A program made the position numbers and the translations under genes. A stretch of DNA of 64,000 nucleotides from Actinomycetota bacterium. GTDB lineage: Bacteria; Actinomycetota; CADDZG01; JAHWKV01. The stretch lies in contig JAUJPC010000001.1 in the NCBI GenBank assembly GCA_030447305.1, positions 886,506 to 950,505 of the forward strand. The letters run 5' to 3'. Under the pieces are notes generated by a model. The model was not told where the DNA came from. It did no database searches and saw only the letters and a program-made list of their open reading frames with translations. Positions 1 through 64,000 of this stretch are shown here, one piece after another; positions within the stretch are counted from its first letter, which is position 1, and every line of letters begins with the position of its first letter.

Positions 1-1017
1 CAGGGACGGATCTGCTGGGAGCAGGTCGAGGCCCTGTGCCGAAGCGCCACACCCGAAAACGAACCTGAGCTGTTGGGTCACGCCCTGCGGATGACCGCCA
101 CCCAGCTCAAGGCTCTGCTCGCCAGCCTGGAGCCGGTAGACGTCGTGGATGCCAATCAGGCCTACGAGCAGCGGTTCCTGCACTACCACTGGGATCCGGA
201 CGGACGGGTGCTGCGGTTCAAGGGGATGCTGGCCGACGCCGACGGGGTAGTGGTGGCCAAGGCAATCGAGCACCTGGCGGGCAGAAAGGAGTCGGGGACG
301 GTGGAGCAAGGGTCCGGCGCCGAGGAGGGCTCCGTAGATCACCCGGGGGACTCTGCCGGCTGGGCAGAGATGGCGGCGCTGGCCAGCGACCCTGCTCCCG
401 GCCCAGCTTCGAGCAGGCTTGTGCCGACGCCCTGGTTGAGCTCTCCTCGACCTACCTCTACGCCAAAGGGAATGCGGATAGGGCGACGGTGGTGGTGCAC
501 GTCGACATCGACCGGCTGCGCCAGGACGGGGGAACCGGGATTGCCGCCTTGGACGACGGGCCGATGATCTCCGGCGAGACCGCGCTTAGGTTGGCGTGCG
601 ACTGCCACTGCGAGCTGGTAATCGAGGGGCCGGACCGGGTTCCGATCGGGATCGGCCGGCGCAGCCGGCAGGTTCCTGGATGGCTGTGGCGGGTGCTGAA
701 GCACCGGGACCAGACCTGCCGGTTCCCCGGGTGCGACCGGGCACGCTGGACTCAGGGGCACCACATCCCAGCACTGGACCAATGACGGCCCCACCGACAC
801 CGATAACCTGGTTCTGCTGTGCTGGTTTCATCACCGGCTGGTCCACGAGGGTGGGTGGAGGATCAAGGGCAACGCCGACGAGTGGCTGGACTTCATCAAC
901 CCGCAGGGTCAGATCCTCACCTCACTGCCGCCCCCGGCGGTGGACAAAGAACTCAAGGACGGCCTGCTCGAGCTGTTCTCGGGAGAGCCCTCGCCGGATA
1001 GAGATCCGCCGGAGTAG
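1..1017 (+). pseudogene. DUF222/HNH endonuclease (13E12-type), 5' partial and frameshifted
   Basis: The reading frame is open from base 1, so the true start lies outside the window. The N-terminal part (frame 1, to about base 399) has the DUF222 pattern (QAYEQR, then LHYHWDPDGRVLRFKG). Near 400-407 the frame moves to frame 3, which carries HVDIDRL and the HNH zinc core CRFPGCDRARW followed by HHI. At about 768-771 one extra base moves it back to frame 1 for HWTNDGPTDTDNLVLLCWFHH, with a stop at 1015-1017. Together the three pieces make a normal DUF222-HNH C-terminus, so this is one gene with two compensating 1-nt indels. Such genes are abundant, often mobile-associated, in actinobacteria. It is either a pseudogene or a victim of sequencing error. 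Confidence 0.8.
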
Positions 1018-1064
1018 TACGCCGGGAAATAGGCCACCCACCGTCCTCGTTAAGGTGTAGGACG

Positions 1065-1808
1065 ATGAACAACATGCCCACCGACCTCAAGGCCGTCTTC
1101 TTCGACGCTGGGGAGACACTACTTGCGCCTCACCCTTCACACCACGAGCTGTTTGCCATGGTGCTCGCCGAGCATGGCTACGACGTTGCACCGGAGACGG
1201 TCCAGGAGGTCTTTGCCGGCATGGCGCCCACCTTCGTCGCGGTCATGGACAACATGGCGGTCAAAGCCTGGTCCGTCTCCCGGGAGGCGTCCCTGGAGTT
1301 CTGGGGACGCATCTATGGGGAAGCTCTCGACCGGATGGGTGTCCCCGATCCGCACGGGGCTCTATTCGAGGCGCTCTACCGGCGGTTCACCCGCTACGAC
1401 TCCTACCGGCTCTTCCCCGAGTGCATACCCACGCTACGGGCGGTGAAGGATGCGGGGCTGGTCGTCGGGCTGATCTCCAACTTCGAGGAGTGGCTCGAGG
1501 GCATGCTGATTGAGATGAAGGTTGCCCATCTGTTCGATCTGATGGTGATCTCGGGCAAGGAAGGGATCGAGAAGCCGGACCCGGCGATTTTCCGGCTTGC
1601 ACTTGATCGCACCGGCATCGGCGCCGAGCACTCGCTTTACGTCGGCGACCATCCCAGGCTGGACATCGAGGCGGCCAAGGCGGTTGGAATGGGCGCGGTA
1701 CTGATCGACCGGAAAGGCCACCATCCGAATTTCGAAGGCCACCGGATCGATGCTCTCGACGGCCTTCTGAACCTGCTGGATCTCGGATACTTAGGGGACG
1801 ATGCCTGA
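1065..1808 (+). CDS. HAD-IA family hydrolase
   Basis: A 247-residue cytoplasmic HAD-superfamily protein, probably a small-molecule phosphatase. Motif I is FFDAGETLL with the nucleophile Asp14; the usual second Asp is Glu17. Motif II is LISN (about 137-140), the conserved Lys is in GIEKPDP (about 170), and motif IV is GDHPRLD (about 195-201). The long insert between motifs I and II fits a C1-type helical cap. The substrate cannot be read from the sequence. The ATG at 1065 follows a TAAGGT box at 1051-1056, suggesting a very short or absent leader. Its end overlaps the uvrB start by 8 nt, so the two are probably co-transcribed. Confidence 0.85.
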
Positions 1809-3745
1809 TTTCAAGGTTGTCTCGGACTGGGCCCCCAGCGGCGACCAGCCCCAAGCTATTGAGAAGCTGTCGTACGGGCTGAGCGAGGGGTACGCCCGCC
1901 AGACCCTTTTGGGCATCACCGGGTCCGGCAAGGGCTTCACCATGGCGGGGGTCATCGCCAAGGCCCAGAGGCCCACGCTGGTCATCGCACCGAACAAGAG
2001 CCTGGCCGCCCAGCTCACCAACGAGATGAAAGAGTTCTTCCCGCACAACGCGGTGGAGTACTTCGTCTCCTATTACGACTACTACCAGCCGGAGGCGTAC
2101 ATCCCGTCCAGCGACACCTATATCGAGAAGGACTCGTCGCTCAACGACGAGATCGACCGGCTTCGCCACTCCGCCACCTCGGCGCTGCTCAGCCGGCGGG
2201 ACGTCATCATCGTGGCCAGCGTGTCGTGCATCTACGGCTTGGGATCACCGCTGGAGTACGAGTCGCAGCTGCTTCGGCTCGCCATCGGCAAGGAGTATCC
2301 GCAGACCCTGATACTGCGCAGGTTGGTCGACATGGCCTACGAGCGCAACGAGCTGAACTTCATCCGGGGAAAGTTCCGGGTGCGGGGCGACACCCTCGAC
2401 ATCTTCCCGGCCTACGAGCAGACCGCGGTCAGGGTGGAGCTGTTCGGCGACACCGTCGAGCGGCTGGTCCGCATGGACCCGTTGACCGGGGAGCGGCTGG
2501 GCGACGAGGACGCCATCACCATCTTCCCCGCCTCGCACTATGTGGCGTCCGGTCCACGGATGGAGCGGGCCATCCGGCAGATCAAGGCGGAGCTGAAGGA
2601 CCGTCTGCTGGTTCTGGAGAAGCAGAACAAGCTCCTCGAGGCCCAGCGCCTCCGCATGCGAACCGAGTACGACCTGGAGATGATGGAGCAGATCGGCTTC
2701 TGCAACGGCATCGAGAACTACTCCCGCCACATCGACGGCCGGACGGCCGGGTCACCGCCGTTCACCCTGCTGGACTACTTCCCCAACGACTTCCTGACGG
2801 TCATCGACGAGTCCCACGTCACCATCGGGCAGCTTCACGGCATGTACGAGGGTGACCTCAGCCGAAAGGGGGTGCTGGTGGAGCATGGCTTCCGGCTTCC
2901 CTCGGCCATCGACAACCGGCCGCTGAGGTTCGACGAGTTCATCGAGCGGGTGGGCGACGTCATCTTCATGTCGGCCACCCCGAGCCCCTACGAGCTGAAG
3001 GTGTCGAGCCAGGTTGTGGAGCAGATCGTGCGCCCCACCGGACTGGCCGACCCGGAGGTTAGCGTCCGCCCCAGCAAGGGGCAGATTGACGACCTGATGT
3101 CAGAGATCAGAATCCGGGTGGACAGGGACCAGCGGGTGCTGGTGACCACACTGACCAAACGAATGGCCGAGGACCTTACCGACTATCTGCTGGAGTCGGG
3201 TGTGAAGGTCAGGTATCTCCACTCCGACGTAGACACCATCAGCAGGATCGAGATCCTTCGTGACCTTCGGCTCGGAGAGTTCGACGTCCTGGTGGGAATC
3301 AACCTGCTCCGGGAGGGTTCCTTCGCTCACAGACTTCTCTCATCCAGACGATGGGCGCGCGGCCCGCAACGTCGAGGGACAGGTCATCATGTACGCGGAC
3401 AACGTGACCGACTCCATGCAGGCAGCCATCTCCGAGGCCACCCGAAGGCGGCAGATCCAACTGACCTATAACGAGGAGCATGGCATCAACGCGTCGACCA
3501 TTCGCCGCAACATCTCCGACATCCTGCTGGGCGCCGAGTCGGACTCCACCCCGTTGCCCAAGGGCAAGGGCAGGCGGTCCCGCCAGCGCGAGGAGCTGTC
3601 TCTTCCCAGGGACGAGCTCGTCCGCCTGGTTCAGTCGCTGGAGTCCGAGATGCACGAGGCGGCCAAGGGTTTGCGGTTCGAGTATGCGGCCCGGTTGCGA
3701 GATGAGGTCGCCGTCCTGCGCCGGGAGCTGAAGGCCCTTGCCTGA
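1801..3745 (+). pseudogene. uvrB: Excinuclease ABC subunit B, disrupted
   Basis: UvrB is the damage-verifying helicase-like subunit of nucleotide excision repair. Most of it is recognisable: the Walker B DESH, the SATPSPYE motif, and a C-terminal UVR domain (3600-3740) that binds UvrC. There are three defects. Walker A reads GITGSGKG: Gly45 (codon 1933-1935) replaces the Thr/Ser that normally follows the P-loop Lys. After LLREG (to 3317) about 18 residues of helicase motif V plus one base are missing, and [12 protein letters not shown] resumes in frame 3. One more base is missing in the G-run at 3354-3356, so GRAARN and the rest are in frame 2. The 556-residue product that starts at 1801 therefore ends at 3471 without motif VI or the UVR domain. 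Confidence 0.85.
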
Positions 3746-4235
3746 GTTCGATCCGAAGGTAAACGGCCACAGGCTGAGGTCCGTCATCCCCGCCTCCCCG
3801 GCGGGGGGCGGAGTGCTGCTTCTGGCGCTGGTGTCCGCCTTCACCGGTCTGAACATGATGATCGGCGCCGGGGTCGGTGGCATTGTGGGGACGGTCACCA
3901 ACGCGGGCGACGTGACCGCGGCGCTCGCCGCCATCGGCGCCGGCCTGGGAGGCGCCATCGGCGTGGCACTCGGAGTACGAGTGACTCTGCGCCTGGGGGG
4001 CTCCAGCGGCGTGACCTCCGCACGCCGGCTGACCGGTTGGGGGGTCGCAGGCCTGGTGGGCTCGATAGCACTGGCAGCGACCCTGGCCAGCGCGTTCACG
4101 CCCATCATCGCCATTCTTCTCCCCGGGCTGGCGGCCCTTCTGGCAGACCGCTATGCCGCCAAACGGCATCTGGCGCTGAGCGGCAGCCCTCCCCCGAAGG
4201 TCGGGCTGCGGGAGCAGGAGGAGGCCTCGGAGTAG
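3738..4235 (+). CDS. Small glycine-rich integral membrane protein
   Basis: A 165-residue protein of unknown function. It starts at a TTG that overlaps the end of the uvrB reading frame by 8 nt, suggesting translational coupling. About three hydrophobic, Gly/Ala-rich segments are visible (roughly residues 22-50, 55-80 and 103-132), followed by a charged C-terminal tail ending in QEEASE. The first two helices have closely spaced glycines, as in tightly packed helix pairs. No catalytic motif or known domain is recognised. It lies between uvrB and uvrA, but nothing in the protein itself suggests a DNA-repair role. Confidence 0.65.
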   Translation: MPEFDPKVNGHRLRSVIPASPAGGGVLLLALVSAFTGLNMMIGAGVGGIVGTVTNAGDVTAALAAIGAGLGGAIGVALGVRVTLRLGGSSGVTSARRLTGWGVAGLVGSIALAATLASAFTPIIAILLPGLAALLADRYAAKRHLALSGSPPPKVGLREQEEASE

Positions 4236-4260
4236 GCCGCACGGGGAAAGTGGGAAAAAT

Positions 4261-4274
4261 CGAACGTATGATCG
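4261..4274 (+). promoter_or_regulatory. LexA (SOS) box overlapping the uvrA -10 region
   Basis: CGAAC-GTAT-GATCG differs by one base from the Gram-positive/actinobacterial LexA consensus CGAAC-N4-GTTCG. A good -10 hexamer, TATGAT, lies inside it at 4267-4272, so bound LexA would block the promoter. It is 36 nt before the uvrA start. SOS control of uvrA is established in related bacteria; the site itself is inferred from sequence. Confidence 0.7.
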
Positions 4275-4291
4275 GTCGAGGGTCCTCGACC
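4274..4291. repeat. 8-bp inverted repeat in the uvrA leader
   Basis: GGTCGAGG and CCTCGACC are separated by two bases, just downstream of the proposed -10 box. This could be a second operator or a small hairpin in the 5' UTR. A GAGG ribosome-binding site follows at about 4302-4305, before the ATG at 4311. Confidence 0.5.
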
Positions 4292-4310
4292 GTGGCACAA
4301 TGAGGCTTAG

Positions 4311-7175
<2,865 letters not shown>

Positions 7176-7322
7176 AAGCTGCGGTCACCGGCTTTTCACG
7201 GCAGACAGATTCAAGTAATCGTCCTCAAAGCGTCAGTTGGCCGCTAAAATGAGCGCCAGCGGATTTGTCGGCTATCATCTGCCGCCACGCCACCAAAGCT
7301 GATATCAAAACAGGGGTATCCA

Positions 7323-8147
7323 ATGACGAAGGTGTACCGAATTGGTTTGGCCATGATTGGAATGATGGCCGTCCTTGCCACTGCAGCCTTTGTCAAGGTT
7401 GCGATTCTTCCCCGATTCGACGCGGACTCAGCCCAGGATGTCAAAAGGACCCGCCCTGTCGTGGTGGACGCGGCCGCAGAGCCGGCCGCAGCGCCGGCGG
7501 CAGAGCCGGCTGCAGAGCCGACCCCCAGAGCCCCTCTGGTATTCGATCATCCCGAAAGCTCGCCGGTAGCCGATGCCGCAGTCCCCAACGTGCCGGTCTA
7601 CGGATCACCGGGAGCCGCAAGTCCCACCAAGACCCTTAAGAACCCGACGATAGAAGGCGTGCCGCTCATCTTTGCCGTTAAGGAACGACAGGGGGACTGG
7701 ATCAAGGTCCAGCTTCCGGTTAGGCCGAATGGGGCGACAGGTTGGGTGAAAGCGTCCGATGTGAAGACTCGAAGTGTGAACACTCACATTGTGGTGCAGG
7801 TGGCGGAGCGCAGGCTGAGCGCGTTTCGCGGCTCAAAGCTGTTGATGGAGGCTCCGGTCGGGGTGGGCAAGGCCAAGTCCCCCACGCCCACCGGTACCTT
7901 TTATGTTGACATCTCGGTAAAGAATCCCGGACAGGGTTACGGGCGCCACCTGTTGAGTGTTGCCGGCTTTTCCAACGTGCTCAAGAATTTCGGCGGCGGT
8001 GTTGGCCAAATCGCGATTCACGGCACCAGCAACCTTGGTACTGTGGGCCAATTCTCAAGTAACGGGTGCCTGCGGTTGACCAATGACGACGTCGTGCGTC
8101 TGGCAGGCATGGTTCAAACCGGGTCTCCGGTTTTCATCCTGCCTTAG
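7323..8147 (+). CDS. L,D-transpeptidase with SH3-like domain (YkuD family)
   Basis: A 274-residue exported enzyme expected to make 3-3 cross-links in peptidoglycan or to attach proteins to it. Residues about 7-29 form a membrane anchor or signal sequence, followed by an Ala/Pro/Glu-rich linker (about 45-68). An SH3-like segment (about 85-150) contains RQGDWIKVQLP and GWVKASDV. The YkuD catalytic domain follows, with His233 (HGTS) and the nucleophile Cys249 in SSNGCLRL. A strong AGGGG ribosome-binding site precedes the ATG. It stands alone between uvrA and a convergent BI-1 gene. Confidence 0.9.
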   Translation: MTKVYRIGLAMIGMMAVLATAAFVKVAILPRFDADSAQDVKRTRPVVVDAAAEPAAAPAAEPAAEPTPRAPLVFDHPESSPVADAAVPNVPVYGSPGAASPTKTLKNPTIEGVPLIFAVKERQGDWIKVQLPVRPNGATGWVKASDVKTRSVNTHIVVQVAERRLSAFRGSKLLMEAPVGVGKAKSPTPTGTFYVDISVKNPGQGYGRHLLSVAGFSNVLKNFGGGVGQIAIHGTSNLGTVGQFSSNGCLRLTNDDVVRLAGMVQTGSPVFILP

Positions 8148-8150
8148 TTT

Positions 8151-8190
8151 AGAAACAGGTCAGGTTTCTTAACTTAACGATCGGTTAAGT
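8151..8190. terminator. Two hairpins between convergent genes, possible bidirectional terminator
   Basis: AGAAAC (8151-8156) pairs with GTTTCT (8164-8169). ACTTAAC (8172-8178) pairs with GTTAAGT (8184-8190) around GATCG. Both dyads lie between the stops of two convergent genes. The long U-tract of a classical intrinsic terminator is missing, so the role is inferred from position. Confidence 0.45.
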
Positions 8191-8206
8191 GAGTTGATGC
8201 GTCCGC

Positions 8207-8905
8207 TTATTCCCGGCTCATGAACAGCCTGAGGACGTACCAGAACATCAGGGCCACCGAGCCGAACAGCTCAAGCGCAGCTGAGACGTAGCGGTCCTCC
8301 GGATAGGTGCGCAGCACGTTCGACGTCGAGTAGAGGATGGCTGCCCCGGCGAACCCGACCATCGCCACGGAGAAGAAGGTCCCGAGCTGAAAACCGAACA
8401 GCACCGACCCGACGATCAGCAGAATGGCGACGATTCCGCCCCACCTCAGGAAACTCCCCAGGAACGAGAAGTCCTTGCCGGTGGAGACCGCCACCGTCGT
8501 AAGCCCGGCGAAACCGATCAAAGTAACCACGGCGGCGCTGGAGATGGCACCCGGCGCAATTTCGTTCGCGATGTACAGAAGGGGGACGAAGATCAGCGCC
8601 TCCGCAGCGACGAACGCAGCCAGAGCCAGATACTGTGCTTGCATCGATTGCGCTCGTGAGGCTCCCCAGCTTGCGAGGTAACCGACGATCATGAACGCTC
8701 CCAGGATCATCAGCCAGCTCGTCTGGAGCATGGCCCGGGCGATGTTCTCCGCCATCCCGGTACTGAAGAGGAACACCTCGATAGCGGTGAAGCCTGCAAT
8801 TGCCGCAAAGAGGTGCCCGTAAGTCCGGGAGATGAACCGGCTGCGGGCGCTCGCATCCAGGGCGCCGACAGGCGTCCTGAGGGGTGCGGGCATCGAATTG
8901 GCCAT
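8207..8905 (-). CDS. Bax inhibitor-1 (BI-1/YccA) family membrane protein
   Basis: A 232-residue polytopic membrane protein with about seven hydrophobic helices and the family pattern of SRFISRTYGHLFAAIAGF near the N-terminus. BI-1/TMBIM proteins are pH-sensitive Ca2+ leak channels in some bacteria; the role here is not known. The start is the ATG at 8905, because AGGAGG lies 6-7 nt upstream; an in-frame start at 8947 would add 14 unneeded residues. It is divergent from uvrC and convergent with the L,D-transpeptidase gene. Confidence 0.85.
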   Translation of the reverse strand: MANSMPAPLRTPVGALDASARSRFISRTYGHLFAAIAGFTAIEVFLFSTGMAENIARAMLQTSWLMILGAFMIVGYLASWGASRAQSMQAQYLALAAFVAAEALIFVPLLYIANEIAPGAISSAAVVTLIGFAGLTTVAVSTGKDFSFLGSFLRWGGIVAILLIVGSVLFGFQLGTFFSVAMVGFAGAAILYSTSNVLRTYPEDRYVSAALELFGSVALMFWYVLRLFMSRE

Positions 8906-9052
8906 GAAACAACCTCCTATCGTTCGGGCTGCCTGTGCCTGAACCACAGGTCAATCTCCCTGTAAAAAGTGTACTGCTGGACGCGAACGAATGGCAGCCA
9001 GACGGACCAGACCGAATCAGTGGCTACGGAATTGGCGCCGGTGGCCGGCCGT

Positions 9053-9058
9053 TAACAT
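9053..9058 (+). promoter_or_regulatory. -10 box TAACAT for a leaderless uvrC transcript
   Basis: TAACAT fits TANNNT and ends 6 nt before the uvrC ATG. Transcription would therefore begin at or next to the start codon, and no Shine-Dalgarno sequence is visible. Confidence 0.55.
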
Positions 9059-9064
9059 TTACTC

Positions 9065-10921
9065 ATGAGGATCAGACAAGACTGGCGCCCCGCCACTGCA
9101 AACATTCCCGACTCCGCCGGCGTCTACCTGTTCCGGGACGCCGCCGGCCGGGTCATCTATGTGGGCAAGGCGAAGAGCCTCAAGCACCGGGTCCCCAGCT
9201 ACTTCGGAACCGGTTTGCACCCGCGTACCGCCTCTCTGCTGGAGAACGCAGCCGAGGTCGAGTGGATCATGACCAACAACGAGGTGGCGGCGCTCCAGCT
9301 CGAGGTCACCCTGATCAAGGAGCACCAGCCCCGGTTCAATGTCCGTTACCGGGACGACAAGTCGTATCCCTATCTGACGATCAGCTTCAGTGAGGACGTT
9401 CCCCGCGCCAAGGTCACCCGGGGCAAGAAGAACAGGCTGGACCGTTACTACGGCCCTTACGCCCACGCTTACGCCATTAGGGAGACCCTCGACCTCCTCC
9501 TGCGGGTGTTCCCGATTCGCACCTGCAGCAAGGGAGTATTCGACCGGGCGGCGCGAACCGGACGGCCGTGCCTGTTGTTCCACATCGGCCGCTGCTCCGG
9601 CCCCTGCGTGGGGGAGGTCACGCCCCAAGAGCACCTGGACATAGTGAACAAGTTCTGCGCCTTTCTGGACGGCGAGCACGACACCATTGTCAAAGACCTG
9701 CAGGAACGGATGGAGAAGGCAGCCGATGCAATGGAGTACGAGCAGGCTGCGCGGGCTCGCGACCAGCTGATCGCCGTCCAGAAGGTGATCCAGCGGCAGG
9801 AGATGGTGGGCAGCCGCAGGGAGGACTTCGACGCGGTTGCCTTCTCCGGCGACGATCTGGAGGCATCGTTCCAGGTTTTCTTCGTACGTGGCGGACGGGT
9901 TGTGGGCCGAAAGGGCTTCATCGTCGACCGGGTCGAGGCCCTAACCGAATCCGAGCTCATGCACACCTTTCTGGAATCACTGTATGCCGACTTCCAGGAG
10001 GTGCCGAAGAGCGTGCTCGTCACGACCCAGCCGGCGTCCCCGGAGGTGCTGGAGGAGTGGCTCTCCGAGCGGCGGGGATCAGCGGTGAAGATAAAGGTCC
10101 CCGAGCGAGGCTCCAAGCGGCGTCTTCTGGCAACCGTGGAGCGCAACGCCAAGGAGGCGTTCGACCGCAACCGCCTGAAGCGCTCGGCCGACTTCGCCTC
10201 CAGGTCCAAGGCGCTGAACGAGCTGCAGGAGCACCTGGGGCTGGCCGAGGCCCCCCTCCGCATCGAATGCTTCGACATCTCCAACCTGGGTCCCACCGAT
10301 GTGGTGGCGTCGATGGTGGTCTTCGAGGACGCCCTTCCGAAGAAGTCCGATTACCGCAAGTTCAAGATCGCCGGCGTTGCCGGCCAGGACGATTTCGCCT
10401 CAATGGGAGAGGTCATCGAGCGACGGTTCGCCCGATATTTGATGGAGAAGGAGCTTCCGGTGGAGCGCAAGGGCAGATTTGCCTATCCGCCGGGCCTGGT
10501 GGTGGTGGACGGAGGCAAGGGCCAGTTGAATCGAACCGTGGATGTGATGGAGGAGCTGGGAGTCACCGGCATCCCGGTGGTGTCGCTGGCAAAGCGCCTC
10601 GAGGAGGTCTACGTTCCCGGCCGTCCCGATCCGATCATCCTACCGCGAGGCTCGGAGGCCCTTTACCTCATGCAGCGCATCCGTGACGAGGCTCACCGGT
10701 TTGCAATCACTTTCCAGCGGCACCGCCGGGGCAAGCGCATGACCGAGAGCACCCTCGACCGTCTGCCCGGGGTGGGCCCCGCACGGCGCAAGGCCCTGCT
10801 GAGGCACTTCGGTTCCACCAAAGGGCTTCGGGAAGCCACTCGCGAAGAGATCTCCGCAGTGCCAGGAATCGGCGCGGGATTGGCCGAAAAGATCCACGAA
10901 CGGCTGCAATCCGCTGTCTAA
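9065..10921 (+). CDS. uvrC: Excinuclease ABC subunit C
   Basis: UvrC makes both incisions around the lesion after UvrB binding. This is a complete 618-residue copy. An N-terminal GIY-YIG nuclease domain includes GVYLFRD and VIYVGKAKSL (residues about 16-36). A UVR domain follows (about 205-240). The RNase-H-like second nuclease domain begins with ECFDISN, and tandem helix-hairpin-helix motifs close the protein (LPGVGPARR and VPGIGAGLAEKI). It ends 7 nt before rapZ, so the two are probably co-transcribed. The gene is intact although its obligate partner uvrB in the same window is not. Confidence 0.96.
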   Translation: MRIRQDWRPATANIPDSAGVYLFRDAAGRVIYVGKAKSLKHRVPSYFGTGLHPRTASLLENAAEVEWIMTNNEVAALQLEVTLIKEHQPRFNVRYRDDKSYPYLTISFSEDVPRAKVTRGKKNRLDRYYGPYAHAYAIRETLDLLLRVFPIRTCSKGVFDRAARTGRPCLLFHIGRCSGPCVGEVTPQEHLDIVNKFCAFLDGEHDTIVKDLQERMEKAADAMEYEQAARARDQLIAVQKVIQRQEMVGSRREDFDAVAFSGDDLEASFQVFFVRGGRVVGRKGFIVDRVEALTESELMHTFLESLYADFQEVPKSVLVTTQPASPEVLEEWLSERRGSAVKIKVPERGSKRRLLATVERNAKEAFDRNRLKRSADFASRSKALNELQEHLGLAEAPLRIECFDISNLGPTDVVASMVVFEDALPKKSDYRKFKIAGVAGQDDFASMGEVIERRFARYLMEKELPVERKGRFAYPPGLVVVDGGKGQLNRTVDVMEELGVTGIPVVSLAKRLEEVYVPGRPDPIILPRGSEALYLMQRIRDEAHRFAITFQRHRRGKRMTESTLDRLPGVGPARRKALLRHFGSTKGLREATREEISAVPGIGAGLAEKIHERLQSAV

Positions 10922-10928
10922 TGGAAGG

Positions 10929-11810
10929 GTGAACGAAACTTCGTCACCCAAGCCGCGCTTCACCATCATCACCGGCCTGTCCGGTGCCGGTCGTTCCGAG
11001 TGCGCCAAATGCCTCGAGGACCTCGGCTACTTCGTCATCGACAACCTGCCTCCGGCGCTGATCGAGAAGATGGCCGAGCTGGTGACCGTTCCGGGTTCCA
11101 AGGTCAAGCAGGTGGCACTTGTGGTGGACGCCCGGGGCGGCGAGTTCTTCCCGGAACTGGAGAAGTCGCTGGCGCAGCTCGAGGAGCGGGGGGTAGAGCA
11201 CCGGATCCTGTTCCTGGAGGCCCGGGAACGGACGCTGGTGCGCAGGTTCGTCCAGACCCGCCGCCGGCATCCCCTGGCAGACAACGACCGCATCATCGAG
11301 GGAATCCTAGAGGAGCGAGCCATCATGAGTCCGCTGCGGGAACAGGCCGACGTGATCATCGACACCAGCGACCTGAACGTCCACGAGCTCCGCGACAAGA
11401 TCTCGTCGCTGTTTGCCGAGCAACACCCGGGTTCCGGTATGGCGGTGAACGTCATCTCGTTCGGCTACAAGCACGGACTGCCTCTGGATGCCGACGTCGT
11501 CCTGGACTGCCGGTTCCTGCCGAATCCGCACTGGGTGGAGGAGCTGCGACCCCTGAACGGCACCAACCGCAAGGTCCGGGGGTATGTCCTCAACGCACCG
11601 GAGACGGAGCCGTTCCTATCGAAGGTACGCGGGCTGATCTCCACGATGCTGCCGGGGTTCGTCCGGGAAGGACGGCACTACCTGACCATCGCCGTGGGTT
11701 GCACCGGCGGAAAGCACCGCTCGGTGGTCATCAGTGACGAGATCGCCCGCTACGTCAAGGAGAAGGGCTTCGGCTCCACGGTAGTGCATCGGGACCTGGA
11801 CAAGGAGTAG
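10929..11810 (+). CDS. rapZ: RNase adapter / nucleotide-binding protein RapZ (YvcJ family)
   Basis: A 293-residue P-loop protein. Walker A is GLSGAGRS (about 15-22), followed by the family signature DLGYFVIDNLPP. The C-terminal half has FGYKHGLPLDADVVLDCRFLPNPHW and GCTGGKHRSV, typical of RapZ/YvcJ. In E. coli RapZ binds small RNAs and controls amino-sugar synthesis; in Gram-positives it is a UDP-GlcNAc-linked nucleotide-binding protein. It starts at a GTG after GAAGG, 7 nt beyond uvrC. The usual actinobacterial followers yvcK and whiA are absent here. Confidence 0.93.
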   Translation: MNETSSPKPRFTIITGLSGAGRSECAKCLEDLGYFVIDNLPPALIEKMAELVTVPGSKVKQVALVVDARGGEFFPELEKSLAQLEERGVEHRILFLEARERTLVRRFVQTRRRHPLADNDRIIEGILEERAIMSPLREQADVIIDTSDLNVHELRDKISSLFAEQHPGSGMAVNVISFGYKHGLPLDADVVLDCRFLPNPHWVEELRPLNGTNRKVRGYVLNAPETEPFLSKVRGLISTMLPGFVREGRHYLTIAVGCTGGKHRSVVISDEIARYVKEKGFGSTVVHRDLDKE

Positions 11811-11819
11811 CCGGGCCTT

Positions 11820-12653
11820 CTAGCGGCAGAAGATATTGAGGAGGAGGCAGCGCCTGGCCGGTGCGGCCTGGGGCTCGAAGAAGTTAGTTTCCTCTCCGCC
11901 CGCGCTGTACGCATGCTGGGGCCCGTAGGGCTGCTGGCCGGTGGTGTACTGAGCAGCCTGCTCGCCGGCCCAGCCTATTGCTTCACGCAGGGTCACGTGC
12001 CCGTCACCGTTCGAGTCGCCCTGACCACCCAGGAGCGCTCTCTGCACCAGAAAGCCGGTCCATACCGAGGTACGCCAGCTCGGTTCCTCGTACCCCTTCT
12101 CATCCTCCGCGGATGCTGCTGTGAACAGCCGGCGCGGGCTCGAGACGCCGTGGTCAAACCCGGCAGCCTCGCAGGCGGCGATGTCGATCCAGGAGATGCC
12201 CTGGAGCTGCCGAACGTAATCGGCAAACTGGGTGTCGGAGATGAACCGGCCATCGGTCGGCCACAGATACTCGTGCGGCCCCTCGATGCCGCCCGCGTTG
12301 TTCATCTGCTTGGTGTGACCGGAGTAGTGCACCACGCACTCAGTGGACGGACCACACTTTTCAACCATCCACTGCAGTCCCTCCAGGATGGCTGCCTGGG
12401 TGGCGGCGCCGTCGGTCAACATCCTAATGTGGTCTTCCGGCCAGCCATTTTGTGCAAGCAGCGTGTGGAAGGCGTTGGCGTCTCCAACCGCCCCCACATT
12501 GGTGCGAGTGGGACCCTGATGCCGGTCTATGCCAATGATAAGAGCCCACTTCTCGGGGGCCGGCGCGGGAGCGGCAATCGCGGGCAGGGTAGTGCCGAGT
12601 ACTACCGCAAGACCCAGAATCAGCAGAGCAAGTCGCCGCAAGGTTTCCTCCAT
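11820..12653 (-). CDS. Secreted caspase-family peptidase (orthocaspase) with EF-hand
   Basis: A 277-residue exported protein. A signal peptide (1-28) ends in LPAIAA. The caspase p20-like fold follows: WALIIGIDRHQG (36-47), a histidine in HYSGHT (His113) and a cysteine in DIAACEAAG (Cys161), the expected catalytic dyad. Residues 213-224 form a textbook EF-hand loop (D-x-N-x-D-x-H-x-T-x-x-E), suggesting Ca2+ control as in metacaspases. The canonical Gly after the catalytic His is Thr. It is divergent from a class E sortase 75 nt away, so it likely acts at the cell surface. Substrates are unknown. Confidence 0.82.
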   Translation of the reverse strand: MEETLRRLALLILGLAVVLGTTLPAIAAPAPAPEKWALIIGIDRHQGPTRTNVGAVGDANAFHTLLAQNGWPEDHIRMLTDGAATQAAILEGLQWMVEKCGPSTECVVHYSGHTKQMNNAGGIEGPHEYLWPTDGRFISDTQFADYVRQLQGISWIDIAACEAAGFDHGVSSPRRLFTAASAEDEKGYEEPSWRTSVWTGFLVQRALLGGQGDSNGDGHVTLREAIGWAGEQAAQYTTGQQPYGPQHAYSAGGEETNFFEPQAAPARRCLLLNIFCR

Positions 12654-12715
12654 CTCGGTCCGAGGGCGCTAATTCAACGTTGCCCATTCTGTCGTTACTC
12701 TAATCCTGGGTGCTC

Positions 12716-12721
12716 TAAAGT
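12716..12721 (+). promoter_or_regulatory. -10 box TAAAGT for a leaderless sortase transcript
   Basis: TAAAGT (TANNNT type) ends 7 nt before the ATG at 12729. No ribosome-binding site is visible, which supports leaderless initiation. Confidence 0.5.
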
Positions 12722-12728
12722 TGACGGC

Positions 12729-13367
12729 ATGTTGAGCCTTTCATCTCGCGGTGGACGCATCATTTCCCGACTGCTTACCCTCGTAGCCGTCCTCATGATG
12801 ATCGGCGGTCTGGGCCTCATCGGACATCCGTTCTACACGGACTACATGGCCGACCAGACGCAAGAGCAGCTTTCGGAACAGCTACACACCGCCAGCACCA
12901 GGGAAGCATTTGAGGTCGGAAAGGTAAAAGAGGCCTCCGCCGTTACCCGCTTGCTAATCCCCAAGCTCAACGTGGATACGATCGTGGTAGAGGGAACCTC
13001 CAAGGAGGCGTTGGATTCGGGAGCAGGGCACTACCCGGAAACGCCGCTGCCGGGAGAGCCCGGCAACGTCGGCATCGCCGGGCACCGCACTACATACGGC
13101 AAGCCTTTCGCGGATCTCGACCTTCTAGTGCCCGGGGATCGAGTGGAGCTTCAGACTCCCATCGGCCCTTTCATCTACGAGATGGTCGAGCCCTTCGATG
13201 GGCATGCCAATCCGTGGGTAATCCAGCCCGACGACTGGTCCGTGGTGGCACCGACCAAAGGGCACATGCTGACCCTGACCACATGCCACCCGAAGCGAAG
13301 CGATAAGCAACGTCTCGTGGCACGGTTGAGGTTGGTGGAAGGTCCAACGCAGTCCGGCAGCTCATAG
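12729..13367 (+). CDS. Class E sortase
   Basis: A 212-residue membrane-anchored transpeptidase that cleaves an LPxTG/LAxTG-type signal and attaches the protein to peptidoglycan. A cytoplasmic Arg-containing N-terminus and one transmembrane helix (14-32) lead into the sortase domain. Catalytic residues are visible: His119 in GIAGHRTTYG, Cys186 in TLTTCHPKR and Arg195 in KQRLVARL. The start is the ATG at 12729; the frame is open much further upstream, but that part is antisense to the caspase gene. The LPRTG protein at 13606 is the obvious substrate. Confidence 0.9.
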   Translation: MLSLSSRGGRIISRLLTLVAVLMMIGGLGLIGHPFYTDYMADQTQEQLSEQLHTASTREAFEVGKVKEASAVTRLLIPKLNVDTIVVEGTSKEALDSGAGHYPETPLPGEPGNVGIAGHRTTYGKPFADLDLLVPGDRVELQTPIGPFIYEMVEPFDGHANPWVIQPDDWSVVAPTKGHMLTLTTCHPKRSDKQRLVARLRLVEGPTQSGSS

Positions 13368-13605
13368 CACCGCTCCGGTCACGCAGAGGCACATTCGACC
13401 ACCTGCCCAGAAATTCTGGAAAGTCATGAGGGAATCCGATAGAGTCCGGCGGGGATACCCGTTTCTTCGGTTTCTGGGTTGCTGTGCCTTAACCTTTGAC
13501 CCGTTCACCAAGGACATGGGTCGCCGGATGCAACGAAAAGTAACCAGTATCCCGGCATAAAGGTCAATCGTTTACCAAGGCAAGGTCCTACGAAGGAGAA
13601 AAATA

Positions 13606-14526
13606 GTGCGGAAGAGACTTCTCAGAAGTGCAGTAATAATTCCACTTGTTCTTTTGATCACAGCTTTGAGCAGTCCGGCTTTTGCCACCCCCCTCACGGC
13701 CACCACGGCCAGGGCCTACGGAATCAACCTCGACCTTTTGGATGCCAACGTCATCGACGAGACGCCCCTTCAGACCGCCGGCCCGGGCATCAACCAGGGT
13801 GCCGACAACCTGGTGGAGGTGCCGCTCGAACAGGTCGCCTTTGTGGGACTCGTAGGCGCCAAAGCCCAAACCAGAAGAGATTCGGTGATCGAGCCCGAGC
13901 TGCCCCTGGGCAGGCTCACGGTGACGCAGGGAGGACCGGCCAAGCCTGCGCTGTACAACGCACAGGCATTTGCGCGTAGCGCTGGTGCGGTAGCGCTGCC
14001 TCCGGTCCCTGTGGTAGGGACAGACCCTCTGGCCGCCGTCAGACTTCTGACGGGCGACGACGCCCTGGGTGACATCCTGGCGGTTGACGCCGTGGTTGCT
14101 GAGGCCCTCGTCTCTTGCGTCGACTTCCAGCCGGTGATCGCGGGCGGAGGTCTGCTGACCGGGGTGCGGCTGCTCGGGCAGGACCTCACGGACGCCATCG
14201 ACGGGACGGCGAACCAGGTTATCGATGTGGTAGATCCTCTGGCTGGTACCGTCATTCCCGGCTCTCGTCTGGTCGCCAACGAGCAGATCAGGACGCCCAA
14301 TGGGCTGGTGGTGAACGGGCTTCATCTGTTTATCCCGAACCTCATCGATTTGGTCCTCTCTCACGCCGAGGTCAGCGGTGCCGTCTGCGAGCCCGCTCCT
14401 GCTCCTCCGAAGCTCCTTCCGAGGACGGGTGGGGACAGCGCCGGTCTGGGAGTCGCCATCCTTGCCGGAGGCGTATTCCTCCTCGAAGCGCAGCGCCGTC
14501 GCAGGGCCAAGTTGGGACGCAGCTAG
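13606..14526 (+). CDS. LPRTG-anchored surface protein, choice-of-anchor-P-like
   Basis: A 306-residue sortase substrate. A signal peptide (1-26, ending SSPAFA) precedes a large extracellular domain with DLLDANVIDETP and LVGAKAQTRRD. The C-terminal sorting signal is complete: LPRTG (271-275), a hydrophobic stretch (AGLGVAILAGGVFLL) and a basic tail RRRRAK. The extracellular part resembles choice-of-anchor P proteins but has no enzymatic motif. The GTG start has GAAGGAG 7 nt upstream. The 238-nt gap before it holds several short dyads (for example GACCC/GGGTC at about 13498-13522); no known riboswitch was recognised. Confidence 0.82.
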   Translation: MRKRLLRSAVIIPLVLLITALSSPAFATPLTATTARAYGINLDLLDANVIDETPLQTAGPGINQGADNLVEVPLEQVAFVGLVGAKAQTRRDSVIEPELPLGRLTVTQGGPAKPALYNAQAFARSAGAVALPPVPVVGTDPLAAVRLLTGDDALGDILAVDAVVAEALVSCVDFQPVIAGGGLLTGVRLLGQDLTDAIDGTANQVIDVVDPLAGTVIPGSRLVANEQIRTPNGLVVNGLHLFIPNLIDLVLSHAEVSGAVCEPAPAPPKLLPRTGGDSAGLGVAILAGGVFLLEAQRRRRAKLGRS

Positions 14527-14556
14527 AAGGTAGCTAGCTAAACGCTCACTCAACAA

Positions 14557-14588
14557 CAAAAGTGCACCCCCTCGGGGGTGCGCTTTTG
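14557..14588. terminator. Strong intrinsic terminator, probably bidirectional
   Basis: CAAAAG-T-GCACCCCC-TC-GGGGGTGC-G-CTTTTG: an 8-bp GC stem with a 2-nt loop, flanked by an A-run on one side and CTTTTGTTTG on the other. It serves the LPRTG gene and could also stop leftward transcription of the ABC exporter operon that ends at 14649. Confidence 0.85.
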
Positions 14589-14648
14589 TTTGCAGGTGTT
14601 CCTAGGAAGGAAGTCTTCCGCCGGGTGTCGCCGGCTTGCCTCGGATCT

Positions 14649-15425
14649 CTAGCGGTTCCGCTCCCGGCGCACGAACAGCGCCGTGCCGATTGCCAGGAAC
14701 ACCGCAAACATGACTCCCATGATCGCAAGGTTGGTGATCGGGTTGAGCAGGACCACCCGGTCGTACTCGTCTCTCCCGGCGTAGTAGACCGCCCGCATCA
14801 GATCCACTGCGTAGCGCATCGGCGCCAGGCTCGAGAAGAAGTTGAGCGCCGGAGGCAGGTCGTTGATCGGGTTGAACACCCCGGCCAGGAAGAACTGGGG
14901 CAGCAGTAGGAACGGGAACACCTGGTTCGCCGACCGCTGGCTCCGGAGGTTCGAAAGGACGATCACTCCGAACGAAGCACCCAGCATGCACGCGACCAGA
15001 GCAACCGGAAACAGCGCCAGAGCCCTCGGAATGGTCATCCCAACGCCCATGACGAAGGCGAGGACCACCAGTGCAAAGCCCTGGGGCAGCGCCACCATCG
15101 TCTCACCGAGGGTCTTACCGAGAATGATCGTGTAGCGGGAGATCGGGGTGATGAAGATCTCCTGGCTGAAATCCTCCTCACGATCGGAGATCAGCGAGAT
15201 GATACCGCTGGCCGACGACTGGAACAGGGTCTGGGCCAGGACTCCGGTGAAGGTGAAGGTCATCAGGTTGAAGTTGCCGTCCCCGAAGCTGGCCTGCAGC
15301 GAGCCGCCCAGGACCAGGATGAAGATCAGCGGGAATATGAGCGAGGAGACCAGGCGAGCCGGGTCCCGCAGCAGATTCATGAAGTCCCGCTGGGCGATGG
15401 CCATCATGGCGTTAACCTGGTGCAT
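14649..15425 (-). CDS. ABC-2 type transporter permease
   Basis: A 258-residue membrane subunit of a DrrAB/NodIJ-like exporter with about six transmembrane helices. It contains the ABC-2 signatures SLIFPLIFILVLGG near the N-terminus and LPQFFLAGVFNPINDLPP before the last helices. Its start overlaps the ATPase gene by 14 nt, so both are translated from one mRNA. The substrate could be a lipid, antibiotic or polysaccharide precursor; the sequence does not say which. Confidence 0.88.
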   Translation of the reverse strand: MHQVNAMMAIAQRDFMNLLRDPARLVSSLIFPLIFILVLGGSLQASFGDGNFNLMTFTFTGVLAQTLFQSSASGIISLISDREEDFSQEIFITPISRYTIILGKTLGETMVALPQGFALVVLAFVMGVGMTIPRALALFPVALVACMLGASFGVIVLSNLRSQRSANQVFPFLLLPQFFLAGVFNPINDLPPALNFFSSLAPMRYAVDLMRAVYYAGRDEYDRVVLLNPITNLAIMGVMFAVFLAIGTALFVRRERNR

Positions 15426-16365
15426 CGGACTTCTTCAACACCGCGATATAGGCGTCTTCTAGGGTCGGGAAGTGGGTACGAACGCTCAAAAGCGGGGTCT
15501 CAATCGCCTTCAGAATCTCGTGCACCGTTCTGCCGTTCAGAGCCACCTTGAACTCGGGACCTTTCGCATAGGGGATGCTCATGGCGTCCAGCTCCCTGCT
15601 GAGTGCGGCCGGGTCGGCAGGGGTGACCAGCAGGTACTCCTCGACCAGGTCCTTCTTGATCGCGGTCGGGCTGCCGAACGACACGATCTTTCCGCCGTCG
15701 ATGATGCAGATCGTGTCGGCCTCCTCGGCTTCCTCCAGGTAGTGGGTGGTTAAAAAGACGGTCGCCCCCGTCTGCACCCGGATCACCTTCAGGTACTCCC
15801 ACAGGCTCCGGCGGGAATCGGCGTCCAGTCCGGCGGTTGGCTCGTCCAGAAAGAGCACCTTGGGCCGGTGCATCAGGCTCCGCACGATCTCAAGCTTCCG
15901 TTTCATTCCACCCGAGAAGCGCTTGACCGGTTTGAACATCTCCGCCTTGAGCCCCAGGATTCCGGAGAGCTCCTTGAAGCGAGTCCGGTACTCCGCCGGC
16001 ATCAGCCGGTAGGAGGGACGCCACGGATACAGGCCGTAGAGGATGGCGTGGAACCTGACGTTCTCCTCGGCGGTCAGGTTGAGGTCGAGGCTCGGTTGCT
16101 GGAACACGATGCCTATCTGCTGCCGCACCTCGTTGGACTGGCTCTTCACGTCGTAACCCCCGATCCGAACCGACCCCGATGAGGGTATGAGAGTGGTTGT
16201 GAGGATCGAGATGGTGGTTGTCTTGCCGGCGCCGTTGGGACCAAGAAGAGCGAAGAACTCGCCCTCGCTGACATCGAAGCTGATACCGTCGACGGCGTTG
16301 ACCTCCGACTTTTTGTAGCGCTTCGTGAGGTCCCTGACCTGGATTACGCGGCCGGTAACCGCCAA
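15412..16365 (-). CDS. ABC transporter ATP-binding protein (DrrA-like)
   Basis: The ATPase partner of the permease at 14649. Walker A GPNGAGKTTT, the signature FSGGMKRKLE, Walker B VLFLDEPTAGLD and the switch His (LTTHYLEEAEEAD) are all present. The C-terminal extension is as in the DrrA group. The frame stays open to an ATG at 16521, but those extra 52 residues are Pro/Arg/Ala-rich, lie outside the ABC fold, and would leave only 29 nt before the divergent gap gene. The TTG at 16365 just before the first strand (VIQVRDLTKRY) is preferred, without a strong ribosome-binding site. Confidence 0.85.
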   Translation of the reverse strand: MAVTGRVIQVRDLTKRYKKSEVNAVDGISFDVSEGEFFALLGPNGAGKTTTISILTTTLIPSSGSVRIGGYDVKSQSNEVRQQIGIVFQQPSLDLNLTAEENVRFHAILYGLYPWRPSYRLMPAEYRTRFKELSGILGLKAEMFKPVKRFSGGMKRKLEIVRSLMHRPKVLFLDEPTAGLDADSRRSLWEYLKVIRVQTGATVFLTTHYLEEAEEADTICIIDGGKIVSFGSPTAIKKDLVEEYLLVTPADPAALSRELDAMSIPYAKGPEFKVALNGRTVHEILKAIETPLLSVRTHFPTLEDAYIAVLKKSDAPG

Positions 16366-16550
16366 ATGAGCGGGCGGGAGCCGCCGTTCAGAGGGGCGGA
16401 CCGGAGGGTGCGGGGGAGGGGCCGGTGCATCTCCGCTCGCGGCACGAGGGTTTTGGTTGATAATGCATACTACCGCCCGGTCCGTCGGCCGTTTCTCGCG
16501 GCGAGCACGTGCCGGGGGCATCGGGATTAGCCGACACGGAGGTTAGGCGA

Positions 16551-17573
16551 ATGACTGTAAAGGTGGGGGTAAACGGCTTCGGCCGCATCGGAAGAATCTT
16601 TCTGCGCTCCGTTCTGGAGCGGCCGGACAGTGGCGTTGAGGTAGTGGCGGTCAACGACATTGCGTCGCCCGACATCCTGGCTCACATGCTGAAGTACGAC
16701 ACCACTCACGGAACCATGTCCGAGGACGTCACCGTGGACGACGAAGGCATTCACGTGGACGGTCAGACCATCAAGGTGACCTCCGAGCGTGAGCCGTCCG
16801 ACCTGCCGTGGAAGGAGCTTGGTGTCGATGTCGTCATCGAGTCCACCGGCATATTCACCGACCGAGCCGGAGCTTCCAAGCACCTCGAGGCCGGAGCCCG
16901 CAAGGTCATTATCTCCGCTCCCTCAAGTGACCCGGATGTCACCATCGTCCTGGGCGTGAACGAGGGGGATTACGACCCATCCAAGCACGACATCATCTCC
17001 AACGCATCCTGCACCACCAACTCGGTCGGCCCGATGGCCAAGGTGCTGATGGACAACTTCGGGATCAAGTCCGGGTTCATGACCACCATCCACGCCTACA
17101 CCACCGAGCAGCAGCTTCAGGACCAGATAGCGATGACCCGCAAGGGCAAGCCGGACCTGCGCCGTATGCGGTCTGCGGCCAACAACATAGTGCCGGCATC
17201 GACCGGAGCCGCCAAGGCGCTGTCGGTGGTCATTCCGGAGCTGAAGGGCAAGCTGGACGGCATGGCCATGCGGGTACCGGTCCCCGACGGGAGCGTCACC
17301 GACCTGGTCTGTGTTTTGGACCGGGAAGTTACCAGCGACGACGTGAACGACGCCTACTCGAAGGCCTCCCAGCAGGCCAATTGGAAGGGTCGCCTGGTTT
17401 ACACCGAGGACCCGATCGTCTCCGGCGACATCGTCGGCAACCCCGCCTCCTGCATCATCGACGGACTGTCCACAATGGCCAACGGCAACATGGTGAAGGT
17501 CATCGGCTGGTACGACAACGAGTGGGGTTACAGCAACCGCCTGGTCGACCTGGCTGCGAAGGTGGGCGCTTGA
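16551..17573 (+). CDS. gap: Glyceraldehyde-3-phosphate dehydrogenase, type I
   Basis: A 340-residue NAD-dependent enzyme of lower glycolysis. It starts with the Rossmann motif VGVNGFGRIGR. The catalytic Cys154 sits in SNASCTTN, and WYDNEWGYSNR near the C-terminus is typical. The start is the ATG at 16551 with GGAGG 8 nt upstream; an in-frame codon at 16509 would only add a non-conserved tail. It heads the operon gap-pgk-tpiA-secG, with each junction overlapping or very short. A GATAAT element at about 16459-16464 may be its -10 box. Confidence 0.97.
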   Translation: MTVKVGVNGFGRIGRIFLRSVLERPDSGVEVVAVNDIASPDILAHMLKYDTTHGTMSEDVTVDDEGIHVDGQTIKVTSEREPSDLPWKELGVDVVIESTGIFTDRAGASKHLEAGARKVIISAPSSDPDVTIVLGVNEGDYDPSKHDIISNASCTTNSVGPMAKVLMDNFGIKSGFMTTIHAYTTEQQLQDQIAMTRKGKPDLRRMRSAANNIVPASTGAAKALSVVIPELKGKLDGMAMRVPVPDGSVTDLVCVLDREVTSDDVNDAYSKASQQANWKGRLVYTEDPIVSGDIVGNPASCIIDGLSTMANGNMVKVIGWYDNEWGYSNRLVDLAAKVGA

Positions 17574-18754
17574 AGCTGCCCTCTCTGGACGATCTCGATG
17601 TAAACGGCAAGCGGGTCCTGGTGAGGGTGGACTTCAACGTCCCCCTCAAGGACGGCAAGGTGGTGGATCCGATGCGGATCAATGCCGCTCTGCCAACTAT
17701 CCGCCGCCTGCTGGACGAGGGCGCCACGGTGATCCTGTGCTCCCACCTGGGACGCCCGAAGGGACAGGTGGACCCGAAGTACTCACTCGAGCCGGTAGCC
17801 CGGGCTCTGGCCGACATGCTGGGCAAGGCGGTGCGGCTGACCGAGGCCGCCAACGGTCCGGCGGAGGACCTGGAGGGCCTGGCGCCGGGTGATGTCGCCC
17901 TTCTCCAGAACCTTCGATACGACCCCCGGGAGGAGGCCAACGACCCGGGGTTCGCCCAGGAGCTGGCTTCGCTGGCCGATGCCTACGTGTGCGACGCCTT
18001 CGGCGCGGTGCACCGGGCTCATGCCTCGGTTGCCGGAGTTCCGGCCCTGCTCCCCAGTGCAGCGGGGCTTCTGCTGCACAAGGAGGTTGAGGTCCTGTCG
18101 ACGCTGCTGGAAAACCCCAAGCGGCCGTTCGTGGTGGTGCTGGGTGGCTCAAAGGTGTCCGACAAGCTGGGCATCGTGAAAAATCTGCTGGGCAAGGCGG
18201 ACAACATCCTGATCGGCGGGGCCATGGCCAACACCTTTCTGGCGGCCCAGGGCAACGACATCGGCAACTCGCGAATCGAGGCCGACCGCCTCGAGGAGGT
18301 CAAGGGCATCCTGAAGGCCGCGGAGGAGGCCGGGGTTCAGATGGGGTTTCCCGACGACGTTGTGGTTGCCGACGAGTTCTCCGAGGACGCCGAGGGCACA
18401 GTGGTTGAGGTCGGCCAGATCCCCAAGCAGTCGATGGCCCTGGACATCGGCCCTTCGAGCGTCTACCGCTTCGGTGAATGGATTCGAGTGGCATCGACGA
18501 TCCTTTGGAACGGTCCCATGGGGGTCTTCGAGTGGCCGGCGTTTGAAGCCGGCACCCGGGAGGTCGCCAAGCTGATCGCCGAAGCCGAGGCGTTCACCGT
18601 GGTCGGAGGTGGTGACTCCGCGGCGGCACTGGCGCAATTCGGTATGGAGGAAGGGGTGGACCACCTGTCCACCGGCGGTGGCGCATCGCTGGAGTTCCTG
18701 GAGGGGCGTCCCCTGCCCGGAGTTATGGCACTGAGCCAAGGGACGAAGTCGTGA
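17570..18754 (+). CDS. pgk: Phosphoglycerate kinase
   Basis: A 394-residue glycolytic kinase. Conserved segments are RVDFNVPL, SHLGRPKG, DAFGAVHRAHAS, GGSKVSDKLG, LWNGPMGVFE and the C-terminal VGGGDSAAA. It starts at a TTG whose last bases overlap the gap stop (TTGA), a coupled arrangement; the upstream open frame lies inside gap and is not used. Length and motifs are normal. Confidence 0.96.
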   Translation: MKLPSLDDLDVNGKRVLVRVDFNVPLKDGKVVDPMRINAALPTIRRLLDEGATVILCSHLGRPKGQVDPKYSLEPVARALADMLGKAVRLTEAANGPAEDLEGLAPGDVALLQNLRYDPREEANDPGFAQELASLADAYVCDAFGAVHRAHASVAGVPALLPSAAGLLLHKEVEVLSTLLENPKRPFVVVLGGSKVSDKLGIVKNLLGKADNILIGGAMANTFLAAQGNDIGNSRIEADRLEEVKGILKAAEEAGVQMGFPDDVVVADEFSEDAEGTVVEVGQIPKQSMALDIGPSSVYRFGEWIRVASTILWNGPMGVFEWPAFEAGTREVAKLIAEAEAFTVVGGGDSAAALAQFGMEEGVDHLSTGGGASLEFLEGRPLPGVMALSQGTKS

Positions 18755-19515
18755 GCCGGCGACCGATCATGGCGGCCAACTGGAAGATGAACAAGAACCA
18801 CATCGAGGCCATCCACTTCGTCGAGGAGTTTCGCAACCGGGTGGAGCAGAAGGCCATCAACCGGTCCGACATCGTGATCTGCCCGCCGTTCACCGCGCTG
18901 CGTTCCGTGCAGACGGTTCTCGACTCTGAGGACCTGGAGTTCAAGCTCGGTGCCCAGAACATGTACGCCGAAGACTCGGGGGCCTTCACGGGAGAAGTCT
19001 CCGGCCCCATGCTGACCAAGCTGGCCGTGACGTACGTCATCCTCGGACACTCGGAGCGCCGTGACTACTTCCAGGAGAGCGACGAGATGGTGAACAACAA
19101 GGTGAAGGCGGCCTTCCGCAACGGTCTGGTTCCCATCTGCTGTGTGGGGGAGACCCTTCGGGAGCGGGAGGAGGGTTTCACCAACAAGAAGGTGGAGTGG
19201 CAGATCGTCCACAGCCTGGAGGGCCTCACCGACGAGCAGATTTCCGGAATGGTCGTTGCCTACGAGCCGATCTGGGCGATCGGGACCGGCAAGACGGCAA
19301 CCGCCCAGGATGCGCAGGACACCATCGCCACCATTCGTTTGGTGATCCGCGACCACCACCCCGATGCAGCCGACAAGGTCCGCATCCAGTACGGGGGCAG
19401 CGTCAATCCCGGAAACATCGACGAGCTGATGGCGCAGCCCGATATCGACGGCGCCCTGGTGGGCGGTGCAAGCCTGGACCCGGTCCAGTTCGCCCGAATC
19501 CTGATGTTCGAGTGA
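18751..19515 (+). CDS. tpiA: Triosephosphate isomerase
   Basis: A 254-residue TIM-barrel enzyme that interconverts DHAP and GAP. Active-site residues are Asn10 and Lys12 (AANWKMNK), His100 (GHSERR) and Glu172 (YEPIWAIGTGK); the phosphate-binding loop YGGSV is near the C-terminus. The GTG start overlaps the pgk stop (GTGA), so it is translationally coupled. Confidence 0.97.
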   Translation: MSRRPIMAANWKMNKNHIEAIHFVEEFRNRVEQKAINRSDIVICPPFTALRSVQTVLDSEDLEFKLGAQNMYAEDSGAFTGEVSGPMLTKLAVTYVILGHSERRDYFQESDEMVNNKVKAAFRNGLVPICCVGETLREREEGFTNKKVEWQIVHSLEGLTDEQISGMVVAYEPIWAIGTGKTATAQDAQDTIATIRLVIRDHHPDAADKVRIQYGGSVNPGNIDELMAQPDIDGALVGGASLDPVQFARILMFE

Positions 19516-19555
19516 TAAACTGCGGGGGTCTGCCCATCCAACCGGTAGGAACCCT

Positions 19556-19792
19556 GTGCTCCTGAACCTTGTGATTGCCGCACACCTCATCGCGTGCCTC
19601 CTGTTGATTCTGTTCGTCCTGCTTCACGCCGGGCGCGGTGGGGGCCTCTCCGAGATGTTCGGCGGGGGAGCGACCGGCGGAGGGTTGAGCGGCTCCACGG
19701 TGGTCGAGAAGAACCTCGACCGGATGACCATCGCCACCGCGTTGGTCTTCACACTCACGACCTTTGCTCTCGCCTTCCTCATGAAGGCTTGA
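19556..19792 (+). CDS. secG: Preprotein translocase subunit SecG
   Basis: A 78-residue membrane protein of the SecYEG channel. Two hydrophobic segments (about 4-24 and 56-76) flank the Gly-rich loop GRGGGLSEMFGGG that defines the family. It starts at a GTG 41 nt after tpiA, and this position behind the gap-pgk-tpiA operon is classical in Gram-positives. Its stop overlaps the TTG start of the next gene. Confidence 0.93.
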   Translation: MLLNLVIAAHLIACLLLILFVLLHAGRGGGLSEMFGGGATGGGLSGSTVVEKNLDRMTIATALVFTLTTFALAFLMKA

Positions 19793-21414
19793 CACCCGCA
19801 CCAAAACTGGTGGCGCTTTGCTGTTCGATGGTTCTTCTGGGCGCGTGCGGGCTGCCCGTACGCCGTGAGCCTCCCGCCGGTGGAGGCGGGTCGATCGTCA
19901 TCGGCTTGTCACAGATCGGCAGCCTCGACCCTCCCCGCGCCGCCGGATCCTCGACGATGGCCGTTCTTCGTACCGCATGCGACGGCCTGATAGGGCTTGA
20001 TCCTGAGTCCGGCGACCCCAGGCCTGCACTGGCTCAGGCGTGGACTCTGCACGAGGGGGCCCGGATGCTCAGCCTCCGGCTGAGGCCCGACATGAGGTTT
20101 TCCGACGGGAGCCGGGTCACCGCCGCCGCAGTGCGGGAGGCGCTGTCCCGCGTTGCGCGCGCCTCGACCGCCAGCCCCTGGGCCGGCCTGGTGTCGAAGG
20201 TAGCCGGATACTCCGAGGTCCAGTTGGGCAACGCAACACACCTCAGCGGCGTGAGGCTCGTGGGGGATCTTGGTCTCGAGATCGAGCTGTCCGAGCCGTA
20301 CTCCGACTTTCCCACCGTGCTGGCCCATCCTGCGCTGCTGCCCGTGTCCCTCGCTTCACTTGAGAAGATCCCGGACGATCCAACCGAGCCGGTGTGCGCC
20401 GGGCCCTATCGGATTGAGAAAGGGCTGGAGGACAGTGATCTGCGTCTGAGTAGAACCACCGAAGGCGCAAGCCGCAACGACGCCTACCTCGCCGGTGGGA
20501 GCGGTCTTGCGGAGAGGATCCTCATCCGTTCCTTCGAGACCCCGGAGGACGCCTATGAGGCGTACCGGACCGGAGTGGTCGATATCGCGCCGGTACCGGA
20601 CAGCCGCCTGGGCGAGGCGCAGGCTGCGAAGGCAGGGTATTCGAGCGCAGCAACCCCCCAGATCACCTTCCTTGCGTTTGATCCCGCCAACCCCGCCACG
20701 GCGGATCCCCGGTTCCGCCAGTCACTGTCGCTGGCCATCGACAGGCTGGTGATCATCGACGCAGCCTACGGCGACCAGCGCCGGCCCGCCACGCGCTGGC
20801 TTCCCGGGGACTACGGACGGGGAGTCGAGTCCTCCTGCGCCCGATATGCCCGGAGGATCGCCGACCCGGCGGAGGCAAAGGAGCTCCTTCAGGCCTCCGG
20901 GGTGAAGGCCGGCGCAGTTAAGTTGCCGCTCTTCTATGACCCCGGCACCACGGGCCGGCTGGTGGCCGAGGCCCTACAGCTCCAGGTGAGAGAAGGGCTT
21001 GGGATAACCCTCCAACCGCGGGAGCTGGAGGGCGAGGACGTCGTGTCTTCCTTCAAGGCCCGTGGCTCCACCGCCGGGGTGTGGATCATGGCTACGAACA
21101 TCGATCTGCCGTTGCCCGATCAATTCCTGGGAGACCTCTTTCGGACCGGCTCGGCCAAGAACGTCCTTGGTTTTTCGGATAGGACATTCGATGCCCGGAT
21201 ACAGGACGCGAGAACCGCCACCTCCGAAGAGGACATCGAGCGGCAGTACGTTCAGGCGGAGAGCGCTGTGTGCAACCAAATGCCGGCCATTCCGCTATGG
21301 ACGTCCGTAAGCCATTGGATGATCAACCCGGACAAGGTGAAGTTCGAAGGTCAGCGCAAGCTGGACTACCTGGGCGGACCGTTGCTGCGGCATGCATCGG
21401 CCGCCGGCAACTAG
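19789..21414 (+). CDS. Peptide ABC transporter substrate-binding lipoprotein (SBP_bac_5)
   Basis: A 541-residue lipoprotein of the oligopeptide-binding family 5. The TTG at 19789 gives a short signal peptide with lipobox LLGAC (Cys20). Family features include IGSLDPP near the N-terminus, the segment RFSDGSRVTAAAVREAL, CAGPYRIE and the C-terminal MPAIPLWTSV. It overlaps secG by 4 nt and is therefore likely in the glycolytic operon. No permease or ATPase genes follow; the next gene is a second binding protein. The ligand is unknown. Confidence 0.85.
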   Translation: MTPAPKLVALCCSMVLLGACGLPVRREPPAGGGGSIVIGLSQIGSLDPPRAAGSSTMAVLRTACDGLIGLDPESGDPRPALAQAWTLHEGARMLSLRLRPDMRFSDGSRVTAAAVREALSRVARASTASPWAGLVSKVAGYSEVQLGNATHLSGVRLVGDLGLEIELSEPYSDFPTVLAHPALLPVSLASLEKIPDDPTEPVCAGPYRIEKGLEDSDLRLSRTTEGASRNDAYLAGGSGLAERILIRSFETPEDAYEAYRTGVVDIAPVPDSRLGEAQAAKAGYSSAATPQITFLAFDPANPATADPRFRQSLSLAIDRLVIIDAAYGDQRRPATRWLPGDYGRGVESSCARYARRIADPAEAKELLQASGVKAGAVKLPLFYDPGTTGRLVAEALQLQVREGLGITLQPRELEGEDVVSSFKARGSTAGVWIMATNIDLPLPDQFLGDLFRTGSAKNVLGFSDRTFDARIQDARTATSEEDIERQYVQAESAVCNQMPAIPLWTSVSHWMINPDKVKFEGQRKLDYLGGPLLRHASAAGN

Positions 21415-21466
21415 GCGCAGGCCCGCGCACCTGCCGGAATTGCCCCGTTTCATGTTCGGCGGCTGT

Positions 21467-21472
21467 TACAGT
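21467..21472 (+). promoter_or_regulatory. -10 box TACAGT upstream of the second binding protein
   Basis: TACAGT (TANNNT) ends 6 nt before the GTG at 21479, giving a possible leaderless transcript. The ATG at 21452 is the alternative start, but it lies upstream of this box. Confidence 0.4.
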
Positions 21473-21478
21473 CCGAAG

Positions 21479-23113
21479 GTGCCTCTGTCGTTTCGGCGAC
21501 TCTTCGCCCTGTTCCTTCCTCTGACCCTGGTGGCGGCCGCCTGCGGGCGGACGGGCGAACAGAGTGCTCCCCAAAACGTTCCCCAGGCCGCTTTCGACCT
21601 TCGAGTCGCCGTCACCGATCCAGGAAGCCTGGATCCGCCGAAGATCACGACGGACTCAGCTACCGTCATAGCCAAACAGGTGTGCGACACACTGGTCTCC
21701 TTCGATCTGCGGACTGGCGTCCTCAAGCCCGGCATTGCTCAATCCTGGACCATCGCCCCGGATGCCAGGAAGGTCACCTTCCAGCTGAGGCCGGGAGTGA
21801 AGTTTCACAACGGACGCAACCTGGTGGCCGAGGACTTCGTCTACTCCCTGTCAAGGCTGGCCGACCCCAAGACCGCCTCGACGCAGCATTTCCTGATGGA
21901 CAAGGTTGTCGGCTACACCGAGCTTCGGGCTTCCAGGGCGCCGATGCTGTCAGGGGTCCGGGCGCCGGCGCCTGAGACGCTGGAGGTGGAGCTCTCCGAG
22001 CCCTTTGCCGAGTTTCCGACGGTCATGACCAGTGTCCTGGCGGGCAGCGCGGTTCCGAAGGAGGAGATCGAGCGATCGGCCGAGGAGTTCGCCGCCAACC
22101 CGGTGTGCACCGGACCGTACAAGGCGGAGTCGGCCAAGAGCGCCGAGGGGTTGAAGCTGGTCCGCCACGACGGCTACCACGGCGCAAATGGGGCGTTCTC
22201 GGAGGGGGGCCGCGGCTTCGCCCGCTCCATCACCTTTCGGTTTGCACAGTCGGAGTCGGATGCATACGACCTGCTGGAGGAAGGCGACGTCGACGTGAGC
22301 CCTGTGGCGCCCCCCGAGCTGCCGGCGGCCAGGCGGGTTGAGGGCCGGGTCACCAGCGGCGCAAACGGACACGTGGCATACATCGGCCTGCCGGTGAAGA
22401 AGGCCCCTTACGACAACCCCGACCTTCGCCGGGCGCTGGCTCTGTCGGTGGACCGGCGGAAGATAATCACCGGTCTGCTGGGCAACTCCCGTGAGATGCC
22501 CGACGGGTTCCTTCCGAGCAGCGTCGGACCAGGTGCTGCCGCCGGCAGGTGTCCTGAGTTGGTAACCGAAAGCGCCAACTCAGAGGCCGCCAGGGCGGCC
22601 CGCAGCGAGGCACAGGTGTCCATCCCGGAATCGGTGAATGTCTACCTGAATGCCGGGGGAGGCCACGAGCAGTGGCTTCAGGAGGTCGTGGACCAGTGGA
22701 AGCGGGAGCTGGACATCAATAGCGTGCTGAAGGCGAACCCATGGAAGCCCTACGTCGACTACCTCGCCAGCCCAGGGGCGGATGGACCGTTCCGGCTGGC
22801 CTGGGCGGTCGAGTTCCCGTCGCCCGAGGCTCTGTACGCGCCGCTGTTCTCGTCGGCCAGCCTGGACAACTTCACCCGTTACTCCAGTCCTGAGTTCGAC
22901 TCGGCGATGAACAAGGCCCGGGCCACCGTCGACGCCGCCGCGAGGGCGCAGGCTTATGCCGAGGCGGGCAACATTCTGTGCAGGGACGTCCCGATCATCC
23001 CGATGTGGTTCGGACGCAACCATGTGGCGTTCGGCCCGGGAATCGAGGGTGCCGGCGGCGCAAGGATCGACATCTTCGGCGATCCCATCCTGCGGGAGCT
23101 TCGGAAGACTTAA
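21479..23113 (+). CDS. Peptide ABC transporter substrate-binding lipoprotein (SBP_bac_5), second copy
   Basis: A 544-residue paralogue of the preceding protein, aligned over its whole length (GSLDPPK, VKFHNGRNLVAEDFVYSL, CTGPYKAE, VPIIPMWFGR). The signal peptide has an FRR motif and the lipobox LVAAAC (Cys22 from the GTG at 21479). An ATG at 21452 would add nine residues. Two tandem family-5 binding proteins without any permease suggest that they feed a transporter encoded elsewhere, or act as sensors. The genes are 64 nt apart (GTG start) and probably arose by duplication. Confidence 0.85.
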   Translation: MPLSFRRLFALFLPLTLVAAACGRTGEQSAPQNVPQAAFDLRVAVTDPGSLDPPKITTDSATVIAKQVCDTLVSFDLRTGVLKPGIAQSWTIAPDARKVTFQLRPGVKFHNGRNLVAEDFVYSLSRLADPKTASTQHFLMDKVVGYTELRASRAPMLSGVRAPAPETLEVELSEPFAEFPTVMTSVLAGSAVPKEEIERSAEEFAANPVCTGPYKAESAKSAEGLKLVRHDGYHGANGAFSEGGRGFARSITFRFAQSESDAYDLLEEGDVDVSPVAPPELPAARRVEGRVTSGANGHVAYIGLPVKKAPYDNPDLRRALALSVDRRKIITGLLGNSREMPDGFLPSSVGPGAAAGRCPELVTESANSEAARAARSEAQVSIPESVNVYLNAGGGHEQWLQEVVDQWKRELDINSVLKANPWKPYVDYLASPGADGPFRLAWAVEFPSPEALYAPLFSSASLDNFTRYSSPEFDSAMNKARATVDAAARAQAYAEAGNILCRDVPIIPMWFGRNHVAFGPGIEGAGGARIDIFGDPILRELRKT

Positions 23114-23139
23114 GCGACCGGGCGACGCTCAACCGTCGC

Positions 23140-23145
23140 TATAAT
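23140..23145 (+). promoter_or_regulatory. -10 box TATAAT of tRNA-Leu
   Basis: A perfect TATAAT hexamer lies 9 nt before the mature 5' end of tRNA-Leu. No clear -35 element is visible. Confidence 0.6.
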
Positions 23146-23154
23146 CGGGGGCGA

Positions 23155-23243
23155 GTCGGAGTGGCGGAACAAGGTAGACGCGCTAGGTTGAGGGCCTAGT
23201 GAGCGTTAAGCTCATAGGGGTTCAAATCCCCTCTCCGACACCA
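23155..23243 (+). tRNA. tRNA-Leu (anticodon GAG)
   Basis: The acceptor stem GTCGGAG pairs with CTCCGAC. The anticodon arm is CTAGG-TTGAGGG-CCTAG with anticodon GAG. A long variable arm (about TGAGCGTTAAGCTCA) marks it as a class II tRNA, and the T arm is GGGG-TTCAAAT-CCCC. The CCA end is encoded (23241-23243). Confidence 0.97.
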
Positions 23244-23296
23244 ATTTCCTCGCTGCGCAATTCCCACCCCTGGCGCTGCTCTCATCCGCGCCGCCC

Positions 23297-23437
23297 TCAC
23301 GGTTGCCCCTCGTGCCGCCTGCGATGCTCCTCCTGGCAGTCCCGGCACACCAGCCGCCGGCATTCGGCACACCAGTCGATCGTCGTTGGGTTGGTTGTAC
23401 TCTTGGAACATATTGCACAGACGTACCGCATCTCCAT
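23297..23437 (-). CDS. 46-residue Cys-rich (zinc-ribbon-like) small protein
   Basis: A short open frame with a striking Cys pattern: C7-x2-C10, C23-x2-C26, C31-x2-C34, then His38 and His42. This is enough to bind two zinc ions in a B-box or treble-clef-like arrangement (WCAECRRLVCRDC). The ATG at 23437 (a second one at 23431) is preceded by TACTCT at 23444-23449, exactly 6 nt away, so the mRNA would be leaderless. Function is unknown. The Cys spacing and promoter argue against a chance frame. It is antisense to the spacer between tRNA-Leu and the diiron protein gene. Confidence 0.6.
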   Translation of the reverse strand: MEMRYVCAICSKSTTNPTTIDWCAECRRLVCRDCQEEHRRRHEGQP

Positions 23438-23443
23438 CCGGCC

Positions 23444-23449
23444 AGAGTA
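23444..23449 (-). promoter_or_regulatory. -10 box TACTCT of the small Cys-rich gene
   Basis: On the minus strand TACTCT ends 6 nt before the ATG at 23437, the same layout as at uvrC and at the XRE gene ending at 28280. Confidence 0.5.
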
Positions 23450-23506
23450 ACGGCGCCGGCGCCGAACGTTTAACGCGAGTAGCTTTCGGGGAGAACGCTC
23501 CCGGAA

Positions 23507-24550
23507 ATGAACCCGATCCTGACTCCTGAGGCGGTAGCAAAAAACCGCTCAGTGCAGAGCGGAATTGGCGCCGAGCCGGAGCTTCCCGCACCCCGGGGCC
23601 CGATCTCCGAACGGCTCCTGACAGCCCTGACGGGTGTTCCGTCGACCATCGGGACCCGGGTTCCGGTTCCCGACACTCCGTTATCGGACGACGATTTCCA
23701 CCTCGCCCTCTACGTCTGCTATGAGATGCACTACCGAAGCTTCAAAGACGTAGATGCGCATTGGGAGTGGAACCCCGGGCTTATCAGCTTTCGCAACAAG
23801 CTGGAGCACATTTTCGAAACCGCCCTGATGGATACGTATCTTGACGACGGAGGAGACTACCCAGTTGTCGAGGCAGTGAAGAACATCGCGGCCTCAACTC
23901 AGGGTCCCAGCCTTTCCACCTACATCAGCGAGCGGGCCACCCTCGAGGAGTTTTACGAGTTCGTCATTCACCGGTCGGCTTATCAGCTCAAGGAGGCCGA
24001 CCCCCACAGCTGGGTGATCCCACGACTGGACGGCAAGGCAAAGGCGGCGCTGGTGGAGATCCAGACCGACGAGTACGGGGGCGGCCGCGGGGACCGCATG
24101 CACTCGGAATTGTTCCGCAAGACGATGAAGGCTCTTGGACTCGACGGCAGCTATGGTGCCTACCTCGACGTTATTCCGGGAGTAACCCTGGCGACGGTTA
24201 ACCTGATCTCTTTATTCGGGCTTCACCGAAGGCTTCGGGGAGCAGCCGTAGGCCACCTGGCCATTTTCGAGATGACCTCATCTCAGCCCAATAAGGCGTA
24301 CGCGGACGGCGCCCGCCGGCTTGGGGCGTCCGCGGAGGCCACCGATTTCTACGACGAGCACGTAGAGGCCGACTCGGTTCACGAGGTCATCGCGGCATAC
24401 GACCTGGCCGGAGGCCTGGCCACCCAAGAACCGGAGCTTGGCCCGATCATTCGGTTCGGAGCCCGGGCTTGCGCCGGTTTGGACGCCCGCTTCTCGGCTC
24501 ACCTTCTGGACTGCTGGTCCAGGGGAGCGTCTTCACTCCGCCGGACGTAA
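23507..24550 (+). CDS. Iron-containing redox enzyme family protein (heme-oxygenase-like diiron fold)
   Basis: A 347-residue soluble protein. The N-terminal third carries YVCYEMHYRSF; the core has EIQTDEYGGGR, RMHSELF and IFEMTSSQPN; the end has DEHVEADSVHE followed by AAYDLAGG. The E-x2-H and H-E repeats fit the metal ligands of heme-oxygenase-like diiron oxidases. Members of this broad superfamily oxidise small molecules, often inside biosynthetic clusters; no substrate can be assigned. It ends 18 nt inside a convergent CDGSH gene, a pairing that recurs in actinobacteria and suggests electron transfer between the two. Confidence 0.82.
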   Translation: MNPILTPEAVAKNRSVQSGIGAEPELPAPRGPISERLLTALTGVPSTIGTRVPVPDTPLSDDDFHLALYVCYEMHYRSFKDVDAHWEWNPGLISFRNKLEHIFETALMDTYLDDGGDYPVVEAVKNIAASTQGPSLSTYISERATLEEFYEFVIHRSAYQLKEADPHSWVIPRLDGKAKAALVEIQTDEYGGGRGDRMHSELFRKTMKALGLDGSYGAYLDVIPGVTLATVNLISLFGLHRRLRGAAVGHLAIFEMTSSQPNKAYADGARRLGASAEATDFYDEHVEADSVHEVIAAYDLAGGLATQEPELGPIIRFGARACAGLDARFSAHLLDCWSRGASSLRRT

Positions 24551-24730
24551 CTGCTTGTGACTGCCGTCGCACCACGGCTTGATGGAGGAGGCTCCGCAAC
24601 AGCAAAGGGCAACCGTCCGCCGGCGAGCCGGGATTTTCTTGCCTTTCCCGTCTCTGACCACGTAGTTGCCGCGCACCAGCAGCGGCCCGCCGCGGTAGGT
24701 AGTGATGGAAGCTTCTTGCGGTCCGTCCAT
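24533..24730 (-). CDS. CDGSH iron-sulfur domain protein
   Basis: A 65-residue protein with the mitoNEET-type ligand set for a [2Fe-2S] cluster: Cys43, Cys45 and Cys54, with His58 in CDGSH. A single CDGSH unit of this size normally forms a homodimer that passes electrons or clusters. GGAGG lies 6-7 nt before the ATG. The 3' end overlaps the diiron protein gene by 18 nt in convergent orientation. Confidence 0.9.
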   Translation of the reverse strand: MDGPQEASITTYRGGPLLVRGNYVVRDGKGKKIPARRRTVALCCCGASSIKPWCDGSHKQLRPAE

Positions 24731-24787
24731 GTTGTGCCTCCTCCGGCCGAGATCGTACCCGGATAAGCCCCGACTGAACCGCGGCCA

Positions 24788-24958
24788 CCGCTACTCGGCG
24801 ATGGGTGCGGGTTCGACCAGGACTCGGTGGCCCCCGACCGCAGGGGCATTGCCGAGTCCATCCGAGGGCGCATGGAGCGCGCCGGCGGGTCCGCTTCGAT
24901 AACCACAGAACCCGGTGGGGGTACCGAGGTTCAGCTGACGACGGCGAGGGCCAATTGA
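24788..24958 (+). pseudogene. Remnant of a NarL-type sensor histidine kinase (C-terminal HATPase end)
   Basis: In frame 2 the translation reads [10 protein letters not shown], then [19 protein letters not shown], then [11 protein letters not shown] and a TGA stop (24956-24958). This matches the G1/G2-box end of LuxR/NarL-family histidine kinases (DxGxGFD...GLxGMRERxxxxGG...PGxGT). No start codon or upstream kinase sequence is present: CDGSH promoter DNA follows directly. It is a truncated relic of about 55 codons. Confidence 0.7.
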
Positions 24959-25041
24959 GCGAGACCCCGATAAAGGTGTTTCTGGTGGACGACCACCGGT
25001 TGTTCCTGTCCGGCGTACGCAGCGAGCTGGGAGAGGACACA
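24955..25041 (+). pseudogene. Remnant of a response regulator receiver domain (first ~28 residues)
   Basis: A TTG overlapping the kinase-relic stop (TTGA) begins [20 protein letters not shown] and continues as VRSELGE. This is the classical start of a NarL-type receiver domain, with the acidic pair before HRLF. After about residue 28 the similarity stops and the frame runs without a break into typA. The kinase/regulator overlap is kept, so a whole two-component operon once stood here and its middle and end were deleted. Confidence 0.7.
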
Positions 25042-25079
25042 AAAGACCTTTCAGTGTCCCGGCTGGAGCTCTTTGCGGT

Positions 25080-25085
25080 TACGCT
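25080..25085 (+). promoter_or_regulatory. -10 box TACGCT upstream of typA
   Basis: TACGCT ends 7 nt before the proposed GTG start of typA at 25093. The intervening GGAGGAA also resembles a Shine-Dalgarno sequence but is too close to the start codon to be ideal. Confidence 0.4.
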
Positions 25086-25092
25086 GGAGGAA

Positions 25093-26928
25093 GTGACCAA
25101 GCAAATCGCCGTCCGCGACGACGTGCGTAACGTGGCCATCATCGCCCACGTAGACCACGGCAAGACCACCCTCGTAGATGCCATGCTTCAGCAGTCTGGC
25201 GTCTGGCGCGAGAACCAGGTGGTGGTTGAGCGCGTCATGGACTCGATGGACCAGGAGCGTGAGCGGGGCATTACCATCCTCGCCAAGCAGACCGCCATCC
25301 ACTACGAGGGTCTCCACATCAACATCTGCGACACCCCCGGCCACGCCGACTTCGGCGGCGAGGTGGAGCGGACCCTGCAGATGGTCGACTCCGCCCTGCT
25401 GCTGGTCGATGCCTCCGAAGGGCCGCTGCCGCAGACCCGCTACGTGCTCCGCAAGGCGTTGGAGCGGCGGATCCCCGTGATTCCGGTCATCAACAAGATC
25501 GACCGGCCCGACGCCCGGATTCCGCAGGTGCTCGACGAGATCTACAGCCTGTTCATCGACCTGGACGCCGACGAGGAGCAGATCGACTTCCCCGTGATCT
25601 ACACGAATGCCCGCAAGGGCACCGCGACCACCGACCTCGATATCCCCGGGGTTGACCTCATCCCGCTGTTCGAGGCCATCTCCACCACGACCCCGCCCCC
25701 CACGTACGACCCGGAATCGCCGCTTCAGTTCATGGTGACCAACCTGGCGGCGGACCCCTACGTCGGCCGGCTGGCGATTGGACGGGTGTGGAACGGCAGC
25801 GTCAATAGCGGCGACCGGGTGGCGGTCTGCCACCGCGACGGATCGGTTGAGCCGGTTCGCATCACCAAGATGCTGGCCCATACCGGCCTGCTCTACGAGG
25901 AGGTCGACACCCTGGGACCGGGCGACATCGCTTCCATCGCTGGCCTGGGCGACGTGACCGTCGGCGAGACCATCACCGACCTGGAAAACCCGGCCCCCAT
26001 GCCCCTTTTGAAGATCGACGAGCCAACCCTGCGCATGACGTTCGGCGTCAACACCTCACCGCTGTCGGGCAAAGAGGGCAAGTTCGTCACCAGCCGCCAC
26101 CTCAAGGGCCGCCTGGACCGGGAGGTTCTCGGTAACGTCTCGATCCGCCTGGTCGACACCGGATCCCCCGACCGTACCGAGGTCCGGGGTAGGGGAGAGC
26201 TCCAGCTGGCCATCCTTATCGAGTCGATGCGCCGGGAGGGTTACGAGCTTCAGGTCTCCAAGCCGGAGGTCATCACCAAGCAGGTTGACGGCATGATCCA
26301 GGAGCCGTACGAGGACGTGATTCTGGACCTTCCCGAGCAGTTTGTCGGAGTGGTGACTCAGTCCCTGGCCCTGCGTAAGGGCCGCATGGCGAATCTGGTC
26401 AACCACGGCAGCGGCTGGGTTCGGATGGAGTTTCGTGTGCCGGCACGGGGACTTATCGGTTTCCGCTCGGAGATGCTGACCGAGACCCGAGGCACCGCCA
26501 TCATCCACAGCAACTACGCCGGTTACGATGTGTGGGCGGGGGACATTCCGCACCGCCTCTCGGGAGCCCTGGTGGCCGACCGCCTCGGCGAGACCACTGC
26601 CTACGCGCTGTACGACCTGCAGGAGCGCGGAGAACTTTTCGTCACCTCCGGGGTGACGGTTTATGAAGGCATGATCATCGGAGAGAACTCCCGCTCCGAA
26701 GACATGAACGTGAACCCCACCAAAGAGAAGAAGAAGACCAACATCCGAACCCATGCATCAGACGAGGCCTTGAGGTTGGTGCCGCCCCGCCCGCTGTCGC
26801 TGGAGCAGGCCCTGGAGTTCATGGCCGGCGACGAGCTGGTGGAGATCACCCCCCGCAACATCCGCCTGCGCAAGGCGGAGCTGGACCAGCGTCTGCGCCT
26901 GCGGGCGTACCACGCCGCAAAGCGGTAG
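25093..26928 (+). CDS. typA: Ribosome-associated translational GTPase TypA/BipA
   Basis: A 611-residue EF-G-like GTPase that binds ribosomes under stress and aids 50S assembly. G1 is AHVDHGKTT, with the switch region [14 protein letters not shown]3 [14 protein letters not shown] and G4 NKID. The BipA-specific C-terminal domain includes [12 protein letters not shown]. The frame is open far upstream, but homology begins near [13 protein letters not shown]. The GTG at 25093 gives the usual family length; the extra upstream codons belong to the response-regulator relic. If an upstream start were used, an N-terminal fusion would result. Confidence 0.94.
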
Positions 26929-26937
26929 CCTCACATC

Positions 26938-26952
26938 GCCGGCGAAGCCGGC
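26938..26952. terminator. Hairpin between convergent typA and 26965 genes
   Basis: GCCGGC-GAA-GCCGGC, a perfect 6-bp stem with a triloop, 10 nt after the typA stop. There is no T-run, so terminator function is only inferred from position between convergent genes. Confidence 0.35.
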
Positions 26953-26964
26953 TCCGATCAGGAC

Positions 26965-27540
26965 TTAAGACTCCTCGTCGTCCTCGTCGTAGATCTCCGA
27001 GGCATCGAGAAGCCCGCCTTTCACGTAGTCTATCCAGGTAATTACGGTGTGGTAGGCCTGAGTCAGCTCTGCCCGCTGGCGCTCGGGTTCGGGGAGATCG
27101 TCCCGGTAGACAAAGGCGAGACCGGCGTTGTACGCCTTTGCCGCTGCCCACTCCTCGCTCTGGTATGGAAAGGCGGCCGCGTTATCCGGCATCAAGCCGA
27201 GCGCGTCGTCGTGAAGCAACTGCGGCTCGACGCCGCCCGCGGCCTCGTAGAGCTCCCGGATCTCCTTCGCCGCACGCAGCACCAGGTCCTGCTGCTCAGG
27301 AGTGAACTGAGTCAGCCGGATGGGTTTGTCGCTCCACATCATCGGGCCCCCGACCACATGTCTCACCGCGGCGGGGATCGCCCCTTCCGGCAGGTCCGGA
27401 TCGCTGAGGAAGCGCTCGACAGTGCGCCGGCGCAGTATGTGCCGTGCCGGCTCCTCTTCTGCGGGGGATTTCGTCGATTCGAGGTCTTGAGGTGTGCTCT
27501 GGGGCTCCGACGGTGTCTCGGAGCTGCGAGCAGACCTCAA
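26965..27540 (-). CDS. Uncharacterised acidic protein partnered with an XRE regulator
   Basis: A 191-residue soluble protein that I do not recognise. Its N-terminal 40 residues are Ser/Pro/Glu-rich and probably disordered. The middle has SDKPIRLTQFTPEQQDLVLRAAK, and the end is acidic (YDEDDEES). There is no HExxH, so it is not an ImmA/IrrE protease. Its start overlaps the stop of the upstream XRE gene by 4 nt, so the two form a strict operon. A regulator-plus-effector or antitoxin-toxin-like pair is possible but unproven. Confidence 0.65.
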   Translation of the reverse strand: MRSARSSETPSEPQSTPQDLESTKSPAEEEPARHILRRRTVERFLSDPDLPEGAIPAAVRHVVGGPMMWSDKPIRLTQFTPEQQDLVLRAAKEIRELYEAAGGVEPQLLHDDALGLMPDNAAAFPYQSEEWAAAKAYNAGLAFVYRDDLPEPERQRAELTQAYHTVITWIDYVKGGLLDASEIYDEDDEES

Positions 27541-28280
27541 GACTCGATCTGCAGGCCGCGGAAGTGGGCTTTGAGCTTCTTTTGCTTGAGCTTGGGCGCA
27601 AGCTCTTTGAGGAGCAACCGTGTGATATGCCCGCGGCTGGCACCGAGGGAGCGGAAGGAGACCTTGCGAGCCTCCTCACCGAACCTGCGGTCGCGCTCCT
27701 GGGTGAGGCCCCGGCCCCAGTTCTTGAAGGCCTCAAGTGACACCTGCAGAGGCTCGACGTTAAATCTGTGGGCTGCTTTAACTTCAACCTCTCCGGCTGC
27801 CGCCTCAACCGCCTTGATCGCAGTCTCGGTGGAAACATCCGGACCGAGGTAACTCTGGGCCACGCGGATCCGGTCGTTCAGGCGTTCGAACTGGGCTCCC
27901 AGCACACCGGGCGCGTCCTGGAACTTGGGCACGTCCCAGAGACGTTCACTGATCCGCATCCACGAGTCGGTAGGGGAGCCGGCAAGCATCGCCCTAATCA
28001 CTCCGAGACTGGTCATTGCATCTGGCGACAGCTCGGCCCACCCGTTTCCAACAAACCAGTCCCCGGGATCGATACGAAACGCGTAGGACAGCAGCAGGAG
28101 CTCCTCCAGGGCGACGGACTTGCGCCGGCCCGTCTCGAATGCCTCAACCGTCACGACAGACCAGGCCAGTCCAACTTGCCGGGCGCGTTTGGCGAACTCT
28201 TCCCGAGTGAGGTCCCGTTCTTCGCGAACTGCCCTCACCCGATCGCCCAGCAACTGCCCCAGGCCCTTAGCCCCGTCCAT
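27537..28280 (-). CDS. XRE-family transcriptional regulator with unknown C-terminal domain
   Basis: A 247-residue protein. Residues about 8-70 form an XRE helix-turn-helix (RVRAVREERDLTREEFAKRA, ending in GDWF). The remaining 170 residues (QFERLNDRIRVAQSYLG through LLLKELAPKLKQKK) are helical and unlike common ligand-binding domains; they end with a Lys-rich segment. A TATGTT -10 box lies 6 nt before the ATG, indicating a leaderless mRNA. It is the first gene of a two-gene operon with the acidic protein at 26965. Confidence 0.75.
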   Translation of the reverse strand: MDGAKGLGQLLGDRVRAVREERDLTREEFAKRARQVGLAWSVVTVEAFETGRRKSVALEELLLLSYAFRIDPGDWFVGNGWAELSPDAMTSLGVIRAMLAGSPTDSWMRISERLWDVPKFQDAPGVLGAQFERLNDRIRVAQSYLGPDVSTETAIKAVEAAAGEVEVKAAHRFNVEPLQVSLEAFKNWGRGLTQERDRRFGEEARKVSFRSLGASRGHITRLLLKELAPKLKQKKLKAHFRGLQIES

Positions 28281-28286
28281 GCTAAG

Positions 28287-28292
28287 AACATA
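28287..28292 (-). promoter_or_regulatory. -10 box TATGTT of the XRE/acidic-protein operon
   Basis: On the minus strand TATGTT is followed by 6 nt and the ATG at 28280. No ribosome-binding site is present, so a leaderless transcript is likely. Confidence 0.55.
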
Positions 28293-28400
28293 CCAGTTAA
28301 GACCGGGTTTCGATCACCGTTCGAGGCTACATGGCAGTCTTCCATCGTGGCCAGAGTCGACTAGGATGAAGGACGGTCAAGGGAACTAGAGGGTGATGAC

Positions 28401-28739
28401 ATGGTCGACCTGGTCGACATCCACGACGACAACTTCATGGCAGAGATCATGGATTCCAAGCTCCCCGTGCTGGTCGACTGCTGGGCCGTCTGGTGCGGTC
28501 CGTGCAAGATGCTGGCTCCGGAGTTGCAGGCACTGGCAGAGGAGCAGGCCGGCCGCCTGAGGGTCGTAAAGCTGGACGTTGACGCCAACCCGGGCCTTTC
28601 CCAGCTATTCGGGGTTTCGATCCTTCCGACCATGGTTCTTTTTGTCGACGGCCTGGTGGAGACATCGGTGGTCGGGTACCGGCCCAAGGACTATATCCTC
28701 GAGCAGATAGGTCCCTTCCTGAAGACCCCCGACGACTAG
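28401..28739 (+). CDS. trxA: Thioredoxin
   Basis: A 112-residue cytoplasmic thiol-disulfide reductase. The active site WCGPC is at 31-35 and the cis-Pro loop reads ILPT. Length and fold are those of a classical thioredoxin with a short N-terminal extension. A GAGGG ribosome-binding site precedes the ATG. tatA follows 18 nt later, so they are probably co-transcribed. Confidence 0.92.
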   Translation: MVDLVDIHDDNFMAEIMDSKLPVLVDCWAVWCGPCKMLAPELQALAEEQAGRLRVVKLDVDANPGLSQLFGVSILPTMVLFVDGLVETSVVGYRPKDYILEQIGPFLKTPDD

Positions 28740-28757
28740 GCTTAGGAGAACGACGGC

Positions 28758-29003
28758 ATGGGGAACTTCGGTCCGGCGGAGATGCTGGTAATCGGGGTCT
28801 TCGCTCTGCTGGTCTTCGGGCCCCAAAAGCTGCCGGAGATGGCCCGTTCGCTGGGACGGGCCATCCGTGAGTTCAAAAAGGCGACGGGCGAGCTAACCCA
28901 GGAGCTGAAGATCGGACTGGACGACCCTTCGACTCCCGCGAAACCGGCCTCCAAGTCCTCCGGCCCCGACCAGCAAAAGGAGCTGCGGCCCGGCCCCCGC
29001 TGA
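28758..29003 (+). CDS. tatA: Sec-independent protein translocase TatA/E
   Basis: An 81-residue single-span membrane protein. An N-terminal helix (about 6-20) precedes the hallmark FGPQKLPE hinge, an amphipathic helix (MARSLGRAIREFKKA) and a polar tail. It oligomerises to let folded twin-arginine proteins pass. AGGAG precedes the ATG. In mycobacteria tatA is followed by tatC and helY; here a membrane protein and helY follow and tatC is not in the window. Confidence 0.92.
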   Translation: MGNFGPAEMLVIGVFALLVFGPQKLPEMARSLGRAIREFKKATGELTQELKIGLDDPSTPAKPASKSSGPDQQKELRPGPR

Positions 29004-29074
29004 TCGAGCTGTCACGCGCGTCCCACGACTGGTTCGACGGTGGGTCACCGAGGGTCGGATAGACTTTGCCCGCC

Positions 29075-29851
29075 ATGGCAAAGACGAAGCAGCCGCCGCC
29101 CCGCAAGACGGTGAAAGCCCGAGGCTCTCTGCCTGCCCCGAGGGTGGCTCCTCAGCGCGACACCACGCCGTGGCATCGCAAGACCAAGTTCCGAGTGCTG
29201 ATGGCAGTAGTGGGGCTTTTAGTGCTGGCTCTGGCGGTGAAGTTGGTCCTGGATGCAAGGCAGCGGGCAGATGACCGAAGGGCAGACGTCCGGGCTATCG
29301 AGCAGTTCGAACGCAAGGTTCAAGACCTGAACCTCGAGACCCAGCCGGTCTACCAGTCAATCGGTCAAGGGGCCGGCGCCTTCCTCGCCGGTACGCTGCC
29401 GGCGGCAGAGTTCCGAACCCAGGCGGAGGGATGGGTCCAAAGCTTTCGGGACCTGAACCGGGGCATTCGCGACATCCCCGTTCCGACGGACTTGGAACGG
29501 CTGCAAGAGGCCAAGGCCAGCTACGTCCAGGCGACCACGATCTACATCGATGCAGCGAAGATGTTCGTCGCGGCGGCCGACATCAGCGATCCCGCCGCGA
29601 GGGAGAGGGCCACCGTTCTGGCGCGCAACACGCTGATCCACGGTTCATCCGTCTCCGGAATGGGGGACCGCGCCATGACCCGGCTGAAGAACGAGTATGG
29701 CGTGAACGATCCGCCGGCGGAGCTTCCTGTCGCAGACCTACCCGAGGAGGAGATCTCTGTTCCGCCTCCGCCGCCTCCGGGGGCAGCGGAGCAGCCCGGC
29801 ACGGTCGCACCTCCGCCAGAAAGCGTTCCGTCACCCGCACCAGCCCCGTAG
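29075..29851 (+). CDS. Membrane-anchored protein with Pro-rich C-terminus
   Basis: A 258-residue protein of unknown function. A basic cytoplasmic N-terminus (about 1-42) leads to one transmembrane helix (about 45-65), a helical extracytoplasmic region (FERKVQDLNLETQPVYQSIG and onward to about 200) and a Pro/Ala-rich tail (PPPPPPG and ESVPSPAPAP). The ATG at 29075 lies 9 nt after a TAGACT box. It sits between tatA and helY, where tatC would be expected, but is not TatC: it has only one span. Confidence 0.7.
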   Translation: MAKTKQPPPRKTVKARGSLPAPRVAPQRDTTPWHRKTKFRVLMAVVGLLVLALAVKLVLDARQRADDRRADVRAIEQFERKVQDLNLETQPVYQSIGQGAGAFLAGTLPAAEFRTQAEGWVQSFRDLNRGIRDIPVPTDLERLQEAKASYVQATTIYIDAAKMFVAAADISDPAARERATVLARNTLIHGSSVSGMGDRAMTRLKNEYGVNDPPAELPVADLPEEEISVPPPPPPGAAEQPGTVAPPPESVPSPAPAP

Positions 29852-29923
29852 CGCTCAAGCCGGCCGGCTGAACAAACACTCGCGCCGTTGGACCAATGCC
29901 TGCATCCGCGTGATGCTTGAAGG

Positions 29924-32608
29924 ATGGCGAAAACTCTGACGGAGGCATTCGAGTCCACCTATCCCTTCGGCTTCGACGATTTTCAGCTCGAGGCGTGCGA
30001 GTCACTGGTTCGCGGCGAGTCCGTGCTCATCTCCGCCCCCACCGGGTCGGGGAAGACCGTGGTTGGTGAGTTTGCCGTCTGGCTGGCGCTTCAAGAGGGG
30101 GGAAAGGCTTTCTACACCACGCCGATGAAGGCCCTGTCCAACCAGAAGTTTACAGACCTGGTGTCGGTTCACGGTGCCGACAAGGTGGGCCTGCTAACAG
30201 GCGACAACTCCATCAATGCCCAGGCACCGATCGTTGTCATGACCACCGAAGTGCTGCGGAACATGATCTACGAGCGTTCCGACCTGCTGGTCGATCTTCG
30301 GTTTGTGATCCTCGACGAGGTGCACTACCTCCAGGATCGCTATCGAGGTGCGGTCTGGGAGGAGGTCATCATCCATCTCCCCCTGGACGTGAAGCTGGTG
30401 TCACTGTCGGCGACCCTGTCGAACGCCGAGGAGTTTGCCGACTGGCTGCAGACCATCAGAGGCGCCACCCGCACCATCATCGAGACCGAGAGACCGGTGG
30501 AGATCATCCACCACTACCTGGTGGACGGAGCGCTGTACCCGATGTTCGTTTGGGACGGCGACGAGCCGGCGCCGAATCCCCAGGTCCGCCTGCTGGAGAC
30601 GCGGTCCAACTGGGATCGTCCGGCCCGGGGCAAAGGACCGGGGCCGAGGAAGGGTCACCCGCAGAAGCGTCGGTTTCCGCGCCGCGCCGAGCTGGCCGAG
30701 CTGTTGGAGAGCGAGGAGAAACTTCCCGCGATCTACTTCATCTTCAGCCGTAAGGGCTGCGACGCTGCAGTGCAGCAGTGCCTGAGGTCGGGAGTGGCGT
30801 TGACCAACTCCAAGGAGCGCAGGCAGATCTGCGAGTTCGCCGAGGCCCGCACCTCCTATTTGGACCACAACGACCTGGACATCCTGGGTTACGGAGAGTG
30901 GCTCGAAGCACTGACGGCGGGGCTTGCGGCCCACCATGCCGGGCTGATCCCGGTGTTCAAGGAGACGGTGGAGGAGCTCTTCAAAGCCGGCCTTGTGAAG
31001 CTGGTCTTCGCAACCGAGACGCTGGCGCTGGGCATCAACATGCCGGCCAAGACCGTGCTGATAGAGAGCCTCAACAAGTTCACCGGGGAGCGCCACGAGA
31101 TCCTCACCCCGGCCCAGTTCACCCAGCTCACCGGCAGAGCCGGTCGCCGCGGCATTGACGTGGTGGGACACGCCGTCGTCCCCCAGCAGCCCGACATCCC
31201 GTTCCGCCAGATCGCGGGTCTGGCCCTGACTCGGACCTACCCGCTGATCTCGTCGTTCCAGCCCTCCTACAACATGGCTACCAACCTTGTTCGTAATTAT
31301 TCCCGGGAGGAGGCGGAGCACCTGCTGAACTCCTCGTTCGCCCAGTACCGGACGGACAAGGACGTGGTGGTGGTTGAGCAACTGGTAGACCGCAACGAAG
31401 CGTATCTGGCCTCCTACCGGGAGAAGATGAGCTGCGACAAGGGCGCCTTCGAGGACTACTGGCGGCTGCGGGAGACCTACCACCGCTTGAGCCAGTCGGC
31501 CAGGGCCCGGGAGGCCCAGAACGAGCGAAACCGGATTGAGCGGGCCCTGGCTTCGGTCGCCGCCGGCGAGGTCTGGGCGGTCCGTACCTCAAGAGTCAAC
31601 GGAAATGTTGTCATGGTGGCCACCGAGCCGACCCAGCGTGGCGGGACACGGGCGACCGCCCTGACCGACACGTCCCGCATTATCAAGGTCGGCGCCAACG
31701 AGCTTCGGGAGCCGCCCCAGCTGATGGGCCTGGTGAAGCTGGACAAGGAGTCCTGGGCCGGGCTGAGGGCGAAGGGGAGGTCGAGGCTCGATCATGCCCT
31801 TCGGCGCAAGATGGCGACTGCTCTGAAGGACTTCAACAGCAACGGCGGACGGGGCAAGCGTCCGTTGCTGGAGGAGGATGAGGACCTGGACCTGGCGCTG
31901 GCCCGGACTGCGATGCTTCAGCACCCGTGCCATACCTGTCCCGACCGGGATCGGCATGCGCAGTGGGCCGAACGGGCAACCCGGCTGGCCAAAGAGAACG
32001 AGAGCCTGCACAAAAAAGTGCTGTCGAAAACCGAGACACTGTCCCGTCGCTTCGAGCGCATCCTGGAGATCCTGGAGGAATACCACTATCTCGAAGGCTT
32101 CAACCTGACCGAGAAGGGCTGGTCGCTCGCCCGGATCTACAACGAAAACGACCTGCTGGTCACGGAGACCCTTACCAGAGGGTGGCTGAACGACCTGGAG
32201 CCGCCGGAGCTTGCGGCCGTCCTCAGCGTGTTCGTTTACGAAAGCCGGGGACCGGTGGAGGTCGCCGGACCACTTCCCACCTCTGCCAGCAAGAGGGTTT
32301 ACGGCAAGATAGCGCGGCTGGAGGAGAGGATGAGGCGCAGCGAGACCCGGGCCGGGTTGGAGATGATTCGTGGCACCGAAACCGGCTTCGCCCTGACCGC
32401 TTACCGGTGGTGCCTGGGGGACCCTCTGGAGGACGTGATCGACGAGGAGTCGAGCCCCGGAGACTTCATTCGCTCCACCAAGCAGACCATCGATCTTCTC
32501 CGGCAACTGCAGTCGGCGGCGGAGGACCAGGAGCTGCGCCGGCGGCTAAGTGATGCGGTGGAGGGGCTTAACCGGGGAGTGGTCGCTTACAGCGGCGTGG
32601 CCTGGTAA
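29924..32608 (+). CDS. helY: Ski2-like DEAD/DEAH-box RNA helicase HelY
   Basis: An 894-residue superfamily 2 helicase. Walker A is APTGSGKT (38-45), motif Ia TTPMKALSNQKF, Walker B DEVH (about 131-134) and motif III LSATLSN. Motif V is ETLALGINMPA, and motif VI is QLTGRAGRRGID. A large C-terminal region with a Cys pair (HPCHTCPD) resembles the Mtr4/Ski2 arch and DSHCT parts. HelY proteins are actinobacterial RNA helicases of the exosome-helicase group; their cellular role is poorly defined. Location after tatA is conserved with mycobacteria. Confidence 0.92.
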   Translation: MAKTLTEAFESTYPFGFDDFQLEACESLVRGESVLISAPTGSGKTVVGEFAVWLALQEGGKAFYTTPMKALSNQKFTDLVSVHGADKVGLLTGDNSINAQAPIVVMTTEVLRNMIYERSDLLVDLRFVILDEVHYLQDRYRGAVWEEVIIHLPLDVKLVSLSATLSNAEEFADWLQTIRGATRTIIETERPVEIIHHYLVDGALYPMFVWDGDEPAPNPQVRLLETRSNWDRPARGKGPGPRKGHPQKRRFPRRAELAELLESEEKLPAIYFIFSRKGCDAAVQQCLRSGVALTNSKERRQICEFAEARTSYLDHNDLDILGYGEWLEALTAGLAAHHAGLIPVFKETVEELFKAGLVKLVFATETLALGINMPAKTVLIESLNKFTGERHEILTPAQFTQLTGRAGRRGIDVVGHAVVPQQPDIPFRQIAGLALTRTYPLISSFQPSYNMATNLVRNYSREEAEHLLNSSFAQYRTDKDVVVVEQLVDRNEAYLASYREKMSCDKGAFEDYWRLRETYHRLSQSARAREAQNERNRIERALASVAAGEVWAVRTSRVNGNVVMVATEPTQRGGTRATALTDTSRIIKVGANELREPPQLMGLVKLDKESWAGLRAKGRSRLDHALRRKMATALKDFNSNGGRGKRPLLEEDEDLDLALARTAMLQHPCHTCPDRDRHAQWAERATRLAKENESLHKKVLSKTETLSRRFERILEILEEYHYLEGFNLTEKGWSLARIYNENDLLVTETLTRGWLNDLEPPELAAVLSVFVYESRGPVEVAGPLPTSASKRVYGKIARLEERMRRSETRAGLEMIRGTETGFALTAYRWCLGDPLEDVIDEESSPGDFIRSTKQTIDLLRQLQSAAEDQELRRRLSDAVEGLNRGVVAYSGVAW

Positions 32609-32631
32609 CGACAGGTAGGACAATTCCCCCA

Positions 32632-33549
32632 ATGACCTCCCCGTACGGCAAGGCAACCCTGATTGTCGGCTTGACCCCAGCCGGCAAGCCATTTTTGAGC
32701 TGGGACGAAATCCACGGGCTGCTGAACAACACCGAGCTCGAGTACGAGATCCAGATGGCAGCCCGGCCCGGCGACTGCACGACGCTCGCCAGAGATGCGG
32801 TGGAGAAGGGGAGCGGATACCTCGTCTGGGTCGGCGACGACTGGACCCTCCACGAGGTGGTCAACGGGATCATGGGGGAGAGTGGTCCTCTCAACCCCGA
32901 TCTGGTGATGGCCGGAATCCCCGGCGACTCCGGAAGCGACTTCCTCAAGACAATGGGGTTGAACAACAAGCCCGCCGACGCCATCAAGCACCTTTCCGGC
33001 GAGGCGTTCTTCGGCATCGACGTCGGCCGGATTACCTGGGCAGAGCCGGCGGAGCCCGGCTTCAGCTACTTCATCAACATGGCGGAGGCCGGCCTGTCCG
33101 GCGACATGGCACGGCGGCGACAGAGGCTTCCCCGGTGGATGGGACGGGCGGCCGCACTGGCTGCCTTCTGGGGGAGCCTGGCCCGATTTCGGATCCCACA
33201 GGGTGCGGTGAAGCTCGACCGGAGGTCCTACGGTGGTCCCCTGGTCAACGTGGTGGTCGCCAACGGTCAGTTCATCCGCGGGGGCGTCCGCCTTGCACTG
33301 AAGGCGCATCCGGGAGACGGGAAGCTGGACGTACTGATCCAGAAAGGCAACAAGCGGGACTTCGTGGAGACCATGACCCTGTCGCTGAAGGGCGAGCACC
33401 TGCCGTCACCGAAGATCAAGGAGTATCTTGCCTCACGGGTGGAGGTGTCGGCCAGGACTCCCATGCCGGTGGAGGTGGACGGCCGTCTGGGCGGAAAGAC
33501 GCCCGCAATCTTCGAGGTTGTCCCGCAGGCCTTCCGGCTGAAGATTTAG
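32632..33549 (+). CDS. Diacylglycerol/sphingosine-kinase-like protein with altered nucleotide site
   Basis: A 305-residue protein with the two-domain lipid-kinase (DAGK_cat, YegS-like) layout: TLHEVVNGIMG near residue 80, GSDFLKTMG near 108, FSYFINMAEAGLSGDMA, then a C-terminal beta domain ending VEVDGRLGG. The catalytic GGDGT motif is replaced by GDDWT (68-72) and the usual GTxNDFA by GSGSDFL. The lipid-binding half is well kept. It may therefore be a divergent kinase or an inactive homologue. A GACAAT box 7 nt before the ATG suggests a leaderless start. Confidence 0.75.
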   Translation: MTSPYGKATLIVGLTPAGKPFLSWDEIHGLLNNTELEYEIQMAARPGDCTTLARDAVEKGSGYLVWVGDDWTLHEVVNGIMGESGPLNPDLVMAGIPGDSGSDFLKTMGLNNKPADAIKHLSGEAFFGIDVGRITWAEPAEPGFSYFINMAEAGLSGDMARRRQRLPRWMGRAAALAAFWGSLARFRIPQGAVKLDRRSYGGPLVNVVVANGQFIRGGVRLALKAHPGDGKLDVLIQKGNKRDFVETMTLSLKGEHLPSPKIKEYLASRVEVSARTPMPVEVDGRLGGKTPAIFEVVPQAFRLKI

Positions 33550-33552
33550 ATC

Positions 33553-33795
33553 GTGAGCGAGCGGCTGGCGAAAGAGATCGAAGAAGTTTTCCGGAACGTC
33601 CGACTCGGCGATGGAATCTCGCTCCAGCAGGCCCAGGCGCTCGACCACCTGATCGCTCAATTTCTGACCTTCATTGCCGAGTCGAACGACGGGGACTACG
33701 ACACTCTGGTGGCAGCGATGGCCCTGGAGACCTTCTGGTATCAGTTCCTGGAGCCGCCGGCAGCGGATAGGGGTTCGGCGAGGTTAGAGAAGTAG
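33553..33795 (+). CDS. Small helical protein of unknown function
   Basis: An 80-residue protein starting at a GTG 3 nt after the lipid-kinase-like gene, so it belongs to that operon. It is predominantly helical (RLAKEIEEVFRNVRLGDG, ALDHLIAQFLTFIAES) and acidic, with no known motif. Its last 12 nt overlap a convergent gene. Confidence 0.6.
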   Translation: MSERLAKEIEEVFRNVRLGDGISLQQAQALDHLIAQFLTFIAESNDGDYDTLVAAMALETFWYQFLEPPAADRGSARLEK

Positions 33796-34080
33796 GTCGA
33801 CCAGGCCGCGCCCTATTGTGTATGCGCCGACGATCAAAAGGATCACCGCGACCAGGACCAGAGGACCAACCCACCAGTCGGTGCCCCGTTGAAGCGGCGT
33901 GGGATCGTCGGTGGTGCGATAGACGGCGAGGGTAGTGCCATCCGGACTGCGAAGCATGGCATGCTGGGCTCCGTCGGCTTCAAGGTCCGAGGCGGCAACG
34001 AGCAGGTCTGTTACCTCCTCCTCAGTGAGGCGAACCGTTACCTCGCTCAGCGCACGGCCGCGATCGTCGGTGATCTCCAT
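33784..34080 (-). CDS. Small protein with C-terminal transmembrane anchor
   Basis: A 98-residue protein. The N-terminal two thirds are soluble and acidic (LTEEEVTDLLVAASDLEADG); a helix at about 70-92 (VGPLVLVAVILLIVGAYTIG) anchors it in the membrane with the bulk in the cytoplasm. Function unknown. It lies 11 nt downstream of the tetR gene on the same strand and is probably co-transcribed with it. Confidence 0.6.
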   Translation of the reverse strand: MEITDDRGRALSEVTVRLTEEEVTDLLVAASDLEADGAQHAMLRSPDGTTLAVYRTTDDPTPLQRGTDWWVGPLVLVAVILLIVGAYTIGRGLVDLLL

Positions 34081-34091
34081 GGATGTATGTA

Positions 34092-34748
34092 TCAGTCGTT
34101 CCCAAAGATCGGTGCTAAGAACGGACCCATGGCTCCTGCCATCTGGAACAGCGCCTCAGCACGCGAGTTATCGTGGTCAAGGTGGGAGAGCAGGTCCACT
34201 CCGAGGTAGAGGGCCACAACGGCAAAGGCGAGAGTTCGGGGGTTCACCGCACTCTCGAAGATCGATCCGGCCAGCAGGTCACCGATCACGCCTTCGGTGA
34301 ACGCAATCCAGGGCTCCATCCTGGCTACCACCTCGGGTCCGAGGTCCGGCCGGGAAAGACTGCCCGCAACCATCTCCGAGATTACGGTGATGTGCCCGGA
34401 GCCGAGGTCCTCCCGGTAAAGGCGCGTGGCAGTCTGGATCTTCTCGTCGACGCTGAGGGCTTCGCCCATCGAGTCACGGTAGCGGCTCATCCGTTCGGCG
34501 CTGGTCTTGTCCAAAGTGGCTAGAAGCAGGTCGTTCAGTGTGCCGAAGTGGTAGAAGATCAACGCCTGGTTGAAGCCGCCTCGCCTGGCGATCGCCCGAG
34601 CGCTGGTACCGGCAAACCCCTCCTCCTTCAGCGTTGCAAACGCTGCTTCGATAATCCGGTCCTTGGTCGACGACCGTAAATCGTCGTCCTCGCGCACCAC
34701 CTTCAACATCGCTGAAGCCCTATCCTTGCCCACTGCCTCTCCCCTCAT
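34092..34748 (-). CDS. TetR/AcrR family transcriptional regulator
   Basis: About 218 residues from the ATG at 34748. The N-terminal HTH is clear: DRIIEAAFATLKEEGFAGTS, IARRGGFNQALIFYHFGTLN, followed by LLLATLDK. The C-terminal ligand-binding half is unremarkable and its effector cannot be inferred. Start choice is uncertain: 34748 or 34709 (MLKVVRED) are both in frame, while the open frame to 34823 adds unlike sequence. It is divergent from the DUF4193 gene and may control itself together with the small membrane protein downstream. Confidence 0.85.
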   Translation of the reverse strand: MRGEAVGKDRASAMLKVVREDDDLRSSTKDRIIEAAFATLKEEGFAGTSARAIARRGGFNQALIFYHFGTLNDLLLATLDKTSAERMSRYRDSMGEALSVDEKIQTATRLYREDLGSGHITVISEMVAGSLSRPDLGPEVVARMEPWIAFTEGVIGDLLAGSIFESAVNPRTLAFAVVALYLGVDLLSHLDHDNSRAEALFQMAGAMGPFLAPIFGND

Positions 34749-34838
34749 CAAACCTTGGGACCCCCCAGGAGCCCGTAGTTTGCACATTCCCCCCAATGGC
34801 CCATAATCCCTCTCGATCAACATAGAGCGAGGGCGGTT

Positions 34839-35141
34839 ATGAGCGTAAACGAAATCGAAGAGCCGAGCGAAGACGAAACGGAAGACGAAGAGGACGTTCC
34901 CTTAGCCGCGGAAGACGAAGCAAGCTTTGACGAGTTCCTGACGAAAGCCAAGGAGACCACCGATCCGGAAGAGGAAGAGGAGTCACTTTTAGACCTGACC
35001 CGTGAGGAGCGCCTCGAGTCTCTTTCCATCCGAGCCGCGCCGAAGCAGCCGAATGAATTTGTATGCACCTCCTGCCGGCTGGTCAAACATGAGAGTCAGC
35101 TAGCCGATGCCAAGCGTGAACTCTGTCGCGACTGCGTATAG
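34839..35141 (+). CDS. DUF4193 family zinc-ribbon protein
   Basis: A 100-residue protein typical of actinobacteria. An acidic, disordered N-terminus (DETEDEEDVP and TDPEEEEESLLD) leads to the conserved C-terminal ribbon: PNEFVCTSCRLVKHESQLA and a closing CRDC, that is CxxC...CxxC. Function is not established; such small acidic zinc proteins are suspected to touch the transcription or translation machinery. GAGGG lies before the ATG. Its end overlaps lnt by 35 nt. Confidence 0.85.
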   Translation: MSVNEIEEPSEDETEDEEDVPLAAEDEASFDEFLTKAKETTDPEEEEESLLDLTREERLESLSIRAAPKQPNEFVCTSCRLVKHESQLADAKRELCRDCV

Positions 35142-36651
35142 CAAGACCGCCAAACTGGCAACCGTCCCGGCCGGTCTGGCGGCCGGAGCCATTTCCGGAG
35201 TCGCCTGCTTTCTCGCATTTCCTCCTGCAGATCTATGGTTCCTGGCGCCGGTCGTCCTCATTCCTTTGGCACTGCACTTCTCGGTCGCAACCAAGGGAGC
35301 GGTCGCGGTGGCCGCCGCCGCCTTCGGGCTGACCTTCAACGGACTGCTGCTTTATTGGATCCGGCTGTTCGGTGCGGCACCCTACATTGCCCTCACCATC
35401 GTTCAGACGCTCTGGATCGTCCTTGCCCTACAGTTGGGCGTGCTGATGCGGGACCGTATGCCGGAAAGAGTTCAGTTCCTCGCTCTGCCGCTGGTTTTTC
35501 TGCTGCAGGAGTTCGCCCGCTCCCGCCTGCCTTGGGGCGGATTCGCCTGGGGAGGTCTGGGATACACGCAGGCCAGCAACATTTACGGCCTGAAGCTGGC
35601 CGCTTACACCGGCGTCTGGGGTCTCAGCTTCATCGTCGCACTGATGAACTCCCTTGTGGCTTACTCGATCCTGCACCATCGCAGCCGCCGGCAGATCACG
35701 CTGGTCGGTGTCGCGCTGCTTTCGCTGGTCCTTTTCCCCGGCATGCTTCCGGTTCCGGCCCCCGATGGTCAGAAGGCCAGGATCGCGATGATCCAGGGCA
35801 ACGTACCCGAAAACACCCTCGATCCCAATGAAGACGATGAGATCGTGGTGGAGAACCACGTTCGCCTGACCGATCAGCTGGCGGGGAACGGCCCGGACCT
35901 GGTTGTCTGGCCCGAAGGGGCCTTCGACCAGGATCCGCTGAAGCGTCCAGACTTCGAACAGGAGCTGCTGAGTGCAGTAAAAAGAAACGACGCTCATTTT
36001 CTGGTCGGGGCGATCCTTGGATCCGGTGCCACTAAGGACCTGCGCAACAGCAGCCTCTTTTTGAATCCGCAAGGCCGGGTAGAGGGGGTCTACACCAAGC
36101 AGCGGCTTGTTCCGTTCGGTGAGTGGGTTCCGCTGCGCCGATTTCTGCAGCCGCTCGTGCCCGCGCTCAACCGGATTCCGGTGGACCAGACGCCGGGTAC
36201 CGAGTCGACCGTCTTTCGTATCCCGCAGGGAAGCTTTGCCTCGGTCATCTGCTACGAGTCGACCTATCCCGACCTCGTCAGGTCCATGGTGCAAAAGGGT
36301 GCGCGGATGCTCGTGGTCTCCACGAACTTCTCGTCCTTCGACCGCAGTGCGGCAAGCGCACAGCACATCGCATTCAGCCAGCTTCGGGCAGCGGAGCAGC
36401 GCATGTGGGTGGCCCACACGTCGATTAGCGGGATCTCGGCGGTGGTGGATCCGGAGGGCCGGGTACTGCAGACGACGCCCCTATTTGAACCGGCGGTTCT
36501 AACCCCGACGGTTCAGTTCGCAAGCACCACCACGCCCTACGCGAGGCTTGGCGATTGGTTCCCCATGGCCGCCATTCTGGCGGTTGCTGCCTTTTTGATA
36601 CCTCCGCTGCTGCGCCGGGACCACCGTATCGAGGCTGCTGGCCCCCGCTGA
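35107..36651 (+). CDS. lnt: Apolipoprotein N-acyltransferase
   Basis: A 514-residue membrane enzyme that adds the third acyl chain to lipoproteins. About six N-terminal membrane helices (FLAFPPADLWFLAPVVLIP and following) carry the nitrilase-like catalytic domain (about 225-470) with Glu in VVWPEGA, Lys in YTKQRLVPFGEW and Cys in VICYEST. A last helix (about 485-503) anchors the C-terminus. The ATG at 35107 overlaps DUF4193 by 35 nt; a GTG at 35116 is an alternative. The two lipobox proteins at 19789 and 21479 are likely clients. Confidence 0.92.
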   Translation: MPSVNSVATAYSKTAKLATVPAGLAAGAISGVACFLAFPPADLWFLAPVVLIPLALHFSVATKGAVAVAAAAFGLTFNGLLLYWIRLFGAAPYIALTIVQTLWIVLALQLGVLMRDRMPERVQFLALPLVFLLQEFARSRLPWGGFAWGGLGYTQASNIYGLKLAAYTGVWGLSFIVALMNSLVAYSILHHRSRRQITLVGVALLSLVLFPGMLPVPAPDGQKARIAMIQGNVPENTLDPNEDDEIVVENHVRLTDQLAGNGPDLVVWPEGAFDQDPLKRPDFEQELLSAVKRNDAHFLVGAILGSGATKDLRNSSLFLNPQGRVEGVYTKQRLVPFGEWVPLRRFLQPLVPALNRIPVDQTPGTESTVFRIPQGSFASVICYESTYPDLVRSMVQKGARMLVVSTNFSSFDRSAASAQHIAFSQLRAAEQRMWVAHTSISGISAVVDPEGRVLQTTPLFEPAVLTPTVQFASTTTPYARLGDWFPMAAILAVAAFLIPPLLRRDHRIEAAGPR

Positions 36652-36667
36652 AGCGTTTTCAATCCGG

Positions 36668-37219
36668 TTACTTCGGCAAACCGGGCAGCCCGTCGATACT
36701 TAACGAGTTCTTGTTTCGCCGGTACTCGGCAAGCCCTTGATCGCCCTTGCCTTCAGACCACTTCAGGAGCTGGTCCCTCTCTCCGACGTATTCGAAGAGG
36801 GGAACCGAGAAGCCGCAGGAGTCCGAGACCCGACCGATCTCGACGTCGATCACTGCACGTACTCCCGGGTAAGCGGGGAACGTCGGTGCCAAACGCTCGA
36901 ACTCCGGGTCGTCCAGGAGCCAGACCCTCCCTTTTCCGTGCAGGCGGACAATGCGGGGCCTGCCCTCAAAAGCGCAGAACATCAGGACGATCCGGCCGTT
37001 CTGACGCAGGTGCGCAATTGTTTCTACACCGCTTCCGGTCAGGTCCAGGTAGGCTACTCGTCTATTGCCGAGGATCTGAAGCGTATCGAGGCCCTTGGGT
37101 GAGACGTTGACCAAACCGTCCTTCTCCAACGGCGCGGTCGCGACGAAGAACAGATGCTGGCGGCGGAGGAAGGCGGTGAGTCTGTCGTCCAAGCCATCGT
37201 AGACCTTGCCCATCGCCAA
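36668..37219 (-). CDS. Pyridoxamine 5'-phosphate oxidase family protein
   Basis: A 183-residue split-barrel flavin-binding protein. LFFVATAPLEKDGLVNVSPKG, AYLDLTGSG and RIVLMFCAFEG fit the PNPOx-like fold. Such proteins bind FMN, F420 or heme and reduce small molecules; true PdxH activity is unlikely without the full PLP-site pattern. The ATG at 37213 is an alternative start two codons in. It is convergent with lnt. Confidence 0.85.
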   Translation of the reverse strand: MAMGKVYDGLDDRLTAFLRRQHLFFVATAPLEKDGLVNVSPKGLDTLQILGNRRVAYLDLTGSGVETIAHLRQNGRIVLMFCAFEGRPRIVRLHGKGRVWLLDDPEFERLAPTFPAYPGVRAVIDVEIGRVSDSCGFSVPLFEYVGERDQLLKWSEGKGDQGLAEYRRNKNSLSIDGLPGLPK

Positions 37220-37370
37220 ACTGTACCCCGATCAAGACTGGGTGCATCCATAGGCTGTCCTGGTCGTGTCGTGTTCTCTGTAGTTACCGTTTAGGTCGAT
37301 CCCAAGAGAGGAACAAAGTTTCTGAGACCTCGGGCCGGGGTGGGGCCGCGGGGAAGGAAGGGCATTCGCG

Positions 37371-37631
37371 ATGAGCAATGCGTCGATCAGGTTGTACGGC
37401 ACTCGATGGTGTCCTGACTGCGTCAGGGCGAAACGGGCGTTCGAGAAACATGGAGTCCCGGTGGAAGTAATAGATGTCGACCAGGACCGCAACGCTCAGG
37501 AGCTCGTTCTGCGTGCCAACCGCGGGATGATGAGCGTGCCCACCATTGTCTTTCCCGACGACACGGTTATGACGGAACCCAGCGCCGCGCAGCTGGAGGG
37601 CAAGTTCAAGGCGCTGGGGCTCGTGAGATGA
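37371..37631 (+). CDS. Glutaredoxin-like / mycoredoxin-like protein
   Basis: An 86-residue thioredoxin-fold protein with the active site CPDC (14-17) after RLYGTRW, the cis-Pro loop SVPTIVF and the C-terminal helix QLEGKFKALG. Mycoredoxin-type proteins with CxxC reduce mycothiol mixed disulfides in actinobacteria. The middle Pro-Asp pair differs from the GY of mycoredoxin-1. AAGGAAGGG precedes the ATG. Confidence 0.85.
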   Translation: MSNASIRLYGTRWCPDCVRAKRAFEKHGVPVEVIDVDQDRNAQELVLRANRGMMSVPTIVFPDDTVMTEPSAAQLEGKFKALGLVR

Positions 37632-37692
37632 TGAGCTCGACCGGTACGCTCAACTCCGATAACAAGAGTCTGGCTTGGATACCTCTGCATAA

Positions 37693-38013
37693 TCAGGAAG
37701 TGTCCATCTCTTCTACGTAACGCTTGGGCTCTCCGATTCTCTGTACCGTCAGCCAGATCCCTTCCCGAGCAATGACGCGCTCGAAGCCTGGCGATTCATG
37801 TCCATCGATCATCAGGAAGTAGGAATCGCCCTCACGAATCTGCCGGTAATCATCCACGGTTACCTGGATCAGCTGCTCACACTGATCGCTCGCACACTCG
37901 CAGACGACCCACATCGTGTCGGTCGGGTGCGGACCCCTGCGTATGTTGATTCGATTGTTGATCTTGCGTCCGATCCTCATTGATAGCGCCGGCGTATGCG
38001 CTTGATTCTCCAT
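37693..38013 (-). CDS. Small CxC-x4-C protein, paralogue A
   Basis: A 106-residue protein of unknown function. The core reads WVVCECASDQCEQLIQVTVD, then YRQIREGDSYFLMIDGHESP and FERVIAREGIWLTVQRIGE. This Cys-x-Cys-x4-Cys plus beta-rich pattern recurs in small actinobacterial proteins of unknown role and may bind zinc. Residues 1-30 are basic and variable. A close paralogue lies at 38814 on the same strand, with an XRE regulator between them on the other strand. Confidence 0.7.
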   Translation of the reverse strand: MENQAHTPALSMRIGRKINNRINIRRGPHPTDTMWVVCECASDQCEQLIQVTVDDYRQIREGDSYFLMIDGHESPGFERVIAREGIWLTVQRIGEPKRYVEEMDTS

Positions 38014-38060
38014 GAGTCATTATTTTCCCCCCGGCAGTGATGTGCTGAAGTCCATTATGC

Positions 38061-38105
38061 GTTCCATCACTCTGTGTAACGATGCGCGAGTTCCATCAAT
38101 CTGTG
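38061..38105. repeat. Direct repeat pair, 29-bp period
   Basis: GTTCCATCACTCTGTG (38061-38076) and GTTCCATCAATCTGTG (38090-38105) differ in one base, with starts 29 bp apart. They lie 48-92 nt upstream of the start of the leftward gene at 38013, where an operator would be expected. Confidence 0.6.
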
Positions 38106-38130
38106 CGATTGCTGCAAACCGCGTTATCGC

Positions 38131-38211
38131 CGAGAAGCTTTTTCTCCGCCAAAGGCCGTAGGCCCTTCGCAGCAGGCAGAGACGCCGCCTACGTTGTTAA
38201 AGAGCTTCTCG
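38131..38211. repeat. Nested inverted repeats, about 80 nt
   Basis: The outer arms CGAGAAGCT (38131-38139) and AGCTTCTCG (38203-38211) enclose inner arms CGTAGGC (38157-38163) and GCCTACG (38187-38193). The element could fold into a long two-step hairpin. It sits in a 367-nt stretch (38014-38380) with no convincing gene; a short rightward frame across it (38082-38270) has no protein-like features. It could be a structured RNA or a protein-binding site. Confidence 0.55.
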
Positions 38212-38380
38212 CCACGGGCAAAACGAGCAGATCTACCAAAACTGCCGGCTTGAGCCCCAGCGGGAAATAGTCGAGTGCACACACCTCAGTAGTTTTATAC
38301 GTACTACTTGTGTGGACACCTGGCCAGAGCGTACGGGCGATGAACGTTTGAGAGTACACTCAGCTAAAAGGAAACGAGTT

Positions 38381-38449
38381 ATGAGGCCCATTACAGACGT
38401 AAGGGTTCAAGGCGCTGGTAGTTGCGCTACGTTGGCGGCAGGTGCATAG
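38381..38449 (+). CDS. 22-codon leader peptide immediately upstream of the XRE gene
   Basis: ATG at 38381 has an AAAAGG ribosome-binding site and a TACACT -10 box at 38355-38360. The frame encodes MRPITDVRVQ, then GAGSCATLAAGA, and ends with TAG at 38447-38449. The next base is the A of the XRE start codon, in the same frame. The layout suggests stop-restart coupling, or occasional readthrough giving a longer regulator. It may instead be only a non-coding leader. Confidence 0.4.
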   Translation: MRPITDVRVQGAGSCATLAAGA

Positions 38450-38824
38450 ATGGGACTCTTCGACCGCACTCTACGTACTCGCCGGGAGGAACTGGGACTC
38501 GGCCAGGCCGAGCTCGCCGACCGGGTCGGGGTAACCCAGCAGACGATCTCCCGCTGGGAAAACGGTGAAGTTGTGCCACCACCGAAGCGACTGGCGAAGG
38601 TCGCTCAGGCTCTGGGTCTCGATCTGGACCGGGTTCTAGCCTACGGCGGTTACTTGCCCGATGCGACCGACTGGCCAAGTTGGCACGTGCTGAACCTTTG
38701 TTATGAGCAGATGTCCAACTTGTCTGAGGAGGAGCTCTTGATGCTGGTCGAGCGAGCGTTACAGGAGATTCGCAAGAGGATCGTCAGTGACCAAAGAGGA
38801 AAACCATCAAGCGTTAGCAGATAA
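38450..38824 (+). CDS. XRE-family transcriptional regulator
   Basis: A 124-residue protein. Residues about 5-62 are a standard Cro/CI helix-turn-helix (RTRREELGLGQAELADRVGV, QQTISRWENGEVVPP, LAKVAQALGL). The C-terminal part (LNLCYEQMSNLSEEELLMLV and following) is a short helical dimerisation-type segment. The ATG directly abuts the stop of a leader frame. Its end overlaps paralogue B (38814) by 11 nt in convergent orientation. Flanking paralogues and upstream repeats suggest local control. Confidence 0.82.
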   Translation: MGLFDRTLRTRREELGLGQAELADRVGVTQQTISRWENGEVVPPPKRLAKVAQALGLDLDRVLAYGGYLPDATDWPSWHVLNLCYEQMSNLSEEELLMLVERALQEIRKRIVSDQRGKPSSVSR

Positions 38825-39212
38825 CGAATCGAGCCGGGAGCTCCTCTCCATAGTCGGACAGTGCCAGCTCTTGGGCGTAACGCTTGGCCTTTCCGGTTTT
38901 CTGCACTGTGAGCCGGGTCCCATCCCGAGCCACGATGCGCTCGAGACTTGACGACTGATGTCCGGCTACGACCAGGAAGTAAGAATCGCCCGCACGAATC
39001 TGCCGGTACTGGTCGACTGTTACCTGGATCAGTTCCTGGCAGTCGCCGTCCGCACACTCACCAGACGACCCAGCTGTTGGCGCTACCGGATTCGCACGCC
39101 GCTGGATTCCGTTGTTGATCTGGCGGCCCAGATCCTGATTCTTTGCGTTTGCGTAGGCGTTCGACTCGGAGTCTTTCAACAGTTTCCCCGGGAAGTGGAT
39201 AGGTTGAACCAT
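38814..39212 (-). CDS. Small CxC-type protein, paralogue B
   Basis: About 132 residues from the ATG at 39212. It aligns with the protein at 37693 over the whole core: SSGECADGDCQELIQVTVD, YRQIRAGDSYFLVVAGHQS, LERIVARDGTRLTVQKTGK, KRYAQE. The first Cys of the CxC pair is replaced (GEC instead of CEC), so a metal site would have one ligand fewer. The frame is open to 39428 but the extra region is unlike paralogue A. Function unknown. Confidence 0.6.
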   Translation of the reverse strand: MVQPIHFPGKLLKDSESNAYANAKNQDLGRQINNGIQRRANPVAPTAGSSGECADGDCQELIQVTVDQYRQIRAGDSYFLVVAGHQSSSLERIVARDGTRLTVQKTGKAKRYAQELALSDYGEELPARFVIC

Positions 39213-39364
39213 TATCCCAAAAAAGCCTGAATATACGTGTAGCCACCTCCGGTACGGGTATGGTGAAGGGAAGCCTAGGCCGGACCCATATAGGGACGTA
39301 ACTTCAATAATGCGGATTATGGAAGTTAGGCAAACATGGCGGTTGGCTGCGTGGAGCGAACCGG

Positions 39365-39835
39365 CTAGTCCTGAGCCAGCAGGCCGTAGGTGAAGCCCAC
39401 CACCGCGCTCAGCTTCCCTCTCCACCACACACCCTGGTTGCCCGGTATGGCGTTCCCGCCGTAAAAGAACCTGGCGTCTCTCAGATGGATGTAGCCGACC
39501 GACTGGTAATCGCTGCCCTCGAGCTCCTCCGGCTCCGCCTCGGAAGTTGGATCTGCTTCCTCCATTCCGGCCTGGAACATCGGATATCGCTGCACGGCCA
39601 CCTGCCGCATAACCTGAGCAAACGCTTCGCCGCCGGCCTCTTCAAGCACGTTGGCTATGCCATGGAAGTACTCGTTGCCGCTGACCACCCAACCGGACAC
39701 CAGGCCGCCGGAGATAGTGAGTGTGATTCCGAACGAGAACCCTGCTCGGTTGACCGAGTCGACAAGCACCGTCAACAGCCAGTCCCGCTCCAGAAGGTCT
39801 TCATCGGCCTCGCCTACCGGCTCGGAATCATCCAT
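39365..39835 (-). CDS. GvpU-like protein, orphan
   Basis: A 156-residue protein. FGITLTISGGLVSGWVVSG, NEYFHGIANV, YIHLRDARFF and GVWWRGKLSAVVGFTYG match, by recall, the layout of gas vesicle accessory protein GvpU. No gvpA or other gas vesicle gene is in the window, so it must act elsewhere or be a solitary family member. The ATG at 39835 has GGAGG 5 nt upstream and is preferred over the ATG at 39847 and the open frame to 39946. Confidence 0.55.
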   Translation of the reverse strand: MDDSEPVGEADEDLLERDWLLTVLVDSVNRAGFSFGITLTISGGLVSGWVVSGNEYFHGIANVLEEAGGEAFAQVMRQVAVQRYPMFQAGMEEADPTSEAEPEELEGSDYQSVGYIHLRDARFFYGGNAIPGNQGVWWRGKLSAVVGFTYGLLAQD

Positions 39836-39925
39836 CGTTGCCTCCATGCTGAAAGAGATGCTTCGGCGCCTTGGTAACCGGAGGATATCCGGCCGATTGC
39901 CGGCCGGCCGTGCTTGTATCCGATT

Positions 39926-40975
39926 ATGGAAGTTTCCAGATCGCAAGGCGCTCGCACCAGACTACCCCCCTCGAAGGTCGCGGCTCTGGCTGAAGAGTGG
40001 CTGGACGAGCGCAGGACCATCGGACGGGGCATCTCCAGCCAGACGGAGGCTGCCTACCGTAGGGATCTGACCAACTGGGCGACGATCATCGCCGAAATCG
40101 CCGGCAGGCCGTCTCCCCCGCCCGCCCAGGACGGCAGCAATCGTCCGGACCCCTTCCTTGGTGCCCTGGGGCGTCTGGACCTCGACGACCTCAGCCTGGA
40201 CAACGTCAAGCGGGCCCTCGCTCAAATGGCTCGCATGGATTACGCTCCCGCCAGCCGGGGCCGGATGCTCGCCGCGCTCCGGGGTTTCTGCCGGTGGCTG
40301 GTCATCGAAGGTCACATGGTTGCCGATCCAACGATCCATCTCGGCAACCCGGCCATTCCCAACCGTATGCCGTCTGCCTTCCTCGCCTCCGAGCTCGAAG
40401 CCATCGTGAGAACGGTTTCGCAGGCCGATCCTGCGGCACGCCTTCCCTGGCCTTCGCGGGACCGAGCATTGGTAGCCGTTCTTGCGGGTGCCGGCTTGAG
40501 GGCTTCCGAATGTATCAAACTAAAGTTGGCCGACCTGATCCGTGAGCAGCCTCCGATTCTCAAAGTCACAGGCAAGGGCAACAAACAGCGGCGGGTGCCC
40601 CTGCCCGTGGAGGTAGTTCAAGCCGTCGACGAGTACCTCGCGCAACGTTGCAAGCGTCTGGGAGAGCCCTCTCCCTCCGACCCCCTGCTGGTTCGCTACA
40701 ACGGCAAGCCATTCACCCGTGAGTCGCTCAACTACCACGTGTACCGCTGGATTCTTAGGGCCGGTGTACACAAGCCGGAGGGAGAGGCGGCGCACGCTTT
40801 TCGCCACACCTACGCCAAGGGCCTGGTGGCGAACGGAGTGCCCCTCTCCTCGGTTCAAGCGCTGCTGGGGCACGCCAGCCTCAACACCACCCAGGTTTAC
40901 CTACGGATGACCGGCGCGGAGCTGGCCGATGCCGTCCAGGCGGCGGAGGTTCGAGAGTACCTAAGAGCGACCTGA
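39926..40975 (+). CDS. Tyrosine recombinase, XerC/D-like
   Basis: A 349-residue site-specific recombinase. The N-terminal SAM-like core-binding domain (about 20-130) precedes the catalytic domain with Arg192 (GAGLRASE), Lys217 (TGKGNKQRR), His290 and Arg293 (HAFRHTYA), His316 (LLGHASLNTT) and the nucleophile Tyr325. All six catalytic positions are filled. It may be the chromosome-dimer recombinase or an element integrase; no repeated att sequence was found nearby. Start is ATG 39926, with TTG 39914 possible. The end overlaps the convergent gene by 15 nt. Confidence 0.9.
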   Translation: MEVSRSQGARTRLPPSKVAALAEEWLDERRTIGRGISSQTEAAYRRDLTNWATIIAEIAGRPSPPPAQDGSNRPDPFLGALGRLDLDDLSLDNVKRALAQMARMDYAPASRGRMLAALRGFCRWLVIEGHMVADPTIHLGNPAIPNRMPSAFLASELEAIVRTVSQADPAARLPWPSRDRALVAVLAGAGLRASECIKLKLADLIREQPPILKVTGKGNKQRRVPLPVEVVQAVDEYLAQRCKRLGEPSPSDPLLVRYNGKPFTRESLNYHVYRWILRAGVHKPEGEAAHAFRHTYAKGLVANGVPLSSVQALLGHASLNTTQVYLRMTGAELADAVQAAEVREYLRAT

Positions 40976-41710
40976 CTCGGGCGAGGCCTTGAAATGAAGA
41001 CGGGCTGCCTGCACGAGCAAGCCGGCCCACGCCTCGAACTCCTCCTGGGACCACTCGGAGTTCCAGGGCGCCTGTTCGAGAATGGCTGCGATGACCTTCG
41101 GGTACCCGGCCGCCCTTGATGCGGCATGAGGCCCCTCCCCCCGTTCCTCGACCGAGGGCACCGGAAATATGGTGCCCTTTGGGAGCACCAGCCGGTGCGA
41201 TCCCGCTTCAAACAACCCGGCTTGGCCGGCCGAACGCACAAAGACCTGCCGGGCAGGCTTCACCTGCGTTCTGCTGACGCCCAGGCGCACCATCTCCAGT
41301 TCGAGTCCCAGATTTCCCGGCATTCGCTTGCCTCGATGGCTTTCGAAGATGGATCGGTAGAGGGCAACGGACAAGAAGGCCTCCACCCGCGCCTGGCGTA
41401 CGGTGACTTCTTCGAGCAGCTGCTGCCCCAGCCGCGTTAGCTCGATGACATTGCGTCCGCCCTGGAGGATCCGGAAAAGCTTGCCGGCGACCACTTTGTT
41501 TCGAAATGCGCCGCTGTCGAGGGTGGTGTGTCCCAGCCACGCGGCCAGCTGTTCCGGCTTGCACCGACCCAGGCTCCCGGCCACCAGGTGCGCCGCCCTC
41601 TCCACCTCCGCCAGGTCCGAGTACGGGAATCCGATGCTGGAACGGGACCGCGGACGGGCCGGAGGGATGTCGCCTGTACCGACCGCCGTCAGCTTCGGTT
41701 TGTCTGCCAC
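40961..41710 (-). CDS. Uncharacterised protein with winged-helix-like N-terminal half
   Basis: A 249-residue protein, name unknown to me. GFPYSDLAEVERAAHLVAGS, LAAWLGHTTLDSGAFRNKVV and LTRLGQQLLEE resemble a winged helix with a sequence-variable wing. The second half (ARVEAFLSVALYRSIFESHRG, LGVSRTQVKPARQVFVRSAG) recurs in actinobacterial proteins of unknown role. A GTG start with AAGGAGG is clear. It is convergent with the recombinase; a functional link is not shown. Confidence 0.65.
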   Translation of the reverse strand: MADKPKLTAVGTGDIPPARPRSRSSIGFPYSDLAEVERAAHLVAGSLGRCKPEQLAAWLGHTTLDSGAFRNKVVAGKLFRILQGGRNVIELTRLGQQLLEEVTVRQARVEAFLSVALYRSIFESHRGKRMPGNLGLELEMVRLGVSRTQVKPARQVFVRSAGQAGLFEAGSHRLVLPKGTIFPVPSVEERGEGPHAASRAAGYPKVIAAILEQAPWNSEWSQEEFEAWAGLLVQAARLHFKASPESGRS

Positions 41711-41876
41711 GAGGCCTCCTTGAGCCCGACCTTAACTACCGGCCAGACGAATGTCTAGCACCGTCTGGGCGGTTTTGTAATCTGCGGGTTCCCGTCTAGC
41801 GTTTCTTGTAAGCCGGTCTCAGCGCCAGACGGACCAGACTTAAAGGAACTGCACCGCGGCTATCGGGGCTGCGCTA

Positions 41877-41882
41877 TATCCT
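41877..41882 (+). promoter_or_regulatory. -10 box TATCCT of the 41890 gene
   Basis: TATCCT ends 7 nt before the GTG at 41890, with no ribosome-binding site between. This is a leaderless arrangement. Confidence 0.5.
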
Positions 41883-41889
41883 GTACGGC

Positions 41890-42342
41890 GTGAACCGGAC
41901 CCTTGAAGAGCAGATGCAGGACAAGGTCATAGCCGCAAGGCGGCGGTTGGAAGCATCTGGGGAGGGTCGTGAGTCGGAGCCGGCCGAGGCGGACGCCGTT
42001 TACTCCCCCGATGAGCTGCGTAAGGTCTTCCGCAAGTTCCGTCGTCTGCTGGGCGCGGTTGGGAACCCCGGAACCGTGGCAGTGGCGGGGGCGCTGCGAG
42101 CGGGCTGGATCATCTCGTCCGGAATCGTGGAAGGGTATGGTGACGAACTGTTTCACGTGGTCATGCTGACCAATGGGGCGCTCCATTACTTCAGCGGTGA
42201 GTTGACGGGCGAACCGATTGAGCTCACGGGTAAATGGTTTCTTGGAGACAGCATCCCGGCTCTCGAGGCAAAGATGCCCGACACCATTGCCGAGATTCTT
42301 GCCGCTCAAAACATCGATTGGGACGAGTCCACTCCGGCCTGA
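41890..42342 (+). CDS. Conserved-looking hypothetical protein
   Basis: A 150-residue soluble protein I do not recognise. A charged helical N-terminus (QMQDKVIAARRRLEASGE) is followed by a beta-rich part (AGALRAGWIISSGIVEGYGD, ELFHVVMLTNGALHYFSGEL) and an acidic tail (NIDWDESTPA). The GTG start has a TATCCT -10 box 7 nt upstream. The protein is clearly a real gene by composition and promoter, but no function is suggested. Confidence 0.6.
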   Translation: MNRTLEEQMQDKVIAARRRLEASGEGRESEPAEADAVYSPDELRKVFRKFRRLLGAVGNPGTVAVAGALRAGWIISSGIVEGYGDELFHVVMLTNGALHYFSGELTGEPIELTGKWFLGDSIPALEAKMPDTIAEILAAQNIDWDESTPA

Positions 42343-42522
42343 GATGCGCCGGTCCAGCCATCGGCCGGTTGTTCATTTTGTGGTCGGCGGTCCACATCTG
42401 CGGTAGAGTCGAGTAGAGCCAGCGCCAAACCGGCGCTTTCGGCAGTCCCCACTGCAGCCAAACCAATCCCCGTGCTCGCCGCATTGCTTGGCTCACACGT
42501 ACGGACCATAGGAGTTGATCTT

Positions 42523-43068
42523 ATGACCGAGAAGAAATCCTTCTGGCACACCATACCGGGCGTCATCACCGGCGCCGCCACCATCATCACCGCACTGCTC
42601 GGCCTCATTCCACTCCTGAACTCCGGCCCGGACGGCGATCGCCAGCCGGCGGAGTCGGCATCTGGGACCCCCACGGCCTCAGGAACCTCAACGGCCGCGA
42701 ATAGGGGCTCCTCCGGCTCGGCCACGGACAGCGTGCCGGAGGCACTCATCAGTCCCGCCAACGTTAACTTCGGCCGAGTGGGGGCGGGGAAGACGGAAAC
42801 TCAGACCGTCACCGTGGAGAGCTCGGGTAGCGAGTATCTGGTGATTGAAGAAGCCGCCATCTCCGGCCGCACAGAGGTCTTTTCAGCAGAGGCGGATGAC
42901 TGTTTGGATGAAACCGGGATTGAGCCCGGCTCGCAGTGCGAGATCACGGTGACCTTTAGACCCACCTCCCCCGGCAGCTACGCCGGCATCCTGGAGATCA
43001 GGCATTCGGCTAAGGGCAGCCCCGAGCGCGTGGCGCTTAACGGCGAAGGTGCGCTTTTGGAGCTCTAA
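42523..43068 (+). CDS. Membrane-anchored ASH / choice-of-anchor D domain protein
   Basis: A 181-residue protein. One transmembrane helix (about 9-33, after WHTIPG) puts a Ser/Thr/Gly-rich linker and a beta-sandwich outside. The domain reads ISPANVNFGRVGAGKTETQT, ends CEITVTFRPTSPGSYAG and IRHSAKGSPERVAL, the choice-of-anchor D/ASH pattern with a Cys pair likely disulfide-bonded. Role unknown, probably surface display or complex assembly. AGGAG lies 8 nt before the ATG at 42523. The 180 nt upstream hold a short hairpin (42421-42437) and no gene. Confidence 0.75.
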   Translation: MTEKKSFWHTIPGVITGAATIITALLGLIPLLNSGPDGDRQPAESASGTPTASGTSTAANRGSSGSATDSVPEALISPANVNFGRVGAGKTETQTVTVESSGSEYLVIEEAAISGRTEVFSAEADDCLDETGIEPGSQCEITVTFRPTSPGSYAGILEIRHSAKGSPERVALNGEGALLEL

Positions 43069-43074
43069 GACTCC

Positions 43075-45849
43075 TCAGCCTGGAGACTCAGCCGCGTCAA
43101 GAACCGACAGGATCTCGTCTCCGAAGCTCTCCAGCTTGGCGGGGCCCACGCCTCTTATCCGGGCGAGGTCGGTAAGGGAGCGTGCGCCGGATGCCGCTAT
43201 GGCGTCAAGGGTGGAGTCGTGGAGGACCGTGTAAGCCGGCCGGCCTTCAATGCGTGCCTTCTCAAGCCGCCAAGCGCGTAGCGTCTTCGCGGCTCGCTCG
43301 GCAGGGAGGTTGACGCGGGCCGGCCTCGGTGCCTCGGCTGCGACGGTTGTCCCTCCCTGGGCCGGGACCGGCTCCTTGCCCGGCTCCCATTCGGCGAACA
43401 ACTCATCGACAAATGGTGACTGCGGTATTCCGGCGACCACCGTGCAGCCGACGCGGCACCGCGTTAGGGCAACGTGGAACACTCGGCGCTCCTCCTCGAT
43501 GTCCGAGGCCAGGCGATGCGGGATCAAACCCTGGCTTGCCTGAGAAATCACCACATAGTCCCACTCGCGGCCCTTGACCGCGTGAATGGTAGCCAGGGTC
43601 ACGCCTGCCGGGTCGCTGGGAGTATTCAACCCCTCTCGCAGCCACACCTCGAAGCCGTTCGGGTCCGGATGCAGCACTCCGAGCGCTATCAGGGCGTCCA
43701 GGTCGTCGGTTTGAGGAGATCGGTCGAGGCGGCGGTGCTCGGTGTCCAGGGCCGACATGGCCGCTGCCAAACCCACCTCGTCCCGCAAGCAGCGCAGGAT
43801 CTGCTCCGTGGTGCCATCGACCCCAAATGTCGCCAGGCGATCTATGTCGTCGGTATAGCCATTCACTTTCGCCGCATCCCGCTCTCCCAGCCGCTCCGCC
43901 AGCGACCGCAGCCGCTCGACGGAACGTTGCTCGGACATCCATTCGACAACCTTCGGCGACAGCGCACGGGGCGGCCGCCTGGCGGTGAAGCTGACGTCGA
44001 CCGGCCGGAGTTTGGTGGGGTTTGTCGCGAGCTTCAGCCACGCCAGGGCGGCCCGAACGCCGGTTCGTTCCAGGAACCGGGCATCCACGGCCCGGTTGAC
44101 CGGAATTCCGGCCTCCAGCAGCGACAGCTGGACCGGCGCCAGCGAGCTGTTGATCCTCGTCAACACTGCAACGGCCGTGGGCTCCCGTCCCCTGTCGAGG
44201 TGAGACCGGACTGCCCCAACCGCCGCAGCCACCGGGTCTTTCGTCACCTCGGTCCTCAAGCCGGGAGGACGGGACGCACCGCCATTCCGTCCTTCCTCTC
44301 CGGGAGGACTGACGATTTGTTTGGGGACCCTCGTGCGGTTGTGGGTAAGAAGCGTTATCGCCGCCTGGGTGACGGCCGGCGGGCAACGGTAGTTCACCCG
44401 GAGAAGATGACTTGCGGCGCCGGGAAAGTATGAGCCGTAGTTGATCAGCCAGCCGGGCGAGGCCCCGGCGTAGCCGTAGATGGTCTGATCGTCGTCCCCC
44501 ACTCCGAATACGGACCCCTCCGGCCCGGCCAGGAGCCGGATCAGCAAAAGGTGGGCGGGGGTGAGGTCCTGGAACTCGTCCACCAACATGACACGGCAGG
44601 CGAGGCGTGCACGGCGACGGATCTGCGGGTTTGTGAGGAGGATCTCGATGGCGCGGTAGATCTGCTCGTCAAAGTCCACCACCCGGCGCTCCTCGAGCAC
44701 CGCGCGGTAGCGGTCGAACACCTCCGCCAGCCCGTCGACCTCCCCCTGGAACTCCGCCTCCACCCGCTCAGGCGAGCTCAGCCCCAGCCTGACAGCGGAC
44801 AGGGCCTCGATCCACGCCGCAGCGGGGTCCGTGTTGGCGCGGCGGGGAAAGGAGACCAGATCCTCCAGAATGCGGCGCACCGCCGATTCGTCGATGGTCT
44901 GCACCGACCTTCCGGCTCCAAAGCGGCCGGAGCCGCTGAGGATGGCCAGCCCCAGTGAGTTCAAGGTTCTTACCTGCAGGCCGGGAAGGTCGGTGGTACG
45001 TTCCTTTATCTCCTCGGCAGCACGCTTGTTGAAGGCCACCAGGCACAGCGCTTCCGCAGGGATTCCCCAGCCGTTGAGCAGATGACGCCCGCGCTCGGTC
45101 AGCACGCGGGTCTTGCCCGAGCCGGCCGGCGCCAGGACCCGGGCGGAGCCGCCGGTGGAGGTGACGGCAGCCTGCTGGTCGGGCGCCAGCTCGGAGCGAC
45201 TGACGTTCGTCACGAGTGGCGACAGGCGCCCGTGCTCGATGGTAGCCCGTGGGACCACCGCCGCTCCGGCGACACCGGGGGACGGAGTGGAGAGATACTC
45301 CAACGGCCCCCCGTCGATGAAGGCCGGCATACCGTCCGGCAGGAGGACGTCAGCCGGCCCGCCGAGACGTGCTCCCGCCGACACGGCCGCCGCAGACCAA
45401 CGCCAGCCCAGTCCTGCCTCACTTCTGGCGTCCAGTGAGTTCGAGAAAGCGGCATGGCGTATGCGTTCCCTGCGGAAGGAGAAGCTCGGATCCAGAGACC
45501 AAACTGGTGAGGTCTCAGCTTCTATCTCGTCCGACTCCCAGTCCCTTTCCACCTCAATGACCAGTGGACTGCGGGCAAAGAACGAGGATTCCAGCTCCTC
45601 GAGCACGCCGCTCGAATCGGTGGATTGAGACAACCTGACCCGCGACCGGCCCGACCACGGCTCCGGCGCCTCTGTGCCGGGCGGGATCAGAATGGACCGT
45701 CCGAGGAACGAAGCCGACCGCCCGGGTGAGACGGTAGGCGGCCCATCGGCTGCGTCCTCCCAAGAGCTCTGCGCCGCACCCCAATCGGTACCGTCGCTCG
45801 AGTCCTCGGTGGCGACGGCGGATTGAGAAGTGCTCCAGCACGCCCGCAC
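43075..45849 (-). CDS. UvrD/PcrA-type DNA helicase with C-terminal HRDC domain (UvrD2-like)
   Basis: A 924-residue superfamily 1 helicase. An N-terminal ~220-residue family-specific domain precedes Walker A LAPAGSGKT, motif Ia VAFNKRAAEEI, Walker B LVDEFQD, motif III GDDDQTIYGYAGA, motif V TIHAVKGREWD and motif VI VFHVALTRCR. The end (about 855-920) is an HRDC domain (YTVLHDSTLDAIAASGARSL, RGVGPAKLESFG). The first ordinary start is GTG 45849, but conserved-looking codons (RCQYCGGTHHDALG) continue upstream to a CTG at 45900 just after a stop. The true start may therefore be 45900. Confidence 0.88.
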   Translation of the reverse strand: MRACWSTSQSAVATEDSSDGTDWGAAQSSWEDAADGPPTVSPGRSASFLGRSILIPPGTEAPEPWSGRSRVRLSQSTDSSGVLEELESSFFARSPLVIEVERDWESDEIEAETSPVWSLDPSFSFRRERIRHAAFSNSLDARSEAGLGWRWSAAAVSAGARLGGPADVLLPDGMPAFIDGGPLEYLSTPSPGVAGAAVVPRATIEHGRLSPLVTNVSRSELAPDQQAAVTSTGGSARVLAPAGSGKTRVLTERGRHLLNGWGIPAEALCLVAFNKRAAEEIKERTTDLPGLQVRTLNSLGLAILSGSGRFGAGRSVQTIDESAVRRILEDLVSFPRRANTDPAAAWIEALSAVRLGLSSPERVEAEFQGEVDGLAEVFDRYRAVLEERRVVDFDEQIYRAIEILLTNPQIRRRARLACRVMLVDEFQDLTPAHLLLIRLLAGPEGSVFGVGDDDQTIYGYAGASPGWLINYGSYFPGAASHLLRVNYRCPPAVTQAAITLLTHNRTRVPKQIVSPPGEEGRNGGASRPPGLRTEVTKDPVAAAVGAVRSHLDRGREPTAVAVLTRINSSLAPVQLSLLEAGIPVNRAVDARFLERTGVRAALAWLKLATNPTKLRPVDVSFTARRPPRALSPKVVEWMSEQRSVERLRSLAERLGERDAAKVNGYTDDIDRLATFGVDGTTEQILRCLRDEVGLAAAMSALDTEHRRLDRSPQTDDLDALIALGVLHPDPNGFEVWLREGLNTPSDPAGVTLATIHAVKGREWDYVVISQASQGLIPHRLASDIEEERRVFHVALTRCRVGCTVVAGIPQSPFVDELFAEWEPGKEPVPAQGGTTVAAEAPRPARVNLPAERAAKTLRAWRLEKARIEGRPAYTVLHDSTLDAIAASGARSLTDLARIRGVGPAKLESFGDEILSVLDAAESPG

Positions 45850-45962
45850 GCCAAGAGCGTCGTGATGCGTCCCGCCGCAGTACTGACAACGGATTGCCAG
45901 CTCAGCTCTCCAGAAAGATCATGACGCGAGGATAACCCGGGGGTACCGACAATGGGGCTGAG

Positions 45963-46715
45963 CTACCGCACTCCCCTCATGGTGAGACGAACGTAGTCGA
46001 CCTGTCTTTCGGGAAGCAGGCCGGCTACGGCCTTCACGAATGCCGGGCGTTCGTCTTCGGAGATACGTGCAAGGTGGGAGCCTAGAATGACGGTCTCGAG
46101 GAACCGCTCGAATTGAATGTCGTCCTCGAACGACGCGGGCTCACTATGGATTTGAACGTCGACGTTCCAGAACCCCGCCGCCTCTAGCAGGCGGTGCGTT
46201 TCCTGCGGGTCGGCGAAATTCCATATCCCCGCCTCGGCCGGTACACCGGAGACCTTCTCTATGGCAGCCGAGACTTGAGCGACGTTACCCCGGCCCCCGC
46301 AATCCGCTGCCAGGACCGCTCCCGGCCGCATGACTGCCGCGAGGTTTTTAAAGAGTGCATGGTGATCGGCAATCCAGTGGAAGGCGGCCACACTGAAGAC
46401 CACGTCCACCATCGTGTCGAGCTCGATCGGTCGGGCCAGATTGACTTTCACCACGTCCACCCGGTTCAACCGCCCCGACAGACGGTTCCTCAGCCGATCC
46501 AGCATCTGGGCCGACCCATCCACTGCGATCACCCGGCCGCGGGGCAGCTTGTCGAGCAGGCGGGCGGTGTCCCTGCCGGTACCGCACCCGGCCTCGAGGA
46601 CGGTCTCGTCTCCCTTAAGGTCCAAGAGCGCGAGTATCCTCAGGCCCCACCGGCTCTGCGGCGACGCAAGCTCGTCGTAGGCGCCGGCGTCCCACTCTCT
46701 GGGTTCTGTGCTCAC
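45963..46715 (-). CDS. Class I SAM-dependent methyltransferase (trans-aconitate methyltransferase-like)
   Basis: A 250-residue Rossmann-fold methyltransferase. Motif I is VLEAGCGTGRDT (about 39-50), motif II IAVDGSAQML and motif IV FSVAAFHWIADH. The N-terminal YDELASPQSRWGLRILALL resembles the Tam group. The substrate is unassigned. The GTG start has only AAGG upstream. It is the last or only gene of a leftward unit. Confidence 0.82.
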   Translation of the reverse strand: MSTEPREWDAGAYDELASPQSRWGLRILALLDLKGDETVLEAGCGTGRDTARLLDKLPRGRVIAVDGSAQMLDRLRNRLSGRLNRVDVVKVNLARPIELDTMVDVVFSVAAFHWIADHHALFKNLAAVMRPGAVLAADCGGRGNVAQVSAAIEKVSGVPAEAGIWNFADPQETHRLLEAAGFWNVDVQIHSEPASFEDDIQFERFLETVILGSHLARISEDERPAFVKAVAGLLPERQVDYVRLTMRGVR

Positions 46716-46766
46716 CCCGGAAGGCCTTGGACGGCGGGACCTACGAAAGCTTTACCGTGCAGCCGG

Positions 46767-47177
46767 TCAAGCGCGCTTGGGCACACTCTTCAGCTCGAAA
46801 TGCCTGAGGCTCGCGAACGCCAGCACCAGCGCCACTCCGAAGATGGCGGTTCCCAGCGGGACATGCAGCGCCATACGATTGGTGAAGCCGAGGCCTATCT
46901 GGGCCATCTCGGCCAGAAAAAGCACCAGGCTGGTGACGGCGAACCATGCCGCCTGCAGCCCGCGCCGCCAGCAGGCAACCGCGACGATGACCTGCAGAAG
47001 CGAGATAGTGGTAATCACCGAGGTCCCGGTCATCTGATGCAGGTTCAGAGCGGTGGGCCCCCCGTCGAGGAAGCCGCCGGCAAAGGCGGCCTGGGCCAGT
47101 GCCACCAGGGCGTGCACCACGACAATGAGCCGGAGCAGCCACAACAGGTTGGTGACCCTTGGAGTGTCCGTGTCCAT
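46767..47177 (-). CDS. Four-helix integral membrane protein
   Basis: A 136-residue protein with about four hydrophobic helices (LLWLLRLIVVVHALVALAQA, SVITTISLLQVIVAVACW, AAWFAVTSLVLFLAEMAQIG, PLGTAIFGVALVLAFASL). The His-rich region between helices 1 and 2 (TALNLHQMTGT) could in principle hold a cofactor, but no known family is recognised. Start ATG 47177 is preferred over 47204. It is 29 nt downstream of gcvPB on the same strand and may be at the end of the glycine cleavage operon. Confidence 0.6.
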   Translation of the reverse strand: MDTDTPRVTNLLWLLRLIVVVHALVALAQAAFAGGFLDGGPTALNLHQMTGTSVITTISLLQVIVAVACWRRGLQAAWFAVTSLVLFLAEMAQIGLGFTNRMALHVPLGTAIFGVALVLAFASLRHFELKSVPKRA

Positions 47178-47206
47178 CTGGCGACCTTTCTCCCGAGATC
47201 CCACAG

Positions 47207-48700
47207 TTAGCCAGCGGTCTCTGCGGGACGCCAGCGTGTCTGGAGCTGCCGCACGGCACGGGCTTCGTCCAGCCTCCCCACCGGGCTTCTCACCGGAGCG
47301 TCATGAAGAAGGTCGGGATTGTCAACCGCCTCCGCGGCAATCTCCAGGAATGCGTCGGCCAAGGCGTCGAGGGTCTGTTTCGACTCCGTCTCGGTAGGCT
47401 CGATCATCAGGGCTTCCTCCACCACCAGCGGGAAGTAGACGGTGGGCGGATGAAAGCCTTTGTCGATGAGCCGCTTGGCTATGTCCATCGCCCGCACGCC
47501 GTACTCCCGGCGGAACTTTTTGGCGGTGAGCACAAACTCGTGCATACACAACCCCGGATGTGCCGTCTGGTAGGTGCCCTCCAGGCGGCTGCGCAGGTAG
47601 TTGGCGTTCAGCACTGCCCGTTCCGACAGGTTGTGCAGCCCGTCGGCCCCGAGTGAGATCAGGTAGGTGTAGGCCCGGACCACCATGCCGAAGTTGCCGT
47701 AGAAGCCGTGCACCCGCCCGATCGAATACGGCCGGTCCTCCTCCCAGAAGTACTTGCCGGTGGCTTGATCGAACCCGGGAATGGGGGTCGGCAGGAAAGG
47801 CTCCAGGCGGCTGCTGACGGCTACCGGACCGGAGCCGGGCCCTCCCCCGCCGTGGGGGGTGGTGAAGGTCTTGTGCATGTTGATGTGGACCACGTCGAAT
47901 CCCATGTCGCCCGGACGGATGATGCCGACGATGGCGTTCAGGTTGGCGCCGTCGTAGTAGAGGAGGCCGCCCTTGGAGTGAACCGCCTTGGCGATCTCCT
48001 CGATCTCCTGCTCGAACAGGCCCAACGTGTTGGGGTTGGTAAGCATCAGCCCGGCAACGTTCTCGCTCATCGCGTTGCGAACGGTGTCGATGTCCACCAG
48101 GCCGCGACTGTCGGTGGGTATCTGCTCGACCTTGTAGCCGGCCAGCCGGACGGTCGCCGGATTGGTGCCGTGGGCGGAGTCGGGGATGAGGACGGTGTCC
48201 CGGGGGCTTCCCTGAGACTCGTGGTAAGCCCGCATCACCAGGAGCCCGGTCAGCTCGCCCGCGGCCCCCGCGGCCGGCTGGAACGTCGCCCGCGCCATGC
48301 CGGTGATCTCCACCAGAAGCTGCTCCATCTCGTAGATGAGCGCCAGCGCTCCCTGCGCGTGCTCGGCGGGCTGCCAGGGGTGAAGCCGGCTAAAGCCGGT
48401 CAGGGCGGCGGTTTGCTCGTGGATCTTCGGGTTGTACTTCATCGTGCAGGAGCCGAGCGGGTATGCCCCCACCTCTATGGACCAGTTCTTGCGTGACAGG
48501 TTGGTGTAGTGGCGGACCATGTCCAGCTCCGAGACCTCGGGAAGATGGGGGCTCTCCTCCCGCAGCGCCCAGGCGGGCAACACATCGTCTGCCGAGGGTA
48601 GTCCCGCTTCCAGCGCCGGGGTGGTGGAAGCTCTGCGGCCGGGAATCGATAGGTCGTAGATCGAGAGCTCCTCGAGTGCCGGGCTCGGGTTCTGGCTCAT
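47207..48700 (-). CDS. gcvPB: Glycine dehydrogenase (decarboxylating) subunit 2
   Basis: A 497-residue PLP enzyme subunit, the catalytic half of P-protein of the glycine cleavage system. The PLP lysine is Lys277 in INMHKTFTTPHGGGGPG. Substrate-site motifs include SCTMKYNPK and DSAHGTNPA. The ATG at 48700 overlaps the gcvPA stop (ATGA), so the two subunits are made together. The split P-protein is typical of Firmicutes and thermophiles; mycobacteria use a fused gcvP/gcvB. Confidence 0.95.
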   Translation of the reverse strand: MSQNPSPALEELSIYDLSIPGRRASTTPALEAGLPSADDVLPAWALREESPHLPEVSELDMVRHYTNLSRKNWSIEVGAYPLGSCTMKYNPKIHEQTAALTGFSRLHPWQPAEHAQGALALIYEMEQLLVEITGMARATFQPAAGAAGELTGLLVMRAYHESQGSPRDTVLIPDSAHGTNPATVRLAGYKVEQIPTDSRGLVDIDTVRNAMSENVAGLMLTNPNTLGLFEQEIEEIAKAVHSKGGLLYYDGANLNAIVGIIRPGDMGFDVVHINMHKTFTTPHGGGGPGSGPVAVSSRLEPFLPTPIPGFDQATGKYFWEEDRPYSIGRVHGFYGNFGMVVRAYTYLISLGADGLHNLSERAVLNANYLRSRLEGTYQTAHPGLCMHEFVLTAKKFRREYGVRAMDIAKRLIDKGFHPPTVYFPLVVEEALMIEPTETESKQTLDALADAFLEIAAEAVDNPDLLHDAPVRSPVGRLDEARAVRQLQTRWRPAETAG

Positions 48701-50025
48701 GCGGCAATCACCTGTCCGAGCGACTTGATCATCTGCTCCACCTGGGCAACGGTCCGGCGCTCGGTGGCCGCCACCAGAAGGCAGTTCTCCATGCCGGGAA
48801 AAGCTTCCAGGCTCGGACCGGCCAGGTAGCCATTCGCCGCGAGGGCTAAGAGAGCCTCCGGGGCGCTGCCCGGCACCTCGAGCACGAACTCCCGGAAGAA
48901 CGGGGCGTCGAACCGGACGCGGCATCCCGGAAGCTCGGCGGCCAGATCGGCGGCCAGATGCGTCAGCCTGACGCATCTGGATATCAGCTCGCGCAGACCC
49001 TTCGGGCCCAGCCAGGACAGGTAGACCGATGCAGTCACCGCCATCAAGGTTTGATCGGTGCACACGTTGGAGGTCGCCTTCGCGCGCCGGATGTGCTGCT
49101 CGCGGGTCTGAAGCGTCAGCACGTAGCCGGGCTTGCCGTGAACATCGACCGTGGCCCCCACGATGCGCCCGGGCATGCGGCGCGCGTGCTCGAGGCGGGT
49201 GGCGAAGATTCCTAGATAGGGACCTCCGAAGTTGAGGTCGTTGCCGAGGCACTGTCCCTCGCCTATCACGACGTCTGCTCCGAGAGCCCCCGGGCTCTCC
49301 AAAAGGCCTACCGACAGCGGGTCGAAGTGAACGATCAGCAGCGCACCGGCCTCATGCGCGAGATCGGCCGCCGCCCTCACATCCTCCAGGCATCCGAAGA
49401 AGTTCGGCTGTCCGACGATCACCGCAGCGGCGCCGGAGACGTCGCCGAAGTCGGTGACTCCCGCCTGGGCGCTCGCCGTCACGAACTCGTAATTAAGGCT
49501 ATCGCCCAGTGAGTCCAGCACCTGGCGATAGTTGGGGTTGATCGCCCGGCTCACCACCACTTTCTTGCGTCCGGTGGCGGCCGAGGCCAGATGAACGGCC
49601 TCGTTCATGGCGGCCGCTCCGTCATACAAGCCGGAACCTGCGATCTCCATGCCGGTCAGCTCGCAGATCATGCTCTGGAAGTCGAACACCGCACCGAGAA
49701 CGCCCTGCGACAGCTCGGGCTGGTAGGGCGTGTAGGAGGTCATGAACTCACTTCTTCCGGCGCACGCCCTGACGGCCGCGGGGATGTAGTGATCGTAGGC
49801 ACCGCCTCCGGCAAAGCAGGTCAGCCGGTCGGTGGCCCTGTTCAGCGCTGCCAGCGAGTGCAGCTGGTCGAAGACCTCACTCTCGCTCTTCGGATCCCCC
49901 AGCTGTAGCCGGCGACCAAGCCGCAGGTTCTGCGGAATTGGCGCAAACAGGTCGTCGACGGAGTCGACGCCGATGGCGTCGAGCATCTGCCTTATGTCGT
50001 CCTCGGTATGTGGTGTGTAGTCCAT
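48697..50025 (-). CDS. gcvPA: Glycine dehydrogenase (decarboxylating) subunit 1
   Basis: A 442-residue partner of gcvPB, structurally related but without the PLP lysine. Typical segments are YTPHTEDDIRQMLDAIG at the N-terminus, CFAGGGAYDHYIPAAV, FMTSYTPYQPELSQG and ATSNVCTDQTLMA. It follows gcvT with a 5-nt gap and overlaps gcvPB by 4 nt. With gcvT, gcvH and an Lpd from elsewhere it cleaves glycine to CO2, NH3 and methylene-THF. Confidence 0.95.
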   Translation of the reverse strand: MDYTPHTEDDIRQMLDAIGVDSVDDLFAPIPQNLRLGRRLQLGDPKSESEVFDQLHSLAALNRATDRLTCFAGGGAYDHYIPAAVRACAGRSEFMTSYTPYQPELSQGVLGAVFDFQSMICELTGMEIAGSGLYDGAAAMNEAVHLASAATGRKKVVVSRAINPNYRQVLDSLGDSLNYEFVTASAQAGVTDFGDVSGAAAVIVGQPNFFGCLEDVRAAADLAHEAGALLIVHFDPLSVGLLESPGALGADVVIGEGQCLGNDLNFGGPYLGIFATRLEHARRMPGRIVGATVDVHGKPGYVLTLQTREQHIRRAKATSNVCTDQTLMAVTASVYLSWLGPKGLRELISRCVRLTHLAADLAAELPGCRVRFDAPFFREFVLEVPGSAPEALLALAANGYLAGPSLEAFPGMENCLLVAATERRTVAQVEQMIKSLGQVIAA

Positions 50026-50030
50026 TGCTC

Positions 50031-51119
50031 CTAGCTTGCCTTGAAGGGCGGCTTCACCACCTGGACCGGTAGCCGCTTGCCCCGGACGTCGATCTCCAGG
50101 CGGGTGCCCACCTCCGACAGCTCTAAGGGAACGAACGCCAAGGCGATGCCGGCGCCGAGGGTTGGGGAAAAGTTACCGCTCGTCACCTGACCGACCGGCC
50201 GGTCCTCAAAGAATACCTGATGGCCCATGCGTGGAACCCGTCCACGGCCCTCAGCCGCCAGCAGGCCGACCAGCTTGCGGCTCACACCGGCGGAGTGGAC
50301 ATTCTCCAGGGCCCCCTTGCCTGGGAAGTCCTTATCCCAGTCGATCACCCAGCCCAGGCCTGCCTCGAGCGGGTTGATGTCCACCGAAAGCTCGTGCCCA
50401 TGCAGCGGGTAGCCCATCTCCAGGCGCAGCGTGTCCCTTGCCCCCAAACCCGCCGGCTTGATGCCGCAGGACCGGCCGGCCTCCAGGAGCAGCTTCCAGA
50501 CCTCGGGCGACCTGTCCCATTCCGGGAGGAACTCGTAGGTCACCTCCCCGGTGTAACCGGTCCGGGCGACGATAAGGTCAATCCCTTCCAGCGACATGGT
50601 GCGAAAGTCGTGCATCTTCAGGCTCGCAGCCTCCGGATGGATGGGAAAAAGCACCTCGCGGGCCCTCGGACCGGTCAGGGCGAGGATGCCCCAGCGGCCG
50701 CGGGCGTCGACAATGGTCACGTCTTCATCCGCTCGGACCCCCGCCTGCAGAAACTGAATCACTGCGTCGGTGTTGGAAGCGTTGGGGACAACCAGGAACC
50801 CTTCGTCACGCTTGTAGACGAATATGTCGTCCACGACTCCCCCATCCGGGGTGAGCACCAGGTTGTACCCCGCCCGCCACGGGCGCAGCTTGGCCACCTT
50901 GCCGGGGAGAAGGCGGTCCAGCAGGGCCTCGGCGTCCGCACCTTCCACGGTTACCTTGCCCAGATGGGTGACGTCGAACAACCCCACCGATTGCCGCACG
51001 TTGTTGTGCTCCGCGACAGTGCCCGTCCCGTACACCAGGGGCATGTTCCAGCCGGCGAAGTCGACCAGCCTGGCCCCGGCGGCCAGATGCTCCGCTCTTA
51101 GCGGAGACTCCCTGGTCAC
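50031..51119 (-). CDS. gcvT: Glycine cleavage system T protein (aminomethyltransferase)
   Basis: A 362-residue THF-dependent enzyme that takes the aminomethyl group from lipoyl-GcvH. FAGWNMPLVYG near the N-terminus, the folate-site DVTHLGKV, RTGYTGEVTYEF and GLGARDTLRLEMG are present; the C-terminal beta-barrel ends GQVTSGNFSPTLG. The GTG start overlaps the stop of the preceding nuclease-like gene (GTGA), so it is translationally coupled to it. Confidence 0.95.
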   Translation of the reverse strand: MTRESPLRAEHLAAGARLVDFAGWNMPLVYGTGTVAEHNNVRQSVGLFDVTHLGKVTVEGADAEALLDRLLPGKVAKLRPWRAGYNLVLTPDGGVVDDIFVYKRDEGFLVVPNASNTDAVIQFLQAGVRADEDVTIVDARGRWGILALTGPRAREVLFPIHPEAASLKMHDFRTMSLEGIDLIVARTGYTGEVTYEFLPEWDRSPEVWKLLLEAGRSCGIKPAGLGARDTLRLEMGYPLHGHELSVDINPLEAGLGWVIDWDKDFPGKGALENVHSAGVSRKLVGLLAAEGRGRVPRMGHQVFFEDRPVGQVTSGNFSPTLGAGIALAFVPLELSEVGTRLEIDVRGKRLPVQVVKPPFKAS

Positions 51120-51682
51120 TGGGACTGCGCTCGGGGAGCTTGCTTCAGCAGGTTCTCGACGACTCCGTTCGTGTCACCACTGGGAGCCGCCTCGGGCCCC
51201 GGACTGGGAGCGCTGTCCTGACTTGGCCGCTCCAGCCCGTACTTGATGAGCAGATCCAGGTAATCGCGCTGGTAGAAGATCTTGCACTTGACGTCCGGAT
51301 ACAGCTCTCGCAAGAGGCGCACCTTGCGGTTCTTCTTCGTAACAAGCTTCTGGTTCAAAGTAGTGATCTCGATGTAAACGTCGTACTGGGGTAGGTAGAA
51401 GTCGGGTCTGAAGCGTTGATTAGGCACTCCTTCGCGGTCCCACCCTATGTCGAACGACGTAGGCTCGTATTCCCACTCGATTTGATAGAAGTCCAGCAGC
51501 TTGGCGAACTGGCGCTCCGAGTTGTGCGCGAAGTTTACGGTCTCGCTGGGAAGTGGGGCATCGGGCTCGGCTGCGGGAAGCTGCTCATCAGGGTCCGGGA
51601 TGTGGCTAGTCCTCCCCTTGCGCCGCCCGGTGGAAGTCGACGTGCTCGATGTTGCTGCCCGCTTCCTGCGCAGAGGTCTCAA
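51116..51682 (-). CDS. PD-(D/E)xK nuclease-like protein linked to gcvT
   Basis: A 188-residue protein. The core (about 50-155) has NSERQFAKLLDFYQIEWEYE, then FRPDFYLPQYDVYIEITTL and KKNRKVRLLRELYP: an Asp, then Glu-x-Thr, then Lys as in PD-(D/E)xK restriction-type folds. Both tails are disordered (Ser/Thr/Arg N-terminus, Pro/Ser C-terminus). The only usable start, ATG 51682, lies 77 nt inside the upstream merR gene; homology would begin near residue 48. It is coupled to gcvT by GTGA. Activity is unproven. Confidence 0.65.
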   Translation of the reverse strand: MRPLRRKRAATSSTSTSTGRRKGRTSHIPDPDEQLPAAEPDAPLPSETVNFAHNSERQFAKLLDFYQIEWEYEPTSFDIGWDREGVPNQRFRPDFYLPQYDVYIEITTLNQKLVTKKNRKVRLLRELYPDVKCKIFYQRDYLDLLIKYGLERPSQDSAPSPGPEAAPSGDTNGVVENLLKQAPRAQSQ

Positions 51683-52106
51683 CCGGCCCCCTGAATGCGG
51701 AGACGGACCCCTCCAGCTCCCTGAGCACCGGGTCGATGGCGATCCCGAAGACTCCCTGGCCGCCGAGCAGCAGGTCGTAGACCTCCTCGGGGGACTTGAG
51801 GGCGAAGACGGACTGGCCGTCGCTGACGATGGTTACGCCGCTTGGATCGTGACCGAGCTCGTGCAGGTAGGAGATAGCTTCACGCACCCGCTGAAGGCTG
51901 ACTCCGGTTTCGAGAAGGTTTTTGATGAGCTTGAGGTCCACGAGATCGGCAAACGAGTAGAGCCGCTGGGACCCTGAACCCTGCGCCGGCCGGATGCTGG
52001 GCTCAACCAGCTTGGTCCGCGCCCAGTAGTCGAGCTGCCGGTAGCTGATACCAACGATCTTGCATACTTGAGGCCCCCTGAAGCCCTCGTCGGTACCAAA
52101 CTCCAC
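51606..52106 (-). CDS. MerR-family transcriptional regulator (Rv1830-like)
   Basis: A 166-residue regulator. The winged HTH is FRGPQVCKIVGISYRQLDYW, followed by RLYSFADLVDLKLIKNLLETG and a helical C-terminus with no Cys pair, so it is not a metal sensor of the classical type. GTG start with GAGGG. A palindrome 76 nt upstream (52182) is a candidate operator. It sits between DUF151 and the gcv genes, as Rv1830 sits near Rv1829 and gcvB in M. tuberculosis. Confidence 0.85.
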   Translation of the reverse strand: MEFGTDEGFRGPQVCKIVGISYRQLDYWARTKLVEPSIRPAQGSGSQRLYSFADLVDLKLIKNLLETGVSLQRVREAISYLHELGHDPSGVTIVSDGQSVFALKSPEEVYDLLLGGQGVFGIAIDPVLRELEGSVSAFRGPVETSAQEAGSNIEHVDFHRAAQGED

Positions 52107-52181
52107 CAGCCCTCACTCCCTTCGGTGTAATTACGTGGGCGTCACGCTATAGGGCTGTATTTGGGGGGTCAAGCTTATTGA

Positions 52182-52196
52182 GAGGTAATGCACCTC
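52182..52196. promoter_or_regulatory. Palindromic candidate operator upstream of merR
   Basis: GAGGT-AATGC-ACCTC, five-base arms with a 5-nt spacer. On the minus strand it lies just upstream of TTGACC (about 52167-52172) and a TATAGC-like -10 near 52147-52152, the likely merR promoter. MerR proteins bind such dyads. No other clear element is seen in this 155-nt gap. Confidence 0.4.
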
Positions 52197-52261
52197 AAGC
52201 CTAAGTTTAGAGTTGTGCCTGACTGACGACGCCCTGGCTGAGACTTTCATTTATCGGCGCG

Positions 52262-52738
52262 TCAGGCGCCGAAATCCTCGGGCGATACGTCGTCGAGGAA
52301 AGCTCGGAATTTCTCGACCTCGCTCTCCTCCTCATCATCTCTGATGGTGATGCTTGCCTCCTCCACTACGTCCTCCGCCGCAAAGATCGGGACTCCGGTC
52401 CGCACGGCCAGTGCGATGGCGTCGGATGGCCGGCTGGAGATCTCGTAGGTGCTGCCGTTGCGGCTGAGGCGAATAGACGAATAGAAGGTCCCCTCACGCA
52501 GCTCCACGATAGAGATCATGTCGACGTTGACGCCGACCTCCTCGAGAATGCTCTTGAGCAGGTCGTGGGTCATGGGGCGCTGGGTCTGTACACCCTGGAG
52601 AGCGAAGGCGATGGCCGTAGCTTCGACGGCGCCGATCCAGATGGGAAGGTAGCGTTCACCGTCGCGCTCTTTTAGAAGCACGATCGGCTGATTGGTTGGA
52701 AGTTCGACCCGAACACCAACGAGGTTGAGCTCGATCAA
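52262..52738 (-). CDS. Bifunctional nuclease family protein (DUF151)
   Basis: A 158-residue protein of the DUF151/BFN family (Rv1829-like). Core motifs are VRVELPTNQPIVLLKE, RYLPIWIGAVEATAIAFAL, RPMTHDLL and SSRPSDAIALAVR. The TTG at 52738 has GGGAGG 4 nt upstream and is preferred over the GTG at 52750, because the family begins IELxLVGVRV. An acidic C-terminal tail follows. Nuclease activity has been reported for plant and archaeal members only; the bacterial role is open. Its stop lies in a GC hairpin (52255-52271). Confidence 0.88.
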   Translation of the reverse strand: MIELNLVGVRVELPTNQPIVLLKERDGERYLPIWIGAVEATAIAFALQGVQTQRPMTHDLLKSILEEVGVNVDMISIVELREGTFYSSIRLSRNGSTYEISSRPSDAIALAVRTGVPIFAAEDVVEEASITIRDDEEESEVEKFRAFLDDVSPEDFGA

Positions 52739-52784
52739 AGTACCTCCCACCTTGCTTTCAGGTCAGCGTAGCATAGGCCAAAGT

Positions 52785-53369
52785 TCAAAAGGATCCGCCC
52801 TTTCGCTCGGCGAGAACTCCCCACAAGGCGTCCGGTTTCGCGGCCAGCGCCGGTACATCCCTTACCCCAACCAGGTACGGCAGATTCCGGTAGCGCCGGC
52901 GAAAATCCAGGCCGTAGCCGACCAGGTATTCTTCGGTCTCGAATCCCACGTAATCGATCGTCGGCTGAGCTATCCGGCGAACAGGCTTGTCGATCAGGGC
53001 ACACACTTTGAGGGACCGGGGACCCCTCTCACGCAGCGTTCGCAGAAGGAACGACAGGGTCAGTCCTGTGTCGACGATCGTCTCCACGACGATGACCTCG
53101 CGGTCCAGGATCGGCAGCTCCAGATCCTTGATGATGCGGACCACTCCGGTCGGCGACGACCCTCCCTCGAACTGGGAGACGATCATGAAATCGATGTCTG
53201 CAAGTATCCCCAGCCCCCTCGACAGATCCGCCATGAAAACAAGCGAACCTTTCAGGACCGCTACGAGCACCGGGCGTTCACCCTGTAGGTCGCCGGTGAT
53301 TTGCTCGGCGAGCTCCACCACCCTTTGCCGAATCTGCTCCGCCGAGTAGCGGACCTCCGCCAGGGCCAC
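52785..53369 (-). CDS. hpt: Hypoxanthine-guanine phosphoribosyltransferase family protein
   Basis: A 194-residue purine-salvage enzyme. VLVAVLKGSLVFMADLSRG, the PRPP loop region VIVVETIVDTGLTL (93-105) and the C-terminal VGYGLDFRRRYRNLPYLVGV are as in HPRT. The PRPP signature normally reads EDxxDTG; here it is E96-T97-I-V-D100-T-G, so the second acid (Mg2+/PRPP ligand side) is Thr. Start is GTG 53369, 28 nt after dacA, with a weak ribosome-binding site. Activity may be altered. Confidence 0.88.
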   Translation of the reverse strand: MALAEVRYSAEQIRQRVVELAEQITGDLQGERPVLVAVLKGSLVFMADLSRGLGILADIDFMIVSQFEGGSSPTGVVRIIKDLELPILDREVIVVETIVDTGLTLSFLLRTLRERGPRSLKVCALIDKPVRRIAQPTIDYVGFETEEYLVGYGLDFRRRYRNLPYLVGVRDVPALAAKPDALWGVLAERKGGSF

Positions 53370-53397
53370 CGCTAGGACCCAAACCGCCCGGCGATGG

Positions 53398-54573
53398 TCA
53401 CTTCAGTGCAGCGAGCAGCGGCGCAAAGAGTGAGATTACAGCGGCGAGAGGGCTCCAGCGTCTCTCCGGACGGCCGCATGGCTGATCGGAACGGTGACAT
53501 CTTTGCTCCAGTGGCACCACCAGGCCTCCGGGAACGTCGACCACCAGGTCGCTTTGGGTGGGGCGGTAGCGCATCCTGGGCGCCGGCGAGGATGCTCCGA
53601 GCAGCACAGTGACCTCCTTTCGGGCCGTCAGCCGGACGCTGGTTCCGTCACCGTAGGTTAACTGTCCCCACGGTTTGTTCTTGCCGGCAATCAAAAAGCG
53701 CCGGAAACCGGCGAAACCGAAGTTCAGCAGCGACGCCGACTCGGCAAACGGGTCGGGGCTCCCAAGAATCACCGAGATACGCTCTTCGGAGCCCCGGCTC
53801 GCCGACGCCACCAGGGTGCGGCCCGCGTTCCGGGTGTTTCCGGTCTTCACGCCGTTGGCGCCCTGGAGCCGGCCGAGAAGCTCGTTGCGGTTAACCAGGT
53901 CCCGGGCCGGTCCCCCCGCACGCGGAATCTGAATGCGAGGGGTGGCCACGATCTTGCGGAAGGTGCGGTTGGCCATCGCTGCCCGCGTGATCTGGGCCAG
54001 GTCGTAGGCGGTGGAGTATGCAGCCGGATCGTCCAGTCCGTCGGCGTTGGTGAAGTGGCTGTCGGTGGCCCCCGCCTTGCGGGCCCGCTCGTTCATCATC
54101 CGGGCGAAGCCGTCGACACTCCCGCCGACATGCTCGGCCAGCGCCACCGCGGCATCGCTGCCCGAGGGCACAAGCAGCCCGTACAGCAGGTGCTCCACCG
54201 TCAGCTTCTCGCCCTCGGTAAGCTCCAGCTCGGTAACGAGAGCGTCCGCTGCCCCGATCGCCTCTGCGCGTGCCGATGCCGTGACCACATCGGTGAGCTT
54301 GGCCTCCTCCAGGACCACCAGAGCGGTAAGGATCTTGGTGGTGCTGGCGATGGCCCGGCGGGCCCGGGAGTTCCGCTCCCAAAGGACCGATCCGTCGGAG
54401 GCATCGAGCAAGATGCCGGCGGCAGCCCCGATGGCTGGAGGAGTACTGGAAGTCGAGACGACGGCAGGGGCCGAGACGGGCGTCTGAGATACCAGCGGCG
54501 ACTGAGCCGCCGCTGCTGTCGAAGGACTGAAGTACAGGCCGGCGAAAGCCAGCCAGGCGACGAGACCCTTCAA
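53398..54573 (-). CDS. D-alanyl-D-alanine carboxypeptidase (DacA/PBP5 type)
   Basis: A 391-residue exported penicillin-binding protein that trims the stem pentapeptide. Signal peptide 1-22 (PSTAAAA). The SxxK motif is S77-T-T-K80 with the nucleophile Ser77; the KTG triad is 243-245. The second motif, usually SGN, is S137-G-S139. The C-terminus has a helix (SPLAAVISLFAPLLAALK) as a membrane anchor. Transcribed leftward from ftsR with a 33-nt gap. Confidence 0.9.
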   Translation of the reverse strand: MKGLVAWLAFAGLYFSPSTAAAAQSPLVSQTPVSAPAVVSTSSTPPAIGAAAGILLDASDGSVLWERNSRARRAIASTTKILTALVVLEEAKLTDVVTASARAEAIGAADALVTELELTEGEKLTVEHLLYGLLVPSGSDAAVALAEHVGGSVDGFARMMNERARKAGATDSHFTNADGLDDPAAYSTAYDLAQITRAAMANRTFRKIVATPRIQIPRAGGPARDLVNRNELLGRLQGANGVKTGNTRNAGRTLVASASRGSEERISVILGSPDPFAESASLLNFGFAGFRRFLIAGKNKPWGQLTYGDGTSVRLTARKEVTVLLGASSPAPRMRYRPTQSDLVVDVPGGLVVPLEQRCHRSDQPCGRPERRWSPLAAVISLFAPLLAALK

Positions 54574-54606
54574 CTCAGTGGATTGCAGTGCGCACTGGGC
54601 AGTGCA

Positions 54607-55341
54607 TTAACTCTCGAGGAATTCCCTAAGCCTTGACCTGAGCATTACTTGCTTCAACTTTCGGGAGAGCTTCGCCAGGTCATTCAGGGATTGGTTGACC
54701 CCTTTGCGGCTCTCTCCCCCGGCACGGGACAGGGGGATCACCACCTGCTCGAAAAGGCCTGCTTCCTTCTCCGCGAAGTTCTTGTACATCCGCAGATGAC
54801 GGGCATAGATACCGAACTTCGCAAAATCTCTTGCTATCTTGGCCACCATGAGGTCGTCCTCATCAAAAAAGGAGCCTCCTGCCGGCAGTGGGTGCGAGTG
54901 GATGAGACCGTAGTCCTCCAGCTCGGAAACCTCCTCCTCCGACATCCCTGTTGCGTTGACGAAGTCGCCCAGGCTCAGGCTGAGGCCGCCTTCGAGGCTT
55001 TCCAGCTCATTTTCGTCCTTGGCCGCACGGAGGGGCGGGGGCTGCGGTGCCTCCGGAGCCTCGTTCTCGGGCGTCTCGGAGGGGTCGAAGTGCTCCAGGC
55101 GCTTGCGGATGACCTTCAGGGGGACGAAGTGGTCCCGTTGCAGCCGAAGGATGTACCGGAGCTTGTCCAGGTCCTCCTGGTAGAACCGCCGGTACCCGGA
55201 CGGCGTACGCTCCGGCTCAATGAGCCCCTCCGCCTCCAAGAATCTGACCTTGGAGAGGGTAACGTCCGGGAACTCCTCGGCGAGGGTCTTGATGACATCG
55301 CCGATGGTCATGTAGTTGCGGTAGCTGCGTTCGGCTTTCAC
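54607..55341 (-). CDS. ftsR: MerR-like transcriptional regulator FtsR (Rv1828-like)
   Basis: A 244-residue protein with a MerR winged HTH (MTIGDVIKTLAEEFPDVTLS, VRFLEAEGLIEPERTPSGYR) and a second half with SLGDFVNATGMSEEEVSELE and IARDFAKFGIYARHLRMYKN. Corynebacterial FtsR activates ftsZ; the mycobacterial orthologue is Rv1828. It overlaps the garA stop by 4 nt (ATGA). No Cys metal site is present. Confidence 0.88.
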   Translation of the reverse strand: MKAERSYRNYMTIGDVIKTLAEEFPDVTLSKVRFLEAEGLIEPERTPSGYRRFYQEDLDKLRYILRLQRDHFVPLKVIRKRLEHFDPSETPENEAPEAPQPPPLRAAKDENELESLEGGLSLSLGDFVNATGMSEEEVSELEDYGLIHSHPLPAGGSFFDEDDLMVAKIARDFAKFGIYARHLRMYKNFAEKEAGLFEQVVIPLSRAGGESRKGVNQSLNDLAKLSRKLKQVMLRSRLREFLES

Positions 55342-55814
55342 CTAGTCGCAGACCCTTCGGTGAAGATGACCAGCTTGAACTTTCCGATCTGAATCTCGTC
55401 TCCGTTCTTCAGAGGAGACTGGTCGACGCGGTTGCGGTTGACGAAGGTGCCGTTGAGGCTGTCGGAGTCGACGATGGTGAAGCTGCTGCCTTCCCGGCGG
55501 ATCTCGGCGTGGCGGCGGGAGACGGTCACGTCGTCGAGGAAGATGTCGCTCCCAGAGTCTCGACCGCAGGTGACCACATCCTTTTCGAGAAAGAAGTTGG
55601 TGCCCGCCTCCGGACCCTTCTTGACCACCAGGACCGCCTTGCCCTCCTCGATCTCGTCGACCGGAATGCTGACCTCCTCCGTCTCGGAGGTGGGCATGTC
55701 CGGCATGAACGAGATGGTGGTCTCGGCGGCGTCGGCAGGCTGCAGGGTGCTGCCACAAGCCCCACAGAAGTTGGCTCCGGTGGGGTTGCGAGTTCCACAG
55801 TTGTGACAGTACAT
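55338..55814 (-). CDS. garA: FHA-domain regulator GarA/OdhI with N-terminal zinc ribbon
   Basis: A 158-residue phosphopeptide-binding switch. An N-terminal zinc ribbon has Cys3, Cys6, Cys17 and Cys20. The ETT motif at 31-33 matches the Thr pair phosphorylated by PknB/PknG in GarA and OdhI. The FHA domain (about 70-150) has CGRDSGSDI, TVSRRHAEI and DSLNGTFVN. In relatives GarA inhibits 2-oxoglutarate dehydrogenase and tunes glutamate metabolism. GGAGGA precedes the ATG. The zinc ribbon is an extra compared with the mycobacterial protein. Confidence 0.9.
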   Translation of the reverse strand: MYCHNCGTRNPTGANFCGACGSTLQPADAAETTISFMPDMPTSETEEVSIPVDEIEEGKAVLVVKKGPEAGTNFFLEKDVVTCGRDSGSDIFLDDVTVSRRHAEIRREGSSFTIVDSDSLNGTFVNRNRVDQSPLKNGDEIQIGKFKLVIFTEGSATR

Positions 55815-55884
55815 ATCAGGATCCTCCTCCGCCAGTAATCTAAAGGGTAACTAGAGGGTTAGGCAAACGAAGCTCGATTCACGC

Positions 55885-56577
55885 CTATTCGACACACTCC
55901 AGGTTAGTCAAAAGCTCCTCCAAAGCAACCTCGCGAGCGCTACCCCACGACCTTTCGAACCCAAGAACCAGGCAGGCTGAAAGCTCTGCGTCCGATGTAC
56001 CCGGGCGCAGATGTTCTATGCAGGTGGACGTGTTCGGGCCGCTATGCCGCAGGATACGTCTGGTGAGGGCGCGATCGTCGGCAAGCGGAATGGAGCCGTG
56101 CTGAAGGAGCCAACCCCTCCGCCTAAGCTGGGCACTTCCGCAGATCTTCGCACTGCCCACCCGCAGATCGGCCCCCACGGTCGTCCCAAAGCAGGCCGAG
56201 CGGGCGCCAAGCGGCACCGTGACCGGTGTGCCGGCGGTGGATTGGCTCCCCATCCCCACCCGAGCGTCGATGCCCAGAAGAGCCAGCCCCCAGATCAGCC
56301 CCCTGGCAACCTCGCTGTACGCCTCGAGGACTCCCCTCGTTCCATGCCGAGCCACCACCGAGTACGTCAGGTCCCTGCCGTGAAGGACGGCCGAGCCCCC
56401 GGTGCACCGCCTTACGACAGGCACGCCCAGACGCGCGCAGCGAGCGGCAAGCTCCTCACTCACCCGCTGGTGGGTCCCAACCGAGAGTGCCGGGCCATCC
56501 CACCGGTAGATCCTCACGACCGAACGGAGGCTCTCTTTCCGGATCGCGTTCTCGAACAGAGCCATGTCGATCCTCAT
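55885..56577 (-). CDS. Lipoate-protein ligase / octanoyltransferase family protein
   Basis: A cofactor-transferase (BPL_LplA_LipB) enzyme that lipoylates proteins such as GcvH. Visible are VVRRCTGGSAVLHGRDLTYSV and the catalytic Lys region SAKICGSAQLRRRGWLLQHGSI. From the ATG at 56577 the protein has 230 residues, but typical first-strand sequence (SGFDLVRTGAGPAAENM) continues upstream to 56628 without an ATG, GTG or TTG. That frame meets the gcvH stop as GTAA, where a GTGA overlap would be expected. The start is therefore unsettled. Confidence 0.82.
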   Translation of the reverse strand: MRIDMALFENAIRKESLRSVVRIYRWDGPALSVGTHQRVSEELAARCARLGVPVVRRCTGGSAVLHGRDLTYSVVARHGTRGVLEAYSEVARGLIWGLALLGIDARVGMGSQSTAGTPVTVPLGARSACFGTTVGADLRVGSAKICGSAQLRRRGWLLQHGSIPLADDRALTRRILRHSGPNTSTCIEHLRPGTSDAELSACLVLGFERSWGSAREVALEELLTNLECVE

Positions 56578-56630
56578 GTTCTCCGCTGCGGGACCGGCGC
56601 CGGTGCGGACGAGGTCGAAGCCGGAGGGGA

Positions 56631-57041
56631 TTACCCTTCTTCCCCTTCGCCGGCTTGCTCTTCGAGGAACTGCGAGTACTCTTCCGGCGTCATCAGGCCG
56701 TCGAACTCTGCGGGATCGGACGGGTCCAAAACCAGCAGCCAACCCTCTCCGTACGGGTCCTGGTTGAGCGCGGCGGGGTTGTCCTTGCACTCGACGTTGA
56801 TCTCCACCACCGTGCCGGTAACCGGTGCGTACAGGTCCGACACCGATTTAGTTGATTCCACCTCACCCAGCGGCTCACCGCCCTCCACGGCAGAGTCAAC
56901 CTCCGGAAGATCGAGGAAAACCACGTCGCCCAGCTGCTCCTGGGCGAAGTCGGTCACCCCAATGGTCAGCCTTCCGTCGTCCTCCAGCCGGGCCCACTCG
57001 TGCTCGCGGGTGTATCGCAGGTCTTGCGGGACAGTGGACAT
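56631..57041 (-). CDS. gcvH: Glycine cleavage system H protein
   Basis: A 136-residue lipoyl carrier. Lys65 in GEVESTKSVSDLYAPV is the lipoylation site; HEWARLEDDGRLTIGVTDFA and the C-terminal GWLLVLDPSDPAEFDGLMTP are typical. It shuttles the aminomethyl group between gcvPA/PB and gcvT, encoded 6-9 kb away on the same strand. It is directly followed by the ligase that probably modifies it. Confidence 0.96.
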   Translation of the reverse strand: MSTVPQDLRYTREHEWARLEDDGRLTIGVTDFAQEQLGDVVFLDLPEVDSAVEGGEPLGEVESTKSVSDLYAPVTGTVVEINVECKDNPAALNQDPYGEGWLLVLDPSDPAEFDGLMTPEEYSQFLEEQAGEGEEG

Positions 57042-57053
57042 TGGATCCTCCTT

Positions 57054-58901
57054 TTACCGAGCCCCGGGACCGATCGGCGGTGCGGACGATGTCGGATTTG
57101 ATGTTGGCTGTGATGCGTTTCCCGCAGGTACCTCGGGTGCTGAAACCGGAGCCGGCGCCGGAGCGGTGGCAGGGCCCGTCCCCCTCTTTATGATCCGCTT
57201 CCACGGACGGTACTTGGAGACGAAGTTATCAGAGTGAAGCACCTTTCCGCCTGCCATGACCTTTCGCGTGACGGTGACGTCGAATCCCGGAATGCCCTCC
57301 TCGGCAACTCGTTCGGTTCCCCTGGGCAGCGACGGGTCGTCCACGTACTTCACAACGGGGGCCCGGGGGTTGGTCTGCGGCGACGTGGTCTCCGTGACGG
57401 TGCGGCCGAGAGGCGACGAGTAGATGCTTACGGTCAGCTCGCGGGCGGACACGTTTGCCCTCAGAAGCAGGCCGTACCCCGTGTCGTTTTTGAACCTGAG
57501 GTCCTGGGAACCGTAGTTGACCATCGCATCCTTGCCCGTGGGGTACTTGGAAACGAACAGGCTGTGGTTACTCCGCTCGACCACGTCGAGCCCGGCCGAG
57601 AAGACTGCGTTGAACAGCGTGGTGGCCACCTGACAGACCCCGCCGCCGATTCCGGGCACCACCTCGCCGTCGACCAGCACGCCGGCCTCCTGGTAACCAT
57701 TTGCCACCGTGCGGTCCCCCGTGGCTCCGTTCAGCGAGAAGACCTCTCCCGGTTTCAGCAACTTGCCGTTGATGGCCAACGCCATGCGGTCGATGTTGCC
57801 CACCCGGGGGGCGTTACGGGCGTCGAAGGCCGTCGTGTAGGAAGAGATCCGTTGCTTGATCCCGAGCTTGGTCGCGGCCTCGGTGGTCAACGCCGGAGGC
57901 TGCACCACCGCAGGAAGCTGGATGGCTCTGCGTTCTCCCGAGCTCAGGGCCACCAGCGCTCCGGCCGCCGGAACCGTGTCTATCGTCGACCCGTTCTGGC
58001 TTGGATGAAGCACGATCTTGTCCCCCGCAATCGAGAAGGTAGCATCCTTGGCGGGACGGTTCACGAACGGGGCGGCCGCCACGAGCTTGTCTTTCAGCAC
58101 CTTTGGGTCCGCCTCCAGGACAAGCGTGCTGCCTTTCGACTCATCGGGTTCCTCCACCACCTTGACCTTAAGGGTCGGTGCAATCCTCTCGGCGGCAACC
58201 TGGAACGTCCTGCCCTCATGGACGAAGTCGACCGGAGCGTTGAGGATGCTCTGCGCCTGCTGCCTTACCCGCTCGAGCTCCTGGCTGGTGATCTGCGGGG
58301 CAGTTATTCTGACCGGCAGATCCACCCGGTCGGCGACGGTGGGTCGTAGGGCGGCCTGAAGCACGATCTTGCGAGCGGGCTTTGCCAAGAGCGTGTAACC
58401 CTTGGTCGGTGGCTTCACGTTGACCTTTGACCCTGCCACGGAGAAGTCGCCGTTTGAGGCCTCGGTTTTGACCAGTGCCTCCAGCTCCTTCAGCGCCCGG
58501 GCAAAGCGCTCCTCGTCAATCCGCAGGACCCAGCCCAGGTTCTGCTCGCCTGAGCCCAGGCTGCGCATCATCCAGACGAACGAGTTGCTGCGCCCGGCCA
58601 TCAGAGCCCGGCGAGCGCTGGCACGCAGATCCACTGAGATTCCAAGAGCTTCCGGAGAGCGGGTCCATTCACGGTCGCCGGCAACCAGAGTCAACGGACG
58701 CCGATCAAGGGCCCTGGCGGCGGGAGCCAGGCGGCTCATGAGCTCGCCGGCCTCCAGACCATCCACGGGGACTCCACCAACCAACGTGCCGCCGACAACC
58801 TCTCCCGCGTTGGCTACGGCGGAACCGGCAACCCACGCGCCGAGAACCATGAGAGTCACCACTCCGGCGGCAGCAGCTCTGCGCCGGCTCGTTAGGGTCA
58901 T
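57054..58901 (-). CDS. VanW family protein with G5 domain
   Basis: A 615-residue exported cell-wall protein. An N-terminal membrane helix (about 9-30) is followed by two YoaR-like peptidoglycan-binding repeats (about 35-320: VGGVPVDGLEAGELMSRLA, then RTFQVAAERIAP). The VanW domain is about 335-480 (NIDRMALAINGKLLKPGEVF, GIGGGVCQVATTLFNAVFSAG, ERSNHSLFVSKYP). A G5 domain is about 520-585 (EEGIPGFDVTVTRKV), and a Pro/Ser tail ends the protein. VanW is linked to peptidoglycan biology, but its reaction is unknown. Coupled to pgsA by ATGA. Confidence 0.9.
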   Translation of the reverse strand: MTLTSRRRAAAAGVVTLMVLGAWVAGSAVANAGEVVGGTLVGGVPVDGLEAGELMSRLAPAARALDRRPLTLVAGDREWTRSPEALGISVDLRASARRALMAGRSNSFVWMMRSLGSGEQNLGWVLRIDEERFARALKELEALVKTEASNGDFSVAGSKVNVKPPTKGYTLLAKPARKIVLQAALRPTVADRVDLPVRITAPQITSQELERVRQQAQSILNAPVDFVHEGRTFQVAAERIAPTLKVKVVEEPDESKGSTLVLEADPKVLKDKLVAAAPFVNRPAKDATFSIAGDKIVLHPSQNGSTIDTVPAAGALVALSSGERRAIQLPAVVQPPALTTEAATKLGIKQRISSYTTAFDARNAPRVGNIDRMALAINGKLLKPGEVFSLNGATGDRTVANGYQEAGVLVDGEVVPGIGGGVCQVATTLFNAVFSAGLDVVERSNHSLFVSKYPTGKDAMVNYGSQDLRFKNDTGYGLLLRANVSARELTVSIYSSPLGRTVTETTSPQTNPRAPVVKYVDDPSLPRGTERVAEEGIPGFDVTVTRKVMAGGKVLHSDNFVSKYRPWKRIIKRGTGPATAPAPAPVSAPEVPAGNASQPTSNPTSSAPPIGPGAR

Positions 58902-59485
58902 GCGCGCGGCTCGGCTCTCATCACCCTACGGATCTCCTTGATGTAGAGAAGCCCGGCCGTCCAGTAGAGGACCGCCCCCACGATCAGCAAAGCGTTTGAA
59001 GCGGGTCCCGCAAAGTTCCGCACAGACTGCAGCACACTTGCGGCCGCAAATGCCATCCCCGCAAAGATAAATGCAGTGGCCCACTTACCCGTCCTGTTAA
59101 CCGACAACCTCGGGAAACCTTTTGCTTCGAGGATCGGAAACACTATCGACACGATCAGATCCCGAAGCAGCAGGGCTGCCGCCACAGGAAGGGCGACCAC
59201 GTCCCGAAACACCAGCGCCAGCAGGACCACGACGATAGCCATCCGGTCGGCGACCGGGTCGAGGAGCTTTCCCAGCTTGCTGATCTGACCGGTTCTCCGC
59301 GCCACGTATCCGTCCACCCAGTCGGTACACCCGATGACAACGAGGAGCGACAGCGCGAAGCCGTCCTTGTCGCCGGTGAGAAAGGCCCAACCAAAGACGG
59401 GGATGAGGAGCATCCGAGCGGCTGAGATCAGATTGGGGACGGTCAGAACCCGGTTGAGGACGACCTCTTCTTGCGCTGAGCTCAC
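58898..59485 (-). CDS. CDP-alcohol phosphatidyltransferase (PgsA family)
   Basis: A 195-residue integral membrane enzyme of phospholipid headgroup transfer. The complete CDP-AP motif D58-G59-x2-A62-R63-x8-G72-x3-D76-x3-D80 coordinates two metal ions. About six helices. It could make phosphatidylglycerophosphate, cardiolipin or phosphatidylinositol phosphate; the sequence alone does not decide. GGAGG before the GTG start. Synteny with gcvH and garA mirrors mycobacterial pgsA2. Confidence 0.9.
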   Translation of the reverse strand: MSSAQEEVVLNRVLTVPNLISAARMLLIPVFGWAFLTGDKDGFALSLLVVIGCTDWVDGYVARRTGQISKLGKLLDPVADRMAIVVVLLALVFRDVVALPVAAALLLRDLIVSIVFPILEAKGFPRLSVNRTGKWATAFIFAGMAFAAASVLQSVRNFAGPASNALLIVGAVLYWTAGLLYIKEIRRVMRAEPRA

Positions 59486-59569
59486 GGGTGGCCTCCATCG
59501 CCTTCAAAATGTGCCCGGACCCTCACGGGCACGGAGGCAATTCTAGTGCCCGGCCGAGGGCGACGGGTG

Positions 59570-60187
59570 TCAGAAGGTCGATTGGATGTGGTGGAGGAAG
59601 ATCTCCGCCAGGGCGATGTGGCCCAAGGTCGACGGGTGGAAGCCGTCTGCACTGATTAGCATGGCCATGTCCTCGTCCATGCCTTCCGAGGCGCCCTTCA
59701 GGTCCACCAGGAGCGCACCGTTGTCCAGCACAACCTCCGCGATGGTGGAGTTCCACTCCGAGCTCAGCGCAGCAAGACGGCCGGGGTTTGCCGACTGGGC
59801 CAGCTCGGGAATGCCTCCCAGGTCCGGAAGGTTTCCCACGAACACGTGGGCCCCCGTGGCCGTCATGCGCCGGACGATCTCATCCAGATGCTTGCGGTAG
59901 GCATCCAGCGGCACCTCGTTGCGGTAGTCGTTGACCGCAAGCCAGATGGTGACCAGATGCGGGGTGGTCGCCTCGGCCAGGGGAAGCTGCTCCCGGACCG
60001 CTTCCTCGGCAGTGCTCCCGGGTACGCCGGTCCGGTGCAAAACGGTGCCCTTGGGCAGCTTTTCGTAAAGGACCACCGGCCAGGCCTCGGTGTCCGGGTT
60101 GTCCGCTCCCTCACCCACGACATCCGAGGCCCCGATGGCAACATAAACCAGGGCGCCGTTGGCGCCCAGAGTTTCCGGTTGGTTCAA
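59570..60187 (-). CDS. SGNH/GDSL-family hydrolase
   Basis: A 205-residue esterase/lipase-fold protein. Block I AIGASDVVGEG contains the nucleophile Ser21 (GAS in place of GDS), block III LAVNDYRN has Asn86-Asp87, and block V DGFHPSTLGH has Asp181 and His184. No signal peptide is evident from the TTG start at 60187; the frame is open to 60370 but that part is unlike the family. Substrate unknown. It is 28 nt behind a small acidic protein gene. Confidence 0.82.
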   Translation of the reverse strand: MNQPETLGANGALVYVAIGASDVVGEGADNPDTEAWPVVLYEKLPKGTVLHRTGVPGSTAEEAVREQLPLAEATTPHLVTIWLAVNDYRNEVPLDAYRKHLDEIVRRMTATGAHVFVGNLPDLGGIPELAQSANPGRLAALSSEWNSTIAEVVLDNGALLVDLKGASEGMDEDMAMLISADGFHPSTLGHIALAEIFLHHIQSTF

Positions 60188-60215
60188 CTGCTGAATGGGG
60201 CTCGAACCAAGACTT

Positions 60216-60449
60216 CTAGTTGTCTTCGATCCGTTCGCCGATGGACTTCGGCTCCTCCTCCATGCTGGCCTCGAAGTTCGCCATGATCGACGGGTCGCGT
60301 GTCTCGGGGCGGTCCGCGTAGGAATCGAGAATATGCTTTGCGGCCTTTTCACGGTCGGGGCTGGGCCCAAGCTTCTTGGTGCCCTCCACGTTCATGTAGG
60401 TCTCCGCAAGCGGCTTCGTGCCCTTTTTCTCTGCTTCTTCCTCAGCCAT
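60216..60449 (-). CDS. Small acidic hydrophilic protein
   Basis: A 77-residue charged protein (MAEEEAEKKGTKPLAETYMN, AAKHILDSYADRPETRDPSI) probably largely helical or disordered. No family recognised. GGAGG lies 6 nt before the ATG, so translation is well supported. It may be co-transcribed with the SGNH hydrolase. Confidence 0.65.
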   Translation of the reverse strand: MAEEEAEKKGTKPLAETYMNVEGTKKLGPSPDREKAAKHILDSYADRPETRDPSIMANFEASMEEEPKSIGERIEDN

Positions 60450-60581
60450 GGTGCCCTCCTCGAACTCGGATTCTGCGATGACAACCGTATTCTCGCATCG
60501 TCGCTCTCTTTGTTTTGGCTAACGAGGACAGAACTAAACCTGCCGGCCCCAGTCCAGGCACATAGTCCCGAGCCGAACAAG

Positions 60582-60655
60582 TCGGGACGGCCGGATTTGA
60601 ACCGACGACCTTCCGGCCCCCAGCCGGATGCGCTACCAAACTACGCTACGTCCCG
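60582..60655 (-). tRNA. tRNA-Pro (anticodon GGG)
   Basis: Minus strand. The acceptor stem CGGGACG pairs with CGTCCCG, with A73 at 60582. The anticodon arm is TCCGG-CTGGGGG-CCGGA with anticodon GGG. The T arm has the GGTTCAAATCC core. CCA is not encoded, unlike the Leu tRNA of this window. Confidence 0.95.
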
Positions 60656-60684
60656 AAGCTTCGATTCTAGCTGAACCAAGGGCT

Positions 60685-62028
60685 CTACCGGGTGCGTTCC
60701 TCGCGGACCCTTTCCCTGATGACCAACCGCAGGGGGTTGCCGCTGAAATCGAACTCCTCACGCAGACGCCGCTCGAGAAATCGCTGCCACGACACAGCCA
60801 GGGAGCCGCTGGTGAAGAGGACGAAAGTGGGTGGCGCCGTCTCCGCCTGTGTCGCGTAGAGGACCTTGTTGTGCCGTCCCCCGATGCCGGGGGGAGGTGC
60901 CTTCTGCTGCGCCTCATGCACCAGGTCGTTGAGGAGTGAGGTGGGCACCCTGCGGACTCGAGCCTCGAGCACCTTGTCGATCTGCGGAAAGATCTTCCCT
61001 ACGCCCCGGCGGGTCAGTGCGGACGTCCGGATCAGGGTCGCGTAATCCACGAACTGCAGGCGGTCCTCCACCGTCCGTTCGGTGATCTTCGCCATCTCGG
61101 GCTCGTCGATGAGGTCCCACTTGTTCAGGGCGATGATGCACCCGACCCCGGCATCGGCCACCTGGCGGGCGATCCTCTGGTCCTGTGCGGTGGCGCCCTC
61201 CCCCGCATCGATGACGAGGATCGCCAGATCCGATCGGCCTATCGCCTGCCGGGTTCGGCTGGCGCTGTAGATCTCCACTTCGTGCGTTTTGGCCCGCCGG
61301 CGAATGCCGGCTGTGTCGACGAACCGGTATCGTTTGCCCTGCACCTCGATCAGGCTGTCCACCGAGTCCCTCGTGGTGCCGGGCTCGTCGTGAACGATGC
61401 TCCTCTCCTCGCCGATCAGGCGGTTGAAGAGGGCGGACTTGCCCACGTTGGGCCTTCCGACGATGGCGATGCAGGCGATCTCCTCACCTTCTTCGACCTC
61501 GGCCGGCTCGGGCAGCAGCTCGTACACCCGGTCCAGCAGATCTCCGGTGCCTCGTCCGTGGAGCGCGGAGACCGGCATCGGCTCGCCCAGGCCCAGGCTC
61601 CACAGATCGGCGATTCCCTGCTCCTGGTTGCGGTTCTCGACCTTGTTGGCCACCACGATGAGAGGCGCCTTCACCCTGCGGAGGCGCTTGACCAGGGCCA
61701 GCTCGTCGGCGGTTGCGCCGGCCTGTCCGTCGACAACGAAAAGGACCAGATCGGCGGTCTCCACTGCATCGAGCGCCGCCGAGGCGACCTTTCCGGTGAT
61801 CGTTCGGGTGGCGTCGGCCCCGAGAGCCTCCTCCATGAGACCGCCCGTGTCGTTCAGCGTGAACCGGCGGCCCCGCCACTCCGCCTCTACGCTCAGCCGG
61901 TCGCGGGTGAGCCCTGCCATTGGCCCGACGATGGAGTCGCTTCGCTGCGCCAGCCGGTTGACCAGAGTGGACTTGCCGACGTTGGGACGGCCCACCACCG
62001 CCACCTTCGGCAGGTTGGGTTCGGTCAC
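60685..62028 (-). CDS. der: Ribosome biogenesis GTPase Der (EngA)
   Basis: A 447-residue double-GTPase for 50S maturation. Both G1 motifs are intact (GRPNVGKST at 13-21 and a second GRPNVGKSA), with two DTxG switch motifs (NDTGGLM, VDTAGIRRR). G4 is NKVE in the first domain and NKWD in the second; NKxD is usual, so the first is slightly degenerate. A C-terminal KH-like domain ends the protein. Overlaps cmk by 4 nt in the order aroA-cmk-der. Confidence 0.95.
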   Translation of the reverse strand: MTEPNLPKVAVVGRPNVGKSTLVNRLAQRSDSIVGPMAGLTRDRLSVEAEWRGRRFTLNDTGGLMEEALGADATRTITGKVASAALDAVETADLVLFVVDGQAGATADELALVKRLRRVKAPLIVVANKVENRNQEQGIADLWSLGLGEPMPVSALHGRGTGDLLDRVYELLPEPAEVEEGEEIACIAIVGRPNVGKSALFNRLIGEERSIVHDEPGTTRDSVDSLIEVQGKRYRFVDTAGIRRRAKTHEVEIYSASRTRQAIGRSDLAILVIDAGEGATAQDQRIARQVADAGVGCIIALNKWDLIDEPEMAKITERTVEDRLQFVDYATLIRTSALTRRGVGKIFPQIDKVLEARVRRVPTSLLNDLVHEAQQKAPPPGIGGRHNKVLYATQAETAPPTFVLFTSGSLAVSWQRFLERRLREEFDFSGNPLRLVIRERVREERTR

Positions 62029-62669
62029 GGCTCAAGCCTCTCCCTCATTGCTTTTAGAACACTTTCCACCACTTCGTCGATGGAGAGATCGGTTGTGTCG
62101 ATCACCACGGCGTCCTCGGCCGGTCGCAGAGGCGAATACCGGCGGGTCATGTCCCGGGTGTCCCGGCTTGACACCTCCTGCAGAGCTTCCGACTCCGTCG
62201 CCCCCCTCTGGGCCGACCGCCGGTGCGCCCTCCGCTCCTCGCTTGCCGTCAGGTAGACCTTGAGGTCGGCATCCGGCAGGACGACCGTCCCGATGTCCCT
62301 GCCCTCCACGACCGCACCGCCGGGAGCCCGGTGGACCACCCTGCGCTGCCGGTCGACCATCCAGGTGCGCACCGCCTGGTGCTCGGCTACCCGGGAAGAG
62401 GCGGCGGTGACCTCCGGCGTGCGGATCAGGCCTTCAACGTCCTCACCGTCGAGCAGAACATGCCCGTTGCCCAGGGAGATGTCGGTCTCCGCCAGCACCG
62501 AAGCCACACCTGCTTCGTCCTCCGGCGGCAAATCGCTTCGCAGCAGTTTCAGGGCCAGAGCCCGGTACATCGCGCCGGTGTCCACGTGGCTGATGGCGAG
62601 CCGGTCCGCCACTGCAGCAGCGATTGTGCTCTTGCCCGATCCGGCGGGGCCGTCCACGGCGATGATCAT
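62025..62669 (-). CDS. cmk: Cytidylate kinase
   Basis: A 214-residue (d)CMP kinase. Walker A AVDGPAGSGKST is at residues 4-15, then DTGAMYRAL, the CMP-binding VVEGRDIGTVV and the lid RRSAQRGA. The ATG at 62669 overlaps the aroA stop (ATGA). The frame is open to 62729, but those codons are inside aroA and not needed. Normal length. Confidence 0.95.
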   Translation of the reverse strand: MIIAVDGPAGSGKSTIAAAVADRLAISHVDTGAMYRALALKLLRSDLPPEDEAGVASVLAETDISLGNGHVLLDGEDVEGLIRTPEVTAASSRVAEHQAVRTWMVDRQRRVVHRAPGGAVVEGRDIGTVVLPDADLKVYLTASEERRAHRRSAQRGATESEALQEVSSRDTRDMTRRYSPLRPAEDAVVIDTTDLSIDEVVESVLKAMRERLEP

Positions 62670-63949
62670 CCGGCCACCTTCTCCAGGTCCTGAAGAAACT
62701 GCGGGTACGATACCGCGGCCGCCTCCCAACCCCGAACAGTGACGCGGTCGCGGGCGATCAACGCCGCCACTGCGAAAGTCATGGCCATACGGTGGTCCCC
62801 TGCAGCATCGACCACTCCACCCGTCAGGGGCGCCGGGCCCTCGATCACCAGCCCGTCGTGCCGGTCCTCCACCTTGGCGCCCAAAGTTCTCAACCCCTCG
62901 GCCAGGACTGCTACCCGGTCGGTCTCCTTTACCCGCAGCTCCGAGGCGTCACGGATCACGGTGACCCCCTCCGCCTGGGTGGCAGCCAGAGCGACCAGGG
63001 GCAGCTCGTCCACGGCTCTCGGAATCAGCGACCCGGCAATCTCCACTGCCTTCAGCTGCCTCGAACGTGCCGCAACGAATCCAACCGGCTCGGGTTGCTC
63101 ACCGGTCGGGGAGATCTCCAGATCTGCTCCCATCGCTCCCAATATTTCGAGTATCCCCAGGCGCCTCGGGTTCAGCCCCACCCCCTCGATCCTCACGGAG
63201 CCCCCTGGAACGAGAATGGCGGCGACCAGCCAAAACGCCGCCGAGGAGAGGTCGCCCGGCAGGTCCAGCTCGAAGCCGGGGTGGCTAAACAGCTGGTCAC
63301 CGCCGGTGATGCTTGCCCTACCGCTTCCTCGCTCGACGCGGCATCCCAGCCATGCGAGCAGCCGCTCGGTATGGTCTCGCGAAGGGGCCGGCTCCTCCAC
63401 TGTTGTCGTGCCGTCCGCCTGCATGCCGGCCAGAAGGATCGCCGACTTGACCTGCGCGCTGGGCACAGGGCTCCGGTACGAAATTGGGCTCAGTGCCCCT
63501 CCTTGCACGGTAAGGGGCGGCAGGCCGCGTTCGGCGGTCTCCACTGAGGCTCCCATCATCCGCAGCGGCTCGGCCACCCGTCGCATGGGCCGGCGGGACA
63601 GGGAGGCGTCGCCCGTGAGGGTGAACGTGCCGGGGCGGCCGGCCAGAGCTCCGGACAGCAAGCGCATGGTGGTGCCGGAGTTGCCGCAGTACAGTCTGGC
63701 CTCGCGCGGAACATTCCAGCCGGTGCCCCGGACAACCAGAGCGTCGGTTCCCTCCTCGGTGATCCGGGCGCCCAGCAGCTCCATGCAGCGCCGGGTTGAC
63801 AACAGGTCCTCGCCGGAGATGGGTCCGGAGAGGCGGCTGGTCCCTCCTGCCATCCCTGCCAGGAGCAACGAGCGATGGGCTATCGACTTGTCGGCCGGCA
63901 TCCGAAGGATTCCGGAGATCCGGTCGACGGGGGTGAAGGCATGGTCCAT
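62666..63949 (-). CDS. aroA: 3-phosphoshikimate 1-carboxyvinyltransferase (EPSP synthase)
   Basis: A 427-residue shikimate-pathway enzyme that adds PEP to shikimate-3-phosphate. Conserved motifs: DKSIAHRSLLLAG, YCGNSGTTMRLLSG, ASLSRRPM and LRVKETDR. The NSGT and RRPM segments form the shikimate/PEP site. The aroA-cmk-der order with 4-nt overlaps is a classical operon. The ATG at 63949 is 12 nt behind the stop of a further upstream gene. Confidence 0.96.
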   Translation of the reverse strand: MDHAFTPVDRISGILRMPADKSIAHRSLLLAGMAGGTSRLSGPISGEDLLSTRRCMELLGARITEEGTDALVVRGTGWNVPREARLYCGNSGTTMRLLSGALAGRPGTFTLTGDASLSRRPMRRVAEPLRMMGASVETAERGLPPLTVQGGALSPISYRSPVPSAQVKSAILLAGMQADGTTTVEEPAPSRDHTERLLAWLGCRVERGSGRASITGGDQLFSHPGFELDLPGDLSSAAFWLVAAILVPGGSVRIEGVGLNPRRLGILEILGAMGADLEISPTGEQPEPVGFVAARSRQLKAVEIAGSLIPRAVDELPLVALAATQAEGVTVIRDASELRVKETDRVAVLAEGLRTLGAKVEDRHDGLVIEGPAPLTGGVVDAAGDHRMAMTFAVAALIARDRVTVRGWEAAAVSYPQFLQDLEKVAG

Positions 63950-63961
63950 CGGATTGTCCGC

Positions 63962-64000
63962 CTACGCGAGCTCGGTGCCGTAGCCCTTTTTCTGCAGGGC
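63962..64000 (-). CDS. C-terminal end of a gene upstream of aroA (partial)
   Basis: The last twelve codons read ALQKKGYGTELA followed by TAG (63962-63964); the rest lies beyond the window. In many bacteria tyrA (prephenate dehydrogenase) precedes aroA-cmk, which would fit, but twelve residues cannot prove this. Confidence 0.4.
   Translation of the reverse strand, partial: ALQKKGYGTELA

Follow-up and report, generated by a model that had tools for sequence, protein, structure and literature searches.

In the 64,000-nucleotide stretch of DNA analysed here (the window), from an uncultured actinobacterium, the translational GTPase gene typA/bipA (25093..26928, + strand, 611 aa) is preceded by about 240 bases that look like the seam between a sensor kinase and its response regulator and that run without a stop codon into typA, raising the question of whether these bases are the remains of lost regulatory genes, an N-terminal extension of TypA, or something else. 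Comparison with relatives leads us to the reading, to which we give a probability of roughly 0.9, that positions 24794-25037 are a non-functional remnant of a PspC-kinase module and that typA still uses its native start at 25093, where its transcript is probably leaderless.

Window positions ~24794-25037 are the junction piece of a histidine kinase-response regulator pair, consisting of about 53 C-terminal kinase codons, an overlapping stop and start, and the first 28 regulator codons. The kinase part (24794..24958, + strand) is 81% identical to residues 382-434 of an intact kinase; its frame (24791-24958) encodes 55 residues (DGCGFD...GGGTEVQL...TARAN), ends with a TGA stop at 24956-24958 and, after the preceding stop at 24764, contains no in-frame ATG, GTG or TTG. 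The regulator part (24955..25037, + strand; 82-89% identity to intact regulators) begins with TTG 24955 where the congeners have ATG, the TTGA overlap of the window corresponding to ATGA in all three of them. In a tblastn search of contigs from seven relatives, the kinase tail had counterparts in all three congeners (G001, G002 and G003), with 81-83% identity across 52 residues and E of at most 2.5e-24. The regulator head, too, matched in each of them, with 82-89% identity across 28 residues and E of at most 5.1e-12; no match of similar strength came from the four non-congener contigs, where the best kinase match had E 0.97 and the best regulator match 38% identity across 21 residues at E 0.003. 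The kinase tail, the 28 regulator codons and the TTGA overlap, all proposed by an earlier sequence-only reading, are thus present. At the DNA level the similarity to the congeners was 81-83% over 211-239 nt, with 239 nt at 83% (E 6.5e-68) in G001.

That reading had carried the relic on to 25092. Regulator homology reaches ~25037, at codon 28 of 214 (the protein search extends to residue 33 at 70%), and the remainder comprises a 34-nt linker (25038-25071) and typA's own conserved upstream sequence (25072-25092). The profile searches that it had suggested were informative for the intact G002 homologues, which matched PspC, HATPase_c, Response_reg and GerE; the scraps alone scored weakly, the kinase scrap matching HATPase_c at E 0.057, under the cut-off for that family, and the regulator head giving no Pfam match. 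The scraps are identified through their intact homologues, not by their own Pfam scores. Only residues 382-434 of 435 of the kinase have a counterpart in the window, which excludes the sensor, the dimerisation region and a whole ATPase domain, and neither a whole receiver nor the HTH domain is left of the regulator (intact Response_reg spans 8-118 and GerE 153-208). A terminator-like stem lies on the + strand inside the regulator head (24982-24999), and 24500-25200 contains three terminator-like sites against a shuffle mean of 0.4; if real, the stem would oppose read-through into typA.

The comparison with close relatives, also suggested by the sequence-only reading, placed an intact kinase-regulator pair at exactly this locus, directly upstream of typA, in 3/3 congeners. 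The kinase has 420-435 aa and the regulator 214 aa, the two overlapping by ATGA, and the spacer between regulator and typA measures 418 nt in G001, 585 nt in G002 and 111 nt in G003. Among these spacers (L032, L033 and L034), only the typA-proximal stretch looks common to all three, with somewhat more shared by G001 and G002. PspC matches were found at the start of the kinase in all three congeners (in G002, PspC E 1.3e-21 at 43-98 and HATPase_c E 2.9e-6 at 348-431), refining the proposed NarL-type kinase to a PspC-domain kinase while leaving its identification as a histidine kinase tail in place. The adjacent G002 regulator has the receiver-HTH (LuxR) build, with Response_reg and GerE. Divergent from the congener kinase are a small PspC gene and a further PspC gene, whose G002 version (PspC E 9.3e-24) has a LiaF-like (Toastrack) C-terminus that we counted as present in the congener locus at LiaF-like_C E 2.9e-5 and 24.4 bits, under the 29-bit cut-off. 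Its orthologue is 63% identical over the full length in G003 and 74% over residues 1-214 in G001, where the contig ends inside the gene and the LiaF-like end lies outside it. Elsewhere in G002, another cluster of PspC-/LiaF-like matches (G002:C87:17182-20210), two of which contain TGA, is possibly a further such locus, intact or decayed.

The flanks of the relic allow the missing material to be sized. On its left, the window carries an iron-containing redox enzyme gene (23507..24550, + strand; Haem_oxygenas_2, PF14518, E 1.1e-58) and then a CDGSH iron-sulfur protein gene (24533..24730, - strand; zf-CDGSH E 1e-16), the last intact gene before the relic; left of its module, G002 continues into the same CDGSH and haem-oxygenase-like genes in the same order, and the CDGSH genes of the two align until just past the start codon. 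The G003 contig (L032:276-4200) gave no DNA match to these two window genes, and other open reading frames occupy its space between a tRNA-side match and the module. Two short stretches border the relic without assignment: about 55 nt at the left junction (24739..24793) and the 34-nt linker at the right (25038..25071). When 24739-24799 and 25038-25071 were aligned with the congener loci, at least 29% of shuffles scored as high in each of the nine comparisons. By the layout of G002, about 3.2 kb would have been lost on the left (the two PspC genes together with ~380 codons from the start of the kinase), and relative to the congeners 0.65-1.1 kb on the right (most of the regulator and the spacer). 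The proposal that a deletion had removed most of the system is borne out by the intact pair in 3/3 congeners, and needs widening in extent: the lost unit would be a four-gene module, with material missing on both sides of the relic. We also considered whether the fragment could be an inserted, translocated copy and rejected this: flanks and gene order agree with those of G002, and the genome yielded no copy from which it could have come.

The window genome (97.96% complete, seven contigs, estimated contamination 3.13%) was searched for another copy, and no other orthologue of the kinase, the regulator or the PspC-LiaF-like partner was found in it. The best other regulator was 41% identical; the best other kinase reached 39% over residues 247-430 and is part of another kinase-regulator pair, in which PspC was not matched; and the PspC-LiaF-like query returned only a small PspC piece, on C3. 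A second PspC-family match (G000:C6:184336-184452; 40 positions, 44.7 bits) lies beside a different regulator-kinase pair. An intact syntenic orthologue in the relatives, with none found elsewhere in the window genome, marks the fragment as a gene remnant left by deletion and upholds the earlier description of a fossil of regulatory gene loss. The same searches weigh on the idea that the organism possesses the module and that misassembly or a binning chimera collapsed it. Such an error is conceivable in what is probably a metagenome assembly with 3.13% contamination; we nevertheless regard it as very unlikely, because neither the kinase, the regulator nor the PspC-LiaF-like gene turned up elsewhere in the assembly, because the site lies inside a 986-kb contig, and because the linker at the right junction is unique (its first 30 nt occur once in the window genome with up to three mismatches allowed).

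How typA begins is the second part of the question. As the sequence-only reading had noted, the regulator frame is open from TTG 24955 to GTG 25093, through the 34 nt of linker and the 21 nt of typA upstream sequence. Since the last stop upstream in the typA frame is at 24775, a mechanical list of open reading frames gives a 707-codon typA from 24805, and six possible upstream starts lie in this frame (GTG 24805, TTG 24955, GTG 24976, GTG 24985, TTG 25000 and GTG 25054). Use of TTG 24955, which is preceded by a GAGGG run, would add 46 codons to typA and put the opening strand and helix of a receiver domain in front of TypA, and the 28 regulator codons concerned are still well conserved. Several observations speak against a functional fusion of this kind, the earlier proposal of an N-terminally extended typA. 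First, in congeners the typA frame is stopped 72-84 nt upstream of the GTG, with no ATG, GTG or TTG in between. Second, a -10-like box (TACGCT, 25080-25085) lies 7 nt before GTG 25093 and is conserved in 3/3 congeners; G005 and G007 have comparable ones. Third, a scan of 24500-25200 found no sigma-70-like promoter; the scan covers that type and misses -10-only promoters, including the typA box itself. Fourth, in a simple simulation with random linkers of 25-44 nt, the regulator frame was open into typA in 24% of trials. We consequently find the extended typA unsupported and hold a functional fusion to be highly improbable, and we give even less credence to a receiver-extended TypA (46 residues) that is translated from a read-through transcript in addition to the normal one.

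The native start is most likely GTG 25093, from which TypA is 90% identical over residues 1-610 to its counterparts in G001 and G003 and shows GTP_EFTU and BipA_C matches. Positions 25072..25092 (+ strand) form the kept upstream element of the gene: all four members of the genus have CGGTTACGCTGG within the 21 nt before the GTG, with TACGCT 7 nt before the start. Because this conserved box stands so close to GTG 25093, typA is predicted to be transcribed, probably leaderless, from 25093. Among the other relatives, TACTCT in G005 and TACCCT in G007 each lie 6 nt before ATG. In G006, visual inspection shows TACCCT at the same distance from an ATG that lies further upstream, beyond the reach of the TANNNT count. 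That count covered 87 non-redundant typA loci, each with 120 nt or more of upstream sequence; in 15 of them TANNNT precedes a possible start by 5-8 nt, and 51 of the loci lacking it have a Shine-Dalgarno-like stretch instead. As a rough background, which is not strict since several candidate starts were tried per locus, 220 of 31,442 NTG triplets in typA loci (0.7%) have such a box. By these counts a TANNNT box at the typA start characterises this group and a few others and is not general for typA. Judged by the comparison, which supports the start at 25093, the longest typA frame (707 aa) is artefactual, a result of the deletion, and it serves as a warning for annotation, as the longest open frame here misleads on the start. 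In a class-level relative (G011:C555:50375-52187), typA is split: one piece matches query 7-100 and the adjacent one, ~10 nt away, query 100-606, which points to a frameshift or else to an error in sequencing.

We then asked how old the loss might be. Over the 48 kinase and 26 regulator codons compared from 24812 on (74 in all), the relic has neither indels nor internal stops, and its divergence from the congeners (NG86) shows dN 0.07-0.11, dS 0.62-0.85 and dN/dS about 0.10-0.15, compared with dN/dS about 0.06-0.11 for the same segments between congeners and about 0.01-0.10 for longer pieces of intact congener genes. The relic thus appears at most slightly less constrained than the congener genes. 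An excess of amino-acid change was considered as proof of decay and rejected, since none was seen: 7 nonsynonymous and 10 synonymous changes are private to the window, against 5 and 12 in G003 (Fisher p 0.72). The low dN/dS and the lack of indels and stops imply that most of the divergence would have arisen before the loss, under constraint, and the module was probably lost recently on the scale of the genus. The same data could be read as selection on the scrap for another role, for instance as a regulatory region upstream of typA or as a short peptide, and here the low dN/dS, the missing indels and the fact that only 6 of the 17 private changes fall at codon positions 1 and 2 (two thirds expected if unconstrained; binomial p 0.009) would fit. 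This pattern is expected equally if most changes predate a recent deletion; moreover, the kinase frame has no ATG, GTG or TTG, and within the congener spacers of 111, 418 and 585 nt only the typA-proximal stretch aligns to the window. A selected role for the scrap accordingly seems to us extremely unlikely, and a recently formed, non-functional remnant is the reading that we retain.

The same locus was examined outside the genus. In G005, from another genus of the family, an N-terminally truncated LiaF-like fragment (L041:960-1304) lies on the opposite strand and begins 30 nt before the typA ATG; it is 36-38% identical to residues 300/302-389 of the PspC-LiaF-like protein of G002 and matches LiaF-like_C at 35 bits, above the 29-bit cut-off. 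Judged by eye, the end of the fragment runs on in another frame, an apparent frameshift that could be a sequencing error at a contig coverage of 3.1. No match to a kinase or regulator scrap was found in the ~1.3 kb upstream of typA on this contig. The fragment points to a module that already neighboured typA in the family ancestor and that G005 lost separately, with a different scrap left behind. Further left, G005 has a small cysteine-rich open reading frame in DNA that also matches window 23337-23437; the overlapping window interval 23325-23445 matches G003 left of the module. Across 24 class-level genomes, ten matched the kinase query over most of its length at 47% identity or more, the window genome had the relic, and 13 had weaker or partial matches only, which several incomplete assemblies among those searched keep from being read simply as absence. 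At the order level, the module lies ~82 kb from typA on the same contig in G006 and on a different contig from typA in G007; adjacency to typA as an ancient feature is unsupported beyond the family.

Taken together, these comparisons would fit a history in which the ancestor of the genus, and probably that of the family, carried a PspC-kinase module immediately before typA, as a unit of four genes, a PspC-LiaF-like gene and a small PspC gene divergent from a PspC-kinase and a LuxR-type regulator. Two flanking losses, or one complex event, may then have removed all but the kinase-regulator overlap. The right-hand loss would have stopped short of the -10-like box and left typA its native start, GTG 25093, which is probably leaderless. 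The locus offers a clean case of loss, in which a putative envelope-stress signalling module is gone from one species and kept by the other members of the genus examined; in a sister genus this locus shows signs of having eroded separately. It is an ordinary gene loss, cleanly documented, of a module whose type was already known.

With regard to known systems, a TANNNT motif ~12 bp upstream of the start is given, in the available part of the source, as a signature of leaderless genes that is frequent in Actinobacteria (PMC3160421); in the window, the first T of TACGCT lies 13 bp before the typA GTG, which makes typA a predicted member of this class. A literature search on the names EsrS, EsrR and EsrI gave only unrelated papers among the matches listed. 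The studied case is EsrISR of C. glutamicum, for which Kleine et al. (2017) is cited. The accessible text of one paper describes it as a three-component system (PMC6975037), and that of another places the PspC-kinase of this species in a three-component system answering envelope stress (PMC9239133); the latter text has the name once, and it is our own reading that its system is EsrISR. An envelope-stress role of the module would follow from this published C. glutamicum work. A PspC-fused histidine kinase, a receiver-HTH regulator and a divergent PspC gene with a LiaF-like end are described, in the portion of the paper seen, as an arrangement of a Lia-like system in Actinobacteria (PMC11237479). 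By its predicted domains and gene order, the congener locus is this known PspC-kinase (EsrISR-/Lia-like) module: the congeners likewise have an N-terminal PspC kinase, an overlapping LuxR-type regulator and a divergent PspC-LiaF-like gene, and they add a small PspC gene between the divergent genes, with typA directly downstream. With LiaFSR of Bacillus, as far as the available parts of PMC11237479 and PMC9239133 describe it, the module has in common a LiaF-like C-terminal domain alongside kinase and regulator, whereas the sensor part of the kinase is here PspC and not of the LiaS type. Of this arrangement, the window keeps only ~80 codons across the kinase-regulator overlap.

Follow-up and report, generated by a model that had tools for sequence, protein, structure and literature searches.

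The islet at positions 37693-39212 of the window, by which we mean the whole 64,000-nucleotide stretch of DNA analysed, is on balance probably a surviving, partly eroded copy of a lineage-specific pair consisting of an XRE-family regulator and a small CxC(H) protein. The latter stems from a signalling-linked family, and in this lineage it would have been re-targeted to the XRE protein. This reading draws on the paralogy of the two small genes, their copy number, the indel scars that they carry, the constraint on the XRE gene, the recurrent pairing of both gene types, the signalling context of the wider family and the invariance of three Cys and one His.

Layout of the islet

The islet is located on contig C4 of a 2.88 Mb genome in 7 contigs and comprises the following features:

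37693-38013, minus strand: CxC paralogue A, 106 aa; 2-nt deletion at ~37971/37972, N-terminus off the ancestral frame
38014-38449: A/XRE spacer, 436 nt, between divergent genes
38018-38032, minus strand: GGGGGG stretch and ATG (38020) in line with the ancestral reading frame of the A N-terminus (MTHGESSAYAGAINED...), which no longer coincides with the frame of the A core
38061-38076 and 38090-38105: two copies of a 16-nt direct repeat, GTTCCATCA(C/A)TCTGTG, one mismatch
38288-38308: inverted repeat AGTAGT-N9-ACTACT, single copy in the window, candidate operator
38381-38449, plus strand: 22-aa 'leader' ORF, its TAG abutting the XRE ATG
38450-38824, plus strand: XRE-family regulator, 124 aa; HTH_3 plus a C-terminal ~45 aa common to its subfamily
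38814-38824: tail-to-tail overlap of XRE and B, 11 nt
38814-39212, minus strand: CxC paralogue B, 132 aa; +1 insertion at ~39062, 4-nt deletion at ~39081, 1-nt deletion at ~38868

Coordinates and strands agree with the initial annotation, which had placed A and B leftward around a rightward XRE gene, and the end of this gene shares exactly 11 nt with B. The paralogy that it proposed is borne out by an alignment of 105 residues at 50% identity (E 8e-36). A and the XRE gene are divergent, XRE and B convergent, so that co-transcription as a pair is excluded by orientation. The XRE gene clearly belongs to the XRE/Cro-CI regulators (HTH_3, PF01381; 65.8 bits versus a cut-off of 23, 3.4e-18). Its C-terminal region defines a subfamily that, among 396 genomes of the phylum, occurs only in the host's bacterial family.

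Frameshift scars and selective constraint

Codon-level comparison of five copies located the scars. B reads SGEC-x4-C, A and the other copies VCEC-x4-C. A 1-nt insertion in B (TCTGGTGAG in place of TCTGCGAG of the intact A copy) is offset by a 4-nt deletion upstream, so that ~20 nt are read in a different frame and WVVC becomes GSSG. The absence from B of one Cys of the CxC pair, which had been noted from the letters, is therefore correct and is the trace of this compensated frameshift. The 11-nt overlap with the XRE gene is likewise a by-product of B's lengthened frame, since the 1-nt deletion at ~38868 carries B past its ancestral stop. In A, the 2-nt deletion precedes the core; the start at 38020, whose G-rich stretch is better placed, is now out of frame. 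Sister copies are damaged by one TAG, by two TGAs or by a ruined XRE partner, and the majority of copies, A and B among them, bear frame-disturbing indels or stops. We infer decay rather than assembly error, because the long genes around the islet in the window have open frames.

The XRE gene, by contrast, is intact and under constraint: Nei-Gojobori dN/dS is 0.10-0.18 in comparisons with the window copy and 0.3-0.55 for A and B. The end branches of the tree measure 0.49 for A and 0.40 for B compared with 0.07-0.08 for two sister copies. In the host genome, the A/B branch has been multiplied and is eroding.

These data also nourish the strongest alternative, according to which A and B are effectively pseudogenes, the XRE protein works solo and the islet as a whole no longer has a common function. 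The +1/-4 frameshift and tail-lengthening indel of B, the N-terminal deletion of A, the stops in sister copies and the quicker protein change of A and B all fit this view, as do XRE genes standing alone in genome G001 and at C6:233353. However, the core of A is open and retains all four candidate ligands, and its dN/dS against sister copies is 0.35-0.55, not 1; we thus regard this alternative as serious yet unlikely. Because A, B and most sisters carry indels or stops, the XRE-CxC pair may nonetheless be largely decayed. A could still act in such a pair; B, minus its first ligand, is probably non-functional or altered.

XRE-CxC pairing in the genome and the phylum

The genome contains nine sites matching A, and for seven of these E is below 1e-14. 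Relatives of the XRE gene are found at C6:278829 (81%), C6:233353 (68%, no CxC gene beside), C2:532197 (broken into two frames) and C6:175539-175678 (ruined). Together these form four convergent XRE-CxC units (window, C6:279, C2:532 and C6:176), with A as an additional copy without a convergent XRE gene. Two of the other units are 82% identical to each other over 1.2 kb of DNA, and the XRE-to-B DNA of the window (38433-39195) is 77-79% identical to these two. In G005, which represents a second genus within the bacterial family, XRE and CxC genes lie head-to-head, 548 bp apart and divergent like A and XRE. The CxC proteins of G005 and C6:263 are sister to the five-member A/B sub-group (support 98/94 and 99/96). 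In G001, a member of the XRE subfamily stands alone.

The XRE subfamily was found in 3 of the 396 phylum genomes, and a CxC gene adjoins five of its seven copies; the pairing is therefore lineage-specific and not due to chance. No CxC gene was found in three same-genus genomes, and a profile search of genome contigs with the islet's own sub-group gave no confirmed match. Gene order around the islet is not conserved in a same-genus genome used for an empty-site comparison. The expectation that neighbouring XRE genes would recur was borne out in part: the pairing is repeated at three more places in the genome, one with a ruined XRE gene, and in G005, but most genomes with the CxC family lack the XRE gene. 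The initial annotation would have taken paralogues without XRE partners in most genomes as a sign of chance adjacency. Such is indeed their distribution, yet the adjacency is not fortuitous. As far as the genomes compared indicate, the pairing is particular to the host's bacterial family and the CxC family itself is mostly XRE-free.

That the CxC paralogues and the XRE gene were duplicated independently and became neighbours by chance is already disfavoured, and we consider it very improbable. Outside the A/B sub-group, XRE occurs within 1.5 kb at the G005 locus only (37 loci scanned), and the window spacer shares no sequence with other copies, as independent duplication would allow; however, the homology of the window to other loci covers both genes together, the 1.2 kb shared by two other loci argues likewise, and in G005 the two genes are separated by just 548 bp.

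The small-protein family and its predicted structure

We define the family by four residues, CxC-x4-C and the His of G-H-E; the C-E-C-x4-C motif and this His are invariant in the alignment of wider-family relatives. A keeps all four (C38, C40, C45 and H72). B lacks the first Cys and is, by homology, a paralogue rather than an intact family member. The family is present in 23 of the 396 phylum genomes searched, and its named relatives come from Actinomycetota, several from Thermoleophilia. Pfam and NCBIfam gave no match above cut-off for A or B (B has only a sub-cut-off GSH-S_ATP match in Pfam, E 0.1; A has zero Pfam matches), and PADLOC and PHROGs no convincing one. A wider-family profile search of PDB sequences returned nothing significant, and in the literature we found no description of a C-E-C-x4-C...G-H-E family.

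AlphaFold2 models of A (pLDDT 82) and of one relative (pLDDT 90) display the same alpha/beta fold: a helix, two strands with the CxC-x4-C loop, a helix, three strands and a helix. In both models, G-H-E occupies the loop preceding the last two of the three strands. The inter-strand loops holding Cys and His fit a metal site, and in view of these predicted positions and of residue conservation the CxC protein may bind metal. Structure prediction, proposed earlier as a check for metal sites, placed the candidate ligands in such loops; a Foldseek search of the PDB with both models gave no match at E <= 0.001.

Signalling neighbourhood of the wider family

Across many actinobacterial lineages, the family forms operons or tail-to-tail pairs with partner-switching genes, yet none of the libraries used models it. 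For 8 of 27 CxC genes, a HATPase_c_2 gene is no more than 260 bp away (expected 0.26, P ~1e-10; the eight cases are drawn from six genera), and 5 of the 27 have an ANTAR regulator at a distance of up to ~1 kb (expected 0.04, P ~2e-10); these P values treat related genomes as independent, with two genera contributing twice. By Pfam, the neighbour domains include SpoIIE phosphatase, STAS, ANTAR, receiver and HATPase. A scan of 37 loci with one profile set detected a signalling gene within 1.5 kb in 22, with 29 matches in 105 kb near versus 4 in 222 kb far; its profiles were seeded partly from the same neighbours, and the 27-gene counts for HATPase and ANTAR provide the test free of this bias. 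A tail-to-tail arrangement with the CxC gene, within ~15 nt, is seen for many HATPase neighbours and is also the one that B has with XRE. The genome's own divergent CxC copy at C2:236916 (L015:6491-8261) directly follows a SpoIIE phosphatase gene and has a shortened ANTAR response-regulator gene opposite it.

Wider-family relatives thus probably assist partner-switching and response-regulator signalling as accessory proteins. Genes of partner-switching modules (SpoIIE/RsbU phosphatase, STAS antagonist, RsbW-like HATPase kinase) and ANTAR genes are immediate neighbours of many A/B relatives, and A and B look like an additional small component of such systems. The modules' own domains are all missing from A and B, and in the islet no HATPase, STAS, SpoIIE, ANTAR or response-regulator gene is near either of them. 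The small-protein family is a testable candidate for a missing stress-signalling part; the islet, a lineage-specific and partly decaying offshoot, matters less, but is a worked example of a paralogue losing a metal motif via a compensated frameshift.

Three further arrangements were observed. An IS transposase gene stands between a sister XRE-CxC unit and a broken HATPase_c_2 gene with an internal TAA (G000:C6:280659-280880; L012:8701-8853), which is 1.1 kb away from that unit. A Thermoleophilia contig carries two CxC-family genes in tandem (L104:2135-2833). In one Thermoleophilia/Gaiellaceae branch (L095, L096, L097, L098, L100 and L101), the CxC gene has a fixed but different place, beside serA- and aminotransferase-like genes and not beside signalling genes.

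Proposed mechanism

We propose that the three Cys and one His of the CxC(H) protein hold a metal ion, probably zinc, and that the protein binds to a signalling partner. For the majority of relatives, this partner would be the HATPase kinase, STAS antagonist, SpoIIE phosphatase or ANTAR regulator encoded alongside; in the host's bacterial family, it would be the XRE protein instead. The small protein might then modulate XRE control of its own locus, of distant genes or of both. Metal binding, contact between the XRE and CxC proteins and the direction of regulation are proposed parts of this scheme.

A role in stress, suggested in the initial annotation, is plausible via the partner-switch and response-regulator signalling of relatives, but by no other route. 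The view of the islet as a self-contained module was not upheld: the family is normally XRE-free, no shared operator or conserved leader was found, and most copies are frameshift-scarred. Nor did a defence role find support, as the islet lacks a specific match to the PADLOC anti-phage systems and the XRE gene matches only their generic HTH. A toxin-antitoxin or defence module, with XRE as antitoxin or regulator and the CxC proteins as toxins or effectors, is highly unlikely: small genes adjoining XRE, multiple copies and transposase genes surrounding one sister copy would suit it, but the genes are convergent or divergent on opposite strands rather than a co-transcribed type II pair or operon, A and B fit none of the toxin models, relatives elsewhere reside in signalling operons, and viral, plasmid and phage collections contain no CxC relative. 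Mobile or phage cargo was rejected on the same absence from viral contigs, plasmids and phages.

Comparison with known systems

In Streptomyces, WhiJ (XRE), BldB (DUF397) and AbaA (HATPase_c) form paralogous clusters (PMC10294661), and the XRE-DUF397 pair Scr1/Scr2, a suspected toxin-antitoxin system, proved not to be toxin-antitoxin-like but to consist of regulators activating antibiotic production (PMC6262351). As in these systems, multi-copy small proteins adjoin XRE regulators here, and anti-sigma-type HATPase genes are found in the neighbourhoods of the wider CxC family. Unlike in XRE-DUF397 pairs, the small protein is not DUF397, A being without a Pfam match and B without one above cut-off; a search of G000-G005 for PF04149 (DUF397) found none, a search whose positive control likewise gave no match. 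The genes are arranged tail-to-tail or head-to-head, instead of the small gene following XRE on the same strand, and the genomes with HATPase partners are not those with XRE partners, bar the broken HATPase gene near one copy. The XRE and CxC(H) pair is thus most likely analogous to WhiJ-BldB-AbaA, and by any test run not homologous.

The islet offers a possible parallel to these long-puzzling clusters. Going further, we tentatively raise a reading that we find more doubtful than the eroded pair itself: the family could be an unrecognised metal-binding part of actinobacterial partner-switch/ANTAR signalling, perhaps serving the HATPase kinase or SpoIIE phosphatase as an adaptor gated by zinc or redox state. 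Here it would have been rewired to XRE, providing a second, independent equivalent of WhiJ-BldB-AbaA.

Spacer and flanking genes

The 'upstream repeats' described for the spacer amount to the one 16-nt direct repeat at 38061/38090 and short inverted repeats, and to nothing more. Other XRE genes lack an upstream counterpart of the 'leader peptide' ORF (38381-38449), which is probably a chance reading frame. An RNA element was rejected, as folding of the 421-nt stretch does not surpass that of shuffled sequences (z -1.26) and the sole Rfam match (18.5 bits versus a gathering score of 40) is located outside the spacer. No spacer motif common to the window XRE gene and other XRE copies was found. 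AGTAGT-N9-ACTACT is absent from these copies, and a shared XRE operator was not found; at 38288-38308 the repeat is a possible operator of the window copy.

Downstream of position 39212, a gene at 39365-39847 (minus strand) encodes a GvpU-like protein (NCBIfam NF041667, 73.5 bits versus a cut-off of 70). No relative was found in the seven nearest genomes, and a search of the genome for GvpA (PF00741), whose positive control gave no match, found none. A tyrosine recombinase gene (39926-40975, plus strand; Phage_integrase, 6.6e-29) adjoins the islet. On the other side, a mycoredoxin-like glutaredoxin with the active site CPDC (37371-37631, plus strand) is convergent with A, their stop codons 61 nt apart.
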